Program-made: the position numbers and the translations under genes
Virus record (IMG/VR): IMGVR_UViG_3300012984_000026
Span: 1 to 34,989 of that record
Reading direction: 5' to 3' (one strand)
Source of the DNA: a virus
DNA length: 34,989 nt
Notes under the pieces: generated by a model
The model's input: the letters and a program-made list of their open reading frames with translations, nothing else
What the model was told of the DNA's origin: nothing
Databases searched by the model: none
In this document: one piece after another, positions 1-34,989 of the stretch
Layout of the letters: each line of letters starts with the position of its first letter
How positions within the stretch are numbered: position 1 is the first letter of the stretch

Positions 1-705
1 CTCTTTGATTCCAAGCTGATTGGCGAGCTGCCGAGTGGTGGTGTAGGCGGCCTGAAAGTTCTGCTTGGCCGTCGCGGGGTCGGTGAACGTCTGGGTGAGG
101 TATGAGCGCTCCTTGTCGGAGTGCGTCTTCCACCACTTGGTGTCGCGGAGCTTGGCCTGGAACATGTCCTTGGACCAGCCGTCGCTGACCATGTGATGGA
201 ACAGCTTCTTCAGTTCGGGGTTGGCGTTCAGGAAGGACATCGTGAAGCCGTACTGCTCGGCTAGTTCCTTCTCGCTTAGCTTCGGCACGGTAGGTGAGTA
301 CGTCCCTCCTCCCGCACTAGTCGGGGTGTTGGGCTGTCCGCCCGCTCGGGCGATGACCGAGTCGACGTAGCCCTTGATGCTAGGTCCGCCCGGCTGAGAG
401 TGGGTGGACATGTCCAGGTTGTGGTTGCCAGGTCCGGCATACCACGCGGCGGCTGCGCCGCGAGGACCCCAAGCGTCGTAGTACTTCTTCAGCTTCCCCT
501 GGACGATCTTCTCCTGAAGCTGCGGGCTGTCCCGGAACTTCTGCCATGAGATGCTGTAGCCGAGGATCTCGCGAGACCACTGCGGGATGTTCGACTTGAG
601 TACCTGGTACTTGCCGACAGCGCCATACGCGTTAACTACGTGGTAGTTACCGCCGCTCTCCTGAGCGGCGATAGCCCGCATGAACTGGTTGAACGTGATG
701 GCCAT
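1..705 (-). CDS. Lysozyme/transglycosylase-like virion protein (C-terminus cut by window edge)
   Basis: The 235 visible residues start at an ATG preceded by GGTGA. Residues 11-40 carry AIAAQESGGNYH followed by NAYGAVGKYQ, the pattern of the lysozyme-like/SLT and resuscitation-promoting-factor fold, with E16 as the likely catalytic glutamate and a GKYQ-type motif. Such domains cleave the glycan strand of peptidoglycan during DNA entry. A second region (about residues 150-235) repeats a module of the upstream NlpC/P60 protein, including a WSKDMFQAKLRDTKWW stretch, so it is probably a virion assembly or anchoring domain. The start lies 5 bases after the stop of the NlpC/P60 gene. The reading frame is open to base 1, so the end is missing. 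The enzyme class is fairly sure; the exact role is inferred. Confidence 0.8.
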   Translation of the reverse strand, partial: MAITFNQFMRAIAAQESGGNYHVVNAYGAVGKYQVLKSNIPQWSREILGYSISWQKFRDSPQLQEKIVQGKLKKYYDAWGPRGAAAAWYAGPGNHNLDMSTHSQPGGPSIKGYVDSVIARAGGQPNTPTSAGGGTYSPTVPKLSEKELAEQYGFTMSFLNANPELKKLFHHMVSDGWSKDMFQAKLRDTKWWKTHSDKERSYLTQTFTDPATAKQNFQAAYTTTRQLANQLGIKE

Positions 706-709
706 GTGG

Positions 710-2002
710 TCACCTCAGTCCCATACTCTTCAGTACGTTGAGGCCAACGTTCATCACGTTGTCCTGCGCCTTGTCCGTCTGAGTCCAGCGAGGGTCGTTG
801 CGAACCCTGCTGAGGAAGTCTGTCTGGTCCAGTCCAGTCGGCTTACCTTCCTTGTTCACGCCGTTCAGCGCCTGTCGGATCAGTGGGTCAGTGAGCTTGA
901 TGCTGGCCGGGTTGACCTCAAGCTGCTGAGCCATGATCTGGATGTAGGGGTTGGCGATGTCCGCCATGGTCTGACCAGCCTTGAGCTGGTCCTTGTAGCC
1001 GGGGTAGGTCGATGCGGCCTGCTCCATGATCTGGTTCTTGAAGTCCTCTTCAGTCGCCAGCTTGCGGCCTATCAGGGCCGCCTGGTTCTTGATGGACTGA
1101 TCATCGAGAGTGACACCCTGTGACGCAGCGTAGCTCTTGATGCTGTTCTCGTACTGTCCGGCCTCACCCTTGAGTGTGCCGTTGACGAACTTGATGTAGC
1201 CACCCAGCACGTTGGCAAGCTGACCCTCGTCCATGTTGGTGGCCAGCACCTTCTCGGCTATGCCCTTCAGCTTCTTCGGCGGGATCGAGGCACCGATCTT
1301 CGCCGCCTCCTGCTGCACCATAACCTGAGCGGCCTGAAGGTTGGCTTCGTACGTAGCGGGGTCAGTGGACTTCATGGCCTGCGCTTGCCGCATTGTGGCC
1401 GAGTTCTCCTGCCACCACTTCGTGTCCCGCAGCTTCGCCTGGAACATCTCCTTGCTCCAGTCGTTGGCTACGTACTGCTCGAACAGGTGGCCGACCTCGG
1501 GGATCGACTTCATGAACGAGTAGGCGAAGCCGTACTCGGAAGCCAGCTCCTCGGGGTTGAGTCGGGCAGCAACGCCCGACTCGTCAGACTCGTCCATGTT
1601 CGGACCGCCACCCTGGATCCCTGAGATCCTGCGGGCACCAGCGAAGCTGTCCTGGTAGTACCCGCTCTTGAGGTCGCTGATCTCCACGCTCTTGCCGGGA
1701 CGAGGGGCGTGAATGAACTTGCCGTTACCGATATACAGACCAACGTGGTCGGGGCCGTCGATCGACTTGTCGAAGTCGAAGAAGATCATGTCTCCGGGCT
1801 GGAGATCCTTCATCCCGACGCCCTTACCCTGACCGATCTGGTCGTAGGTGGTGCGAGCAACGGACAGGCCGAAGTGCTTGTATACCTCGCTCACCAGTCC
1901 AGAACAGTCCACGCCTGAGGTCAGGCTGTTGCCGCCCCAGACATACGGTGTCCCGATGAACTGCTGAGCGTACTTCGCAATGTCCGATCCGTTGATCGCC
2001 AC
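710..2002 (-). CDS. NlpC/P60-type peptidoglycan peptidase, virion-associated
   Basis: The product has 430 residues and starts at GTG with GGAGGATGAC just upstream. Residues 1-125 are an NlpC/P60 cysteine peptidase: GTPYVWGG (17-24), VDCSG with catalytic C33, then DHVGLYIG with the catalytic histidine and IHAPRPG. These enzymes cut the peptide stem of peptidoglycan. Residues from about 140 on are helical, and contain WSKEMFQAKLRDTKWW, shared with the next gene downstream. The combination of peptidase and glycan-cleaving domains in neighbouring late genes suggests a tail-tip or ejection complex that opens the Gram-positive wall. It follows the 294-residue gene with a one-base gap. Confidence 0.87.
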   Translation of the reverse strand: MAINGSDIAKYAQQFIGTPYVWGGNSLTSGVDCSGLVSEVYKHFGLSVARTTYDQIGQGKGVGMKDLQPGDMIFFDFDKSIDGPDHVGLYIGNGKFIHAPRPGKSVEISDLKSGYYQDSFAGARRISGIQGGGPNMDESDESGVAARLNPEELASEYGFAYSFMKSIPEVGHLFEQYVANDWSKEMFQAKLRDTKWWQENSATMRQAQAMKSTDPATYEANLQAAQVMVQQEAAKIGASIPPKKLKGIAEKVLATNMDEGQLANVLGGYIKFVNGTLKGEAGQYENSIKSYAASQGVTLDDQSIKNQAALIGRKLATEEDFKNQIMEQAASTYPGYKDQLKAGQTMADIANPYIQIMAQQLEVNPASIKLTDPLIRQALNGVNKEGKPTGLDQTDFLSRVRNDPRWTQTDKAQDNVMNVGLNVLKSMGLR

Positions 2003-2003
2003 G

Positions 2004-2888
2004 TCATCCTCCGAGCATCTCCATGAGCCAGTTCATGCCGTTCGTCGCAGCCTGGTAGGCTCCGTACTCCGGGTTCTTCTTGGCTTCATCCTGGGCCATA
2101 AGCTGCTGTGCACCAGCGGAGACGCCACCACTGGTGGTGCTCGTCTGGTTCTGAAGGTCGGAGCCGACGTACGTAGAGGTCGTCGTCGTGGTGGACGGGT
2201 TCGCTCGCTCGTACTTGTTCAGGACCGACTTGAACCTGGCTGACTCAGCCTTGGTGGGATCCCTGCCGAGTAGAGTCTGAGCGGCCCCCTGGAAGAGGGC
2301 CGCCGCATCTTCAGCGGTAGAGATGTTATACGACTTCGCTGTCTGTGTGACAGTGCGGGGCTCAGATGCAGCCTTGGATCGCTGCGCGATGTCCTTGGCC
2401 AGCACATCCCAGGGGCTGAGCTGCTTGCCAGCGATCTGGTACTGAGCTGCTGTGCCGACGTAGCCAGCCCAGAGCTGGGCCACCTGGTCGTCCCGCATGT
2501 TCGTGGTGTCGTATCCAGCGAGGGCTAGCTGCGACATGAACTTGTTCTGGACCTTGGCGTCCCAGTGGAAGTACATGTTGACAGCGTCCGAGTAGTCCGC
2601 GAACGCGATCGGTGAGTCGACACCGAGGTACAGGTTCGGGTTCTTCGGGTTCGCCTTCTTCTGCGGGAAGAGCGACGTCGCTCCCGCTGCTGGCATTCCG
2701 CCATGAACGTAGATGTTGTTCGGGTCAATCGAAGAAGAGGTGGGGGTGATGCCCCCACCACCCTTCAAGGCGTTGGACACGTTGGCGCGAGCCTTGTCCA
2801 ATCCCTTCTGCTGCTGCTGCTGAGAGGGCGGGACACCACCCATGCCACCGCCACCGCCAGAGCCTCCGCTGTCGCTAAGTAGCACCAT
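2004..2888 (-). CDS. Probable virion protein of 294 residues, unknown family
   Basis: No known domain was recognised. The N-terminus is a low-complexity run rich in Gly and Ser followed by polyglutamine (residues about 7-28), and the middle is helical and charged. Another flexible Ser/Thr/Gly stretch lies near residues 225-260 and the C-terminus is hydrophobic (NGMNWLMEMLGG). It lies between the giant virion protein and the peptidase gene with almost no spacing. This implies co-translation and a structural role, perhaps an internal or ejection protein or a tail adaptor. The role rests on position only. Confidence 0.72.
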   Translation of the reverse strand: MVLLSDSGGSGGGGGMGGVPPSQQQQQKGLDKARANVSNALKGGGGITPTSSSIDPNNIYVHGGMPAAGATSLFPQKKANPKNPNLYLGVDSPIAFADYSDAVNMYFHWDAKVQNKFMSQLALAGYDTTNMRDDQVAQLWAGYVGTAAQYQIAGKQLSPWDVLAKDIAQRSKAASEPRTVTQTAKSYNISTAEDAAALFQGAAQTLLGRDPTKAESARFKSVLNKYERANPSTTTTTSTYVGSDLQNQTSTTSGGVSAGAQQLMAQDEAKKNPEYGAYQAATNGMNWLMEMLGG

Positions 2889-2890
2889 GG

Positions 2891-5800
2891 TTACCCTCCA
2901 AACGTGTTGTTGCTGTTGAAGGTGGGCGTGCTCAGCCCACCGCTCTGACCAATAGGCGAACTCTGCTCAGCCATGACATCGAAGATCGACTGACCAGTGT
3001 TGCTCTGCGGGTTGCCCTGGAAGGATTCCAGGTTGTTGGTCTGAACCTCCTCGGCAACCGTCTCCTGATCGAATCCCATGTCTCGCGACAGATACCGATT
3101 GAAGAGGTCTCCGAACTTGGTGTCAGCCTGAATGAGCGCAACCACCATCGAGTCCCACTGACCCTTAATGTCAGCGTTGGCCTGAGCGTTGATGTCGCTC
3201 GAACCACCGTCAGCCTTGCGGAGCAGCAACGCTCGCTTCGCGTCGTCCCTGTATGCCAAGTACGTCTTGAGCGAGTAGATGTCGGAGCGCATACCGACCG
3301 ACCCATCAGGGTTGACGGCCTTACTCCACAGTATCGGGTCGGAGACGATCTTCTTCAGCGAGACAGCCTGTCGATCGTAGTAGTTCACGTCGAGCTGGTT
3401 GTACGCCTTGGACCACGCTTCGTTGTAGTACGGGTTGTCTGTGAGGTTTCCGTTCTCATCAACGATCTGCGGTTCCGACAGCACCATCACTGCGGCCTGC
3501 TTTTCGAGCTTCAGGTCTTCAGCGCCAGGATCATCGAACGACTGGAATCCAGCCGCATAGAGCTTGGCGTAGATGGTGTTCATCTGCGACTTGTACTGCA
3601 TCCATCCCTTGGCGAGGTTTGCCTGGTCGAGAGCCTCACGGCCCGACATCTTCTCGCGGTAGGTCTTACCGGAGGCGGGGTCGGTAGCGTGAGTCATCTC
3701 GTAGTGGTATGCACCGTTGGAGTACTTGCCCTCCTGGTCCGAACCAGCGATCAAACCTGCCCACTCAGGACCGACCTGGGTGATCAGATCCTGGTAGTAC
3801 TTGGACATGTGCACGGCTTCGGCTGTAGGCCGAAGGCCGCTGTTGTTCTTGCTGAGAGACTGGCTGAACACGAAGGCCGAGTCTCCGAACTTGTCGTAGA
3901 ATCTCTGGTCCGCCGTATCCGGGTCGACCTGCTGCATCGCCTTGTACTGCTGACGGAAGAAGTCGTACGGGTCACGGGCCTGAAGCGAGACCGGAAGAGT
4001 CATGGCGAACAGAGTCTTCATCAGGCTCTGCCTACCCGCTCGATCCGAGATCTCCTTCCAGGTGGGCTGCGTCTTACGCAGACCTTCCATGTACTTGTAG
4101 TTCTCCGCCTGCATGATGTACCACAGGTTCTGCTGGTAGCTGTCCGACATCGGGTCACCCTGCTCGGACTTCCGATACCAGTTCGGCAGGAAGGTTTCCA
4201 GCTCGGAGTCGTTGACGCCGAACGGGAGGATCCCCAGCTTCTGGAACATGTCCGCGAGCTTGGGGCTATCCTTCGCAGCCTGGTCGGCAGCGATCTGAAC
4301 GTAGGGTCCAGCGCTGACCGGGATCGGTCCGTCACCGTGGTTCAGGATGATGTTCGCCGTGCTCATTGGCACGTTGAACGTGGCATCCTTGTCCAGCCCG
4401 AAAGCCTTCTTGAATGCCTTCCCACCCAGGTAGTCCGGGATCTGGATGACCATGTTGCGCTCGTTGTACGGAACCAGACGCTTCGTGCCATCAGGCAGCG
4501 TCACGTACCCGTCGCCATCGATCTTGTAGCCGTTCTGGTCCGTCGTAATGCCAGCCCTGGTGGGCGCACCCATGACCATGGCCACCCGACCACCGATGTC
4601 CGGCTTGTCGGAGATGATCCGAGCCCACCTGTTCCAAGACTCCTGCTGCGCACCGAAGAACGCGCCGAAGTTCTTGAGCATGTAGGACATGCGGGTCTCG
4701 TAGTCCATCGTGAAGGTGTTCTTCTTCACGTCCTGGAGCGCCCGCTTGCGAGCGGCGCTCTCCATCTGGAGCCTAAGATCTTCGGTCATGTGCGTGGCGC
4801 CAGCCTTGCCGCTGGTCTCCATCAGGTCCCGCAGGTGGATCGTGTACCGCTGAGCGAACAGCGGGTTGCGAAGCAGGTAGCGGGAGGGGATGTTACCCAT
4901 GATGTGGTACCACGAGTTCATCGCCTGGTCCATCAGGTGTATGGCCTTGTGGGATCCGCGAGCGTACTCCAGGGCCTGACCGTTCACCAGCGGACGAGCT
5001 GCCTCAGGAACATCCTTCAGCATCTGCTCCGTGACTTCACCTCTTGCGGCAGCCTGACGGATGGCATCCCCTGCGGGGAACGCAGGGTTGGCCCACTCGT
5101 CGAGCTGAGCAGTGACGCGGTCAACAAGCTGGTCGTGAGGCAGGGTCTGGGCAATCTTGTGGTTCGCCTTGTAGGCCCGGCCCTCGTTCGTTCCAAGCCA
5201 GTTCTCCAGCTTGGCAGGGCTCTCACCCTTGAGGTACTTGACAGCCAGCTCGTCGTGAGCCACCTGCTGATTCAGGACCTTCAGCCATGCGTCCATGTGG
5301 ACCTTCTCGCCATGCTTGGCGGGGGAGAGCTGAGTCCACTCCATGCGGCGGAGCTGGTTCAGATAGCCATCCGAAGCCGACCCCATCATATTCTGGAAGT
5401 TCCGCTCACCACTGGCAAGGTCCCGGTAGAGTCCACCCTCAGCTCCCGCGTAGGCGGGGCTGAAGATCTGTCGACCGATCTCGGCGTGCTTGTACGCCTG
5501 TCCACCCTTGACAAGGGCGTCCATGTCTGCGTACGTGCTGCGCACATCCTTGAGCATGTCCATGTTCACGTCGAGCTGATCCTTCAGGTCGACCACGTCA
5601 TGCTGACGACCCTCAGCGCGAGCCACATCCATGTCGTGCTGGATCCTGGCCTGCTGCCTGTTCAGTGCATCGATCTGCACCTCGATGTTGGACCTTGTCA
5701 CATGCGCAGCCTCGAAGTAGCTGTCCGGTATGGAAGCCCGACGCAGGCTCTCCCAGGAGTACTTGCCTCCCTGGATGGCCCTGTCGACCATAGCCATCGG

Positions 5801-7867
5801 ACCGAAGCGAGCGATCTGACCGAGCGCGTCGTCAGACAGCGCTCGTGGACCGTAGCCCAGACGGAAGAGTTGCGAGAACTTCCAGACGTGGTTGACGTAG
5901 TCAGCCAGGTCCGTGACCTTCTCCCAGCCCGTACCTACCTGAAGGCGAGCCTTGTTCCAGGTGGACGCGTTGGCGTTGATCGCCTTCTCGAACAGCTTGA
6001 AGTCCATCATCGTGTGGCCGTTGGCCATCTGCGACCGAAGCAGCGGCGTGACTACAGTCTTGCCGCCATCCGGCGTGATCTCATCCACGCGGATCTGAGT
6101 ACCCGGAAGATCCGGGTTGTCAACCGATGCTGTACCAAACTGCTCCTGCCTCATGCCCGACTGGGCTGCACCACGCTTGTTGGCGATCTCCCTGTAGAGG
6201 GAGTCGGCAACCGAGTAGTCGATGTTCTCGCCGGTCCGCAGGTTGTATCGGTCCACGATGTTGTGGGCGATCTTCTGCTCGATACCCTGGAGGATCATCG
6301 GCCTGTCAGCGACGTTGGCGTTGAGGTAGGTTGACACGTACATGTCCCGAGACTGGGGGGTCAGGCCCTTGATGTCCAGCAGGCTCGCGTTGAGCTGCTT
6401 GTATCCCTCGCTGTCGTTCACGTCGATGTAGTGCGTGGGCTTGATGTCGTTGTAGGTGTGGGCCAGCTTGATGACCCCGCCGAGGCTGAGGCTGTAGATG
6501 TTGTTGACCCTGGACTTGATGAAGCCACCGTCCTGGAACGGCTGCCACTGACGCGAAGCCTCCCAGGCGTTCCTCACCCTGAGGCCCGCAGGAGTGGTGA
6601 TCGCGTTGAAGTTCATCTCACCGAGCGTACCGAACGCCTTCATCTTGTCAGAGATGATCTGGCTGTCGCGGTCCAGTCGAGCGAGGTCGCTCGTCTGTGC
6701 GTCCATCAGGGACTTGGCGCGGATGCCGGTAGGCGTCATCTTCTGTGCGTCGGTCAGCCCGTTGTAGTACGTGCTGGTGTTGGACAGTCGAGTCTGGAGA
6801 CCGCTGATCTGGTACGCCAGCTCGCCGTTCTGGAGCTTCAGAGCCTCGTTGGCCACGTTGTCACCGAAGGTGACGCGCAGCACGTTGGCTACCTCGGTCT
6901 GATCCTTGGCCTGCGAGAGCAGAGAAGCCACAGCCGGACCGTTGGCCGACTTGCGCAGCGTGGGCTCACGCAGCAGTTGCGCTGCTGCGGTGTCCTGGTT
7001 GCCTTCCTTGATCTTCATGATGTGCTCAGTCAGCTTCTGGAAGGGCTGCTTCGTAGTGAAGTTCTTCCAGGCGATCTCGTTGGCAACCTCGGGGGTGAGC
7101 TGAGGCGCACCCTTGAAAGCCTGCGCGGTCTCCTTGGCGATCTCGCCAGAGATCGGCTTGGTGATGTACTTGGTCTTAGCTGCACCAGCAGCCTTACCGC
7201 CCAGGATGAACGGGTCGGCCTCCCAGGAGATGGCGAAGTCGCCAGCGCCCGTCACGTACTTGGAGGGACCTTCACCGAAGTAGCGCTGAAGGTTGGTCTC
7301 CATGCCGAAAGGGTCATCCTTCGTGGGCGTGCGGCTGAACTTGCCAGCCTCCTGCTCCTTGGCCTGCTTGAGCATCTCCTGCTCGGAGAGGCCAGTCTTC
7401 TTGAGCTGGTCCGCAGACATGAACGAACGCCAGATCGACTGAGCGGGGCTGATGTGGTGAGCCAGGTCCCACTCTTCACCGAAGCTGAGGTCGTTGTCCT
7501 TCATGTACGTGTTGTAGCTACCGCCCATGAAGTTGCCATACTTGGCAATCTGGAAGCCGGTGAACGACAGGGCGGGAGATACCGTAGCACTCCACGCCTG
7601 GTACATCTTGGAGCCGACCCACTCGATCGGCTTGAAGATCTTGGAGTCGAAGATGCCGCCGTCGTTGGCCTCACGCTGCTGCTTGAGGGCAGCAAGCTGG
7701 GCCTGCGTGATCTGCGAGTTCGGGTTGGACATGTCGATGCCCTGGCTACCCATGTACTGGTAGACCACGTCTCGCACATTGCCGGGAAGGTTCTCGGGGG
7801 TGATCAGCCCGTCAACCAGTCCATCCTGAAGGGTCTGGAGATCCTTCGGTGAAACATTGCCAGCCAT
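2891..7867 (-). CDS. Giant virion protein, 1,658 residues (internal/ejection or tail protein)
   Basis: This is the largest gene of the window. The ATG at 7867 overlaps the stop of the previous gene (TGATG) and has GGAGG in front. The sequence is mostly helical, with long charged stretches compatible with coiled coil (about residues 740-830), a few hydrophobic segments, and no recognisable enzymatic motif. The size and the position, downstream of the portal and upstream of two wall-cleaving proteins, fit a large internal/ejection protein such as podovirus core proteins. A tape-measure-like protein is the alternative. I see no tape-measure-type repeats, and no tail tube or tail-assembly frameshift genes next to it, so ejection protein is slightly favoured. 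Confidence 0.82.
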   Translation of the reverse strand: MAGNVSPKDLQTLQDGLVDGLITPENLPGNVRDVVYQYMGSQGIDMSNPNSQITQAQLAALKQQREANDGGIFDSKIFKPIEWVGSKMYQAWSATVSPALSFTGFQIAKYGNFMGGSYNTYMKDNDLSFGEEWDLAHHISPAQSIWRSFMSADQLKKTGLSEQEMLKQAKEQEAGKFSRTPTKDDPFGMETNLQRYFGEGPSKYVTGAGDFAISWEADPFILGGKAAGAAKTKYITKPISGEIAKETAQAFKGAPQLTPEVANEIAWKNFTTKQPFQKLTEHIMKIKEGNQDTAAAQLLREPTLRKSANGPAVASLLSQAKDQTEVANVLRVTFGDNVANEALKLQNGELAYQISGLQTRLSNTSTYYNGLTDAQKMTPTGIRAKSLMDAQTSDLARLDRDSQIISDKMKAFGTLGEMNFNAITTPAGLRVRNAWEASRQWQPFQDGGFIKSRVNNIYSLSLGGVIKLAHTYNDIKPTHYIDVNDSEGYKQLNASLLDIKGLTPQSRDMYVSTYLNANVADRPMILQGIEQKIAHNIVDRYNLRTGENIDYSVADSLYREIANKRGAAQSGMRQEQFGTASVDNPDLPGTQIRVDEITPDGGKTVVTPLLRSQMANGHTMMDFKLFEKAINANASTWNKARLQVGTGWEKVTDLADYVNHVWKFSQLFRLGYGPRALSDDALGQIARFGPMAMVDRAIQGGKYSWESLRRASIPDSYFEAAHVTRSNIEVQIDALNRQQARIQHDMDVARAEGRQHDVVDLKDQLDVNMDMLKDVRSTYADMDALVKGGQAYKHAEIGRQIFSPAYAGAEGGLYRDLASGERNFQNMMGSASDGYLNQLRRMEWTQLSPAKHGEKVHMDAWLKVLNQQVAHDELAVKYLKGESPAKLENWLGTNEGRAYKANHKIAQTLPHDQLVDRVTAQLDEWANPAFPAGDAIRQAAARGEVTEQMLKDVPEAARPLVNGQALEYARGSHKAIHLMDQAMNSWYHIMGNIPSRYLLRNPLFAQRYTIHLRDLMETSGKAGATHMTEDLRLQMESAARKRALQDVKKNTFTMDYETRMSYMLKNFGAFFGAQQESWNRWARIISDKPDIGGRVAMVMGAPTRAGITTDQNGYKIDGDGYVTLPDGTKRLVPYNERNMVIQIPDYLGGKAFKKAFGLDKDATFNVPMSTANIILNHGDGPIPVSAGPYVQIAADQAAKDSPKLADMFQKLGILPFGVNDSELETFLPNWYRKSEQGDPMSDSYQQNLWYIMQAENYKYMEGLRKTQPTWKEISDRAGRQSLMKTLFAMTLPVSLQARDPYDFFRQQYKAMQQVDPDTADQRFYDKFGDSAFVFSQSLSKNNSGLRPTAEAVHMSKYYQDLITQVGPEWAGLIAGSDQEGKYSNGAYHYEMTHATDPASGKTYREKMSGREALDQANLAKGWMQYKSQMNTIYAKLYAAGFQSFDDPGAEDLKLEKQAAVMVLSEPQIVDENGNLTDNPYYNEAWSKAYNQLDVNYYDRQAVSLKKIVSDPILWSKAVNPDGSVGMRSDIYSLKTYLAYRDDAKRALLLRKADGGSSDINAQANADIKGQWDSMVVALIQADTKFGDLFNRYLSRDMGFDQETVAEEVQTNNLESFQGNPQSNTGQSIFDVMAEQSSPIGQSGGLSTPTFNSNNTFGG

Positions 7868-8076
7868 CACGCCTCCGGTCCGACAGCCTCCGGTTCATCG
7901 TAGTACGGAGGGATGTTGCTGCCCATGAGGTTCTTAGCCATCGAGTTTACTTGCGCACGGGGCAGAGGTGCGTTCGCAAGTTCGACGCCCATCGCAGGGG
8001 CGTCGCTGAATGTGAGGGCCAGTGCGCCCATGTCATCGAACCACTGGCCCCCATACTGATACTCAAGTCCGGGCAT
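7867..8076 (-). CDS. Small virion-operon protein, 69 residues
   Basis: This is an unknown protein of 69 residues. Its ATG overlaps the stop of the upstream gene (TGATG), and its own stop overlaps the next start in the same way, so it is translationally coupled on both sides. It has an aromatic N-terminus (GLEYQYGGQWFDDMG) and an acidic C-terminus with PPYYDEPE. No transmembrane segment or cysteine is present. It lies in the head-to-tail part of the late operon and could be a small connector or scaffold-associated protein, but nothing in its sequence proves this. Confidence 0.68.
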   Translation of the reverse strand: MPGLEYQYGGQWFDDMGALALTFSDAPAMGVELANAPLPRAQVNSMAKNLMGSNIPPYYDEPEAVGPEA

Positions 8077-8504
8077 CACATCTTGCCCTTCACTTGGCGG
8101 ATCACGTTCCGCATCGCCCAGCTAGCACCGGGCTGATTGGCCATGAACTCCAGGACCGGCATCCAGCCCTGTAGCTTCTGAAGATCCTCAGACTGCTGGT
8201 CCGGGAGGTTCAGCGCGTCGGTACCCGGACCAGCGCCGCTCGCAGCGCCCGCAGTGACAGGTACATCAGGCTGCGTAGTAGGGCTACCGAAAGGAGTAAC
8301 TCGACTAGATGCATCCCCGAAGAGGTCATTGAAGTTCATCCCCTGTACGTTGACGTCCTGCTGCGCCATCTTGGCGCCGCCCTCTTGCGACTGGAATTCC
8401 TGCTGCTCACCGTAGCCAGCGTTGGGGAGGCTACGGTTAGCTTCGCTTACAGCCTTGTCGGTTCTCTCAGAGAACTTGCCAGGGCCTGGGGTTGGAGTAC
8501 CCAC
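8076..8504 (-). CDS. Probable virion-assembly protein, 142 residues
   Basis: No family was recognised. The first two thirds are rich in Gly, Pro, Ser, Thr and Gln and look disordered. The last 40 residues (from about 103) form a helical segment, QSEDLQKLQGWMPVLEFMAN, ending in a basic tail. The disordered-then-helical architecture and the location two genes after the portal resemble scaffolding proteins or small capsid-associated proteins, but there is no motif to confirm it. It is coupled to the downstream gene by a TGATG overlap. Confidence 0.7.
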   Translation of the reverse strand: MGTPTPGPGKFSERTDKAVSEANRSLPNAGYGEQQEFQSQEGGAKMAQQDVNVQGMNFNDLFGDASSRVTPFGSPTTQPDVPVTAGAASGAGPGTDALNLPDQQSEDLQKLQGWMPVLEFMANQPGASWAMRNVIRQVKGKM

Positions 8505-8517
8505 GTAGCCTCCTCAA

Positions 8518-8793
8518 TCACTTCGGCAGGTTGGTGTTGGCCCCGGTCAGCTTGTCGGGGTCGAATTCCCCGGACATGATCGGGCCGTGCGGAAGCCACG
8601 TCTGAGGGGCGACTTCCTGGTTGAGACGGTCGGGGCCGTCGTTGCGATCCTGTACGTCGTAGCTCAGCTCCGGGGGAGTGAGCATCGGACCCTTGAGGGA
8701 CTGGAAGACGCCCTGCGGTCCGTGTCCGGGAAGGAACTCACCCTTGAGTTCGCCCTCATGCCCAGACGAGCTGTTCACCTGCGTGTATCCCAT
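8518..8793 (-). CDS. Small protein following the portal gene, 91 residues
   Basis: This is an unknown 91-residue protein starting at ATG eight bases after the portal stop, with an AAGGAG-type ribosome site inside the portal end. It is polar, Gly/Pro-rich, without cysteines or membrane segments. The motif QEVAPQTWLPHGPIMSGEF near the C-terminus looks like an ordered surface segment. By position it may be a head-completion or capsid-associated protein. Confidence that it is a gene comes from spacing, the ribosome site and operon continuity. Confidence 0.7.
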   Translation of the reverse strand: MGYTQVNSSSGHEGELKGEFLPGHGPQGVFQSLKGPMLTPPELSYDVQDRNDGPDRLNQEVAPQTWLPHGPIMSGEFDPDKLTGANTNLPK

Positions 8794-8801
8794 GTTTCTC
8801 C

Positions 8802-10640
8802 TTAGAGAGGCTGCTGCCTACGCGACTGCGCAGACATCGTAGCTTGACCCTTACTGTTCAGACCCGCGAGGAGCGACATCAAGTCGCGACCCTGAGTCTC
8901 TCCAGGTTGCGGCGTAACGCCTGCTGTGTTGGCTTGTGCGGCCCCTGAAGTGGGACCGCCGCCACCAGGCCCTCCCTGGCCCTGAGCTGCGCCTAGAGCG
9001 GCAGCTAGGGGGTCTTGAGCCATAGCAGCAGTAGCATCCTGCTCCTTGGGCTTGAAGACTTCAAGCACAGCGTCTGCCACCGACTTACCCTTCTCGCGAA
9101 GGGCGATCAGCTTCGCCACCTTCTGGAGTTCAGGGACTGGATCAAACTGCCCCTGAGCCTGTAGTGCCATCTGCGGGATGGCCGACATGTATCCCATGAC
9201 GCCCTGCTTGAGGGCGTCCGTGAACTGCTCATTGTCGATCTGCTGCTGCATCTGGACAACGTCGATGTTCATGGGGAGTTGTCGCTGGAAGAAGTCGCGG
9301 GAGATGAGCTGGTCGCCTCGGAGCTGGAGAAGTCCCACGATGGCACGAGCTGGGTCCTGCCCAGCCGCGAATCCATACGTGACGTCCACCGTATAGTCAC
9401 CGTCGATGTCCTTGCTCGGAGTGTAAGACTCCTCGAAAGGAGACCCCTGCACCGTACCACGGATCGTCTTCTTCTCTCCAGGCCAGAGGGCCTGGTCCAT
9501 CTCGAACGCGAGGTTGATCGCGATGCGAAGGGCTTCACCTAGGACCGTCTGTCCCGTGGTGATGACGGTGTTGAATCCACCCATAAGAGCCTGTACGCCT
9601 CGACCTGTGATGATCGAAGCGTCCATGTTTCCAGATCGCGCCTCTGGCGTTCGCGTGCCAACGCGAAGTTCTTGCTCCAGGATCTGCGACTCTTGCATGG
9701 TGGCCTGCGGGAAGTCAATACCTACTCGCTTGATCTTGTCGGGGTTGTCGGTACGAATGATCGCGTCATCACCGAAGGTCATCTTCTGAACGTCGCGGGG
9801 GACGGCAAGCGGTGCCCTGACCGTCTTCTCTGTGGCTTCGAGACCGAGGAGCGCCATCCGGCTCTTGGCGAGCTGCACCCAGATAGCGTCGTCGAAGGCA
9901 CCCCGGACTTCATCATCAAATCCCGGCTTGATGGCCGGGGAGACGAAGATCTTCTTCAGCGGGTTGTCCATCTGGTCAACGAGCTGATTGCCGTGCTGCG
10001 GCAGGTACATGACGATACGGTCAGCATCGACGTACTTGACGACCTCGATCTCACGCTCGGCCCATCCGGTGTCGGCACCCTGGTTCCCCTGGACCACCCG
10101 CATGAGGTGAGGGAACTTGGTGACGAGATGGATAGCCTCTTCGCGCCAGACCTTGGAGTAGCTCCTGAGACGACCGAACAGGTCAACCTCAGGGTAGACG
10201 CCCATCGGGTTCTCAACCCGGATGTGCGGACGCTTCGTCTCGAAGTCGGGTTCGACTACGTACAGCGCCATGCCGTACGTGAGGTAGTAGTCAGCAGCCA
10301 TGATCTGCGCGCCCGCATAGAGCTTGGACTCTATGAGGTACCAGTTCGCGATCTTGGTCTTCTTGCTATTGAACTGCTTGGACTTGGCCGTGGACATAAT
10401 GCTCGTAGTGCAGTTGACTGACGGCATCGTACCCATGACCTCGGACATGTCGCGTGCCGACGTGTCAACCAGGTTGGCCACAATGGGCTTGGGCCATGCC
10501 TCAGGCATGGACCCAGGGATCACGGTGTCGATGTCGCCAGAGCGGACATCGTGTACGTCACGGTGACGCTGGTCGCGGTCGGCGGCGGCTCGTCTCAGTG
10601 ACTCAACCTTGGCGTAGATGTTATCGAGTGTGAGAGCCAT
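8802..10640 (-). CDS. Portal protein
   Basis: The 612-residue product starts at ATG with GGAGGTGG upstream. It has the length and layout of phage portal proteins: an N-terminal helical wing (about 1-100), a mixed clip and stem part with the pattern ENPMGVYPEVD near 150, a long helical crown, and a disordered Gly/Gln/Ala-rich tail (about 530-612). The portal forms the dodecameric ring through which DNA is packaged by the terminase and later leaves. It sits downstream of the terminase, separated by lysis and HNH genes, which is a rearranged order. Assignment rests on overall pattern and context, without a diagnostic short motif. Confidence 0.82.
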   Translation of the reverse strand: MALTLDNIYAKVESLRRAAADRDQRHRDVHDVRSGDIDTVIPGSMPEAWPKPIVANLVDTSARDMSEVMGTMPSVNCTTSIMSTAKSKQFNSKKTKIANWYLIESKLYAGAQIMAADYYLTYGMALYVVEPDFETKRPHIRVENPMGVYPEVDLFGRLRSYSKVWREEAIHLVTKFPHLMRVVQGNQGADTGWAEREIEVVKYVDADRIVMYLPQHGNQLVDQMDNPLKKIFVSPAIKPGFDDEVRGAFDDAIWVQLAKSRMALLGLEATEKTVRAPLAVPRDVQKMTFGDDAIIRTDNPDKIKRVGIDFPQATMQESQILEQELRVGTRTPEARSGNMDASIITGRGVQALMGGFNTVITTGQTVLGEALRIAINLAFEMDQALWPGEKKTIRGTVQGSPFEESYTPSKDIDGDYTVDVTYGFAAGQDPARAIVGLLQLRGDQLISRDFFQRQLPMNIDVVQMQQQIDNEQFTDALKQGVMGYMSAIPQMALQAQGQFDPVPELQKVAKLIALREKGKSVADAVLEVFKPKEQDATAAMAQDPLAAALGAAQGQGGPGGGGPTSGAAQANTAGVTPQPGETQGRDLMSLLAGLNSKGQATMSAQSRRQQPL

Positions 10641-10651
10641 GGGCCACCTCC

Positions 10652-11050
10652 TTACTTAGGCTGGGTCAGGTAGTCAATAGCGGACCGCAGCGAGTCTATG
10701 TCGTCCCCAAAGAGACCAAGTGCAGTGTTGCAGTTTGAACAGAGCAGGCCGCGAACGCAATCTCCACAACTCGACTGGCCTGGGCAGCACGAGTGATCGT
10801 GATCTATGGCCCAAGCCTTGGACGACTCGGCGCGCTTGCAGATGGCGCATCGTCCATCCTGATCTTCAAGCATCTGGTCATATCTCTCTTGAGAGATGCT
10901 GAACCGGCGAAGCCTACCCGCATGGTAGTTGTCGCGTGAGTACTCGCGCATGCAGTCACGACACCAGGACTGAAGCCCATCCTTAGTCTTCTTGTGTGGG
11001 CCGAAGGCGGTCAACGCCTTCGACTCTTCACACTTGCTACACTGCTTCAT
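10652..11050 (-). CDS. HNH / recombination endonuclease VII-like nuclease
   Basis: The product has 132 residues, and its ATG overlaps the amidase stop (ATGA). The N-terminus has two CxxC pairs (CSKCEE, CRDC) of a zinc ribbon. The C-terminal domain has CAICKR, then IDHDHSCC, then VRGLLCSNCNTALG, which is the Endonuclease VII/HNH beta-beta-alpha-metal core with its DHDH catalytic motif and CxxN. These nucleases resolve branched DNA or act as homing enzymes. A near relative lies on the other side of the endolysin, so these are likely free-standing homing-type nucleases inserted around the lysis gene. Confidence 0.9.
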   Translation of the reverse strand: MKQCSKCEESKALTAFGPHKKTKDGLQSWCRDCMREYSRDNYHAGRLRRFSISQERYDQMLEDQDGRCAICKRAESSKAWAIDHDHSCCPGQSSCGDCVRGLLCSNCNTALGLFGDDIDSLRSAIDYLTQPK

Positions 11051-11877
11051 CGGGGCTGAGCGACCTTGAGTAGCGCCCATGTCTTGGGACCGAAGTGACC
11101 ATCCGCGTCGCCCGCAAGCTCCGCGTGCTGCTTCTGGAACCACTGGACACCCTTGCGGTCAGCCGGTCCGAAGACCGGGCTGGGTCCGACCTTGTATCCC
11201 TTGTAGCCAGCTCGGACCAGGGCCTTGCCGACCTCAGTCACCAGCTTGCTGGTCCGTCCGTAGAAGAAGTACCTGTCTCCAGGGAACGGCGCATAGAGCG
11301 GCTGTGGCTTCGGAGCCGAGCCGAAGATGTTCCCCAGTGGACCCGGGTCCACGTGGCTGTTGCCAGGGACCTGATTGTGGCCGTAATGACCACCCTTGCC
11401 CTGCCAGGTAGCCTCAGAAACCGTGTCCCGAGCAAATGCAGTGGGCTCACCCCCGGGCCACACATCGGGCACACCAAGACTGCGGAGCCATGCGACGATG
11501 ACGCCGAGGTTCTTCCGAGGCGTGTCAGCGACCGTGGCGTACTTCTTGCCATTGACAGTCTCTCCCGCTGTGAACACGATCTCGATCTGGATGTTGTACT
11601 TGCCGGTACGGTTGGTCCGTACGGCTCCGTCGTTCTGGAGCGACAGGCTCCGAGAGTCGGCGGGGAAGAACTGGGCGATCTGCCCGGTGAAGGGATCCCA
11701 GAGGATGTGGGGCGCCACAGAGGCGCCGCCACCAGTGAACCAGCCCAGCTCGTTCGCGAAGGTATGGTCGTTGGCGTTCGATGTGATATGCCACGTGGCC
11801 CGAGCAGGGCCACCGTCCATGGCGCCGTGGTTCCCCAGATCGTGGCGCTGGGCGGAGGGCAGCCAAAGGTCAGTCAC
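11047..11877 (-). CDS. Endolysin: N-acetylmuramoyl-L-alanine amidase with peptidoglycan-binding domain
   Basis: The 276-residue product starts at GTG 11877 with GAAGGAG upstream, overlapping the HNH stop. An in-frame start further upstream would lie inside the HNH gene and lacks a site. Residues 1-180 are an amidase_2/PGRP zinc amidase: ATWH with H30, then APHILWD, IQIEIVF with a catalytic-region glutamate, and GHNQVPGNSHVDPG with the last zinc ligands. Residues 205-276 are a peptidoglycan-binding domain (FGPADRKGVQWFQKQH, then FGPKTWALL). It cuts the bond between MurNAc and L-alanine. No signal peptide is seen, so export depends on a holin. Confidence 0.93.
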   Translation of the reverse strand: MTDLWLPSAQRHDLGNHGAMDGGPARATWHITSNANDHTFANELGWFTGGGASVAPHILWDPFTGQIAQFFPADSRSLSLQNDGAVRTNRTGKYNIQIEIVFTAGETVNGKKYATVADTPRKNLGVIVAWLRSLGVPDVWPGGEPTAFARDTVSEATWQGKGGHYGHNQVPGNSHVDPGPLGNIFGSAPKPQPLYAPFPGDRYFFYGRTSKLVTEVGKALVRAGYKGYKVGPSPVFGPADRKGVQWFQKQHAELAGDADGHFGPKTWALLKVAQPR

Positions 11878-12220
11878 GCGGTACTCCTTCTGAGAGGTAA
11901 GCGGTGGCCTGGTTGAGTATGTTGCCAGACTCAAGCCAGCCAAGGTTGAAGTTGCAGGACACGCACAGAAGGCCCCTGACCTTGCCTGTCTCGTGACAGT
12001 GGTCTACCACCCTGGCCTCACGCTTCTCGCAGATCAGGCAAGTGCCATCCTGGTCGAAGTACATGGCTTCGTACATGCGGCGATCTACGCCATACTTACG
12101 GATCAGCTCGGTCCACCTGAAGCCCCACCCGCCCGACTTCGGATTGCAGTCCTCGCAGTACTTTCGGTTCGGTGTCGGGTTCTCCATCGGCACCCAGCAC
12201 TGTTCGCACGGGCGATTCAT
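11870..12220 (-). CDS. HNH / endonuclease VII-like nuclease
   Basis: The 116-residue product starts at ATG 12220, overlapping the end of the DUF1003 gene (ATGA). The N-terminal CEQC and CEDC pairs form a zinc ribbon. The core is CLICEKREARVVDHCHETG, then VRGLLCVSCNFNLG, matching the endonuclease VII/HNH fold with the DHCH catalytic motif. It resembles the HNH gene at 10652-11050 in layout but is clearly diverged. Being packed between the membrane protein and the endolysin with overlaps at both ends suggests a long-established insertion that keeps the operon translatable. Confidence 0.9.
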   Translation of the reverse strand: MNRPCEQCWVPMENPTPNRKYCEDCNPKSGGWGFRWTELIRKYGVDRRMYEAMYFDQDGTCLICEKREARVVDHCHETGKVRGLLCVSCNFNLGWLESGNILNQATAYLSEGVPRD

Positions 12221-12558
12221 CTCGGTACTCCTAGATGGTCGGCGATCTTGGTAACGATCGAATGGGTCTCGCTGTCTGCGAGGAAGTCTCTGTGCAGGAT
12301 CTCGCGATCCGCCTCTGCGGATCGGTTCTGGCTCATCATGATGACAGGGCCGGTGAATGCAGCCTCTGCGCTCATGAACAGGTTGGCCAGGACGTACGGG
12401 TAGTTGTCCCAATGGTAGAACCAGGCCACGCTGTTGAGCGTGAACCAGAGGGCCAGGAAGATCGCCTGGCCTATGACGAAGGGCCAGGATCCGACTCCTG
12501 CGGCGAGGGCATCAGCACAACGCTGTCCGAGGGTCTGTCCTTCACGCTTGTCCACCAT
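12217..12558 (-). CDS. DUF1003-family membrane protein, possible lysis membrane protein
   Basis: The 113-residue product has two hydrophobic helices (about residues 25-50 and 60-80). It carries the recognisable DUF1003 pattern: GQRCADALAAGVGSWPFVIGQ, then PYVLANLFMSAEAAFTGPVIMMSQNRSAEADRE. Bacterial members are inner-membrane proteins of unknown function. Here the gene is two genes upstream of the endolysin, so a holin-like or lysis-regulatory role is plausible but unproven, since a better holin candidate lies at 32785-32961. The ATG at 12558 follows a GGAGG. Confidence 0.86.
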   Translation of the reverse strand: MVDKREGQTLGQRCADALAAGVGSWPFVIGQAIFLALWFTLNSVAWFYHWDNYPYVLANLFMSAEAAFTGPVIMMSQNRSAEADREILHRDFLADSETHSIVTKIADHLGVPR

Positions 12559-12623
12559 CGTGCATACACCTCCTTCTCGCCGTCGGTCAGATCCTGGTCG
12601 AAGTACTCATCCCCACCAGCCAC
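12471..12623 (-). CDS. Possible 50-residue protein overlapping DUF1003 and terminase ends
   Basis: A GTG-started frame of 50 codons bridges the 48-base gap between the terminase and DUF1003 genes and overlaps both, 17 bases of terminase and 88 bases of DUF1003. Its middle, DQDLTDGEKEVYARWW, reads like a folded helical small protein and not like shadow coding. The ribosome site is poor (GGTGGAG only three bases before GTG). It may be genuine overlapping coding or chance; I rate it low. Confidence 0.3.
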   Translation of the reverse strand: MAGGDEYFDQDLTDGEKEVYARWWTSVKDRPSDSVVLMPSPQESDPGPSS

Positions 12624-14493
12624 GGTCTCCACCCTGGTCTCCGATCTGGGACAGGTAGTCCAGATCGATCGTCATGTTCTTGCGCTTGTCGCGCTCGGAC
12701 TGATACTCGTTGTTCACGTGGAACACAGACTCAATGTCGTTCACCAGCTCCCGTGCTCGCGTCTCCGCGAACCACAGCGCCATGACCGTGTCCTGCTTGG
12801 CCTTGGACTGAGGGAACCATGTGGTGAGCTGTTCTACGAGGGCCTTAGTGCCCTCGTTCTGTGAGCGACTGGGAAGCCTGATCAGGCCCTTCCCTTCCTT
12901 CGCTCCGTCGAACAGCATCGACATGGAGGCGACGCCGAAGTCGGCGTCGTTCTTGTTCGATCCGGTGAAGTGTTCCTTCAGGATGGTTCCTCGTGAGCCG
13001 AGGAAGTTCCGGAGGTCACGGTTCTGCGTGACCATCAGGTTCATCGCGTTCTTCTCGATGACCCACTCGTGCATGTGGTACTTGACAGTCCAGGACTTCA
13101 GCTTGTCGAAGAGGTCGTCTGGCTTCTGGTTTGGAGCAGTCCATACGTCCAGGACATACCGCATTCCTGACATTCTGTCCACGCCAAGGACGACAGCCGC
13201 CGCATGACCGGTGATAGCGGGGTCAAAGCCACCAACAACATAAAGCCCGTCCATGCCATGCGGACGGTGTCCTGGTGCCCCCGGGGACATGAGACCAGCC
13301 GCACGCATGCCGTCAATGCTTGCCGCAACCTTGTCGGCTGGGAAGATCGCATCTTCGACCACCTGCTCCTGTTGGTAGACCATCTTCCAGTTGAGCGCCG
13401 AGCTTGTGGCTCGGCGTCGTGCTAGGGCCTTCCCTGAGTGCCAGGGGTAGAGTCCCTCTTCGTTCGCCTCCACCAGTCGTCTTGCTCCGAGCGACACCGG
13501 GGGTCGGTTGGTCCAGGGTGCGAGAACAACCCAGTCGTCAGGGTCATCGGCAAATTCCAGTACTGCGGGCTGAGTGAGATACGTCCAGGGAGACTCTTCG
13601 TCTTGACCGTACCACTCTGGCTTCTGGATCTCAGAGTATAGTTCAACTGGAGCGAGACGCGTTCCAACGAGGAGTAGAGTTCCGCCAGGGTAGGTGAGTC
13701 GGTTGATGACCTCTCGCTGGATCCAGTCGATCTGCTTCTCGAACTCATGAGCGTTCTTACCCGTCACTGTGTCGTCAAGGATGATGAGGTCAGCTCGGTT
13801 ACCGTAGATCTGACCGTTCATGCCCAGAGCCTGCACGGTGGGCGTGGCCTCACCGGAGTCTCGGGCTTCAGCGTTCACGTAAATGGAGTCGGCGGTCCAC
13901 GACGCGCTGTTCGCGTCGAACCCACCATCGGGAGCGAAGTCGTGCTGGAGCTTCTTGTATGACGGGTTGGCTCCCGCCAGCCTGTCCTTGATCGCCCGAA
14001 GGAATCGCTTGGCCATCTCCTGAGTCTGCGACACGATGATGACTCGGATGTTCGGGTCCTGGCAGACCCGATAGGTCACGTAGTTCACTGTGATGGTCGT
14101 AGACTTCGCGTGCTCCGGAGGAGTGTTCACGATGAGCATTCCGGGGTCACCCTGCTTGAAGATCTGAGTCTCATGCAGATCGCGGGGAGGACGTCCCTCA
14201 AGGACGTCGTACCACTGCAATTGATGACGGAACAGCTTGGTGTCCAGGTACTCCTCACAGAAGACGGGGAAGTCAGGTACTTCCTTCTGTCCGCTCATGG
14301 ACTCAGCGGACTCCATGTTCGAGAGTCGCTTGTACTCCTCTCGGAACACCTTGTCCGAGTCCTTGTAGTACTGAACAGCCTGCTTAGTGATGCCCAGGTC
14401 CAAGATGGCCTTGGACATCGGGATACCCTTCCTCATGTAGTTGAGGATGGTCTCCTTCTTCTCCTTGGTCGTCCTGTTGACAGGTCGTGCCAT
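12607..14493 (-). CDS. terL: Terminase large subunit
   Basis: The 628-residue product has an N-terminal helix-turn-helix-like segment (about 15-60, SKAILDLGITKQAVQYYKDS), which may stand in for a fused small subunit. The ATPase follows, with a Walker A-like NTPPEHAKST (123-132) and Walker B DLIILDD (235-241). The RNase H-like nuclease begins at GGFDPAITGH (D424) with a later EKNAMN segment. It cuts and pumps phage DNA into the procapsid through the portal. It is the first gene of the late operon. No separate small terminase gene is seen upstream, where the long non-coding region begins. Confidence 0.95.
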   Translation of the reverse strand: MARPVNRTTKEKKETILNYMRKGIPMSKAILDLGITKQAVQYYKDSDKVFREEYKRLSNMESAESMSGQKEVPDFPVFCEEYLDTKLFRHQLQWYDVLEGRPPRDLHETQIFKQGDPGMLIVNTPPEHAKSTTITVNYVTYRVCQDPNIRVIIVSQTQEMAKRFLRAIKDRLAGANPSYKKLQHDFAPDGGFDANSASWTADSIYVNAEARDSGEATPTVQALGMNGQIYGNRADLIILDDTVTGKNAHEFEKQIDWIQREVINRLTYPGGTLLLVGTRLAPVELYSEIQKPEWYGQDEESPWTYLTQPAVLEFADDPDDWVVLAPWTNRPPVSLGARRLVEANEEGLYPWHSGKALARRRATSSALNWKMVYQQEQVVEDAIFPADKVAASIDGMRAAGLMSPGAPGHRPHGMDGLYVVGGFDPAITGHAAAVVLGVDRMSGMRYVLDVWTAPNQKPDDLFDKLKSWTVKYHMHEWVIEKNAMNLMVTQNRDLRNFLGSRGTILKEHFTGSNKNDADFGVASMSMLFDGAKEGKGLIRLPSRSQNEGTKALVEQLTTWFPQSKAKQDTVMALWFAETRARELVNDIESVFHVNNEYQSERDKRKNMTIDLDYLSQIGDQGGDRGWWG

Positions 14494-14532
14494 CTTGACT
14501 CTCCTTTAGGGTCCAGCTTGTCCCAATGACTC

Positions 14533-14551
14533 CCCCGCCGTCAGGGCGGGG
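14533..14551. repeat. GC-rich hairpin upstream of the terminase gene
   Basis: CCCCGCC and GGCGGGG pair around a five-base loop, about 40 bases upstream of the terminase start on the minus strand. A second hairpin, GGCAGCCC with GGGCTGCC, lies at 14607-14627. Both would be in the 5' leader of the late transcript if transcription starts further right. They may affect mRNA stability or translation. Neither is followed by a T-run in the minus-strand direction. Confidence 0.55.
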
Positions 14552-14922
14552 TAGTACCCAGCGGGGAGAGTTTCCGCGAAGCGGTAGTAGGTATGTCTAC
14601 TAGGTAGGCAGCCCCTCAAGGGCTGCCCTACTCTGTTGGACTGTGGGAAGCAGAGGAACGGTAGCGAGTGTGGCCTGGAGGCCAACTCGTTCGTTCTGAG
14701 CTTACATATATATAGAGGGGGGGTGCACGGGTACCTGTGCGGGCTGAGACCCCAAACGTTACCAAGTCTTTACCAAACTAGCCCTTCTGTCCCACCTGGC
14801 GAGACGATCAGCCCCTCTGGAGGGCTTGTCCCTGTAGGTGTACCCGTCAAGTTCTATGGCAAATTTATGGGGGGTCTCACCCCACCCCACCCGGCGGCCA
14901 GTTAACAACCTGGGGTCGGTTT

Positions 14923-15478
14923 GTCCGATTTGCCCTGACATGTCCACCACCAACCATGTCACGCTACGTGATGACATGTACGACATGGGTGACATGTGAA
15001 GGATGTCCGATTCGTCCGAGCGTGGGCAGACATGTCATGATATATGACGATTGTGTAACATATGTGCTGATTTGCCGGGATCTGGGCGTGGGGACTATGT
15101 CATACCATGTCCGACTTGCCTGTTGATCTTGCAAAAGCGTACAACCCTAACTCATGCTGACATGCGATGCTATGTCCGATATGCCCCCACATGTACGGAC
15201 ATGTGCACTCCCATACGCGCACACAGGTACCCGCGCTACGCACGGGCGCGACACGCGGCTGAATCGAGCCACGAGGTGCATGTACGCGCAGGTACCCGCG
15301 CTACGCGCGTGTGTGCACACGCATCGGGGCACAAACCGGACATGTCAGCACATGTCACACCACACTTTGCAGCAAACAGTAAATCTGAAACGGACATACC
15401 TACGCAACCCATCCCAGCTTTGTAGCAAGTTCTGTATTGTTGTGCCCTGCACGTACACCAGATGTCCGATCTGCCCTG
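14923..15478. repeat. Iteron-like repeat field: dispersed ATGTCCGATNTGCCC and GACATGT motifs
   Basis: At least five copies of a roughly 16-base motif with consensus ATGTCCGATNTGCCCTG start near 14922, 15003, 15106, 15172 and 15462, all in the same orientation. A degenerate copy lies near 15064. Between them the palindromic heptamer-type motif GACATGT/ACATGTC recurs more than ten times (for example near 14938, 14973, 14990, 15029, 15190, 15199, 15340, 15350). An 18-base direct repeat is embedded. Such clustering of same-direction repeats in a non-coding region is typical of replication origins or partition sites, but no initiator gene is adjacent. Confidence 0.6.
15224..15306. repeat. 18-base perfect direct repeat inside the iteron field
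   Basis: CAGGTACCCGCGCTACGC occurs at 15224-15241 and again at 15289-15306, 65 bases apart, which is close to six helical turns. The flanks differ. It could be a protein-binding pair within the putative origin. Confidence 0.7.
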
Positions 15479-15498
15479 TTCTGCCCCGCTACGTAACA

Positions 15499-15518
15499 CG
15501 CAGGTCCTGTGACCTGCG
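15499..15518 (+). terminator. Possible intrinsic terminator hairpin
   Basis: CGCAGGTC and GACCTGCG pair perfectly (8 bp) around CTGT. A run of six T follows, but only after 11 intervening bases, so this is not a textbook terminator. It separates the iteron field from the rRNA-like leader. Confidence 0.4.
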
Positions 15519-15733
15519 GATCCCATGATTTTTTGGACCAACCTCATGATCAACAGGCGTTTGCAGGGGGTGCAACACAAGCAAAGTGAACGGTCGTTAA
15601 CGTGCTCTGACCTGCGAAGTTGGACAACATCCAGAGCAAACGCGCCTACTTAAGCCATCGCCACCAAGCAACACGGCGAAGCGGGACCGAGAACGCGCCG
15701 CCCTCCGGGGCGGTAGCCAAGGGACCTGCGCTC

Positions 15734-15754
15734 CTTTGAGAACTCAACAGCGTG
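15734..15754 (+). promoter_or_regulatory. rRNA-operon-type boxA antitermination motif (copy 1)
   Basis: TTTGAGAACTCAACAGCGTG is the boxA-containing sequence known from actinobacterial rRNA leaders and spacers (mycobacteria have TTTGAGAACTCAATAGTGTG). There NusB and S10/NusE bind the RNA to make RNA polymerase resistant to termination. Its presence outside an rRNA operon, in the sense direction relative to the plus-strand genes, suggests the phage recruits the host rRNA antitermination machinery. The 16S-like hairpin follows 70 bases downstream, as 16S follows boxA in a real operon. I could not identify the promoter that would transcribe it. Confidence 0.75.
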
Positions 15755-15824
15755 ACGACTCAGCAGGCCACAAGTGTGGCTGCATGACGAAAGGGCGCGT
15801 ACCCTCCGGGGGCGCGGACGTCCA

Positions 15825-15869
15825 AGCTAGTAGGTGAGGTAACGGCTCACCTAGGCGACGCGGACTAGT
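15825..15869 (+). ncRNA. 16S rRNA-like hairpin (helix 11 region mimic)
   Basis: The 36 bases from AGCTAGTAGGTG to CTAGGCGACG match, from memory, the E. coli 16S segment around positions 245-285 with about one change. They also match the Streptomyces version (TTGGTGAGG ... CTCACCAA) with a paired substitution that keeps the helix. TAGGTGAG (15831-15838) pairs with CTCACCTA (15846-15853) around the loop GTAACGG. GCTAG outside it pairs with CTAGT at 15865-15869. No other substantial rRNA is present in the window, so this is a fragment or mimic and not an rRNA gene. Weak resemblance may extend upstream to about 15780. Confidence 0.7.
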
Positions 15870-15990
15870 CAGGCAAAAGATCCTGCCGAGTGGTTTCTCA
15901 GCTTGCTGGGAAGCGGGGCTCCGCCCCGGGGGAAGCGTCCCCCTCAAGACGCTGGTTAGACATGCCCTCCCGACTGCGGGGCATGCACGC

Positions 15991-16018
15991 TTGACACGCC
16001 TTAGGGCGTGTCTATAGA
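15991..16018 (+). promoter_or_regulatory. Sigma-70-type promoter P1 with palindromic spacer
   Basis: A perfect -35 TTGACA (15991-15996) is followed after 16 bases by TATAGA (16013-16018), or after 18 bases by TAGAGT. The spacer contains an inverted repeat, ACGCC with GGCGT, so a repressor or activator could bind between the boxes. It points toward the early plus-strand operon. Confidence 0.72.
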
Positions 16019-16139
16019 GTCCTCCCATGCCCCAACTGAGGGGGCAGCACGCCGGAACGCCCTAGCGGCCTAAAACAGCGCGTGATGCCCTTACCGGAAC
16101 CGTTCGCGGAACCGGCTCAACCGGGGGCAGGGAAGCCTC

Positions 16140-16168
16140 TTGACAGCCCCAAAGGGGCTTGCTAGAGT
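16140..16168 (+). promoter_or_regulatory. Sigma-70-type promoter P2 with palindromic spacer
   Basis: TTGACA (16140-16145), a 17-base spacer and TAGAGT (16163-16168) form a near-consensus vegetative promoter. The spacer carries GCCCC AAA GGGGC, a perfect inverted repeat. Transcription would begin near 16175, directly at a small hairpin (GTCGGC with GCCGAC, 16175-16197). The leader then includes the four-way junction and the second boxA. Confidence 0.78.
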
Positions 16169-16206
16169 CGTCACGTCGGCGAGTTTCAAGGGCCGACAAC
16201 GCACGA

Positions 16207-16258
16207 GACACCGGCGGCAGGTGCCGCCCCCATCCCGGGGGTGTGAGCCACAGGTGTC
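16207..16258 (+). ncRNA. Perfect four-way RNA junction in the early leader
   Basis: The segment folds as a closing stem GACACC/GGTGTC (16207-16212 with 16253-16258) that encloses three hairpins with no unpaired base between any of the helices. They are GGCGGC...GCCGCC (16213-16228), CCC...GGG (16229-16241) and TGTG...CACA (16242-16252). Such a gapless cross is unlikely by chance and indicates a structured RNA in the P2 leader. It has no T-loop, so it is not a tRNA. Function is unknown; a regulatory or protein-binding leader is the natural guess. Confidence 0.55.
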
Positions 16259-16372
16259 GGGAGGGACCTTCTGAGGGGCTGTAATGGCCTCAAGGGCCTC
16301 TGGTGAACGTTACTGCCGGTCATAACGGTGGGACGGGACAGCATCCAGAGGAGTCGAGAACTCCAGGGCCGT

Positions 16373-16394
16373 TCCTTGAGAATTCAACAGTGTG
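16373..16394 (+). promoter_or_regulatory. rRNA-type boxA antitermination motif (copy 2)
   Basis: CCTTGAGAATTCAACAGTGTG is a second version of the actinobacterial rRNA boxA region, differing from copy 1 at a few bases. It lies about 200 bases downstream of the P2 start, so it would be in the early transcript. NusB/S10-dependent antitermination here could let polymerase read through the many hairpins of the downstream operon. Confidence 0.72.
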
Positions 16395-16641
16395 AAGCGT
16401 ACGAGCGGGGTGATCTCTGCTCTCAAGACGCTCAGTGTCTCATCGCGATGAACGCGACAGGCAGGTAACGGAGTCCGATTCCGCTTGCCCCCTCGGGGGT
16501 TGGTCCAGGGTCGCTAGGATGAACCGGTACTGAAGGCCTGCGTCGTGCCTCTCGCCGCTGGACTGCATCACTAAGGGTCCAGGGGGAATGCACGTAGCGA
16601 TCAGGCTGAGCTAAGTTCGTACGCAGTCCAATTCCCTGTAA

Positions 16642-16699
16642 GAGCCATCGGACACACCTACTGAGGCGTATGCGGTAGGTAGGTGTGTCCTCTTGGCTC
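16642..16699 (+). promoter_or_regulatory. Long leader hairpin before the first early gene
   Basis: GGACACACCTAC (16650-16661) pairs with GTAGGTGTGTCC (16679-16690), 12 bp, and an outer GAGCCA/TGGCTC stem extends it across a small internal loop. The structure ends 16 bases before the first early start codon and just ahead of its ribosome site. It may be an RNase III site or a translational control element. Confidence 0.65.
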
Positions 16700-16715
16700 C
16701 GCAGAGAGGATCATC

Positions 16716-16907
16716 ATGGAACACGCATGTGACTACTGTGACGAGGGACGCCCTGTTGAATGGGCGTACGAAACAGTCGCTCGTGGGTGGAGGTTCCTGT
16801 GCCAGTCGTGCTACGACTGGACGCCGGGCATCCAGGTGTGGGCAGAGATCTACAACCCTCTGCGCTACTACCCCACGTTCGACTACGACACCCGTACCGT
16901 CAAGTAG
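16716..16907 (+). CDS. Small zinc-ribbon-type protein, 63 residues, first early gene
   Basis: The ATG at 16716 follows AGAGAGGA with five bases spacing. A CDYCDEGRP pair at the N-terminus and CQSC near residue 30 give a four-cysteine arrangement typical of a zinc ribbon. The rest is aromatic-rich (WAEIYNPLRYYPTFDYDTR). As the first gene after the leader it is likely among the earliest expressed and may bind a host protein or nucleic acid. No family was recognised. Confidence 0.75.
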   Translation: MEHACDYCDEGRPVEWAYETVARGWRFLCQSCYDWTPGIQVWAEIYNPLRYYPTFDYDTRTVK

Positions 16908-16915
16908 GAGTGATC

Positions 16916-17134
16916 ATGAGTGAATACACCACCATACGAGGGTCCCGAGTGATCCGCGTCAACAAGGTGGGTGGGGGCACACTCGGTCACCGGTACGCTG
17001 GTGACTGGGAGGTCACGGTCACGGACTCCGGTACGGTTGTGCTGGACGATGTGATCACGACCGGTACCCCCAAGTTCTACTGCGAGGTTGCTGACCTCGC
17101 AGAGGAGTTCTCCGACGATCTGGACGAGGTGTGA
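16916..17134 (+). CDS. Small early protein, 72 residues
   Basis: The gene starts at ATG with AGGAGTGATC directly upstream, nine bases after the previous stop. The protein begins with a short strand-rich basic part (TTIRGSRVIRVNKVGGG) and ends in an acidic segment (LAEEFSDDLDEV). One cysteine is present and there is no membrane segment. No family was recognised. It is part of a four-gene cluster of very small proteins before the tRNA-like-element cassettes begin. Confidence 0.72.
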   Translation: MSEYTTIRGSRVIRVNKVGGGTLGHRYAGDWEVTVTDSGTVVLDDVITTGTPKFYCEVADLAEEFSDDLDEV

Positions 17135-17136
17135 TC

Positions 17137-17313
17137 ATGCAGGACTGCACGGACAAGTGCGAGAACCGTTGCGGCTACGAAAGTCGGGGCGGTCGCTCGG
17201 TCTACTGGTGTGGGTACGGCAAGAACACGCCTGGTGAGAAGATCCACGGCGAACACGACTGGTACTCCTACGTCCAGGGACGCTGGGAGCACTGCTACGG
17301 AACGGGAGAGTAA
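17137..17313 (+). CDS. Cysteine-rich small protein, 58 residues
   Basis: I chose ATG 17137, not GTG 17131, because the preceding gene uses the same GATCATG context with a purine-rich site at equal distance. The protein has CTDKCENRCGYESRGG, then WCGYG, and a last cysteine in HCYGTGE, six acidic or aromatic-flanked cysteine or histidine positions in all that could bind zinc. Function is unknown. Confidence 0.7.
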   Translation: MQDCTDKCENRCGYESRGGRSVYWCGYGKNTPGEKIHGEHDWYSYVQGRWEHCYGTGE

Positions 17314-17314
17314 C

Positions 17315-17416
17315 ATGCCCTACTGGCACTGGCTGCTCCTTCCGCTTCCGTTCTTGCTGGCATGGCTACTGGTAGCCATCCAGTACAAGCGTCACCCCGA
17401 GGACTTCCCTCGGTAG
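17315..17416 (+). CDS. 33-residue single-span membrane protein
   Basis: The ATG follows GGGAGAGTAAC, one base after the previous stop. Residues 5-23 (HWLLLPLPFLLAWLLVAI) form one transmembrane helix with a short basic cytoplasmic tail (YKRHPEDFPR). Such miniproteins in early phage operons often modify host membrane processes, but nothing specific can be read from this one. The first tRNA-like element begins eight bases after its stop. Confidence 0.65.
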   Translation: MPYWHWLLLPLPFLLAWLLVAIQYKRHPEDFPR

Positions 17417-17424
17417 CAACAGGG

Positions 17425-17464
17425 GCCTGAATGGCATACATCAACGTTCGAGTCGTTGACAGGC
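17425..17464 (+). ncRNA. tRNA-like minihelix TLS1
   Basis: Acceptor-like GCCTG/CAGGC (5 bp), linker AATGGCATACA, T-arm TCAACG/CGTTGA with loop TTCGAGT. The D and anticodon arms are missing. It sits between the 33-residue and 119-residue genes. A following hairpin (GGCGC GCTA GCGCC, 17462-17475) shares three bases with the acceptor strand, so the two helices exclude each other in this copy only. Confidence 0.75.
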
Positions 17465-17551
17465 GCGCTAGCGCCGCTTATGGTGGCAACGGCACACAGG
17501 GATCCGCTGATCAGCGGGCAAACGGTCAAACACACCTGAAAGGTGACCCAC

Positions 17552-17911
17552 ATGCAACTGATCAACGCCAACGGTGAGATCGTTGAATCCGGAGCTAAGC
17601 TGCGGGTTGCACACGGTCGGGAGATCGGCCAGATGTGGCTGTACTCTCACGTCGTTGAGCATCCTGTTGACGGCCACCGGGTGCATGTCACCCGTCGCCA
17701 CACTCGACTCGGACACATCCACCGGGAGTTCCACCCCCGTGTGTTCGGTCTTGAGGTGAAGGTCGACATCACATGGCAGCGCCACGTGATCAACAAGGCA
17801 CATGACGTGCGGTGCAAGTTCGATGATTACCTGCTTGCGGGTATCGTCGCACTCGTCCCGCTCGCCCTGTTCGAGCACTATCACTTGGCGGAGGTGATCT
17901 TTGGTCACTGA
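17552..17911 (+). CDS. Unknown protein, 119 residues, with C-terminal hydrophobic segment
   Basis: The start is ATG 17552 after GAAAGGTG. The N-terminal half looks like a small beta-rich domain (GEIVESGAKLRVAHGREIGQM, then DGHRVHVTRRH), possibly a KOW- or SH3-like fold by its strand pattern. The C-terminus contains YLLAGIVALVPLALFEHYH, long and hydrophobic enough for one membrane helix. It is the first gene with a tRNA-like element in its upstream gap; the gap is 135 bases, longer than the others. Function is unknown. Confidence 0.72.
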   Translation: MQLINANGEIVESGAKLRVAHGREIGQMWLYSHVVEHPVDGHRVHVTRRHTRLGHIHREFHPRVFGLEVKVDITWQRHVINKAHDVRCKFDDYLLAGIVALVPLALFEHYHLAEVIFGH

Positions 17912-17921
17912 CGTAGGGTGA

Positions 17922-17961
17922 GGGCGAACGGCATACACCCTGGTTCGAGTCCAGGGCGCTC
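17922..17961 (+). ncRNA. tRNA-like minihelix TLS2 with downstream hairpin
   Basis: GGGCG/CGCTC (5 bp with one G-U), linker AACGGCATACA, T-arm CCCTGG/CCAGGG, loop TTCGAGT. ACT follows, then a hairpin GTGACC ATAC GGTCAC at 17965-17980, then the ribosome site and ATG 17999. Element and hairpin fill nearly the whole intergenic gap. Confidence 0.78.
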
Positions 17962-17998
17962 ACTGTGACCATACGGTCACTATCCGAAAGGGTTGGAC

Positions 17999-18373
17999 AT
18001 GATCAAAATCACGGCAGACGACGTCAAGGCTGGTCTGACTGCTCTCGTTGAGCAGAAGGGGGCCGACTACGTCTACACCTCGTGGATGTACGGGTGGGGC
18101 TACCGCTGCACCTACGTCAAGGATGGCGAAGGTGACTGCGGTGTCGGCTGCTACCTGATCAACAAGGGTGTGCCTGCCTCCCGTCTGATCGAGTTCGATC
18201 AGCAGGAGTACGCGGTGGGCGCCCCCAGCGTTCTCGACGCTCTGCGCCATGAGGGTGTCCTTGACTTCGAGATCGAAGCCTCGGACATGCTGAAAAACTT
18301 CCAGCGCTACCAGGACTCCGGTCACACCTGGGGCCTTGCTCTGCGCAAGACGCTGGACAAGTTCAACAAGTAA
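17999..18373 (+). CDS. Unknown protein, 124 residues
   Basis: The start is ATG 17999 with AAAGGGTTGGAC upstream. The protein is soluble and mixed alpha/beta. It has a cysteine-containing centre (YRCTYVKDGEGDCGVGCYLINKG, residues about 37-60) and a helical C-terminus. DGEGDCGVGCYL resembles a papain-like or toxin-like active-site turn but no full motif is present. Function is unknown. The gene lies between TLS2 and TLS3 as a cassette. Confidence 0.75.
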   Translation: MIKITADDVKAGLTALVEQKGADYVYTSWMYGWGYRCTYVKDGEGDCGVGCYLINKGVPASRLIEFDQQEYAVGAPSVLDALRHEGVLDFEIEASDMLKNFQRYQDSGHTWGLALRKTLDKFNK

Positions 18374-18380
18374 GTAGTGA

Positions 18381-18420
18381 GCCCCAACGGCATACATCCT
18401 GGTTCGAGTCCAGGAGGGGC
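18381..18420 (+). ncRNA. tRNA-like minihelix TLS3 with downstream hairpin
   Basis: GCCCC/GGGGC, linker AACGGCATACA, T-arm TCCTGG/CCAGGA, loop TTCGAGT. GCT follows, then a hairpin GGGCGC TTTCT GCGCCC (18425-18441, extended by one G-U pair to 18424-18442). It starts seven bases after the previous stop codon. Confidence 0.8.
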
Positions 18421-18466
18421 GCTGGGGCGCTTTCTGCGCCCTGTAACGGCTCACACGGAGGAAGAC

Positions 18467-18868
18467 ATGAACGCTTACGAGACTGCCCTTGCGCTGACCG
18501 TCATGGCCCGCGCTGGACAGGACGGTACGGTCGACTCGCTCGTGCCGCTCGATGGGTTCGAGCAGGATGCCCTCCCCCTCACCGGATTCTGGGTGGGTGG
18601 TGTGCGTCCGTCGCTCGTGATCAACAGCATCGACGAACTGGACCGGGGTGACCTGGGATGGTTCGTCGGTGGCACCGATGCCCAGTACTTCGGTGTCTGG
18701 ACGGACAAGGAGGACGGCAAGATCTACTTCGACGCCGTCACTCACGTCCAGAAGCGGTCGGAAGCGCTCGCCCTCGGGGCGGAGCGCGGAGAGATCGCAG
18801 TGTGGGACATCCTCAACAGCGAGGAAGTCCGAGTCAAGAACGCCCAGGGTGTGGGTGACGACAACTAA
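18467..18868 (+). CDS. Unknown protein, 133 residues
   Basis: ATG 18467 is preceded by GGAGGAAGAC, the strongest site in the cluster. The protein is acidic with an early helix (YETALALTVMARAG) followed by a beta-rich middle (GFWVGGVRPSLVINSID, GWFVGGTDAQYFGVW). The two GG-containing strands look like a repeat in a small beta sandwich. No catalytic motif, cysteine or membrane helix is seen. It lies between TLS3 and TLS4. Confidence 0.75.
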   Translation: MNAYETALALTVMARAGQDGTVDSLVPLDGFEQDALPLTGFWVGGVRPSLVINSIDELDRGDLGWFVGGTDAQYFGVWTDKEDGKIYFDAVTHVQKRSEALALGAERGEIAVWDILNSEEVRVKNAQGVGDDN

Positions 18869-18888
18869 CCCCCACACTAGCCTGGGAA

Positions 18889-18930
18889 GCGCCGATGGTC
18901 GGAAGGGCAGGTTCGACTCCTGCCCGGCGC
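18889..18930 (+). ncRNA. tRNA-like minihelix TLS4 with divergent linker
   Basis: GCGCC/GGCGC, an 11-base linker GATGGTCGGAA, and a 7 bp T-arm GGGCAGG/CCTGCCC with loop TTCGACT (equally readable as 6+6 bp). The linker differs from the family consensus except for ATGG, so it is the best pointer to which bases matter. GCT follows, then hairpin GGGATCAC ACTCC GTGGTCCC (18934-18954) before the next gene. Confidence 0.75.
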
Positions 18931-18973
18931 GCTGGGATCACACTCCGTGGTCCCTTGCTTACAGGAGGACATC

Positions 18974-19396
18974 ATGGCTGGCAAGTTCGACACCGGCTAT
19001 ATGGATAACGCCCTGTTTGACCTTCAAGGTGTGATCGACGAGGCTAAGCGAAACCTGGCTGACATCGACTTCGACACCCTTGTCGGCACCGGATTCTCCG
19101 GTGGCGTCGTGATCCCGTCTCTCGCTCTCGCCATGGGCAAGAAGTTCGTCCTCATCCGAAAGGAGACGGACGACTCCCACCACGGCAAGGGTCGCCTCAT
19201 CGGCGAACTCGGCAAGAAGTGGATCTTTGTGGACGACTTCGTGTCGTCCGGCAAAACCCGCACCCGGGTGATCGAGAAGGTCGAGGGTGCGGCCGGGGAG
19301 CGCGGGCATAACACTCAGATGGTGGGTGAGTACATGTACGAGGGCTTCGGCCGCTTCCGTACGTACAACACCGAGTGGCTTGAGCCCCTTTGGTAG
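18974..19396 (+). CDS. Phosphoribosyltransferase-like protein
   Basis: The 140-residue product starts at ATG 18974 with AGGAGGACATC. Residues 84-95, IFVDDFVSSGKT, match the PRPP-binding motif of type I phosphoribosyltransferases. GTGFSGG (38-44) matches the earlier loop that contacts pyrophosphate, and LIRKE near 60-64 fits the second strand. The family moves a phosphoribosyl group from PRPP to a base or amine. It is shorter than typical orotate or adenine enzymes (about 180-210), lacking most of the hood that chooses the substrate, so the substrate is unclear and it could be a regulatory relative. Confidence 0.82.
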   Translation: MAGKFDTGYMDNALFDLQGVIDEAKRNLADIDFDTLVGTGFSGGVVIPSLALAMGKKFVLIRKETDDSHHGKGRLIGELGKKWIFVDDFVSSGKTRTRVIEKVEGAAGERGHNTQMVGEYMYEGFGRFRTYNTEWLEPLW

Positions 19397-19406
19397 GATT
19401 CAGGTA

Positions 19407-19446
19407 GCCAGAACGGCATACACCTAGGTTCGAGTCCTAGGCTGGC
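19407..19446 (+). ncRNA. tRNA-like minihelix TLS5 with downstream hairpin
   Basis: GCCAG/CTGGC, linker AACGGCATACA, T-arm CCTAGG/CCTAGG, loop TTCGAGT. ACT follows, then a hairpin with GGG A CGACGCA pairing to TGCGTCG CCC (19450-19473, one bulged A). The stems differ at almost every base from TLS1-4 while pairing is kept. Confidence 0.8.
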
Positions 19447-19490
19447 ACTGGGACGACGCAAGGTGCGTCGCCCTGTCTATGGGAGTGGAC

Positions 19491-19988
19491 ATGATCGGTA
19501 ACGCCACAGAGGCCCAGTTCATCCACAACTGGTACCACAACAAGCCGCTCACCCCGTTCGACGCCCCTGAGGGGTGGAGGCGACTGGGGTCCGGGTCCTT
19601 CCGTGTCGGCTTCCTGTCCCCGTCTGGTGTCGTCTACAAGGTCCAGCAGGACCTGAGCAACAGCCGCTACCAGACCAACGAGGGCGAGTGGAAGAACTAC
19701 AAGCGTCTGTACCTCACCTGCAAGATGCCGCGACACTCGCGTCTGCCCCAGATGGGCTTCTTCCCCATCGAGGGGACCAACGTCGGGGTCATCGCAATCG
19801 AGAAGCTGTCGAACGGCCCTGGCTGGTACGGCACGGTCAAGCTCGATGACGGCTCGACCTACAACTGGGGTGACGTCGTCGGCAACATCCAGGCGGCCAC
19901 CCGCGTGGGTGACCTGTACGGCGACAACGTCCTGATGGACGCGGAGAACAAGCTGGTCGTCCCGAGCGACCTTGGTGACACCTGGTAG
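19491..19988 (+). CDS. Minimal protein-kinase-fold protein, 165 residues
   Basis: ATG 19491 is chosen because GGGAG precedes it, matching neighbours; in-frame ATG 19479 lies upstream of that site. The sequence carries a kinase pattern in order. It has a glycine loop LGSGSFRVG (32-40), VVYK with K50, an acidic helix (GEWKNYKRL, E64/E66), a hinge-like VIAIEKL (100-106), a catalytic loop GDLYGDNV with D141 and N146, and SDLGD (D160) in the DFG position. There is no C-terminal lobe beyond this, so it is about half the size of usual kinases. It may be an active mini-kinase, an aminoglycoside-phosphotransferase-like fold or a pseudokinase. Confidence 0.72.
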   Translation: MIGNATEAQFIHNWYHNKPLTPFDAPEGWRRLGSGSFRVGFLSPSGVVYKVQQDLSNSRYQTNEGEWKNYKRLYLTCKMPRHSRLPQMGFFPIEGTNVGVIAIEKLSNGPGWYGTVKLDDGSTYNWGDVVGNIQAATRVGDLYGDNVLMDAENKLVVPSDLGDTW

Positions 19989-19998
19989 TTGACAGGTA

Positions 19999-20040
19999 GC
20001 CCCGAACGGCATACAGTGTGGTTCGAGTCCACACCGGGGC
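19999..20040 (+). ncRNA. tRNA-like minihelix TLS6 (12 bp) with downstream hairpin
   Basis: GCCCCG/CGGGGC (6 bp), linker AACGGCATACA, T-arm GTGTGG/CCACAC, loop TTCGAGT, giving the 12 bp acceptor plus T-stem length of a normal tRNA. GCT follows, then hairpin GCTGCCA TCC TGGCAGC (20044-20060), AAGGAG and ATG 20077. Confidence 0.82.
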
Positions 20041-20076
20041 GCTGCTGCCATCCTGGCAGCGCGTAAGGAGCAAGAC

Positions 20077-20259
20077 ATGGCTTTCTACAGAGAACCAATC
20101 ATCGAAGAACCACCTGTGTGCATCGTCTGCAAGACAGTCATGTACGACCGCAGGTGGGAGGATGGTCTGGTCTGCTCCGCCACATGTGCCGATCTCTGGC
20201 TCATGGCAGCGCACGGTCCGGACTACGACGTCGACCCCGAGGAGGCGCTGTATGCGTAA
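20077..20259 (+). CDS. Small four-cysteine zinc-binding-type protein, 60 residues
   Basis: ATG 20077 follows AAGGAGCAAGAC. The residues CIVC (about 15-18) and CSATC (about 33-37) form a CxxC...CxxxC zinc site. The flanking sequence TVMYDRRWEDGLVCSATCADLW resembles the small zinc knuckle domains of phage and toxin proteins. The C-terminus is acidic. Function is unknown. It is the last gene of the TLS cassette series and overlaps the next gene by eight bases. Confidence 0.78.
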   Translation: MAFYREPIIEEPPVCIVCKTVMYDRRWEDGLVCSATCADLWLMAAHGPDYDVDPEEALYA

Positions 20260-20401
20260 CAACACGACTCGCCAGTTCATCAAGCTGTCAAGACAGCGCA
20301 TGGACGGATGGGGTGGCCTGTGGTACCGTCACTATGGCACCCGTGGTCACGTTCGCGCTGGTGTCGTGAAGCTCAACACAAGATCGACAAGGTCACTGTG
20401 A
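20252..20401 (+). CDS. Basic small protein, 49 residues
   Basis: The ATG lies within the end of the preceding gene, eight bases before its stop, with GAGGAGGC in front. The protein is strongly basic (11 arginines) with a compact aromatic core (WGGLWYRHYG). It could bind nucleic acid. There is no membrane segment or cysteine. It is followed by a GC-rich hairpin that may end or process the transcript. Confidence 0.62.
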   Translation: MRNNTTRQFIKLSRQRMDGWGGLWYRHYGTRGHVRAGVVKLNTRSTRSL

Positions 20402-20412
20402 CTTAACTGGGA

Positions 20413-20461
20413 GGCACGGCCCTAAGGCCGTGCAGCCCGGCAGCATCACAGTGGTGCTGAT
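20413..20461 (+). repeat. Two intergenic hairpins
   Basis: GCACGGCC CTAA GGCCGTGC forms a perfect 8 bp stem at about 20414-20433. It is followed by CAGCATCAC/GTGGTGCTG, which pairs around a short centre. Neither is followed by a T-run; they more likely stabilise or process the mRNA than terminate it. No tRNA-like element is present in this gap, which ends the TLS series. Confidence 0.55.
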
Positions 20462-20480
20462 TCTATCAGGGAGATAGGAC

Positions 20481-20909
20481 ATGATCGTTCTTCGTGTAGA
20501 ACACGACTCGATCAAGAACTACTACGTCAACTTCCCGGTCGGCCCCTTCCAGGACGACTCGATCCTCATCGCCTTCATGGACGACGAGGAGAAGATGGGC
20601 GCGTACACTCGCGCCGTCCAGAAGCTGATGGAACACCTCAGCACAGACCGAGCCAAGTTCCCGACGCCGATGGCGGACCCGAGCCTGGGCTGGATTGCGC
20701 CGAACGAGGTGTGTGGTGTAGACTCTCTTGAGAGCCTGCACGAGTGGTTCGCAGATGCCCTCCCCCTGCTGGAGGAGTGCGGCTTCGTAATCGCCAAGTA
20801 CGAAGTCCCCAACAAGTACTGCAAGTTGGGGCGTACTGGGCAGGTCGTGTTCGATTCCAAGCACGCCAAGAAGATCGAGGAGATCACAGATGACCGACAA
20901 GACGCCTGA
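20481..20909 (+). CDS. Unknown acidic protein, 142 residues
   Basis: ATG 20481 follows GGGAGATAGGAC. It is a soluble, acidic, mixed alpha/beta protein with a hydrophobic strand start (MIVLRVEHD), a central helix (YTRAVQKLMEHLS) and a C-terminal basic/acidic helix (SKHAKKIEEITDD). No catalytic motif was recognised. It is coupled to the next gene by a 20-base overlap. It is likely an early host-interaction protein by location only. Confidence 0.75.
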   Translation: MIVLRVEHDSIKNYYVNFPVGPFQDDSILIAFMDDEEKMGAYTRAVQKLMEHLSTDRAKFPTPMADPSLGWIAPNEVCGVDSLESLHEWFADALPLLEECGFVIAKYEVPNKYCKLGRTGQVVFDSKHAKKIEEITDDRQDA

Positions 20910-21381
20910 GAACGAGTCCGTCAACGAGGCGGAGGAGATCCTCAAGGCAGAGCTTGCCCGACTCCAGTCGGGTGAGGCGTGTGTCGAAGGTGACGAGTGC
21001 CCCATCCATCACCGGCTGGACTTCGAGGAGCTGAACTCCCACATCGAGTACGGTCGGATCGTCACCTACGATGGCGACTACGTCGTGATTACGGGCGACA
21101 ACCCCGAGCTGGACAGTCCGACTGTAGTGCTCGGGCTCATCTTCGGCCTGTACTCCAAGGAGAACGTCCCGGACAAGTTCGAGACGTGCATCCTGAGGGT
21201 GGGCACCGGCTCTGTCGGTGATCTATACAAGCTGACGGCCGCCGACCGCGACAAGGCGGTTCGTTACATCCACACGCACTCGGACTGGTCTGGCTTCAAG
21301 GACCAGCACGAGTACGCCCTGATGGGCCTGCGTGAAGGTCTGATCGATGTCAGCAAGTCCGTACTCGGTAAGGAGGAGTGA
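20890..21381 (+). CDS. Unknown acidic protein, 163 residues
   Basis: The ATG is inside the end of the previous gene (20-base overlap) with GGAGATCACAG upstream. The first 45 residues are helical and strongly acidic (NEAEEILKAELARLQSGE), then a CVEGDECPIHH segment offers a Cys2His2-like metal site. The rest is alpha/beta (YDGDYVVITGDNPE, VVLGLIFGLYS). No family was recognised. It is coupled to the next gene by TGATG. Confidence 0.74.
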   Translation: MTDKTPENESVNEAEEILKAELARLQSGEACVEGDECPIHHRLDFEELNSHIEYGRIVTYDGDYVVITGDNPELDSPTVVLGLIFGLYSKENVPDKFETCILRVGTGSVGDLYKLTAADRDKAVRYIHTHSDWSGFKDQHEYALMGLREGLIDVSKSVLGKEE

Positions 21382-21587
21382 TGGGCTGGAAGACTGATCA
21401 GCCCGAGAAGCTGGAAGCTGTCGCCTACACCCGAGACTACTCGGCACAGTCTGTGTTCGAGGAGCTGAAGGGTGACGGCGGAGCCAACTTCAATGACACT
21501 CCGGAGTTCATCAACTACTACGACACGGACAGTTGGAAGGTCTACAAAGTCACCATCACCATCGAACCGGTGACTAGCGCAGAGTGA
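21381..21587 (+). CDS. Small protein, 68 residues
   Basis: ATG 21381 overlaps the previous stop (TGATG) and has AAGGAGGAG in front; an earlier in-frame GTG adds one residue only. The protein is polar and ends in a strand-rich segment (SWKVYKVTITIEPVTSAE). No motif was recognised. A strong UUCG-loop hairpin five bases after its stop closes this part of the operon. Confidence 0.7.
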   Translation: MGWKTDQPEKLEAVAYTRDYSAQSVFEELKGDGGANFNDTPEFINYYDTDSWKVYKVTITIEPVTSAE

Positions 21588-21592
21588 TCCGT

Positions 21593-21612
21593 CCGCCACC
21601 TTCGGGTGGCGG
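21593..21612 (+). terminator. GC-rich UUCG hairpin, possible terminator or processing site
   Basis: CCGCCACC TTCG GGTGGCGG is a perfect 8 bp stem with the very stable UUCG loop. No T-run follows, so in an actinobacterial context it may be a partial terminator or a 3'-end stabiliser. Confidence 0.55.
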
Positions 21613-21621
21613 CGGTTAAGT

Positions 21622-21695
21622 CAACACGGGCGCCACAATGGCGTGGCCCTCTAGGGGTTTGTCTGGCCCTGATCATGAGTTCTTCACCCGTGTTG
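21622..21695 (+). promoter_or_regulatory. Branched structured leader before the 80-residue gene
   Basis: CAACACGGG (21622-21630) pairs with CCCGTGTTG (21687-21695), 9 bp, enclosing CGCCA CAA TGGCG (21631-21643) and CCC TCTA GGG (21647-21656). A GATC-containing region near 21670 lies in the remainder. The closed multiloop directly upstream of a ribosome site resembles a cis-regulatory RNA. I do not recognise a known riboswitch class. Confidence 0.5.
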
Positions 21696-21730
21696 GCCTA
21701 TCCGCAGAAGCGGTCACGAAAGGATTGGAC

Positions 21731-21973
21731 ATGGCAAACATCGCCACCGTGTGGGTTGCAACCCGCTCAAAGCGCCCTGAGACTGCCCTCGAAGAGGGTA
21801 ACCTGATCGCATCGTGCCACTACGGCCCGTTCCCCCAGCAGGATGCCGAGCAGTACGCCAAGGACGAGACCATGGCCAGCGGGCAGGAGACCTACGTCTT
21901 CTGCGTGGAGATGGTCTTGAGGAAGGGGTACAAGATCCACAAGGAGGTGCACGCGTTTGACCCTGCCAAGTAA
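21731..21973 (+). CDS. Unknown small protein, 80 residues
   Basis: ATG 21731 has AAAGGATTGGAC upstream. The N-terminus is a beta strand (MANIATVWVATRS), and the middle contains CHYGPFPQQDAEQYAKDE followed by VFCVEMVLRKGY. It looks like a small alpha/beta domain with two cysteines, no membrane segment. Function is unknown. It overlaps the next gene by 17 bases and is preceded by the branched leader. Confidence 0.72.
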   Translation: MANIATVWVATRSKRPETALEEGNLIASCHYGPFPQQDAEQYAKDETMASGQETYVFCVEMVLRKGYKIHKEVHAFDPAK

Positions 21974-22523
21974 GCCGCAGCAGATAGCTGCGGTGGCCAA
22001 GTTCCTGGACTCCGACTTCACCGAGGGCAAGTCCCTCGAAGAGGTTGCCAAGGCCATTGTGAACGGCTACCATGAGGCTCTGATCAAGAACCTCAAGACG
22101 CCTGCCCCACCCCTCAGGGTGGGCATGCTGATCAAGACTCCACTCGATGCCAAGGTCCGACGTGTCGCCTGGATGGGTGACGGTAGGCTCTGGCTTGTCA
22201 GTGACACCGCTGGTGTCGGTTGGCTGGGCAGTGAGACAGACAACACCTGGCTGTATTGCGAGGAGTATCGTCCGCGTAAGAAGATCGACGGCAAGATGGT
22301 CGAGATGACGGACGAGATGATCGCGGAGGAGTGGAGTAACCCCGACTGGAAGGTTGGGGACAGGGTGTCCCAGCACCAGCGTGAGTTCATCTTCGAGGTG
22401 ATAGCGACTGGACCCCTGAGTGTGCTCCTGCTAGGGTCAGACGGCCGACTTACGGCCGACTCCAACGCTAGCCTGGAGAAGTACTACAAGCGGGAGGTTG
22501 GAGTGAAGGGCATCAAGTGGTAA
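21957..22523 (+). CDS. Unknown protein, 188 residues
   Basis: The start is TTG 21957, nine bases after a perfect AAGGAGG, inside the end of the previous gene. The first 50 residues are helical (QQIAAVAKFLDSDFTEGKSLEEVAKAI) and resemble small host-derived helical domains. Residues about 55-100 and 125-165 are beta-rich and may be two related domains (VRRVAWMGDGRLWLVSD; FEVIATGPLSVLLLGSDGRL). No family was recognised. Confidence 0.72.
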   Translation: MTLPSKPQQIAAVAKFLDSDFTEGKSLEEVAKAIVNGYHEALIKNLKTPAPPLRVGMLIKTPLDAKVRRVAWMGDGRLWLVSDTAGVGWLGSETDNTWLYCEEYRPRKKIDGKMVEMTDEMIAEEWSNPDWKVGDRVSQHQREFIFEVIATGPLSVLLLGSDGRLTADSNASLEKYYKREVGVKGIKW

Positions 22524-22699
22524 CCTGGATGCTGTGCATAACCCTGGTGGGCGTGTTCTGCTGGGGTCAGCACTGGAAGAACATCGCGTGGCGCATCACC
22601 GACATCGTCAACGAGATCCTGGAGGACGAACGTGAAGAACCTGTGGAAGAAGATCACGAAGCCGGTGATCACAGTGACCTGGACCACCCGAAAGGGTAG
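22517..22699 (+). CDS. Single-span membrane protein with acidic tail, 60 residues
   Basis: GTG 22517 overlaps the previous stop. Residues 4-20 (WMLCITLVGVFCWGQHW) form a membrane anchor, followed by a very acidic soluble tail (EILEDEREEPVEEDHE). The gene overlaps the next membrane protein by 68 bases in another frame, which is unusual in this compact but mostly four-base-overlap operon. Confidence 0.58.
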   Translation: MVTWMLCITLVGVFCWGQHWKNIAWRITDIVNEILEDEREEPVEEDHEAGDHSDLDHPKG

Positions 22700-22778
22700 C
22701 ACGGGCGTCTACGTCACCCGGCTGGGTCTGGTCTTCTGGACCATCCTCACTGCGTGGCTGGTCGTCCATGGATGGTGA
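22632..22778 (+). CDS. Small membrane protein nested over the previous gene, 48 residues
   Basis: GTG 22632 has GGAGGACGAAC just upstream, a near-perfect site. The protein has a basic N-terminus (KNLWKKITKPV) and one transmembrane helix (LGLVFWTILTAWLVVHGW). The overlap with the acidic-tail membrane protein recalls nested membrane-protein pairs of phages, but no lipoprotein motif is present. Both frames look real by ribosome site and composition. Confidence 0.55.
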   Translation: MKNLWKKITKPVITVTWTTRKGSTGVYVTRLGLVFWTILTAWLVVHGW

Positions 22779-23022
22779 TCTGACCGCCGCCCTCAAGGGG
22801 CTGATCGAGGAGTTCCGCGAGGGTAACCTGAGAGAGGGCGTACTGCCCCTTCACGGGCCCGGCAAGCCGTTCGACTGGGCAGACATCTCTCTCGCCCGGT
22901 TCCAGTCCTACAGGGGCCGCACAGAGGCGGCCCTCCTGGAAGAGTTGGAAGATCTGTGTCTGGGTGGGGAGTCCCTCTTCTACCACACGGACGACATCAT
23001 TGTCCACCTTCAGGTGACATGA
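22768..23022 (+). CDS. Unknown acidic protein, 84 residues
   Basis: The ATG is 11 bases before the end of the previous frame. The protein begins with an amphipathic helix (LTAALKGLIEEFREGNLREG) and contains another (RTEAALLEELEDLCLGGESLF). It is soluble and acidic with one cysteine. Function is unknown. It is the last gene before the hairpin that ends the first plus-strand operon. Confidence 0.7.
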   Translation: MDGDLTAALKGLIEEFREGNLREGVLPLHGPGKPFDWADISLARFQSYRGRTEAALLEELEDLCLGGESLFYHTDDIIVHLQVT

Positions 23023-23026
23023 GTAA

Positions 23027-23046
23027 GCCCGGCCGGAAGGCCGGGC
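23027..23046 (+). terminator. GC-rich hairpin ending the early operon
   Basis: GCCCGGCC GGAA GGCCGGGC is an 8 bp perfect stem five bases after the last stop. It lacks a T-run but its location between convergent operons supports a terminator role. TLS7 begins four bases after it. Confidence 0.65.
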
Positions 23047-23050
23047 CCAA

Positions 23051-23090
23051 GGGTGAATGGAATACTCCGGGGTTCGAGTCCCCGGCACCC
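23051..23090 (+). ncRNA. tRNA-like minihelix TLS7
   Basis: GGGTG/CACCC, linker AATGGAATACT, T-arm CCGGGG/CCCCGG, loop TTCGAGT. It lies between the operon-ending hairpin and the stop of the convergent sigma-like gene, so it is not in front of a gene on its own strand. It lacks the RCT hairpin. If transcribed, it would make the 3' end of the early mRNA. Confidence 0.75.
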
Positions 23091-23092
23091 AC

Positions 23093-23797
23093 TCAGCCCT
23101 CGTAGTCCTTATCGACTATGTGCTGTGCTGTATCCCCCCGGCCGACGTGTCCACGAGTGACAGCATCCGCTGTACGCCCGTCGTAGCCGTTCCTAAGGTC
23201 GCCTAGCGACCTTTCCCCGAGGGCCTTCTGAATGGCCTTCACAGCGTTGTCCAGGATCTTCTGGGCCCGCTGTCTGGTGAAGCCCATGGCGTCACCGATC
23301 TGCTGGTGTGTGTAGTGGTACTTGTAGCGCCACACCAGCGCGTTGTACTGTTCCTCTGGAAGGGACGCGATGGCACGTGAGACATCGGCATAGCTGGCCA
23401 GATTGTCGCCGGACGTGGCAGGCTCCGACTTAGCTCGGGGCATCCCGTCAGACGCAGCCTGACTGAACGACTGCCAGTCTTCGTGCTCGAACACCACTTC
23501 CAGAATGCTCTTGATCAGGTCGAGCGAGTACTCGAACCGGTCCTCCTGGTGATACCCGTAGTCAGCAGCATCCTCCTTCTTGAGGAAGTCGTTCGCAGCC
23601 TTCACAAGCAGCGGCACAACGACGTTGACCGTGGCGTTCTGATCACTCAGGACTCTGGTGACAGTGTTCTTGTTACTCATGATCCACACCCACAGCTCCT
23701 GCTTGACGTCGGAGATGTCGTGGTGGGCAGGGAAGTTGGACTTAGCGATACCGGCGGCACGCTCGACCGCCGGTGTCAGTCGGGTCCAGTCAATCAC
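23093..23797 (-). CDS. Sigma-factor-like transcription regulator, 234 residues
   Basis: I chose GTG 23797 because GGAG lies six bases upstream; the longer in-frame start lacks a site. The N-terminal part (about 20-50) contains HHDISDVKQELWVWIMSN, resembling sigma region 2.1. The C-terminal part (about 150-205), SLPEEQYNALVWRYKYHYTHQQIGDAMGFTRQRAQKILDNA, has the sequence pattern of sigma region 4 with its helix-turn-helix. It is likely an alternative sigma factor for phage promoters, perhaps the late operon whose leader has no vegetative promoter. The linker between the two regions is longer and poorly conserved. Confidence 0.72.
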   Translation of the reverse strand: MIDWTRLTPAVERAAGIAKSNFPAHHDISDVKQELWVWIMSNKNTVTRVLSDQNATVNVVVPLLVKAANDFLKKEDAADYGYHQEDRFEYSLDLIKSILEVVFEHEDWQSFSQAASDGMPRAKSEPATSGDNLASYADVSRAIASLPEEQYNALVWRYKYHYTHQQIGDAMGFTRQRAQKILDNAVKAIQKALGERSLGDLRNGYDGRTADAVTRGHVGRGDTAQHIVDKDYEG

Positions 23798-23942
23798 AGT
23801 AGTCTCCAAGTCCCTCGATGAAGTCCAGCATCCTAGCATCGCACGCCAGATGGGCGTGCGCTCCTTCTCTCAGTTCCAACGCTGGCTCACCTGGTAGTAT
23901 TCCCTGCCAGCACCAGACGCAGATGTCAGTAGCGTTCCCCAT
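23790..23942 (-). CDS. CxxC mini-protein, 50 residues
   Basis: ATG 23942 lies inside the end of the metallophosphoesterase gene and the stop overlaps the start of the sigma-like gene, so the three genes are coupled. The protein has ICVWCW near the N-terminus and a lone cysteine and histidine later (AHAHLACDARM), enough for one zinc site. It resembles small zinc-finger antisigma or adaptor proteins only in size; function is unknown. Its position invites testing as a partner of the sigma-like protein. Confidence 0.65.
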   Translation of the reverse strand: MGNATDICVWCWQGILPGEPALELREGAHAHLACDARMLDFIEGLGDYCD

Positions 23943-24690
23943 GGAAGTTGAACCTCCGATCCACCATCGTGATGAGTTCCGGCCAGACCCTCTTGCCATC
24001 ATCCTCAAGCCAACTGAATGACATCGTCCAGTTGACCGCTCCGTCCTTGACGTAGGTAGCGGCGACAGGATCCATGATACTCCCCGCGTTCATCGTGAAG
24101 CGCGGGGTCACCTTCCCGCCGTAACCGTACGAGCGGGTAATGAGGAAAGGCTGGTGAGTGTGGCCGAAGATGAAGTTCTTGTCGCTCCCGTAGCGCTTGG
24201 CGAACTTAGCATCCCAGGCGGAAGCGGAAGCACAGTACCCGCCCGACTCATGTCCGTGGATGGCAAGCGTGTTGGTAGCGATGCGCAAGGGACCGCGTAC
24301 GTAGTCGACGGAGAGGTCGTCAAGACCGAACAGGGATGGTATTTCCAGTGCCCGAAGTGGCCCAAGGGGCGCCGCGTACTTCTTGACGAAGTCACGCACC
24401 CGGAGGTCGTGATTACCTTCAAGCCAGGTGATCCGGCCTTCTGGGCAGGCTTCCCGCAGGGGCTCAAGAACCCCCGAACGATAGCCATCTATGTGGTCCT
24501 GTAGGGTCTGCTCGTACTCAAGAGCGTTACCCTTGGCCCACTGGCTCACCGTGGGGAAGTCGATACCATCCCCGATCTGGAGGATGTTGTCAGGCTGGTG
24601 GTCTCGTGCCACCTTGAGGATCTTGGCGAGCGCAAGCTCGTCATGGTAGGGGTACTGGATGTCAGGGATGATTAGTGTCGTCTTTGCCAT
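23926..24690 (-). CDS. Calcineurin-like metallophosphoesterase
   Basis: The 254-residue product starts at ATG 24690 (the longer frame would cross the promoter). It shows all family motifs in order: PDIQYPYHD (D10, H16), GDGIDF, EGNHDLR, IHGHES and FGHTHQP. These residues bind two metal ions and hydrolyse phosphodiesters or phosphomonoesters. The substrate cannot be read; cyclic nucleotides, nucleotides or a DNA end are possible. It heads a minus-strand operon with the CxxC protein and the sigma-like gene. An extended -10 lies seven bases before the ATG, suggesting a leaderless transcript. Confidence 0.92.
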   Translation of the reverse strand: MAKTTLIIPDIQYPYHDELALAKILKVARDHQPDNILQIGDGIDFPTVSQWAKGNALEYEQTLQDHIDGYRSGVLEPLREACPEGRITWLEGNHDLRVRDFVKKYAAPLGPLRALEIPSLFGLDDLSVDYVRGPLRIATNTLAIHGHESGGYCASASAWDAKFAKRYGSDKNFIFGHTHQPFLITRSYGYGGKVTPRFTMNAGSIMDPVAATYVKDGAVNWTMSFSWLEDDGKRVWPELITMVDRRFNFHGERY

Positions 24691-24696
24691 GGCCTG

Positions 24697-24705
24697 ATCA
24701 TAGCA
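24697..24705 (-). promoter_or_regulatory. Extended -10 promoter giving a leaderless mRNA
   Basis: On the minus strand TGCTATGAT (24705-24697) is an extended -10 element. The ATG of the metallophosphoesterase starts six bases after it, which is where transcription should start. No -35 is visible at the expected distance. Weak ribosome-site content supports leaderless translation, common in actinobacteria. Confidence 0.55.
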
Positions 24706-24745
24706 CCCGATGGTAACATGGGTGACTTGCACCCCCCCAAGGGGG

Positions 24746-24761
24746 TGTGATGTGCGTCACA
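24746..24761. promoter_or_regulatory. CRP/GlxR-type operator
   Basis: TGTGATGTGCGTCACA matches the CRP-family consensus TGTGA-N6-TCACA perfectly, within the longer inverted repeat GTGTGA-TCACAC (24745-24762). Its centre lies about 63 bases upstream of the inferred leaderless start at 24690, close to the class I activator position. It is also about 165 bases upstream of the WhiB promoter. Confidence 0.65.
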
Positions 24762-24884
24762 CCTAGTGAAAATTTTCTGGAGAAGTTCCCGGATCTGATG
24801 TTTAAGGGCCTCTGGCCGGGGCATACTTCTTTTAGTTGGTTCTAGGCGCAACATCGCGACAAGCCGGGAGCCCCAGCGACCGGC

Positions 24885-24913
24885 TTGACACAGGCGCAAC
24901 TGCGCGCTAACAT
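24885..24913 (+). promoter_or_regulatory. Sigma-70-type promoter P3 of the replication operon
   Basis: TTGACA (24885-24890), 17-base spacer and TAACAT (24908-24913). As in P1 and P2 the spacer holds an inverted repeat (GCGCA AC TGCGC). A palindrome CTACTAGTAG covers the expected start. Then a perfect stem AGGATCCCCC/GGGGGATCCT lies about 24935-24960, just before the WhiB ribosome site. Confidence 0.78.
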
Positions 24914-24978
24914 CCTACTAGTAGTAACTAAGAGTAGGATCCCCCTTAGGGGGGATCCTCTAGTCCAACAGGAGATAG

Positions 24979-25578
24979 ATGACAGGCGGGCCAGAGGTAC
25001 CAGCGTATCGACCTAGTCGACAGTGGGCTGTAGCCTACGAAGAGTGGAAGGATGACGCCGCCTGTGACGGCGTCGACACCACGCTGTTCGAGATCGATGA
25101 ACCGATCAAGCGGGTGAAGCAGGAAGATCAGGATGAGATCCACGAACGGATCGCTCGGGGTCTCAAGATCTGCGCAACCTGCCCTGTCAAGTCCTCGTGT
25201 CGACTCAACTCAACCGAGGAGGACCGCTATTGGACTACTCGCGGAGGACAGCCCCCTGAGGGGCTGTTCGATGATGCAGACCATCCGACTGCTGTCCGAC
25301 TGCGGGCCAGGGACCAGCGTAAGCCCAGAGTGTTGAAGGAGTTCTGCCCCAAGGGGCACAAGAACTGGAAGCAGCGGGCAGATGGTAACCGTCGCTGTGT
25401 TGACTGCGATAGGATCGCCAACCGTGCCCGTGAGGCCGCAAGGCCGAAGCGGCTGAAGGCTAAGTGCAGGAAGGGCCATGAGAACTGGGCCCAGCGCAAG
25501 GGGAATCAGACCGGACGCTACTGCGTTACCTGCAAGACGGACGACCGCCGACGTCGGCGGTCTGGTACGATGGACTGA
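24979..25578 (+). CDS. WhiB-family iron-sulfur regulator fused to two zinc-ribbon modules
   Basis: The 199-residue product begins at ATG 24979 with AGGAG upstream. Residues 20-95 are WhiB-like: C29, then C65-x2-C68-x5-C74 for a 4Fe-4S cluster, and a YWTTRGGQPPEGL segment in place of the usual GVWGG turn. WhiB proteins bind sigma region 4 and control promoters. Two CxxGH-x-CxxC modules follow (C123, H127, C140, C143 and C163, H167, C182, C185) with a very basic linker and tail, probably zinc ribbons binding nucleic acid. Normal WhiB proteins are 80-130 residues and lack these. It is the first gene of the replication operon. Confidence 0.85.
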   Translation: MTGGPEVPAYRPSRQWAVAYEEWKDDAACDGVDTTLFEIDEPIKRVKQEDQDEIHERIARGLKICATCPVKSSCRLNSTEEDRYWTTRGGQPPEGLFDDADHPTAVRLRARDQRKPRVLKEFCPKGHKNWKQRADGNRRCVDCDRIANRAREAARPKRLKAKCRKGHENWAQRKGNQTGRYCVTCKTDDRRRRRSGTMD

Positions 25579-26372
25579 TGGAATACATCAGCTTCAGTCA
25601 GTACAAGGCGTACACGTCTTGTCCCCGCAACTGGTACTTGTCCAAGGTCGCCAAGGCCGAGGAGAAGCAGACCTGGTACCTCCCGATCGGGAGTGCCGTG
25701 CACAACATGATCGAAGCTCACCTGTCGGGCGAGTACGACGATCTGTTTGCCGCAGACTTCTTCTACCCGCTGGTAGAGAAGCAGATGGAGATCGAACCTG
25801 ATCTCTCTAAGTGGTTGGCAGGCGGTCCTGAGGACCGCCCCGTTAAGGAGGAGCTTGCACTCGAACAGGTTCGTGTCTGCTTTGAGCAGGCGCTGGTCGA
25901 GCTTGATGACCTGGATGTCTGGGAGGTCGAGTACGATGCGACTGGACGACTTCCATCCCTGGAAGTTCCCGTCCGGGGATACGTGGACATCATCGGAGAA
26001 CACAAGAAGCACGGACGGGTGATCCTGGACTGGAAGACTGGCAGCACTAAGCCGGACAACTTCCAGCTCCAGACCTACGCCGCCCTGCTGAATCACTCGA
26101 ACAAGCTGTTCGGCAACGTCAAGGGTCGGTACGTCATGCTTGCGCCTGGCACACCGAACACAAGGTACGTGGATCTGTCAGGTGTGGACCCCGCAGAAGT
26201 GGGTAGTAAGTATCAGCGGGTGTACGAGAAGATGCAGAAGAAGATCTACAAGGCCGAGCCCGGCTTCGGCTGCCGCTTCTGCTTCAACCAGGACAACTGC
26301 CTGGCCAACAAGGGCCCGAACCCTCGGACCCAGTACTTCGATAGGAGTGCCCAGGATGGGCTCCCGTTCTGA
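25578..26372 (+). CDS. Cas4/RecB-like PD-(D/E)xK exonuclease with Fe-S cysteines
   Basis: The 264-residue product has its ATG overlapping the WhiB stop. Motifs are GSAVHNMIEAH (H42), YVDIIG (D137), VILDWKTG (D151, K153) and QLQTY (Q163, Y167), the RecB nuclease core. C15 together with C232, C235 and C241 match the four cysteines of the Cas4/AddB iron-sulfur cluster. Phage homologues act in DNA recombination and replication-fork processing. The context with ssDNA-binding-type proteins, helicase and primase supports replication or recombination and not CRISPR adaptation; no Cas1/Cas2 or repeats are present. Confidence 0.92.
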   Translation: MEYISFSQYKAYTSCPRNWYLSKVAKAEEKQTWYLPIGSAVHNMIEAHLSGEYDDLFAADFFYPLVEKQMEIEPDLSKWLAGGPEDRPVKEELALEQVRVCFEQALVELDDLDVWEVEYDATGRLPSLEVPVRGYVDIIGEHKKHGRVILDWKTGSTKPDNFQLQTYAALLNHSNKLFGNVKGRYVMLAPGTPNTRYVDLSGVDPAEVGSKYQRVYEKMQKKIYKAEPGFGCRFCFNQDNCLANKGPNPRTQYFDRSAQDGLPF

Positions 26373-26517
26373 CGACGACTACTGGAACAACAAGTACGCT
26401 GAGGCGTCGTGCTACGAGCACGGCGGCGCCGAGATGCACTACGATCCCAACGCTGACGAGTGGGGTTGCTACGTCTGCGACGAAGAGAACGAAGAGGACG
26501 AAGAGGATAATGGCTGA
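26356..26517 (+). CDS. Acidic CxxC protein, 53 residues
   Basis: The ATG lies within the end of the nuclease gene. A single cysteine-histidine pair (SCYEHGG) and CYVC near residue 40 make a Cys3His-like zinc site. The last ten residues are almost all acidic. No family was recognised. It overlaps the next start by eight bases, so it is tightly co-translated with the recombination genes. Confidence 0.68.
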   Translation: MGSRSDDDYWNNKYAEASCYEHGGAEMHYDPNADEWGCYVCDEENEEDEEDNG

Positions 26518-26923
26518 GATCGAGATCACTCTGCCGACCGTCCAGTACGGCAACGTCAAGCTGAAGACCACCATTGAGGAACTCGGCATGGCCGAGCTGG
26601 ACGCCGGTACGCTGGGGTCCGTAACTGCCGTCTTCCTGAACCTGTTCTCTCAGGGGTTCAAGGTGGGTTCTCAGATCGACGTGGACTGGCAGGGCGCCGA
26701 CGTCTCGGCGCTCCCCAGAGACACACTGGAGCAGGCTGCCAGCGCCATCAAGGACGTCCTCGGTGCGACCGAGGTGCCCGACCCCGAGGACAACGTCGAC
26801 CCTGACGGTCCCGAGACTTCCGACGACGCGCCCTGGAAGAAGAAGGTTGACTCCAAGGCGAAGCCGTGGGAGACTAGCGGTGCGGCCCCTGCCGCACCCG
26901 CAGTTGCAAGTATCGACTGGTAG
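26510..26923 (+). CDS. Unknown 137-residue protein with acidic, disordered tail
   Basis: The N-terminal 85 residues form a small folded domain (IEITLPTVQYGNVKLKTTIEE and IDVDWQGADVSAL). From about residue 90 the protein is acidic and proline-rich and ends in ASIDW. An acidic tail ending in a hydrophobic aromatic pair resembles ssDNA-binding proteins, whose tail docks partner enzymes, but no OB-fold signature is clear. It sits between the Cas4-like nuclease and another candidate ssDNA-binding gene. I leave it unnamed. Confidence 0.72.
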   Translation: MAEIEITLPTVQYGNVKLKTTIEELGMAELDAGTLGSVTAVFLNLFSQGFKVGSQIDVDWQGADVSALPRDTLEQAASAIKDVLGATEVPDPEDNVDPDGPETSDDAPWKKKVDSKAKPWETSGAAPAAPAVASIDW

Positions 26924-27396
26924 TGTCTGAGTTTCAGATCGACTGGTCACAGGTAGGATACACCAAGACACAAGGAGTTACATTGAAGCTCAACGAGATC
27001 ATGGGTGGCGGAGACAAGGTCCCGGTCGTCAACCTCAAGGTTGAGGGCGAGGCCGTGGCCGGTGTCATCACCGACATCAAGACGGACGCTCCGGTGTTCG
27101 ACTTCGTCTCCAAGAACCAGAAGTTCTGGGTGGACGGCAAGCCTCAGCCGGTGAAGAAGGAGGAGGCGGCAGCCGCCGGGTACAACCCGGTCCACCAGAT
27201 CATGATCACGATCACGAAGGAGGACGGGACCTCGGCCCGGATCCCCTTCAACAGCAAGGACGAGCGGGAGGCGCTGAAGACCGCCATCGCTGACGCTGGT
27301 GGCGAGATCAACCTCGGTGACACCATCGGCAAGAAGCTCGTCAAGCGTGAGGGCAACATCAAGACTCACGTGGTGAAGCTGGTCCCGGCTAGCTGA
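26923..27396 (+). CDS. Unknown 157-residue protein, candidate ssDNA-binding
   Basis: GTG 26923 overlaps the previous stop by one base (TAGTG). The protein is alpha/beta with basic stretches (VKKEEAAAAGYNPVHQ, TIGKKLVKREGNIKTHVVKL) and a beta-rich core (VPVVNLKVEGEAVAGVITDIK). The N-terminal FQIDWSQVG echoes the SIDW end of the previous protein. The position between nuclease and helicase genes suggests DNA binding; no decisive motif is visible. A strong hairpin ends this group six bases after its stop. Confidence 0.7.
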   Translation: MSEFQIDWSQVGYTKTQGVTLKLNEIMGGGDKVPVVNLKVEGEAVAGVITDIKTDAPVFDFVSKNQKFWVDGKPQPVKKEEAAAAGYNPVHQIMITITKEDGTSARIPFNSKDEREALKTAIADAGGEINLGDTIGKKLVKREGNIKTHVVKLVPAS

Positions 27397-27401
27397 CCCA
27401 A

Positions 27402-27424
27402 GGGCGCCCCCTTCGGGGGCGCCT
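27402..27424 (+). terminator. GC-rich hairpin, possible terminator
   Basis: GGCGCCCCC and GGGGGCGCC pair through nine bases around a UUC loop. No T-run follows. The tmRNA-like element begins five bases later, so this hairpin may also serve as its 5' boundary or processing guide. Confidence 0.6.
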
Positions 27425-27428
27425 GCTA

Positions 27429-27506
27429 GGGCCTGATTCGGTATCGTCCAGGGTGAAAGCCGCATGCGGAACGCCTTGGCACAGGGGTTCGATTCCCCTC
27501 AGGTCC
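27429..27506 (+). ncRNA. TLS8: tmRNA tRNA-like-domain look-alike (78 nt)
   Basis: Acceptor GGGCCTG/CAGGTCC (7 bp) has a G-U at the third pair, T-arm AGGGG/CCCCT carries loop TTCGATT, and A follows as discriminator. There is no D stem: ATTCGGTATCGT leads directly into a long arm CCAGGGTG/CGCCTTGG (8 bp) capped by CCGCATGCGG. Bacterial tmRNA has the same layout, with GGGGCUGAUUC at its 5' end, a stemless D-loop, a long P2 helix and G3-U70 for alanylation. Here the message and pseudoknots are missing. No five-base anticodon stem with seven-base loop can be drawn, so it is not a normal tRNA. Confidence 0.7.
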
Positions 27507-27555
27507 ACAACCCACGGCGGTAGCCGTGGCTAGAGCCACCCGAAGGGATGGCGTT

Positions 27556-27633
27556 GTGTCACCAACACCCGAGCAAGAGAAGGAACTGGACGAGGCTGCG
27601 AAGAGGTTCGCACAGACGAAGGGAGGGAAGTAA
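27556..27633 (+). CDS. 25-residue charged peptide
   Basis: GTG 27556 with GAAGGGA eight bases upstream, stop TAA overlapping the next ATG (TAATG). The peptide is helical and charged (PEQEKELDEAAKRFAQ). It lies just after the tmRNA-like element and two small hairpins. The ribosome site and the overlap support translation; function is unknown, and it may be a coupling leader. Confidence 0.5.
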   Translation: MSPTPEQEKELDEAAKRFAQTKGGK

Positions 27634-27845
27634 TGGAAGCCCGCAAGTTCTTCGAGAACAGCCCGATGCATGAGATCACCGTGTCAGCCGAGCCTGGCAT
27701 GTGGCGGGATGTCCTACTGGATCTGGAAGAGATGCGAGCACAGATCCACTACTACCGCAGCCTGCGTGTCGTTGATGACGACGGCACTTACGAGTACGAG
27801 GTTGGCACCTCGTACCTGATTGAACAGTTGGAGGCGATCCTCTGA
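27633..27845 (+). CDS. Unknown acidic protein, 70 residues
   Basis: ATG 27633 follows GGGAGGG in the end of the small peptide gene. The protein is acidic with a helical centre (MWRDVLLDLEEMRAQIHYYRSL) and a C-terminal helix (TSYLIEQLEAIL). No motif was recognised. A GGAGG near its end may serve the ATPase gene that follows. Confidence 0.68.
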   Translation: MEARKFFENSPMHEITVSAEPGMWRDVLLDLEEMRAQIHYYRSLRVVDDDGTYEYEVGTSYLIEQLEAIL

Positions 27846-27928
27846 AAACCCTAGCTCGACAGGTTCGACGCGGCGTCTCCGCAGGAGAGCCGCTGCCGGA
27901 CCCGTGGCCCATCTTCGGAGCCAACAAG

Positions 27929-28705
27929 ATGACACTGCGCAGGGGCAGCATCTCGATGATCGCTGGCCCGCCGGGCTCCATGAAGACCATCATGACGCTC
28001 AACGCAGTGAAGAACATGCAGGTGCCCACGCTGTATCACAGCTCCGACTCGGACGACTTCACGATGGCAAGCCGGTCGCTCTCCATGCTGACTGGTACGC
28101 CCACCGATGAGACCGAGACGTGGGTCATGACGCAGCACAAGCTCGCCTATGAGACGCTGAAGGACATGGACTTTGTCCGCTGGTCCTTCAGGTCTAGCCC
28201 CACCCTGGAGCACATGGGCCGGGAGGCCGAAGCCTTCCGTGAGCTGAAGGGTGAGTACCCTCACCTCACCGTGATCGACATCATGATGGACATTGACTAT
28301 GAGGGGGCCGGTGAGCAGAACTACTGGGCCCTCATGGCTGAACTGAAGGACATGGCACGTGAACAAGAGACTGCGATCCTGGTCGTTCACCATACGAGTG
28401 AGTCCGCAAAGGCCGGGTCTCCCCCTCCTCGCTCGGCGATCATGGGTAAGGCCAACCAGCTCCCAACACTCATTGTCACTCTGTGGGGGGATGCTCACGC
28501 TGGTACTCTGGACGTGGCGACAGTGAAGAACCGCTTCGGTCCGCAGGATGCGATGGGCAAGAAGTACTTCAAGATGAGTGCTCAGCCTGGCATCTGCCTG
28601 ATCGAGGAGATGGACCAGCCTGAACCCATGGGGATTCTGTTCAACGATGGACCCCGAGTCCCGTCCGATGAGAAGATCGACGTTTGGAAGGACGACGATG
28701 TGTAA
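27929..28705 (+). CDS. RecA/DnaB-like ATPase, probable replicative helicase
   Basis: From ATG 27929 the product has 258 residues. The Walker A region is AGPPGSMKT (residues 12-20), where Met replaces the second glycine of GxxGxGKT. LTVIDIMMD is in the Walker B position and ILVVHHTSES in the sensor strand, as in DnaB/RecA-type ATPases. It probably unwinds DNA at the fork with the primase downstream. A CTG at 27842, seven bases after GGAGG, would add 29 residues (LARQVRRGVSAGE, then PDPWPIFGANK) that read as natural coding and close an otherwise odd 83-base gap, so the true start may be there. Confidence 0.82.
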   Translation: MTLRRGSISMIAGPPGSMKTIMTLNAVKNMQVPTLYHSSDSDDFTMASRSLSMLTGTPTDETETWVMTQHKLAYETLKDMDFVRWSFRSSPTLEHMGREAEAFRELKGEYPHLTVIDIMMDIDYEGAGEQNYWALMAELKDMAREQETAILVVHHTSESAKAGSPPPRSAIMGKANQLPTLIVTLWGDAHAGTLDVATVKNRFGPQDAMGKKYFKMSAQPGICLIEEMDQPEPMGILFNDGPRVPSDEKIDVWKDDDV

Positions 28706-28751
28706 CGGACACTGCTGGTGCGGCCGACCCTACCCCTGCCTGGAGCACTGA
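28698..28751 (+). CDS. 17-residue cysteine-rich peptide
   Basis: ATG 28698 overlaps the helicase stop, with a GGACGACG site in front. The peptide MCNGHCWCGRPYPCLEH has four cysteines and two histidines in 17 residues, enough for a zinc site. The short length makes translation uncertain; the overlap and composition argue for it. Confidence 0.42.
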   Translation: MCNGHCWCGRPYPCLEH

Positions 28752-28752
28752 G

Positions 28753-28842
28753 ATGTGTTGTGACAAGCCGTGCATCGTCGCGGTCTGGATCGATGGCAAG
28801 TACGTCAACCAGTGCATCAACTGCGGCAAGGTGGTCGGGTGA
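28753..28842 (+). CDS. 29-residue zinc-ribbon-like peptide
   Basis: The ATG follows the previous stop by one base. The peptide has CCDKPC and later CINCGKVVG, the typical two-knuckle zinc ribbon with a beta turn between (VAVWIDGKYVNQ). The stop overlaps the GTG of the nuclease gene. It may be a stand-alone zinc ribbon binding nucleic acid or protein. Confidence 0.55.
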   Translation: MCCDKPCIVAVWIDGKYVNQCINCGKVVG

Positions 28843-29261
28843 CCCGAGGGCTGAAGAAGTTCTGTAAGGATTGTCCCGAGGGGAGCCGTCGACCGGCTCC
28901 CCATCCGGGGCCACGGTGTGCAACACACCACAGGGAGGTCCAGAAGCAGCGTAGAGAGGCCGCTCACAGCCGCAGGATCTACGAGGTGTACGGACTGACC
29001 AAGGACCAGTACGAGTCCCTATACAAGGCGCAGGGAGGCACGTGCTATATCTGCCAGCGAGCATTCGGCAAACGCAAGAAGCTGGCAGTTGACCACGACC
29101 ACAAGACCGGTTACGTTCGTGGCTTGCTGTGCTCTCCGTGCAACAATATCCTCGCACACCTGCGGGACGACAAGGATGCGGCACACCGAGTGTTCGTGTA
29201 CTTGTACAACCCGCCAGCATTCAATACGATAGGACAGGTGAGACCGGATGGAACTGACTGA
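28839..29261 (+). CDS. Recombination endonuclease VII-like nuclease
   Basis: GTG 28839 overlaps the previous stop (GTGA); the start further upstream would be inside the 29-residue frame. Of 140 residues, the N-terminus is basic with CKDCPEG. The core is YGLTKDQYESLYKAQGGTCYICQRAF, then VDHDHKTG with the DHDH motif, then VRGLLCSPCNNILAHL with the second zinc CxxC and catalytic asparagine. It resolves branched DNA such as Holliday junctions. Lying inside the replication operon, it likely debranches DNA before packaging, unlike the lysis-flanking HNH copies. Confidence 0.92.
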   Translation: MTRGLKKFCKDCPEGSRRPAPHPGPRCATHHREVQKQRREAAHSRRIYEVYGLTKDQYESLYKAQGGTCYICQRAFGKRKKLAVDHDHKTGYVRGLLCSPCNNILAHLRDDKDAAHRVFVYLYNPPAFNTIGQVRPDGTD

Positions 29262-29421
29262 CGACGAACTCTCCGAGCTGTTCGACGTTCTCTACGACAA
29301 CGTGTACTACGGTGAGGCTGAGATCGTATACGGCAACACCCTCCGGGGTGTTGCTCGGCGGTCACTGCTGAAGAAGGTGGATGATGAGGCGTCAAGGCGC
29401 GGACTCTGGTGGGCGGGATGA
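29248..29421 (+). CDS. Unknown acidic protein, 57 residues
   Basis: ATG 29248 lies 14 bases before the endonuclease stop with AGGACAGGTGAGACCGG upstream. The N-terminal half is acidic (MELTDDELSELFDVLYD) and may be helical; the C-terminal half is basic (GVARRSLLKKVDDEASRRG). Function is unknown. It overlaps the primase zinc-finger gene by 38 bases. Confidence 0.62.
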   Translation: MELTDDELSELFDVLYDNVYYGEAEIVYGNTLRGVARRSLLKKVDDEASRRGLWWAG

Positions 29422-29785
29422 CTTCCCAGAGTTCCCCATCGCTCCCGTACTCGTGCATTACGGAGGAGCTGATGTTCCTTCTGGCTACGGATGGCGTCCC
29501 TACGTCTGCCCGTTTCATGGAGACCGAGACGCCTCCGGTTCAGTCAACACACAGAAGCAAGTCTACAACTGCCATGCGGCCGACTGCCCCAAGGGTAACG
29601 CCGTCCAGGTGATCATGCAGTACGAAAGGTTGGACTATGCCAGCGCTGTCGAAAGAGCAGCGGCAATATCTGGAGCGAGCAACGCTCCAGTACGCGGAGA
29701 ATCTGGACGACGCAGCCGACTGGCTGGCGGGACGCGGAATCGATCTGGAGTTCGCTCGTTCAAGAGGACTTGGCGTAGTTCGTGA
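29384..29785 (+). CDS. Primase zinc-binding (CHC2-type) protein
   Basis: Start ATG 29384 (29381 also possible) after AAGAAGG. Residues about 43-85, VCPFHGDRDASGSVNTQKQ then YNCHAADCPKGNAV, fit the DnaG CHC2 zinc finger that reads template sequence during primer synthesis, and VIMQYERLDYASAVERAAA follows as in DnaG. The last 45 residues are basic and unlike any primase and overlap the TOPRIM gene by about 150 bases in another frame. The primase thus appears as two polypeptides. Confidence 0.85.
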   Translation: MRRQGADSGGRDDFPEFPIAPVLVHYGGADVPSGYGWRPYVCPFHGDRDASGSVNTQKQVYNCHAADCPKGNAVQVIMQYERLDYASAVERAAAISGASNAPVRGESGRRSRLAGGTRNRSGVRSFKRTWRSS

Positions 29786-30287
29786 AGCCCTTCCGGGTCA
29801 CGAGGGCGCCATCGGGCGCCTCGCCATCCCGTATCTGACCGACAAGGGCCCGGTCAACATGAACTTCAGGTGCATCCAGGACCACGTCTGCAAGGAGGTG
29901 GCCAAGCACCCGAAGTATTGGCGCCGCAAGGGATCCCCGACCAACATCTACGGTGTCCAGTCGGTCGGCTGGGCCGAGGACTGGATCGTGGTGACCGAGG
30001 GCGAGATCGACGCCATGATCTGGCAGCAGATCGGGGTGCCTGCGCTCGGCATCCCCGGCGCAGAGAACTGGAAGCCCCACTGGGCCAACCTCCTGGAAGA
30101 CTTCAGTCGTGTATACTTGGCTGAGGATGGTGACGACGCAGGTAAGGATCTGTGGATCGCCATGTCTGAGCACATCGACCAGAGCAACACGCTGGTTGTG
30201 CGCATGAAGATGCCAGACGGAGAGGACACGAACTCGATGTACCTCAAGTCGGGCAAGGACTACCTTCTGGGACGGATCAAGAAGTGA
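29637..30287 (+). CDS. Primase TOPRIM catalytic protein
   Basis: The 216-residue product begins at ATG 29637 with AAAGG seven bases upstream. ADWLAGRGIDLEFARSRGLGVV (about 27-48) is the N-terminal DnaG core. IVVTEGEIDAMI (glutamate motif) and LAEDGDDAGKD (DxD motif) are the TOPRIM metal site that makes primers. It lacks the helicase-binding C-terminal domain of cellular DnaG. It complements the overlapping zinc-finger protein; the two would form one primase. Confidence 0.92.
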   Translation: MPALSKEQRQYLERATLQYAENLDDAADWLAGRGIDLEFARSRGLGVVREALPGHEGAIGRLAIPYLTDKGPVNMNFRCIQDHVCKEVAKHPKYWRRKGSPTNIYGVQSVGWAEDWIVVTEGEIDAMIWQQIGVPALGIPGAENWKPHWANLLEDFSRVYLAEDGDDAGKDLWIAMSEHIDQSNTLVVRMKMPDGEDTNSMYLKSGKDYLLGRIKK

Positions 30288-30610
30288 GCAGAAGTTGGCG
30301 TGAGGGCCCTGGCGGGCCCTCCCTCCCCAAGTACACCCGCAGCAAGTTCAAGTACGTACCAGAGGAGATTGAAGTGCCTGTCACGCAGGTGTTTATCATC
30401 GTCAACGAGTGGGTAGACCTCAATGGGGACACCTCCTCGGAGGTGGTCGGCGGCAAGTGGTACGACGGCGAAGACGCCGCATGGGATGCGCTCGATGAGA
30501 TCGCAGTCAAGAACGGCGTCGAGCTGGAGGATGATGCAACGGCCGTCCAGGTGGACACCCCCACTCTGGAGTCCGATGAGTACCGAATTGAGGAGCTGAC
30601 ACGTGGGTAA
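30284..30610 (+). CDS. Unknown acidic protein, 108 residues
   Basis: GTG 30284 overlaps the primase stop (GTGA). The first 30 residues are basic and proline-rich (REGPGGPSLPKYTRSKFKY). The rest is acidic alpha/beta (VFIIVNEWVDLNGDTSSEVVGGKWYDGEDAAWDAL), resembling small phage proteins with a ferredoxin-like strand pattern. No motif was recognised. Confidence 0.68.
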   Translation: MSRSWREGPGGPSLPKYTRSKFKYVPEEIEVPVTQVFIIVNEWVDLNGDTSSEVVGGKWYDGEDAAWDALDEIAVKNGVELEDDATAVQVDTPTLESDEYRIEELTRG

Positions 30611-30755
30611 GCATCGAGGAGACAACGGAGACAAGCCGGGTGCGCCGTTCGGAAACGGACCGCACCCCACTCCCAAGGAGTCCGAGGAGAAGGGCAAGTC
30701 CTTCGATCGGCAGTGGGAGTACAACAAGGCTCGCGGAGAAGGGAAGAAGAAGTGA
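30603..30755 (+). CDS. Disordered basic peptide, 50 residues
   Basis: GTG 30603 overlaps the previous gene by eight bases, with GAGGAGCTGACAC upstream. The composition is polar and charged with many Gly, Pro and Lys (GDNGDKPGAPFGNGPHPTPK) and no fold can be suggested. The end KARGEGKKK is strongly basic. Its stop overlaps the next GTG (GTGA). Confidence 0.55.
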   Translation: MGKHRGDNGDKPGAPFGNGPHPTPKESEEKGKSFDRQWEYNKARGEGKKK

Positions 30756-30817
30756 CTGACCACAACTGCACCAACCCCCCGCACTTTCCGCCCCACTGTG
30801 GGTGCCCTGCGGGATGA
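30752..30817 (+). CDS. 21-residue His/Cys-rich peptide
   Basis: GTG 30752 and stop TGA at 30815 overlap the neighbours by four bases each (GTGA, ATGA), the coupling used throughout this operon. The peptide TDHNCTNPPHFPPHCGC has three cysteines and three histidines, which could bind zinc. Its shortness leaves some doubt. Confidence 0.42.
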   Translation: MTDHNCTNPPHFPPHCGCPAG

Positions 30818-31212
30818 CAGATCGTCCCACCTGGGATGACTTCTTTCTCGACCTAGCTCAGCTATGGTCAACGATGTCCACGTGCTCCCGCCGTCAGGTG
30901 GGGGCCGTGGTCGTCCAGGACAGGAAGGTCATCGGCAATGGATTCAACGGAGTTGCCAGCGGTGCCACCCATTGTGTCGATGGTGGCTGCCCAAGAGGGC
31001 AGCTCAGCTATGATGCTGTACCGCCGGGAGCCGATTACAACCAGTTCCCCTGCTACGCCATCCACGCAGAGCACAATGCCGTCCTTCAGGCAGGTCTTGC
31101 AGCTTGCGCTGGAGCGACGATCTATGTGACTGACGAACCTTGTCAGCAGTGCTCAAACCTCATCGAACACGCCAAGATTGGGAGAGTCGTTGTACTACGT
31201 GAAGTATCGTGA
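30814..31212 (+). CDS. Deoxycytidylate (dCMP) deaminase family protein
   Basis: ATG 30814 is taken because it overlaps the previous stop; a 12-base longer frame is less likely. The 132 residues contain HAEHNAV (H84, E86) and DEPCQQC (C110, C113), the zinc and proton-shuttle residues of cytidine/dCMP deaminases, plus GNGFNG of the substrate loop. It converts dCMP to dUMP, which feeds ThyX two genes further on. dCTP regulation motifs cannot be judged. Confidence 0.93.
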   Translation: MTDRPTWDDFFLDLAQLWSTMSTCSRRQVGAVVVQDRKVIGNGFNGVASGATHCVDGGCPRGQLSYDAVPPGADYNQFPCYAIHAEHNAVLQAGLAACAGATIYVTDEPCQQCSNLIEHAKIGRVVVLREVS

Positions 31213-31363
31213 CAAGGATGGGTGGGCCACATCGGGGCCTTACGTCGATCCGGACGGAGCCGACCGTGCGTACACCGAGCACGCCGATCTCTACCGGTAC
31301 GTGACGCTGGTCCACACTGAGACCGTGACGAACGAGGTGGTCCTCCGTGACAGTACAGCCTGA
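31190..31363 (+). CDS. Small protein, 57 residues
   Basis: TTG 31190 is preferred since GGGAGAG lies five bases upstream; TTG 31178 is in frame. The protein is a short beta-rich domain (YYVKYRDKDGWATSGPYVD, then YVTLVHTETVTNEVV). No family was recognised. It overlaps the deaminase gene by 23 bases and the following gene by 17. Confidence 0.62.
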   Translation: MYYVKYRDKDGWATSGPYVDPDGADRAYTEHADLYRYVTLVHTETVTNEVVLRDSTA

Positions 31364-31658
31364 GTTGGCCTGGATCGATCAGGCCATCGGTCACCTCAAC
31401 GCCACGCTGGCGTCGAAGAACGAGGACTACCGCATCGACGGTGAGTTCAGCAACTTCGAGTTCGCTGGCGCCATCGCTGGCATCCACCCGCTCGACGTCA
31501 TCGTTACCCAGATCGGCATCAAGCTGGGCAGGCTCAAGGGCCTGGCCAACCAGCCGAAGAACGAGGCTCGACTGGACACCCTCAAGGATCTGGCGGGGTA
31601 CGCTGTCATCCTGTACGCTTACAGTCTGGCTGAGGAGGAGAAGAACCGTGGGGCATGA
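31347..31658 (+). CDS. DUF1599-like nucleotide-metabolism protein, 103 residues
   Basis: GTG 31347. Residues KNEDYRIDGEFSNFEFAGAI and IGIKLGRLKGL, then DTLKDLAGYAVILYAY, match the pattern of DUF1599/phage nucleotide modification-associated proteins, a family related to all-alpha NTP pyrophosphohydrolases. The conserved EDY, KxxR and DxxKDL-type residues could bind metal and nucleotide. Between dCMP deaminase and ThyX, a role in dNTP pool control or cleansing is likely. I am confident in the family, less in the reaction. Confidence 0.78.
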   Translation: MTVQPELAWIDQAIGHLNATLASKNEDYRIDGEFSNFEFAGAIAGIHPLDVIVTQIGIKLGRLKGLANQPKNEARLDTLKDLAGYAVILYAYSLAEEEKNRGA

Positions 31659-31740
31659 GCGAGGCGAAGACCAGCAGACCACCGAGGAACCCGCTGGTCA
31701 CGACGAAGACCACCCGAGTTCCATCGAGGAGGAGCAGTGA
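31648..31740 (+). CDS. 30-residue acidic peptide
   Basis: GTG 31648 with GAGGAGGAGAAG upstream, inside the end of the previous gene, and stop overlapping the ThyX GTG. The peptide is almost only polar and acidic (GEDQQTTEEPAGHDEDHP). It may be translated mainly to couple ThyX expression; its own role is unknown. Confidence 0.45.
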   Translation: MGHERGEDQQTTEEPAGHDEDHPSSIEEEQ

Positions 31741-32477
31741 AGGTACTTCTGATCGGCAAGACCAAGGTCGACCTGTTCCCCTTCCAGGGGGACTCCCGGC
31801 ACGTAATGCCGGGCAAGGCTGAAGGCTCCAAGTTCGAGAAGCGAGTCCGTGCGAGCGATGCCGACTACCTCTCGGAGGAGAGCGAAGGCCAGGAGCTGAT
31901 CGAGTTCGCGGGTCGCCTATGCTACGAGTCGTTCCACCTGCCCAACGAGGACACCAGCACCAACGATGCGTACGTGCGCAACATCGTCAGCCAGGGTCAC
32001 GAGTCCGTGCTGGAGCACGTCTCGGTCACCTTCTACGTCGAAGGCGTCAGCCGGAATCTGACCCACGAGTTGATCCGACACCGTCACCTCAGCTTCTCCG
32101 AGCTGTCGCAGCGGTTCGTCAACATGGAAGAGGCCAACGTCGTCATCCCTCCCGCTTTCCGCAAGGAGGGTGGGACTGATGTGAAGTACCCTCTTGGCGA
32201 CGCCCACAAGGGGGCGTACAATGAGGCTGTAGACTTCCTCAAGGAGAGTGGTTACAGCCGCAAGCAGGCCCGCGAGGCGGCCCGCTACGGCCTTCCTGCG
32301 GGGACTGAGACCAAGCTCGTCGTGACCGGCAACCTGCGGGCATGGCGGGATGTACTGAAGAAGCGGTTGTCCGTCCATGCGGACGCCGAGATGCAGGAGT
32401 TCGCGCTCAAGGTGTGGGAGCAGCTCTCCGCCGACTACCCGGACGTGTTCGCGGACATCGAGTATCAGGAGGACTGA
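31737..32477 (+). CDS. thyX: Flavin-dependent thymidylate synthase ThyX
   Basis: The 246-residue product starts at GTG 31737 (GTGA with the previous stop) after GAGGAGGAGCA. It carries the ThyX motif RHRHLSFSELSQR (114-126) and GHESVLEH (87-94), then LPAGTETKLVVTGNLRAWRD. It makes dTMP from dUMP using FAD and methylene-tetrahydrofolate. Together with the dCMP deaminase it lets the phage make its own thymidylate. Length is near the family norm. Confidence 0.96.
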   Translation: MKVLLIGKTKVDLFPFQGDSRHVMPGKAEGSKFEKRVRASDADYLSEESEGQELIEFAGRLCYESFHLPNEDTSTNDAYVRNIVSQGHESVLEHVSVTFYVEGVSRNLTHELIRHRHLSFSELSQRFVNMEEANVVIPPAFRKEGGTDVKYPLGDAHKGAYNEAVDFLKESGYSRKQAREAARYGLPAGTETKLVVTGNLRAWRDVLKKRLSVHADAEMQEFALKVWEQLSADYPDVFADIEYQED

Positions 32478-32480
32478 CGT

Positions 32481-32567
32481 ATGTCAGGCAAGCAAGATGA
32501 GAAGAGTGAACGTCACCCGAAGCCGGAATGGCCGAGGCCCACTGGTCCTGCGGATCGAGAGGTTTGA
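32481..32567 (+). CDS. 28-residue basic/polar peptide
   Basis: ATG 32481 follows AGGAGGACTGACGT, a good site at slightly long spacing. The peptide is charged and proline-rich (KQDEKSERHPKPEWPRPTGP). Function is unknown; the next ATG lies two bases beyond the stop. Confidence 0.5.
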   Translation: MSGKQDEKSERHPKPEWPRPTGPADREV

Positions 32568-32569
32568 GC

Positions 32570-32734
32570 ATGGGAAAGAAGTCGGAAGCGTACAACAAGG
32601 CTCGCGAGGCCGAGGTTCAGAGCAAGACCCGCTGGCTCCTGGACCCGACCGATCAGAATCGACGGGACGCTCAGCAGGCTGAGGAGATCGCCAACGTGGT
32701 CTTCCAGGAGATGCTGGACGACCCGAAGGGCTGA
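32570..32734 (+). CDS. Small helical protein, 54 residues, last gene of the operon
   Basis: ATG 32570 has GAGAGGTTTGAGC upstream. The protein is one or two long helices with mixed charge (MGKKSEAYNKAREAEVQSKTR; RRDAQQAEEIANVVFQEMLDD). No motif was recognised. It ends 16 bases before the terminator shared with the convergent lysis block. Confidence 0.68.
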   Translation: MGKKSEAYNKAREAEVQSKTRWLLDPTDQNRRDAQQAEEIANVVFQEMLDDPKG

Positions 32735-32750
32735 CCCACAACGCAAAGAA

Positions 32751-32776
32751 AGGCCCACCCCCGAAGGGGTGGGCCT
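32751..32776. terminator. Bidirectional intrinsic terminator
   Basis: AGGCCCACCCC and GGGGTGGGCCT pair perfectly (11 bp) around CGAA. A T-rich stretch follows on the plus side (CTTTGTTG) and an A-rich stretch precedes it (AAAGAA), so it can stop transcription from both directions between the convergent operons. Confidence 0.9.
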
Positions 32777-32784
32777 CTTTGTTG

Positions 32785-32961
32785 TCACTTGTTGATCAGG
32801 TTCATCACGGCAGACTTCGCGAAGGTGAGAGCAGCAGCCCCACCAGCGATCATAGCGTCGTGATAGTTGCTCAGGTTCGACAGGCTATACACTGACAGGA
32901 ACCCGAAGACGAACGTCGCTGCTGTACGTTCGGCTACATCGATGACCGCTTTGCGGTTCAC
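32785..32961 (-). CDS. r1t-type holin-like protein, 58 residues
   Basis: GTG 32961 overlaps the previous stop (GTGA). The pattern AERTAATFVFGFLSVYSLS and then DAMIAGGAAALTFAKSAV, with two short hydrophobic helices, resembles the r1t holin family frequent in actinophages. Holins make the membrane lesions that free the endolysin. Length is in the lower range for that family. It ends eight bases from the terminator and is the last gene of the tail/lysis block. Confidence 0.75.
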   Translation of the reverse strand: MNRKAVIDVAERTAATFVFGFLSVYSLSNLSNYHDAMIAGGAAALTFAKSAVMNLINK

Positions 32962-33077
32962 TTGCCCCTCCGATTCTTGCCCTTCACGGGCTTCGCCATC
33001 TTGGGCGGCATGGCCTTCCCCTTCTTGGGGTTGCCCTTCTGGGCATACGGGTTGCCCTTGGGCGTCTTAGCTGGCAT
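32958..33077 (-). CDS. Highly basic 39-residue peptide
   Basis: ATG 33077 is inside the end of the preceding gene. The peptide is built of Lys, Pro and Gly with little else (KTPKGNPYAQKGNPKKGKAMPPKM), with a KGxP-type repeat. Such peptides may bind DNA or the anionic wall, but none is established. It is coupled to the holin gene by a four-base overlap. Confidence 0.6.
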   Translation of the reverse strand: MPAKTPKGNPYAQKGNPKKGKAMPPKMAKPVKGKNRRGK

Positions 33078-33324
33078 ATCGATTCCTCAGTCTCTCGATC
33101 TGGATTGCTGACTGCGCGTCCATCCTGCCCGTCTGGGGGATCCCGAACAGGGCCTGTAGGCCACGGAGGTGGACGACCGTAGAGTCGTCCCAGACCCCAG
33201 TCTCCGGACACATCAGCGTCCGCTGAATGTCCTTGACGACGTCAGGGTCGTAGCGGTTGAATGGTGAGTGGACGTTCTGCTCGTACCATTCCGGTACGAC
33301 GTCATCCTGATCATGACTGGACAT
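33067..33324 (-). CDS. Peptidoglycan-binding-domain protein, 85 residues
   Basis: ATG 33324. Residues 28-80, DIQRTLMCPETGVWDDSTVVHLRGLQALFGIP and then QTGRMDAQSAIQIERLR, have the order of a PG_binding_1 three-helix domain with the typical W/LQ and tG positions. It has no enzyme domain. It may target a lysis or tail factor to the wall, or assist the holin next to it. The start lies inside the end of the previous gene. Confidence 0.7.
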   Translation of the reverse strand: MSSHDQDDVVPEWYEQNVHSPFNRYDPDVVKDIQRTLMCPETGVWDDSTVVHLRGLQALFGIPQTGRMDAQSAIQIERLRNRYAS

Positions 33325-33619
33325 CAGCGCCTACCTTCTCAGCGATACTGTCGACTACGCGACGGACCCCATCCACGTCCGCCCGCTGTGTAACCAGATC
33401 CTCAAGGGTGAAGATCCGTCCCCTCATTTCCGCGAGTTCCTGATCCTTCTCGATCAGCCTGCGGTTGAGTGCTTCGACTTCAGCCTGGAGTATAGCAACC
33501 GTGTTGGCTGCGTCACTCAGACCTTCCGACCTGGCGCTTCTCTTACCTCCCCACCATGCCCCGGCGGCGGTGCCGCCGAAGATGATGAGCTGGAGGATCG
33601 TGTCTATGTTACTGCTCAT
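33311..33619 (-). CDS. Membrane-anchored coiled-coil protein, 102 residues
   Basis: ATG 33619. One N-terminal transmembrane helix (IDTILQLIIFGGTAAGAWWGG) is followed by a basic turn and a long coiled coil (AILQAEVEALNRRLIEKDQELAEMRGRIFTLEDLV), as in phage lysis accessory or tail-base proteins. Position between the tail protein and the PG-binding gene suggests a lysis role, for example spanin-like or holin-regulating, but Gram-positive hosts need no classical spanin. Confidence 0.72.
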   Translation of the reverse strand: MSSNIDTILQLIIFGGTAAGAWWGGKRSARSEGLSDAANTVAILQAEVEALNRRLIEKDQELAEMRGRIFTLEDLVTQRADVDGVRRVVDSIAEKVGADVQS

Positions 33620-33628
33620 GCGCTCCCC

Positions 33629-34989
33629 TTACACGGACTCGGCCACGGTGCGAAGGACTACGGTAAGGTAACCCCCCAAGGTAGCCCCGCCCGCTCCGGG
33701 CGGGCCAAGCTGAGTGTACTTCCAGTCGTCGATGACGACCAGCGCGGAGAGATCCTCCTGGAGTTCCTGGAAGACAACCACATCACCAGCCCTTGCTAGC
33801 TCCTTGAAGGCTTCAAAGCGCGACCGAGCGTAGCCGTCAGTGCCGATACGCTGGTAACCCTTATCCGCCTCCTCGTCAAAGAGCAGGAAGGTGTGCTGGA
33901 TCATGCGCTGCCTGATAGAGCCGGGAAGTGCCTTGACCTGCCACCCGTTGAGGATGGCACCCTTGGTGGTATCCGCACCACGACTGAGTGTGAACTTCAG
34001 CTTGATCCACTTCTGTGGTCCTGACGGCTGCGAGATCGTCACGTCGTTGGTCCCAGGGTTGAGTGTCGGACCGTAGGTGATTGACGGGTACTCGGTACCA
34101 TCGAGGGCGAGCACGCTAAGTGCGAGGTTGCCCTGAAGTGGGTTGGGTGCGGAGACGGACATGAACTTGTATAGCTTCGGCTCCTCGGTGTTGAACCGAA
34201 TGCGACCGGTGCGGATGTACCCGTTGGGGTACAGCACGGTTGCGCTCTGGATCCACGCGGAGTCAGACGATGCGACGAACGCGAGCCGGTCGCTCGCGCC
34301 GAACATAGTCACACTGGCTATAGCTGTGACCACGCCGGGTGCGTACAGGTCGCGGCTATAGGCGTACCTGAGGGCGTTCGTGGACTGCTCCTGGTAGGGA
34401 GTGCCCAGGTCCACCCTGAAGACGCCTGAGGCGCCATCGTGGGCGTTCGTGGACCCCACGAACATGAAGCGGTCGAAGCCGGTGATGCTCTGGCATCCAC
34501 CGGCAGGAGTGAACAGCAGCGGTCCGTACTGAACGTCACCGCCACCGCTGATGTCAGCCACTCGGAAGCCCTTGTTCGTGGCGATGCCGACGAAGCTGCC
34601 GACGTAGCAGAAGATCGAGTTGATGCTCTCACCTCTCGGCATCACCGCAGTGACAGTAGGGATGAACACCTCGGTCGTGCTGCTCAGGTCGGGCGTGAAC
34701 CGGTAGATGACAGACTGCGTGTTGTTGGTGCCTGATGCATAGATGGCCTGCGGGCCCTCGGTGATGCTGGTCCACCTGAACGTAGTGTCAGCGGTGGTCA
34801 GCACCAGACCCGGCGACGTAGTCGGCAGGGTGGGGCCACCAGTGCCAGCGAGGTCCAGAAGGTACAGGCTGTTGTTCCAGCCCACACAGAGCCGACCCTT
34901 GACAACCTCGGCCGTAGCCGAGGTCAGTGTGCCAGCAGGTGCGTTCCAGATCTTCGTGCCCGCCCCAGTGTCCACACCAGACCAGACGC
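33629..34989 (-). CDS. Tail fibre or receptor-binding-type protein, N-terminus beyond window
   Basis: About 453 codons to the right edge are open without a clear start (the first in-frame GTG near 34975 reads through VWSGVDTG of the same chain). The sequence has repeating beta-strand units with WxNxxL/GxF spacing (VVKGRLCVGWNNSLYLLDLAGTG; FVGIATNKGFRVADIS; RFMFVGSTN), typical of a beta-propeller or tail-spike fold. It is followed by a beta-sandwich-like part and a helical C-terminus. It probably binds the host surface. It lies upstream of the lysis genes. Confidence 0.78.
   Translation of the reverse strand, partial: VWSGVDTGAGTKIWNAPAGTLTSATAEVVKGRLCVGWNNSLYLLDLAGTGGPTLPTTSPGLVLTTADTTFRWTSITEGPQAIYASGTNNTQSVIYRFTPDLSSTTEVFIPTVTAVMPRGESINSIFCYVGSFVGIATNKGFRVADISGGGDVQYGPLLFTPAGGCQSITGFDRFMFVGSTNAHDGASGVFRVDLGTPYQEQSTNALRYAYSRDLYAPGVVTAIASVTMFGASDRLAFVASSDSAWIQSATVLYPNGYIRTGRIRFNTEEPKLYKFMSVSAPNPLQGNLALSVLALDGTEYPSITYGPTLNPGTNDVTISQPSGPQKWIKLKFTLSRGADTTKGAILNGWQVKALPGSIRQRMIQHTFLLFDEEADKGYQRIGTDGYARSRFEAFKELARAGDVVVFQELQEDLSALVVIDDWKYTQLGPPGAGGATLGGYLTVVLRTVAESV

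Follow-up and report, generated by a model that had tools for sequence, protein, structure and literature searches.

Why should a phage carry, ahead of its early genes, a hairpin that reads like a piece of bacterial 16S ribosomal RNA? The window considered here, meaning the whole stretch of DNA analysed, has 34,989 bases and comprises positions 1 to 34,989 of the IMG/VR virus record IMGVR_UViG_3300012984_000026. Its terminase large subunit gene (12607..14493, - strand; PHROG 38, E 8e-71) has tblastn matches to Streptomyces phage Stella and others, and is 61-65% identical to that of Streptomyces phages of the subfamily Beephvirinae (tblastn); on this identity the window phage is placed near Beephvirinae. 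The - strand encodes the structural genes and the + strand the early-type genes (replication, nucleotide metabolism), and between the structural and the early genes runs a long + stretch in which no reading frame is conserved. It is this stretch that holds the hairpin, a copy of 16S helix 11 (h11). A sigma-factor-like gene (23093-23839, - strand; PHROG 354, E 1e-20), which is conserved in L144, lies opposite the early operon.

The order of elements in the stretch is that of a leader. A boxA-like GAGAACTCAACAG, which we take to be the rRNA-type boxA of actinobacteria, stands at 15738-15750 (+) with 0 mismatches to the pattern used, and the h11 copy follows ∼70 nt behind it on the same strand; the start of the boxA lies 81 nt before 15819, the first base of a 47-nt copy. 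Upstream of the boxA there is a repeated TGACCTGCG motif (15504-15616), which by eye is also present in Omar, L041, L089 and L090. Downstream of the copy are two promoter-like sites on the + strand, TTGACA-18-TAGAGT (15991..16020), which overlaps an inverted repeat seen by eye, and TTGACA-17-TAGAGT (16140..16168); shuffles give an expectation of 0.2 such sites. A block common to relatives, recognised by eye, then occupies 16260..16377 (+), and a second boxA-like GAGAATTCAACAG adjoins it at 16378..16390 (+; read from the sequence). The whole block, 16260-16390, ends in ..GTTCCTTGAGAATTCAACAGTG, the second boxA, in the window and also in L004, L011, L036, L039 and L069; by eye it is present in relatives with and without h11, and an Rfam scan of the stretch containing it lists no family there. 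Of the early reading frames, the first to follow the leader (16916..17134, +; tblastn) has its start, ∼16916, placed where the likeness to L004 begins, and a longer frame at 16760-17134 has no PHROG match. The distance from the h11 copy to this first conserved frame is ∼1.05 kb, and a 94-codon frame runs on the strand opposite the copy. We infer that the + stretch with the boxA and the h11 copy is a single untranslated leader transcript of the early operon, which would include boxA-like sequence at both 15738-15750 and 16378-16390.

How close is the likeness to 16S? The copy extends over 15820..15865 (+); its core, 15825-15860, reads AGCTAG-TAGGTGAG-GTAACGG-CTCACCTA-GGCGACG, and around the core GTCC (15820-15823) faces GGAC (15862-15865). 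The 36 bases of the core are matched 36/36 in Stella, 35/36 in KM209255, which is annotated as 16S, and 34/36 at best among the five Pseudomonadota 16S loci compared. The Rfam 16S model, RF00177, matches the window at model positions 237-308 with E 4.2e-8 and 27.9 bits, below its gathering score of 50. In a 301-base scan the match has 22.3 bits (E 9.4e-5), and in two longer cmscan runs it is unlisted. It is the single RF00177 match, with no rest of the 16S beside the copy. Model R1 gives the copy 54.2 bits, a score that is not independent because the window is a member of that model. The longest substring common to the window and the 16S loci is 19 nt, and 30 shuffled windows reach up to 19; this test therefore does not discriminate, and the case for 16S rests on the 36-nt match and the structural match. 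In the latter, all 11 inner pairs of h11 and its apical loop are retained and the 5' internal loop is shortened. The window element is an imitation of 16S helix 11 in its pairs, its internal loop and the letters of its apical loop, which confirms the sequence-only reading that had recognised a 16S helix 11 hairpin in a phage leader.

A segment of this kind could enter a viral record through contamination or mis-assembly with host 16S. Some phage records do hold real 16S, and two of the loci collected here (L094 and L129), which lie at contig ends, resemble fragments of 16S. The element is present, however, in records deposited as complete genomes (Stella, Omar, Yersinia phage 30.14, ZCEC13), the next conserved 16S motif occurs in 0/74 viral loci (among L089-L163) up to 130 nt downstream, and 28 records contain no match to LSU rRNA. 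Contamination is thus an extremely improbable source of the element.

What relatives carry is larger than a hairpin. RF00177 scores exceed the gathering score in Stella (85.4 bits), Omar (68.4) and the three IMG/VR contigs L089 (71.2), L090 (71.1) and L093 (62.6), and in all five the match is confined to model positions 106-311. The copies of Stella, Omar, L089 and L090 contain GAGUAAC.., a stub of h7, h11 and h12, with h8-h10 absent; in L093, the sole addition from scans for longer mimics, a longer insert takes the place of h8-h10. In copies from phages other than those of Streptomyces, h11 is mostly not accompanied by a recognisable h7 or h12. The view of the element as an h11 hairpin alone was thus too narrow, both because relatives have an h7/h11/h12 junction and because the element extends beyond this phage group. 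The silence of RF00177 is weak evidence, since it missed L009 and L041 in a run over 40 records, in which it matched 5, and 10 of 24 records that all carry h11 (14/24 matched). Rfam has no separate family for the phage copies, which are listed, where at all, as SSU rRNA. Behind the 16S imitation of Omar (L002), the early region holds four type II hammerhead ribozymes spread across 1.2 kb (1717-2957), three of them between annotated genes and one inside a gene.

Predicted folds bear on whether the window has a junction too. Both the minimum free energy (MFE) and the centroid structures from RNAfold for 15780-15892 contain h11 with its internal loops; with 15785-15895 as input the inner 11 h11 pairs stay and the outer four pair differently. 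The fold energy is ordinary in the window (z -0.73), and the free energies of five Streptomyces-type copies are not clearly below those of shuffles (z -0.37 to -1.83). In place of the shortened h7, a hairpin is predicted at 15796..15816 (+; MFE and centroid), and in place of h12 a short hairpin at 15870..15888 (+; centroid), where the RF00177 match reaches model position 308. The first of these aligns with counterparts in L004, L009, L125 and L041, with CGCG/CGCG changing to CACG/CGTG (by eye); the common form is a hairpin GCRCG..CC../..GGGCGYG before h11 in which R and Y change together (also by eye). We read these window-like loci (the window, L004, L009, L125 and L041) as a diverged h7/h11/h12 junction. 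L041 keeps the apical hairpin of h11 and has lost the internal loop. For Stella, Omar and L089, RNAfold, which makes no use of 16S information, produces a three-helix junction with one choice of ends; that of Omar is lost with longer flanks, and the MFE structures of L090 and L205 are without h11.

Copies of h11 are found well beyond the window. An IMG/VR scan with an h11 pattern returned 75 stretches and a wider h11 pattern 99, of which 80 are listed. Sorted by eye, the copies form groups A to D. Group A consists of actinophage leaders. Group B consists of lambdoid phages and prophages with the copy in the pL leader, just upstream of the early genes (examples are E. coli M37H, ABWA45 and TC24, and Yersinia phage 30.14), and is matched in 13/5426 E. 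coli genomes. Group C comprises seven loci, and in the two read fully the copy lies between two reading frames. In group D the copy occupies the lambdoid late leader between the antiterminator Q and the holin, a context taken from the annotated E. coli 730V1 and TC24, the other D contigs being without annotation. The TC24 prophage has B and D copies together. Group D-like copies in phages ZCEC13 and ECOO78 sit elsewhere, that of ZCEC13 between tail and baseplate genes, and other copies are found beside tRNA genes in phages Muldoon and Pokken (L170, L203) and in Shewanella phage Y11. The conjugative Klebsiella plasmid pKPN-498 has a 45-nt h11-like match (L253 2501-2545) within a phage-like region that includes portal and terminase genes. 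Hypothetical genes are annotated over the copy on the same strand in Pokken, ZCEC13 and Yersinia phage 30.14 and on the opposite strand in Stella and ABWA45, so that ‘untranslated’ is not certain everywhere.

The same genome positions can be occupied differently. Phage phi80, with an annotated nutL boxA and gene N, has a different hairpin in the group B slot, and lambda and E. coli HS have other sequence between the same flanks as the group D copy; to judge from these occupants, the h11 copy is a swappable module. Closer to the window, the Beephvirinae FlowerPower, WRightOn, HaugeAnator, Manuel, Dennebes and JXY1 are without the element (best E 0.13).

Is the fold itself kept by selection? Base pairing was assessed in a gap-free alignment of 36 distinct 47-nt copies (13 actinophage, 12 lambdoid early, five group D, three group C and three others), in which identical copies are counted once, 57 loci sharing one 47-mer. 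Left out of the pair count were L092 (genuine 16S), L094 and L129 (probable 16S ends), L041 (below the similarity filter) and the duplicates L001, L084-L088, L091, L111, L119, L133 and L144; model R1 recovered the filtered-out L041 unaided with 39.8 bits. Standard pairs fill 96.4% of 504 cells, compared with 85.0% when shuffled. Both sides have changed in 8/14 pairs (0/500 shuffles as high), and such changes account for 44 cells versus 10.4 in shuffles. The covariation score is 0.329 versus 0.120 (sd 0.014) for shuffles, with 0/500 as high, and slid partners give at most 0.086. The inner stem occurs as UUGG/CCAA, UAGG/CCUA, AUGG/CCAU and UGCG/CGUA, and the h7 stub also covaries, with U-A, C-G and A-U at one position over five loci. 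Because the copies are interrelated and 16S-like letters were the basis of their choice, the shuffle counts should not be taken as probabilities; the same filter makes the conservation of letters in the alignment partly an artefact of the choice, which does not apply to the double changes. That the h11 copy is kept by selection on its fold is well supported by these matched base changes.

The sequence-only reading had arrived at selection from a single pair changed on both sides. The change itself holds against Omar and against the sampled Pseudomonadota 16S (UUGG/CCAA). The same UAGG/CCUA is also found in L129, a probable 16S end, so that this pair alone is no proof of selection after capture; what does show it is the set of 36 sequences. 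The outcomes named in advance as fatal to the idea, loss of pairing in related phages or a similarity limited to a few bases, did not materialise: related phages with h11 keep the pairing, and the similarity goes beyond a few bases.

Part of the variation among copies could come from different 16S sources. In a sample of Pseudomonadota, model R1 matched 36/120 genomes and 30 loci were fetched. The 28 Pseudomonadota loci L222-L249 all have UUGG/CCAA and ATTAG; in 25 of them the next 16S motif follows, and the other three stop short of it. AUGG/CCAU or UGCG/CGUA is found in none of these 28, and none is identical to a phage 47-mer, so that within this Pseudomonadota sample there is no support for the copies having arisen as attachment sites. 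Group C resembles the sampled proteobacterial 16S (ATTAG..GACGAT) and groups B and D, found in E. coli, do not: they carry the ATCAG..GACGAC type and are therefore not like recent copies of the sampled Pseudomonadota-type 16S gene. In sequence terms, this difference between group C and groups B and D suggests more than one capture from 16S.

Repeated capture would also be consistent with a role that involves no protein reader, in which h11 is a stable, ready-made arm taken time and again from 16S genes and protecting the transcript. The slots do accept unrelated hairpins, and the signs of more than one capture agree with this idea. An inert arm would be expected to drift, however, and between distant phages the paired letters change but the loop letters remain 16S-like, an argument that itself loses force in that 16S-like letters were the criterion by which copies were selected. 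On balance, a purely inert arm seems unlikely.

The neighbouring boxA offers another explanation. The copy had been described as lying in the orientation of the boxA, and this is borne out in the window, where the two are on the same strand. In group A, a boxA (at most two mismatches) is found within 350 nt upstream of 10/13 copies versus 0/1754 control windows; the three copies without it are those of Omar, L004 and L089, the last of which has one with three mismatches. In group B, a boxA lies within 1000 nt in 25/67 loci, many of them near-identical, versus 28/1902 control windows. Lambdoid pL and late transcripts depend on antitermination, and the lambdoid copies occupy the pL leader and, between Q and holin, the late leader. 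Together, boxA and h11 might then be an antitermination signal that imitates rRNA, with NusB/S10 at boxA and a ribosomal protein or Nus factor at h11, so that RNA polymerase is kept processive as on rRNA operons. Against this, boxA is found in 0/16 group D and 0/4 group C loci. A TGCTCTTT in the group D late leader was considered as a boxA and rejected: by eye, its pairing partner is an AAGAGCA strand further upstream, and in L204 the AAGAGCA/TGCTCTTT pairing is replaced by GATAATTGCA/TGCAATTATC, with both sides changed (by eye). Most boxA leaders, moreover, are without h11. Among the terL relatives of the window, 51 of 80 loci have enough upstream DNA, and this DNA contains a boxA in 39/51 and h11 in 5/51; model R1 over all 80 loci finds no further h11. 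These counts make boxA a property of early leaders and h11 a module that such leaders can take up. Since boxA accompanies h11 in the early-leader groups A and B only, a fixed unit of boxA and h11 is rejected, and the earlier proposal that h11 completes an antitermination complex with boxA is unsupported as stated. A joint antitermination signal is therefore doubtful.

The copies beside the tRNA genes of Muldoon and Pokken would suit an action in trans. An abundant phage RNA could sequester unbound uS17 or bS20, or else a host factor acting on 16S, and thereby slow ribosome assembly or blind a defence. The leaders have a single copy per transcript, however, and unrelated modules fill the same slots in relatives, which makes such a decoy quite improbable.

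The explanation that we prefer, tentatively and just short of calling it probable, is that the element is a portable imitation of the site on 16S to which uS17 binds, acting in cis. This is in line with the sequence-only suggestion that the hairpin may hold a ribosomal protein. According to PMC3359968, S17 contacts h7, h9 and h11, and according to PMC10285412 the loop capping mitochondrial h11 belongs to the uS17m site. The protein uS17 is favoured because the fuller actinophage form of the element retains the junction of h7 and h11 and sheds h8-h10; the loss of h9 and most of h7 counts against it. In the proposed mechanism, uS17, whose place in the ribosome is at this junction, would bind the h7/h11/h12-like phage RNA in cis and would turn the leader into a stable ribonucleoprotein, so that RNA polymerase and the transcript would more easily last through a long stretch without translation. 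In addition or instead, expression would track free uS17 and, through it, the state of ribosome assembly. Within the window, the presumed + strand early transcript would be the site of this action, with the boxA first, then the copy and then ∼1.05 kb to the first frame. Copies located in early leaders, a late leader and tRNA clusters speak for action in cis on RNA that goes untranslated over long distances. Group C and ZCEC13 are at odds with a role in leaders, though an arm that binds protein or lends stability would suit them.

Several known systems have features in common with the element. The bacterial 16S 5' domain (RF00177) has the same h11 sequence and fold, as the 62.6-85.4 bits of the five phage loci attest; in contrast with it, the phage copies are ∼35-190 nt long, have h8-h10 missing or replaced and lie outside an rRNA operon. 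Leaders of ribosomal-protein operons imitate rRNA for autoregulation. The phage element is likewise a leader that imitates the rRNA site of a ribosomal protein, putatively here, with phage genes downstream: there is no ribosomal-protein gene downstream among the families found in the window or in the annotated lambdoid contexts, and the first frame of the window matched no family in this check. To our knowledge, h11 is not part of nut, and we know of no 16S likeness in the put RNA of phage HK022. The lambda nut and rRNA boxA systems have two things in common with the element: the same transcripts, and a boxA, which precedes h11 in most of the actinophage early leaders and in some of the lambdoid ones; unlike them, group D copies have no boxA. 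HK022 put, according to PMC9378689, is likewise a structured leader RNA of a lambdoid phage and may act on the transcript that contains it. Among the matches listed in a literature search, which covered few subscription journals, there is no description of 16S imitation by phages.

The window also has a tmRNA-like RNA of 82 nt (27429-27510, +; RF00023, 55.2 bits, above the gathering score), with both ends of the tRNA-like domain and without the mRNA-like middle; ARAGORN reports nothing at this position. Partial matches to it occur in 207 phage records, mostly mycobacteriophages, and the longest (∼57 nt) are in Streptomyces phages such as Alone3 and BRock. It is possibly a second imitation of a stable host RNA in the same phage.

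The imitation of rRNA by viruses, at several unrelated genome positions and with hosts of two phyla (Streptomyces and enterobacteria), bears on whether free ribosomal proteins join the control of phage genes, and on whether the machinery that transcribes rRNA includes sequences within 16S. It is conceivable, if unlikely, that unrelated phages with hosts in different phyla share a docking module, the uS17 junction, for RNAs whose transcription needs protection. If this is true, the presence of h11 in early and late antiterminated leaders would point to an unrecognised role of uS17, or of another reader of h11, in the transcription of rRNA.

Follow-up and report, generated by a model that had tools for sequence, protein, structure and literature searches.

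In mitochondria, RNase P and RNase Z excise the tRNAs that lie between mRNAs. Mammalian mascRNA is a nuclear cloverleaf. The tRNA-like fold of mascRNA, associated with the 3' ends of MALAT1 and NEAT1, is described as being cut by RNase P (PMC12941219). RNase P is also reported to cleave model hairpins consisting of acceptor, T-stem and T-loop, as well as phage RNAs, and the 12 bp between the T-loop and the cleavage site of tRNA have been proposed as its ruler (PMC11143913). The D-loop is apparently dispensable and a T-loop or similar is required, while RNase Z is described as clamping the elbow, with CCA as an antideterminant (PMC4919913).

How does a phage locus with several tRNA-like elements compare with these systems? 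The window, that is, the whole 34,989-nt stretch of viral DNA analysed here (IMGVR_UViG_3300012984_000026), contains seven such elements, TLS1 to TLS7. As in mitochondrial tRNA punctuation, tRNA-shaped elements stand between reading frames on one strand and their proposed excision would free messages; unlike in mitochondria, they are mostly 40-nt mimics without D-arm or anticodon arm, they belong to DNA phages, and their cleavage is predicted. With mascRNA and MALAT1 they would share a processing signal that consists of a tRNA-like fold at the 3' end of an RNA, TLS7 being the nearest analogue, but the phage elements are minimal, present in many copies per genome and found in bacterial viruses. 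The RNase P model substrates AT1 and pMini, as presented in PMC11143913, have the same tRNA half, T-loop, discriminator and C74; they are man-made, whereas the phage elements are natural, usually have 11 bp and carry a conserved 11-nt D-loop-like linker with covarying tertiary pairs. The tRNA-like structures of the plant viruses TYMV and TMV are likewise viral acceptor/T-arm mimics that RNase P can cut, but are described as lying at the RNA 3' end with a terminal CCA and pseudoknots (PMC12710915), whereas the phage elements are internal, repeated, CCA-less and carried by DNA phages. The tRNA-like domain of tmRNA (RF00023) also combines an acceptor and a T-arm without an anticodon arm. Finally, M3 RNA, the C4 antisense RNA of P1 and P7 and T4 gene 32 mRNA are reported as phage transcripts that are RNase P substrates (PMC11143913), but these are single cases, whereas the present elements would make up a repeated intergenic code.

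Most likely, the elements serve as RNA cutting marks between the early genes of phages that infect soil bacteria and their relatives. The preferred reading, to which we give a probability of about 0.6, is that host RNase P, probably together with RNase Z, punctuates early mRNA at these elements as it would at tRNAs, the cleavage being predicted from sequence. Each element would naturally mimic, in minimal form, the acceptor/T-arm half of tRNA and act as a punctuation mark between presumed early genes in a polycistronic transcript. Host RNase P would grip the elbow and cut at the 5' end of the acceptor, and RNase Z or an equivalent would cut after the discriminator base. After excision the upstream mRNA would end only a few nt from a hairpin, HP1, and the downstream mRNA would begin similarly close to another, HP2; with hairpins so near, both new ends would resist exonucleases. 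The logic would be that of mitochondrial tRNA punctuation, carried out by 40-nt mimics. We put at even odds the wider proposition of a 40-nt natural tRNA-mimic class, possibly the smallest, which occurs at most large early gene gaps, is exchangeable with tRNA- and tmRNA-like folds, and at which host RNase P and RNase Z cut the mRNA into hairpin-capped messages in several bacterial groups.

The seven elements picked out in the preliminary description are all in place, all on the plus strand (Table 1), and the acceptor pairs, linkers and T-loops it quoted are correct. Its tRNA-like coaxial length of 11-12 bp stands in part, in that TLS4 and TLS6 have the 12 bp of tRNA and the other five have 11. 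No obvious HP2 was found in the window downstream of TLS1 or TLS7, and no gene follows the latter. The variant subfamily of TLS4 is also present in phage Oaker. Single-sequence folding energies are unremarkable (z -1.0 to -1.7), and the case for the elements is one of covariation rather than stability.

Table 1. The tRNA-like elements, their neighbouring hairpins and the larger related element in the window.
Feature	Position	Strand	Description
TLS1	17425-17464	+	40 nt; acceptor GCCTG/CAGGC; linker AATGGCATACA; T-loop TTCGAGT; 5+6 bp, linker 11
TLS2	17922-17961	+	acceptor GGGCG/CGCTC (one G.U pair); linker AACGGCATACA
HP2 after TLS2	17965-17980	+	GTGACC-ATAC-GGTCAC; precedes ribosome-binding site and start
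TLS3	18381-18420	+	acceptor GCCCC/GGGGC; linker AACGGCATACA
HP2 after TLS3	18425-18441	+	
TLS4	18889-18930	+	variant subfamily; 12-bp stack; linker GATGGTCGGAA; T-loop TTCGACT
HP2 after TLS4	18934-18954	+	
TLS5	19407-19446	+	acceptor GCCAG/CTGGC; linker AACGGCATACA
HP2 after TLS5	19450-19473	+	
TLS6	19999-20040	+	12-bp stack; acceptor GCCCCG/CGGGGC; linker AACGGCATACA
HP2 after TLS6	20044-20060	+	
HP1 at operon end	23027-23046	+	upstream hairpin GCCCGGCC-GGAA-GGCCGGGC; 4 nt before TLS7; no U tract
TLS7	23051-23090	+	operon-end element; acceptor GGGTG/CACCC; linker AATGGAATACT
Larger related element	27429-27510	+	tmRNA tRNA-like domain without mRNA domain; 7+5 bp; tail ACA; hairpins both sides

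In an alignment of 79 rows 98.7% of the cells pair, stem pairing (not the tertiary pairs) having been the rule of selection; in 344 cells both sides have changed, where shuffles give 90.6, and in slid controls pairing drops to 30-42%. The strong covariation establishes, as a predicted fold, a 5-bp acceptor stacked on a 6-bp T-arm. The T-arm follows the consensus G53-TTCRANY-C61, with the loop-closing G-C and T54, T55, C56 and A58 invariant in the 79 rows, a conservation that is largely due to selection because these letters belonged to the search rules. Within the linker the GG at L4L5 is nearly invariant. L2:L8 is Watson-Crick in 536 of 545 elements, L9:60, which joins linker to T-loop, is a standard pair in 510/545 and L10:59 is C-G in 508/545; both L2:L8 and L9:60 covary, and neither was used to find the elements. 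The L9:60 pair was tested by scans that left T-loop position 60 free. Among matches with intact stems, position 60 was C in 94 and T in 8 of the 102 with L9=G, G in 29 and T in 2 of the 31 with L9=C, and A in 14 and G in 5 of the 19 with L9=T; where the stems were not intact (55, 79 and 58 matches) it was mixed. Sequence comparison shows a folded elbow, with GG at L4L5, L2 paired to L8, and L9 and L10 paired to T-loop positions 60 and 59, which gives strong support to the acceptor and T-arm structure and the docking of GG on the T-loop proposed at the outset. The 11-nt linker is possibly a substitute for the D-loop that forms new tertiary pairs.

As candidate substrates, the elements (40-42 nt, linker 10-11 nt) have a stack closed by the T-loop, with G1-C72 in 468/545, features associated with RNase P substrates. 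The stack is 6+5 = 11 bp in 554 of the 595 geometries found and not the tRNA-type 7-bp acceptor plus 5-bp T-stem of 12 bp, a combination that with a short linker is nearly absent. R73 is present in 522/545 and C74 in 521/545; C75 is rare (38/545). In the host tRNA genes of three actinobacteria C74 is found in 94/94, including all 69 without CCA, and C75 in 22 of those 69. The R73-C74 tail of the elements follows the pattern of actinobacterial CCA-less tRNA genes. E. coli RNase P RNA pairs with the RCC sequence, of which C75 is a part. Encoded CCA follows the discriminator in just 8/545, as suits RNase Z; recognition by the CCA enzyme or EF-Tu, raised earlier as an option, looks less likely because the elements avoid encoded CCA and are internal to mRNA. 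A pseudoknot RNA that lacks the 3' RCC motif reportedly escaped cutting by the RNase P RNA of E. coli (PMC12710915). The rarity of C75 and the mostly 11-bp rather than 12-bp stack count against the RNase P reading.

The arrays are presumed to be early genes, and we infer that each is one transcript. In the arrays of five annotated phages an element lies in 41 of the 48 gaps of at least 70 nt, on the same strand, as expected of mitochondrial-type punctuation. The median position is 11 nt past the stop codon and 44 nt ahead of the next start; at least three model matches in these phages overlap an annotated gene start. Downstream hairpins beginning after 2-5 free nt accompany 183/420 (20 shuffles: mean 28.7, maximum 39), and upstream hairpins ending 0-3 nt before the element 84/420 (mean 27.8, maximum 40), so that HP1 is statistically far weaker than HP2; a downstream hairpin anywhere within 40 nt is found in 272/420 (shuffles: mean 162). 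The place of the elements between a stop codon and the start that follows is fixed, and hairpins are enriched nearby on either side. Could the elbow instead stay in the mRNA uncut and recruit an elbow-binding factor, such as the ribosome, a phage protein or RNase P that binds but does not cleave, that insulates cistrons or aids translation of the next gene? The fixed distance to the next start, the conserved tertiary pairs and a stack of 11 bp against tRNA's 12 would suit such a docking site. However, TLS7 and its relatives occupy the end of the operon, where their strand has no further gene downstream, and docking needs neither the CCA-less R-C tail nor hairpins at both outer edges; we regard it as unlikely. 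Intrinsic terminators were rejected as a reading, since the elements do not combine a GC hairpin with a U tract; terminator-like sites in 16400-23200 number three, all on the minus strand, against 3.2 expected. Sigma-70-like promoter hexamers (TTGACA-like boxes) overlap TLS1 and TLS6, which may have a promoter role, so some junctions may also carry promoters. As a general explanation promoters were set aside: the other five elements have no overlap, and linker letters of the would-be -10 box covary.

At one orthologous operon end relatives variously have a mini-element, a nested fold or a fold like that of tRNA or tmRNA, TLS7 being replaced by tRNA-shaped folds of 53-130 nt, and 6 of the 10 longer elements have a perfect 12 bp. 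Exchange with larger predicted tRNA-shaped folds at an orthologous site is in this way established. The window itself holds a related case, as the larger element of Table 1 matches RF00023 with 55.2 bits (gathering 47), or 46.6 bits when the stretch is searched alone; it is just 82 nt long and, unlike tmRNA, lacks the tag-encoding mRNA domain, and the 40-nt elements have no RF00023 match at gathering score. A compact fold that merely blocks exonucleases between cistrons, with no specific tRNA-enzyme partner, would accord with the neighbouring HP1 and HP2 and the GC-rich stems. Plain hairpins would suffice for this, yet GG, L2:L8, L9:60 and the R-C tail are kept across widely different contigs, and the operon-end site varies from 40 to 130 nt yet keeps acceptor and T-arm; the chance that stability is the whole function seems small. 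The flanking hairpins, the exchange with tRNA- and tmRNA-like folds at one site and the R73-C74 tail lend indirect support to the proposed processing by RNase P, the leading idea of the preliminary description.

With a descriptor that leaves a free linker of 7-21 nt, the window gives seven matches on the plus strand and none on the minus, and the stretches examined of Kaine, Oaker, RedBear and Hubbs give 7, 8, 7 and 1, on one strand per genome. A core pattern (up to 3 mismatches) matches six times in the window, where 0.18 are expected and none of 100 shuffles reaches six. In 1.27 Mb of loci, most fetched by a pattern that fixes the GG-to-T-loop spacing and leaves the acceptor free, and with copies counted redundantly, a 6+5-bp stack has a linker of 11 nt 198 times, of 10 nt 20 times, and no other length between 4 and 25 nt is seen more than 3 times; with any of seven control heptamers as the loop, linker 11 gave no match there. 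The main geometry with GG comprises 545 distinct copies across 235 fetched loci, and on this comparative footing the seven elements are members of a large, mostly phage, family of predicted RNAs. A search with a covariance model, the test suggested in the preliminary description, recovers the family from 8 of the 14 named phage records examined; blastn hits had guided the choice of 10 of these 14. Among host genomes it finds at least 1 of 296 Actinomycetes, which is the seed genome itself, and at least 2 of 199 Flavobacteriaceae, one of them the seed, both lower bounds because only the best 20 or 31 first-look candidates per genome were scored. This rarity in the sampled hosts and the 7-13 copies in six of the eight positive phages would fit a decoy RNA that titrates either a defence nuclease directed at tRNAs or a tRNA-binding enzyme of the host; such a function leaves the roughly one copy per large gene gap and the hairpins at both edges unexplained, offers no anticodon arm to bait anticodon nucleases, and has a slim chance of being correct.

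Orthologous junctions, selected by downstream similarity alone, numbered 125: 28 were identical, 87 had a different TLS and 10 had none recognised at the site. The 87 contain 157 double changes, 11 one-sided changes and 12 broken pairs, which are not independent events because one locus can be counted under several queries. Together with the 79-row alignment they bear out the covarying stems first noticed within the window. A DNA-level site, either a single-stranded hairpin for gene-cassette recombination (integron attC-like) or a protein-binding site, would explain about one element per large gap and variable stems on a conserved plan with fixed orientation relative to genes, but the T-arm invariants, GG, loop-linker pairs and tRNA/tmRNA-like exchange are RNA features, and genes are kept at orthologous junctions while elements drift by compensatory change, all of which leaves it very improbable. 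Repressor sites resembling stoperators, a concept outlined in PMC3029335, were rejected as the main reading because the stems covary. Attachment sites, decayed tRNA genes and chance repeats have practically no standing, as decay would break pairs that instead covary, the same 11-nt linker recurs in hundreds of copies and ARAGORN calls no tRNA, and hence no cloverleaf with anticodon arm, in the window, even if six of the 17 tRNAs it calls in loci that carry two or more elements overlap elements.

If punctuation by RNase P is true, a widespread mRNA-processing strategy has gone unnoticed in annotated phage genomes, the maturation of viral mRNA becomes part of the routine work of RNase P, and the way in which it and RNase Z recognise the elbow can be studied on hundreds of natural minimal substrates. 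Phage gene expression would then be linked with mitochondrial tRNA punctuation and with processing of the MALAT1 type. The elements are short and portable, are present in phages that infect laboratory strains, and could yield a compact part for mRNA insulation.

Rfam gave no match over the seven elements at gathering score; at E up to 5 all matches fall far below it, for instance RF04354 (23.9 against 65.7 bits) on the opposite strand of TLS4. No paper describing the elements was found in the mostly open-access literature searched, as judged by titles and the starts of abstracts; a 2013 Streptomyces-phage paper reportedly covers phiCAM and R4. No annotated feature covers the best match in any of 25 records checked. 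Lactococcus phage LW81 and Streptomyces phage Persimmon, which have blastn matches, fail the covariance model and were rejected; their matches sit in stretches with annotated tRNA genes. Whole-helix minihelices without a linker were dropped as a class, there being just one clear 12-bp case, in Oaker. A scan with GGTTTTCG mixes real tRNAs with elements, both stems being intact in 23 of 52 distinct matches. In the GGCATACA set a perfect 5-bp acceptor is missing in 13 of 105 distinct copies, and two of these 13, from 14 loci, resemble a variant whose acceptor has 6 bp and whose linker is ATGGCATACA.

All seven of the tRNA-like minihelices of 40-42 nt that the preliminary description placed in the window (TLS1-TLS7, here called elements, each made of an acceptor-like stem, a linker and a T-arm) are real and lie where they were said to lie, the core pattern being matched six times in the window where 0.18 matches are expected, which is far above chance. 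The coaxial stack of 11-12 bp, as in tRNA, that had been attributed to them holds in part, since elements 4 and 6 reach 12 bp but five of the seven, with 5+6 pairs, have 11 bp. Over the seven elements ARAGORN calls no tRNA and every Rfam match stays below the gathering score of its family, and their folding energies are only slightly better than those of shuffles (z -1.0 to -1.7). Promoter-like TTGACA boxes, of which four are found in the region against 1.7 expected, overlap TLS1 and TLS6 and may represent either real early promoters or chance.

The elements recur in other phages. A distant blastn search with the window region matched 25 phage records (Streptomyces, Mycobacterium, Microbacterium), and the best place in each is only an element plus a few flanking bases, where no feature is annotated. 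Scanning viral contigs with GGCATACA-N5-GTTCGANTC returned 100 stretches; the acceptor lies outside this search pattern and is a perfect 5 bp in 92 of the 105 distinct copies in the loci of that stage, with a mean pairing of 4.65 out of 5, where exchanging strands at random between copies gives 2.68. Searching with another linker, GGCAGACA, gave 119 distinct matches, both stems being intact in 106. Across the fetched viral, phage and chromosomal loci there are 595 distinct geometries, of which 554 (241 loci) are of the 5+11+6 type, with a 5-bp acceptor, an 11-nt linker and a 6-bp T-stem, and 545 of these (235 loci) carry GG at linker positions 4-5, where both locus counts include loci on common contigs. 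The majority of loci are GC-rich, and in 41 of the 235 the GC content rounds to 30-40%. Bacteroidota, among them Tenacibaculum, Flavobacterium and Hymenobacter, are represented in the 20 chromosomal stretches. Three Tenacibaculum loci (L117, L121, L128) hold near-identical elements in several species, with the tail TC, and a further near-identical group (contigs L013, L029, L037, L046, L056 and others) has acceptors AGGTAA..TTACCT or near to this, the linker ATGGCATACA and the tail AT in place of R-C.

It had been proposed that a covariance model be run against actinophage genomes, and such a model, built from 79 copies, matched the family in eight of 14 named phage records (Papyrus 13, phiCAM 10, phiScoe10 10, Kaine 9, Oaker 8, RedBear 7, Hubbs 2, Pitbull 1), a fraction that is not a prevalence since ten of the phages were picked from the blastn hits and four (phiC31, R4, TM4, Giles) by accession. 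The model had zero matches in phiC31, TM4, Giles, Persimmon and LW81, and R4 gave only a 17-bit partial match. The two Hubbs elements have equal model scores and lie near the two ends of the genome, which also encodes an RNA ligase and a polynucleotide kinase. In host genomes the element is rare: with the model at E 1e-6 and a strict prefilter it occurs in at least one of 296 Actinomycetes genomes (the seed itself) and in at least two of 199 Flavobacteriaceae genomes (one being the seed).

In the 79-row alignment 98.7% of cells pair under the named structure, both sides have changed in 344 cells compared with 90.6 in shuffles, and pairing falls to 30-42% when the alignment is slid by one to three columns. 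The 79 rows had been selected partly by stem pairing, and two further tests were therefore made. For 37 elements from the window and the Kaine, RedBear, Oaker, Papyrus and Hubbs loci, orthologous junctions were located solely from the sequence that follows the element. The 125 junctions comprise 28 with an identical element, 87 with a different one and ten where no element was recognised at the predicted spot; inspected by eye, eight of these ten seem to hold the same element displaced by a few nt, one contains the larger tRNA-like fold of L031 and one has nothing comparable. Within the 87 differing junctions 777 pairs are unchanged, 157 compensatory, 11 one-sided and 12 broken, changes that are not independent events as one locus may count under several queries, and the covariation originally claimed for the stems is upheld.

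Mutual information across 176 copies is 1.19 bits for linker positions L2 and L8 and 0.60 bits for L9 and T-loop position 60, pairs that were never used in the search. Of the 545 copies, 536 have a Watson-Crick L2:L8, 510 a standard pair at L9:60 and 508 C-G at L10:59. In extra scans L9 was set to G, C or T and position 60 was free to vary, intact stems being defined as an intact acceptor and at least five of six T-stem pairs. Among the matches listed, those with intact stems carry at position 60 C in 94 and T in 8 of 102 when L9 is G, G in 29 and T in 2 of 31 when it is C, and A in 14 and G in 5 of 19 when it is T; the other listed matches (55, 79 and 58, respectively), mostly chance by their stems, have a mixed position 60. 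L2:L8 is Watson-Crick in 101/102, 28/31 and 19/19 of the intact matches listed. With L9=A, T60 is present in 257/257, which is no test of pairing because those loci were drawn with T fixed. The L9:60 pair is missing from a minor subfamily with the linker GGTTTTCG and the loop TTCGATT, which has T-T, in 32/545. By analogy with tRNA, the linker GG would correspond to G18G19 and L2:L8 to the Levitt pair.

Where do the elements lie with respect to genes? Five annotated phages have 47 model matches, 46 of them within the examined gene arrays and all of these on the coding strand; 44 have no overlap with annotated genes and two overlap a gene start by 9 nt. The other match, outside the main array of Papyrus, overlaps the annotated start of gene 78 and was excluded from the placement count; either this start may be misplaced or the element may lie inside the gene. 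In Pitbull, annotated gene 39, which overlaps an element, may be a spurious reading frame. Elements occupy 41 of 48 gaps of at least 70 nt, two of six gaps of 50-69 nt and one of 27 shorter gaps, and gaps below 50 nt could hardly accommodate a 40-nt element. The seven gaps of at least 70 nt without a match hold one broken remnant, one variant element, one linker-less 12-bp helix with a T-loop and, in four cases, nothing alike. A natural linker-less 12-bp helix in Oaker, with T-loop TTCGACT and tail GC, lies in a gap without a standard element and resembles the RNase P model substrate AT1.

Positions of the features in the window and in phage records
Feature	Sequence	Position	Strand	Remark
Elements TLS1-TLS7	window	17425-23090	+	
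TTGACA box at TLS1	window	17456-17484	+	
TTGACA box at TLS6	window	19989-20017	+	
tmRNA-like domain	window	27429-27510	+	82 nt, no mRNA part, hairpins both sides, between two + strand genes
Hubbs element, one end	L131	1105-1144		
Hubbs element, other end	Hubbs record	61504-61543		
Linker-less helix	Oaker, L132	23640-23670	+	
Match at gene 78 start	Papyrus record (L304)	59968-60014		element at record 59971-60010
Gene 39 overlapping element	Arthrobacter phage Pitbull, L299	1414-1560		element at record 26354-26393

For the 44 matches between listed genes the median position is 11 nt past the stop codon and 44 nt ahead of the next start. Since these 44 nt also hold a hairpin and the ribosome-binding site, a promoter would hardly fit after the element, and transcripts therefore likely read through it; position and small reading frames suggest that the arrays are early genes. 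The downstream hairpin starts after 2-5 unpaired nt in 183 of 420 non-redundant copies (mean 28.7 and maximum 39 in 20 shuffles, 21 in a control stretch further down), and in 84 of the 420 the end of an upstream hairpin is separated from the element by 0-3 nt (shuffle mean 27.8, maximum 40). By eye, the upstream loop in Streptomyces phages often holds the stop codon, and the downstream hairpin is seemingly maintained through compensatory change at orthologous junctions, for instance between Kaine and phiCAM.

After the acceptor, R73 is present in 522, C74 in 521 and an encoded CCA in 8 of the 545 elements. For comparison, tRNA genes were read at the loci of the 30 best Rfam matches in each of three actinobacteria (out of 47 in Jiangella, 49 in Amycolatopsis and 45 in Microbacterium). 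Keeping the 94 genes with the standard T-arm motif and skipping 3 others, C74 is found in 94/94, including 69/69 without CCA. Because R73 and C74 are kept, CCA is rare and C74 occurs in all the CCA-less host genes, the element tail follows the same rule as the CCA-less tRNA genes of the hosts.

Within a longer RNA, a tRNA-shaped fold is acted on by RNase P at its 5' side and by RNase Z at its 3' side. Because these enzymes act on such folds, the elements are read as punctuation marks whose excision is predicted: RNase P would act on the 5' side, RNase Z on the 3' side, and the result would be hairpin-capped messages. One review indicates that for RNase P the D-loop is seemingly dispensable and a T-loop or similar loop required, and that the elbow is clamped by RNase Z, for which CCA is an antideterminant (PMC4919913). 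RNase P also cleaves phage RNAs, mRNAs and model hairpins of acceptor plus T-arm, and a 12-bp distance is treated as its ruler (PMC11143913); a pseudoknot RNA that lacks the 3' RCC motif is reported to be left uncut by E. coli RNase P RNA (PMC12710915). The main difficulties for punctuation are the 11-bp stack and the rare C75. A(-1) is present in 378 of the 545 copies, and the length could possibly be offset by a purine-purine A(-1)/R73 layer or by a shifted cut. The main rival to punctuation is docking without cleavage. The principle of tRNA punctuation is known from mitochondria, and what would be new here is the RNA family itself, which appears to be undescribed, a description of these elements not having been found in the open-licence literature searched.

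The end of the early operon shows which parts of the fold are exchanged. A homologue of the convergent sigma-factor-like gene of the window is found in sixteen loci, and in these and the window a tRNA-shaped element (TLS7 in the window) preceded by a GC-rich hairpin is seen by eye just past the C-terminus of this gene. Of the 17 sequences 13 were parsed, the remaining ones being copies or near-copies. Three are minihelices of 11 bp whose linker measures 11 nt; one of them (L023) has an aberrant TGCGAGC loop and no GG. The ten larger elements, of 53-130 nt with linkers of 22-99 nt, include tRNA-like folds with extra arms, one resembling a tmRNA domain and one nested with three T-arms. Six of the ten combine a perfect 12-bp stack with an R-C tail, L082 can be drawn with 12 bp without this tail or with 11 bp and the tail, and L008, L091 and L049 contain one or two mismatches. 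In six of the 17 loci a tRNA is called here by ARAGORN (Cys in L008, L018 and L091, Phe in L015 and L081, undetermined in L144). Across these elements acceptor, T-arm and R-C tail are kept, and all the decoding parts are free. The tmRNA-like domain, which ARAGORN misses, is a second example in the window, and the operon ends of L014, L048 and L088 hold an element of about 130 nt in which three nested T-arms are closed by one acceptor stem with an AC tail.

Follow-up and report, generated by a model that had tools for sequence, protein, structure and literature searches.

The locus examined here raises the question of whether a short element in the genome of a soil phage represents a tmRNA pared down to the tRNA-like domain and, if so, what such an RNA would do in an infected cell. 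The element lies in a viral record of 34,989 bases, the whole of which is termed the window in the following. By DNA comparison, its kin are the Streptomyces phages Stella, Manuel, and FlowerPower, of which Manuel and Stella belong to the Beephvirinae.

A tmRNA without message and pseudoknots

The element is a message-less tmRNA. A preliminary description had already interpreted it as the tRNA-like domain of tmRNA lacking message and pseudoknots, and the covariance search with the tmRNA model that it proposed as a check bears this interpretation out: Rfam model RF00023 matches the window element with 55.2 bits (E 3.3e-19), the cut-off being 47, or with 46.6 bits if only 161 bases are supplied. 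Specifically, the alignment extends from model position 1 to 374 but skips the region of message and pseudoknots, so that approximately 300 positions are absent, and since the score exceeds the cut-off despite this gap, the match is better than chance. Pseudoknots PK1 to PK4 are absent from the window element in this alignment, and no message domain comprising a resume codon and a tag frame emerged from the alignment or from ARAGORN, which reports no gene, tRNA or tmRNA, in the window. The lack of a tag reading frame had been noted before; there is no room for one because the D-loop and the T-arm are separated by only about 35 nt, all of which are used by helix H2. The model of permuted (two-piece) tmRNA, RF04321, was rejected at 12.5 bits against a cut-off of 47.

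The tmRNA features that are present comprise a 7-bp acceptor with G3-U70 and A73 and, forming the SmpB-binding elbow, a stemless D-loop with GG...UCGA-like letters and a tRNA-like T-arm (Table 1). The acceptor (GGGCCTG/CAGGTCC, pairing at 7/7 positions), the stemless D-loop, and the T-arm with loop TTCGATT had all been recognized correctly. The discriminator A is present as well but sits at position 27507, one base past the end assigned previously (27506), and the "long helix" reported in place of an anticodon arm exists as H2, although its AAAG/AA internal loop and CCGC-AT-GCGG hairpin had gone undescribed. The minimum-free-energy fold agrees with this structure (-35.5 kcal/mol, z -2.3).

TABLE 1 Features of the message-less tmRNA gene and its surroundings in the window, and positions of Microbacterium-type copies
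Feature	Position	Strand	Evidence or remark
Upstream gene, no PHROG or Pfam match	26923..27396	+	tblastn
G+C-rich hairpin GGCGCCCCC-TTC-GGGGGCGCC, just upstream of the element	27403..27423	+	
Message-less tmRNA gene (tRNA-like structure only, TLS-only)	27429..27508	+	Rfam RF00023 and model R1
Gene ends, G1 to C74	27429..27508	+	CCA beyond C74 not encoded
Acceptor 5' strand GGGCCTG, with G3 of G3-U70	27429..27435	+	7/7 pairs with 27500-27506
Stemless tmRNA-type D region ATTCGGTATCGT	27436..27447	+	Matches Rfam tmRNA consensus
Capped helix H2, replacing the message	27448..27479	+	Minimum-free-energy fold and pair conservation
H2, 8 bp, CCAGGGTG/CGCCTTGG	27448-27455 with 27472-27479	+	
H2 internal loop AAAG / AA	27456-27459 / 27470-27471	+	
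H2 hairpin CCGC-AT-GCGG	27460-27469	+	
Junction CAC, H2 to T-arm	27480..27482	+	A at 27481 invariant (column 57, A in 24/24)
T-arm AGGGG-TTCGATT-CCCCT	27483..27499	+	T-stem pairs covary
Acceptor 3' strand CAGGTCC (27500-27506, with U70 of G3-U70) and discriminator A73 (27507)	27500..27507	+	
Small downstream gene, 70 aa	27633..27845	+	Homologue at the same place in related contigs
DnaB-like replicative helicase	27929..28705	+	PHROG 243, E 1.1e-66
Microbacterium-type copies	L168:539-628, L176:701-790, L177:701-791		
Microbacterium-type copies, continued	L178:686-775, L180:501-590, L181:481-570		

Relatives in phages and the search for them

A covariance model, R1, was built from nine other phage sequences, the window being left out. 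It scores the window element at 88.3 bits (E 7.2e-19), members in general at 58 to 102 bits, and the best ordinary tRNA at 41. By blastn, the same unannotated RNA was found in the Streptomyces phages BRock, Alone3, LuckySocke, GiJojo, Tomas, Naboo, Riptide, and pSt2308, near a tRNA-Val gene in those that carry annotation; further carriers are Jay2Jay, Targaryen, Evy, and the Pontimonas phage phiPsal1. In the named phage records checked, the element is either unannotated or mislabelled as a CDS or tRNA; in GiJojo (L089:2499-2741), an annotated protein gene, probably a false CDS, overlies the TLS-only RNA.

Pattern scans of viral contigs from IMG/VR, which are metagenomic and many of them fragments, yielded many additional relatives. 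Because some of these scans had used letters of H2, and because a script had demanded paired ends in the earlier hits, the scan was repeated on the viral contigs with letters of the D-loop and T-arm only. This motif-free scan gave at least 118 distinct matches, at least 101 of them TLS-like; among the TLS-like matches listed (101), 97 have G3-U70 and 99 have A73, and in the motif-free matches listed the length of the H2 insert clusters at 36 to 38 nt. An odd tRNA-like gene with an enlarged D arm (L040:11168-11249, minus strand; 35 bits as tRNA, 41 with R1) was rejected as a family member. On another viral contig, a Pistol ribozyme (RF02679, 71.3 bits; L045:6052-6115, minus strand) lies about 900 nt from a TLS-only RNA.

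Bacterial sequences were covered in several ways, which yielded negatives of unequal strength. The motif pattern matched 28 times in 84,980 genome assemblies, always within coding sequence and in a chance-like manner, so that no bacterial gene was found; the motif-free pattern matched none of 297 actinomycete genomes, which carries little weight because less sequence was covered; the model search of 396 Actinomycetota genomes was empty among the 11 candidates scored per genome; and the plasmid search returned short partial matches only. The earlier idea of an "ancestor-like relative of the minihelices" is not supported. Instead, the RNA looks derived from tmRNA, because it keeps tmRNA-specific letters in D-loop, junction, and T-arm and was encountered only in phages in these searches.

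Covariation and conserved alanine identity

Covariation was assessed in a first set of 24 distinct members and in a second set of 91 sequences, taken from the motif-free matches listed and aligned to the model. In the first set, 96.7% of the pair cells are formed, 17 of the 24 pairs change on both sides, and covariation reaches 0.647, compared with 0.149 for shuffled and at most 0.11 for slid alignments. The pairs of H2 are formed to 95.3%, seven of the eight showing two-sided changes, and G3-U70, the second G of the D-loop (alignment column 14), and the G of TCG (column 19) are each invariant in 24/24 members. Consistently, 95.7% of the pair cells are formed in the 91 sequences, all four helices covary (0.668, versus 0.131 shuffled and at most 0.09 slid), and the H2 pairs of this motif-free set are formed to 94.2%. 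G1-C72 and G3-U70 occur in 91/91 sequences each, whereas at least four pair types are seen at each of the acceptor pairs 4-69, 5-68, and 6-67, which vary freely. Note that the scripts required at least 6/7 acceptor and at least 4/5 T-stem pairs, which introduces a selection bias in both stems; because of this preselection, the unbiased evidence consists of the pairing of H2 and the G3-U70 wobble. The G3-U70 pair specifies alanine identity (PMC3968760). Since the helices covary while G1-C72 and G3-U70 stay fixed, selection acts on the RNA and on its alanine identity and appears to keep the RNA chargeable.

The internal loop of H2 is purine-rich yet variable in the motif-free set and not strictly AAAG/AA. 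The strict motif is weakened as a family hallmark, several scans having used those very letters. A purine-rich asymmetric loop together with a hairpin of the CCGC-AN-GCGG type nevertheless recurs in H2 of many motif-free relatives; others, such as L242, L310, and L253, have a plain H2 hairpin alone.

Genomic neighbourhood and transcription

The helicase gene downstream (Table 1) marks a replication block that contains the element. Contigs L009, L010, L013, L014, and L059 are kin of the window phage and carry the element between the same neighbours; in the last four, a homologue of the upstream gene with 47% identity, detected by tblastn, precedes it. In related contigs that carry the element, helicase identity is 80 to 83%; it is 66% in Manuel and Stella, where the element is absent from the stretches examined and no tmRNA match was obtained. 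A partner gene conserved beside the element across phages was not found. In Stella, a 109-nt match to bacterial 16S rRNA was observed (L006:879-987, plus strand; model positions 106-311, 79.6 to 85.4 bits), with one arm swapped for a short loop.

Neither a promoter nor a T-run terminator was found in window positions 26900-27900. The relative in L059 is preceded by a G+C-rich hairpin nearly identical to that of the window, plus TGCTA. Promoter-like sites precede two other relatives, namely TTGACA-17-TATACT, ending 13 nt 5' of the element in L109, and TTGACT-17-TATAAT, ending 17 nt 5' of it in L044, which suggests separate transcription in these two contigs; the window copy may be processed out of a longer transcript.

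Other parts of the window were noted in passing. An endonuclease VII type gene (E 1.1e-65) is located at 28770-29258 (plus strand), and the protein encoded at 23096-23839 (minus strand), a possible phage sigma factor, contains a sigma-70 region 4 domain (E 2.7e-8); the open reading frames at 10652-11143 and 11870-12412 (minus strand) look, by eye only, like HNH-type endonucleases. The stretch from 14500 to 16700, which adjoins the terminase gene, has no convincing gene and features inverted and direct repeats of 17 to 21 nt; it probably represents the genome ends or an origin.

Coexistence with complete tmRNA

Phages Tomas, Naboo, Riptide, and Jay2Jay and contig G004 all encode a complete tmRNA elsewhere in the genome in addition to the small RNA. 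The tags are DNSNVAFALAA in Tomas and Naboo and ANSNVASAYALAA in G004 according to ARAGORN, and ANSKFAFALAA in Riptide according to its record; the Riptide genome paper lists 39 tRNAs and one tmRNA and leaves the small RNA unmentioned (PMC12509530). In 13 other viral records, the element is the sole tmRNA match. A full-length tmRNA as recent parent was rejected, as the complete tmRNA and the small RNA of Tomas differ in acceptor and T-arm, and a permuted "tmRNA*" called by ARAGORN in BRock was dismissed, as it spans several tRNAs.

Proposed function and alternative explanations

We lean towards the view that the locus encodes a stable RNA consisting of the tRNA-like domain, which would be alanylated and, by binding SmpB and EF-Tu, compete with host trans-translation. 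More generally, phage TLS-only RNAs probably jam or modify ribosome rescue of the host. The window phage would transcribe the locus into a stable RNA of approximately 79 nt (82 with CCA), closed by the hairpin of H2 and devoid of message and pseudoknots, which host RNase P and the CCA enzyme would mature. Judging from the conserved determinants, host AlaRS would charge it with alanine via G3-U70, and SmpB and EF-Tu would bind it as they bind a real tRNA-like domain; the tmRNA-type D-loop and T-arm constitute the SmpB-bound surface (PMC3968760). The RNA would compete with host tmRNA for SmpB and/or enter stalled ribosomes, which we infer it can bind, and would provide no message there on which to resume; trans-translation would be lowered or redirected during infection. 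This inhibitory outcome is modelled on a published analogue: a passage in PMC4131195, citing Mao et al. 2009, states that a molecule like the tmRNA of mycobacteriophage DS6A, chargeable or not, strongly inhibits tmRNA, perhaps through SmpB titration, the setting being E. coli (PMC11915505). The earlier suggestion of an alanylated decoy or a ligand of SmpB or EF-Tu is plausible because G3-U70 is invariant in the 91 sequences and because of this reported inhibition.

The retention of the element between the same genes, though the flanking protein is only 47% identical, argues for a competitor; the missing promoter at the window copy argues against it. Three observations speak against a plain SmpB sponge: the complete tmRNA that some carriers encode would be inhibited too, the published inhibition needs no charging and yet G3-U70 is invariant in the relatives, and the conserved loop and hairpin of H2 exceed what a sponge needs. 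A broader reading, put forward tentatively and possible rather than probable, is that message-less tmRNAs are a common class of phage RNA controlling ribosome rescue, charged, acting on the ribosome via SmpB and the conserved loop and hairpin of H2, and sufficiently different from tmRNA for some phages to encode the two side by side, the tmRNA being complete.

The main rival, unlikely on the whole, is a tagless rescue factor, in which the alanyl-RNA with SmpB and EF-Tu would enter stalled ribosomes and take over the nascent chain, and the ribosome would be recycled with no degradation tag added; stalled phage proteins would thus be spared, tagging being replaced and rescue not blocked. The invariant alanine identity and the full tRNA-like geometry imply that charging matters, the coexistence with complete phage tmRNAs is in line with such a role, and mitochondrial CDS-less tmRNA is thought to retain a role with SmpB (PMC11915505). 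However, no peptide-release step from a message-less RNA is known, and the one experiment published for a molecule of this sort showed inhibition (PMC4131195).

Less probable again is a function centred on H2, for which the tRNA-like fold would merely confer stability and charging while the loop and hairpin bind another protein or the ribosome, or the RNA serves as alanine donor in a modification. Such a role would account for the recurrence of both elements in relatives found motif-free, and in tmRNA complexes H2 faces the 30S beak and later L11 (PMC3968760); the plain H2 of L242, L310, and L253 and the lack of a neighbouring partner gene conserved across phages count against it.

That the element is a relic or an integration site, i.e., the remnant of a tmRNA gene used as attB or a complete phage tmRNA in decay, seems very improbable. 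According to a passage in PMC11915505, ssrA is often used by integrating elements, and acceptor and T-arm are one base off the full tmRNA of Streptomyces phage Forrest. Covariation largely refutes the reading, however, both halves of the molecule being present and covarying; moreover, a match to the 25 nt of the 3' end is absent from 395 actinomycete genomes, on which ground an attP site or a host gene copy was rejected, no integrase occurs among the neighbouring genes tested, and the position is conserved in relatives. An ordinary tRNA with unusual arms, named at the outset as the finding that would overturn the assignment, or a chance fold can practically be discarded: acceptor and T-arm features are common to tRNA and tmRNA, and both Rfam families belong to one clan, but ARAGORN finds no tRNA at 27429-27508, D-stem and anticodon arm are missing from a fold that shows H2 with an internal loop, and the RF00023 score, the R1 scores of members against those of ordinary tRNAs, and the covariation of 91 sequences refute it.

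If these RNAs inhibit or redirect trans-translation, they would represent a phage small-RNA counter to a conserved bacterial quality control, and the invariant G3-U70 raises the question of why a decoy should need charging. The cultured Streptomyces phages BRock, Tomas, Riptide, and Jay2Jay make the function directly testable.

Comparison with known systems

Like canonical one-piece tmRNA (ssrA), the window RNA has an acceptor with G3-U70 and A73, a stemless D-loop, the T-arm, and the start of H2; in contrast to it, message, tag frame, and pseudoknots are lacking, and the length is about 80 instead of about 350 nt. The TLD-only kind of tmRNA is already known from DS6A, whose tmRNA (tmID 11587), listed as "TLD only" in 2014 (PMC4131195), is likewise a phage-encoded tRNA-like domain without tag frame (PMC4131195, PMC11915505). 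Compared with DS6A as described there, the window family has a conserved loop and hairpin in H2 and many members elsewhere. In the literature found, one phage example is discussed, as against the at least 101 distinct TLS-like elements in viral contigs reported here; besides this scale, the conserved purine-rich H2 loop with its covarying hairpin cap and the coexistence with complete tmRNA appear to be new, no earlier description having been found in the literature consulted.

In the 2025 tmRNA database, nine sequences are classed as "standard, no CDS"; DS6A and plastid forms of approximately 65 bp are cited there (PMC11915505). CDS-less organelle tmRNAs, from jakobid mitochondria and Mallomonadaceae plastids (the forms of about 65 bp), also have no reading frame (PMC11915505); they occur in organelles and not in phages, and the phage forms are one-piece RNAs with a capped H2 and strong covariation. 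A form of approximately 90 nt in Microbacterium phages (Quenya, Dismas, Skylord, and others; 24 records matched) is TLS-only, mostly unannotated, and located beside phage tRNA genes, the copy in BAjuniper being annotated as tRNA-Pro(agg). It shares the GGGCCTG/CAGGTCC acceptor with the window RNA but has a different and longer H2 hairpin and reaches just 39 bits with R1. Nearly the same design, with acceptor, D-loop, T-arm, and a shortened H2, is found in the TLD fragments of the TLD-SmpB and TLD-SmpB-EF-Tu ribosome structures (PMC3968760); these fragments are laboratory constructs, whereas the window RNA is a natural gene.
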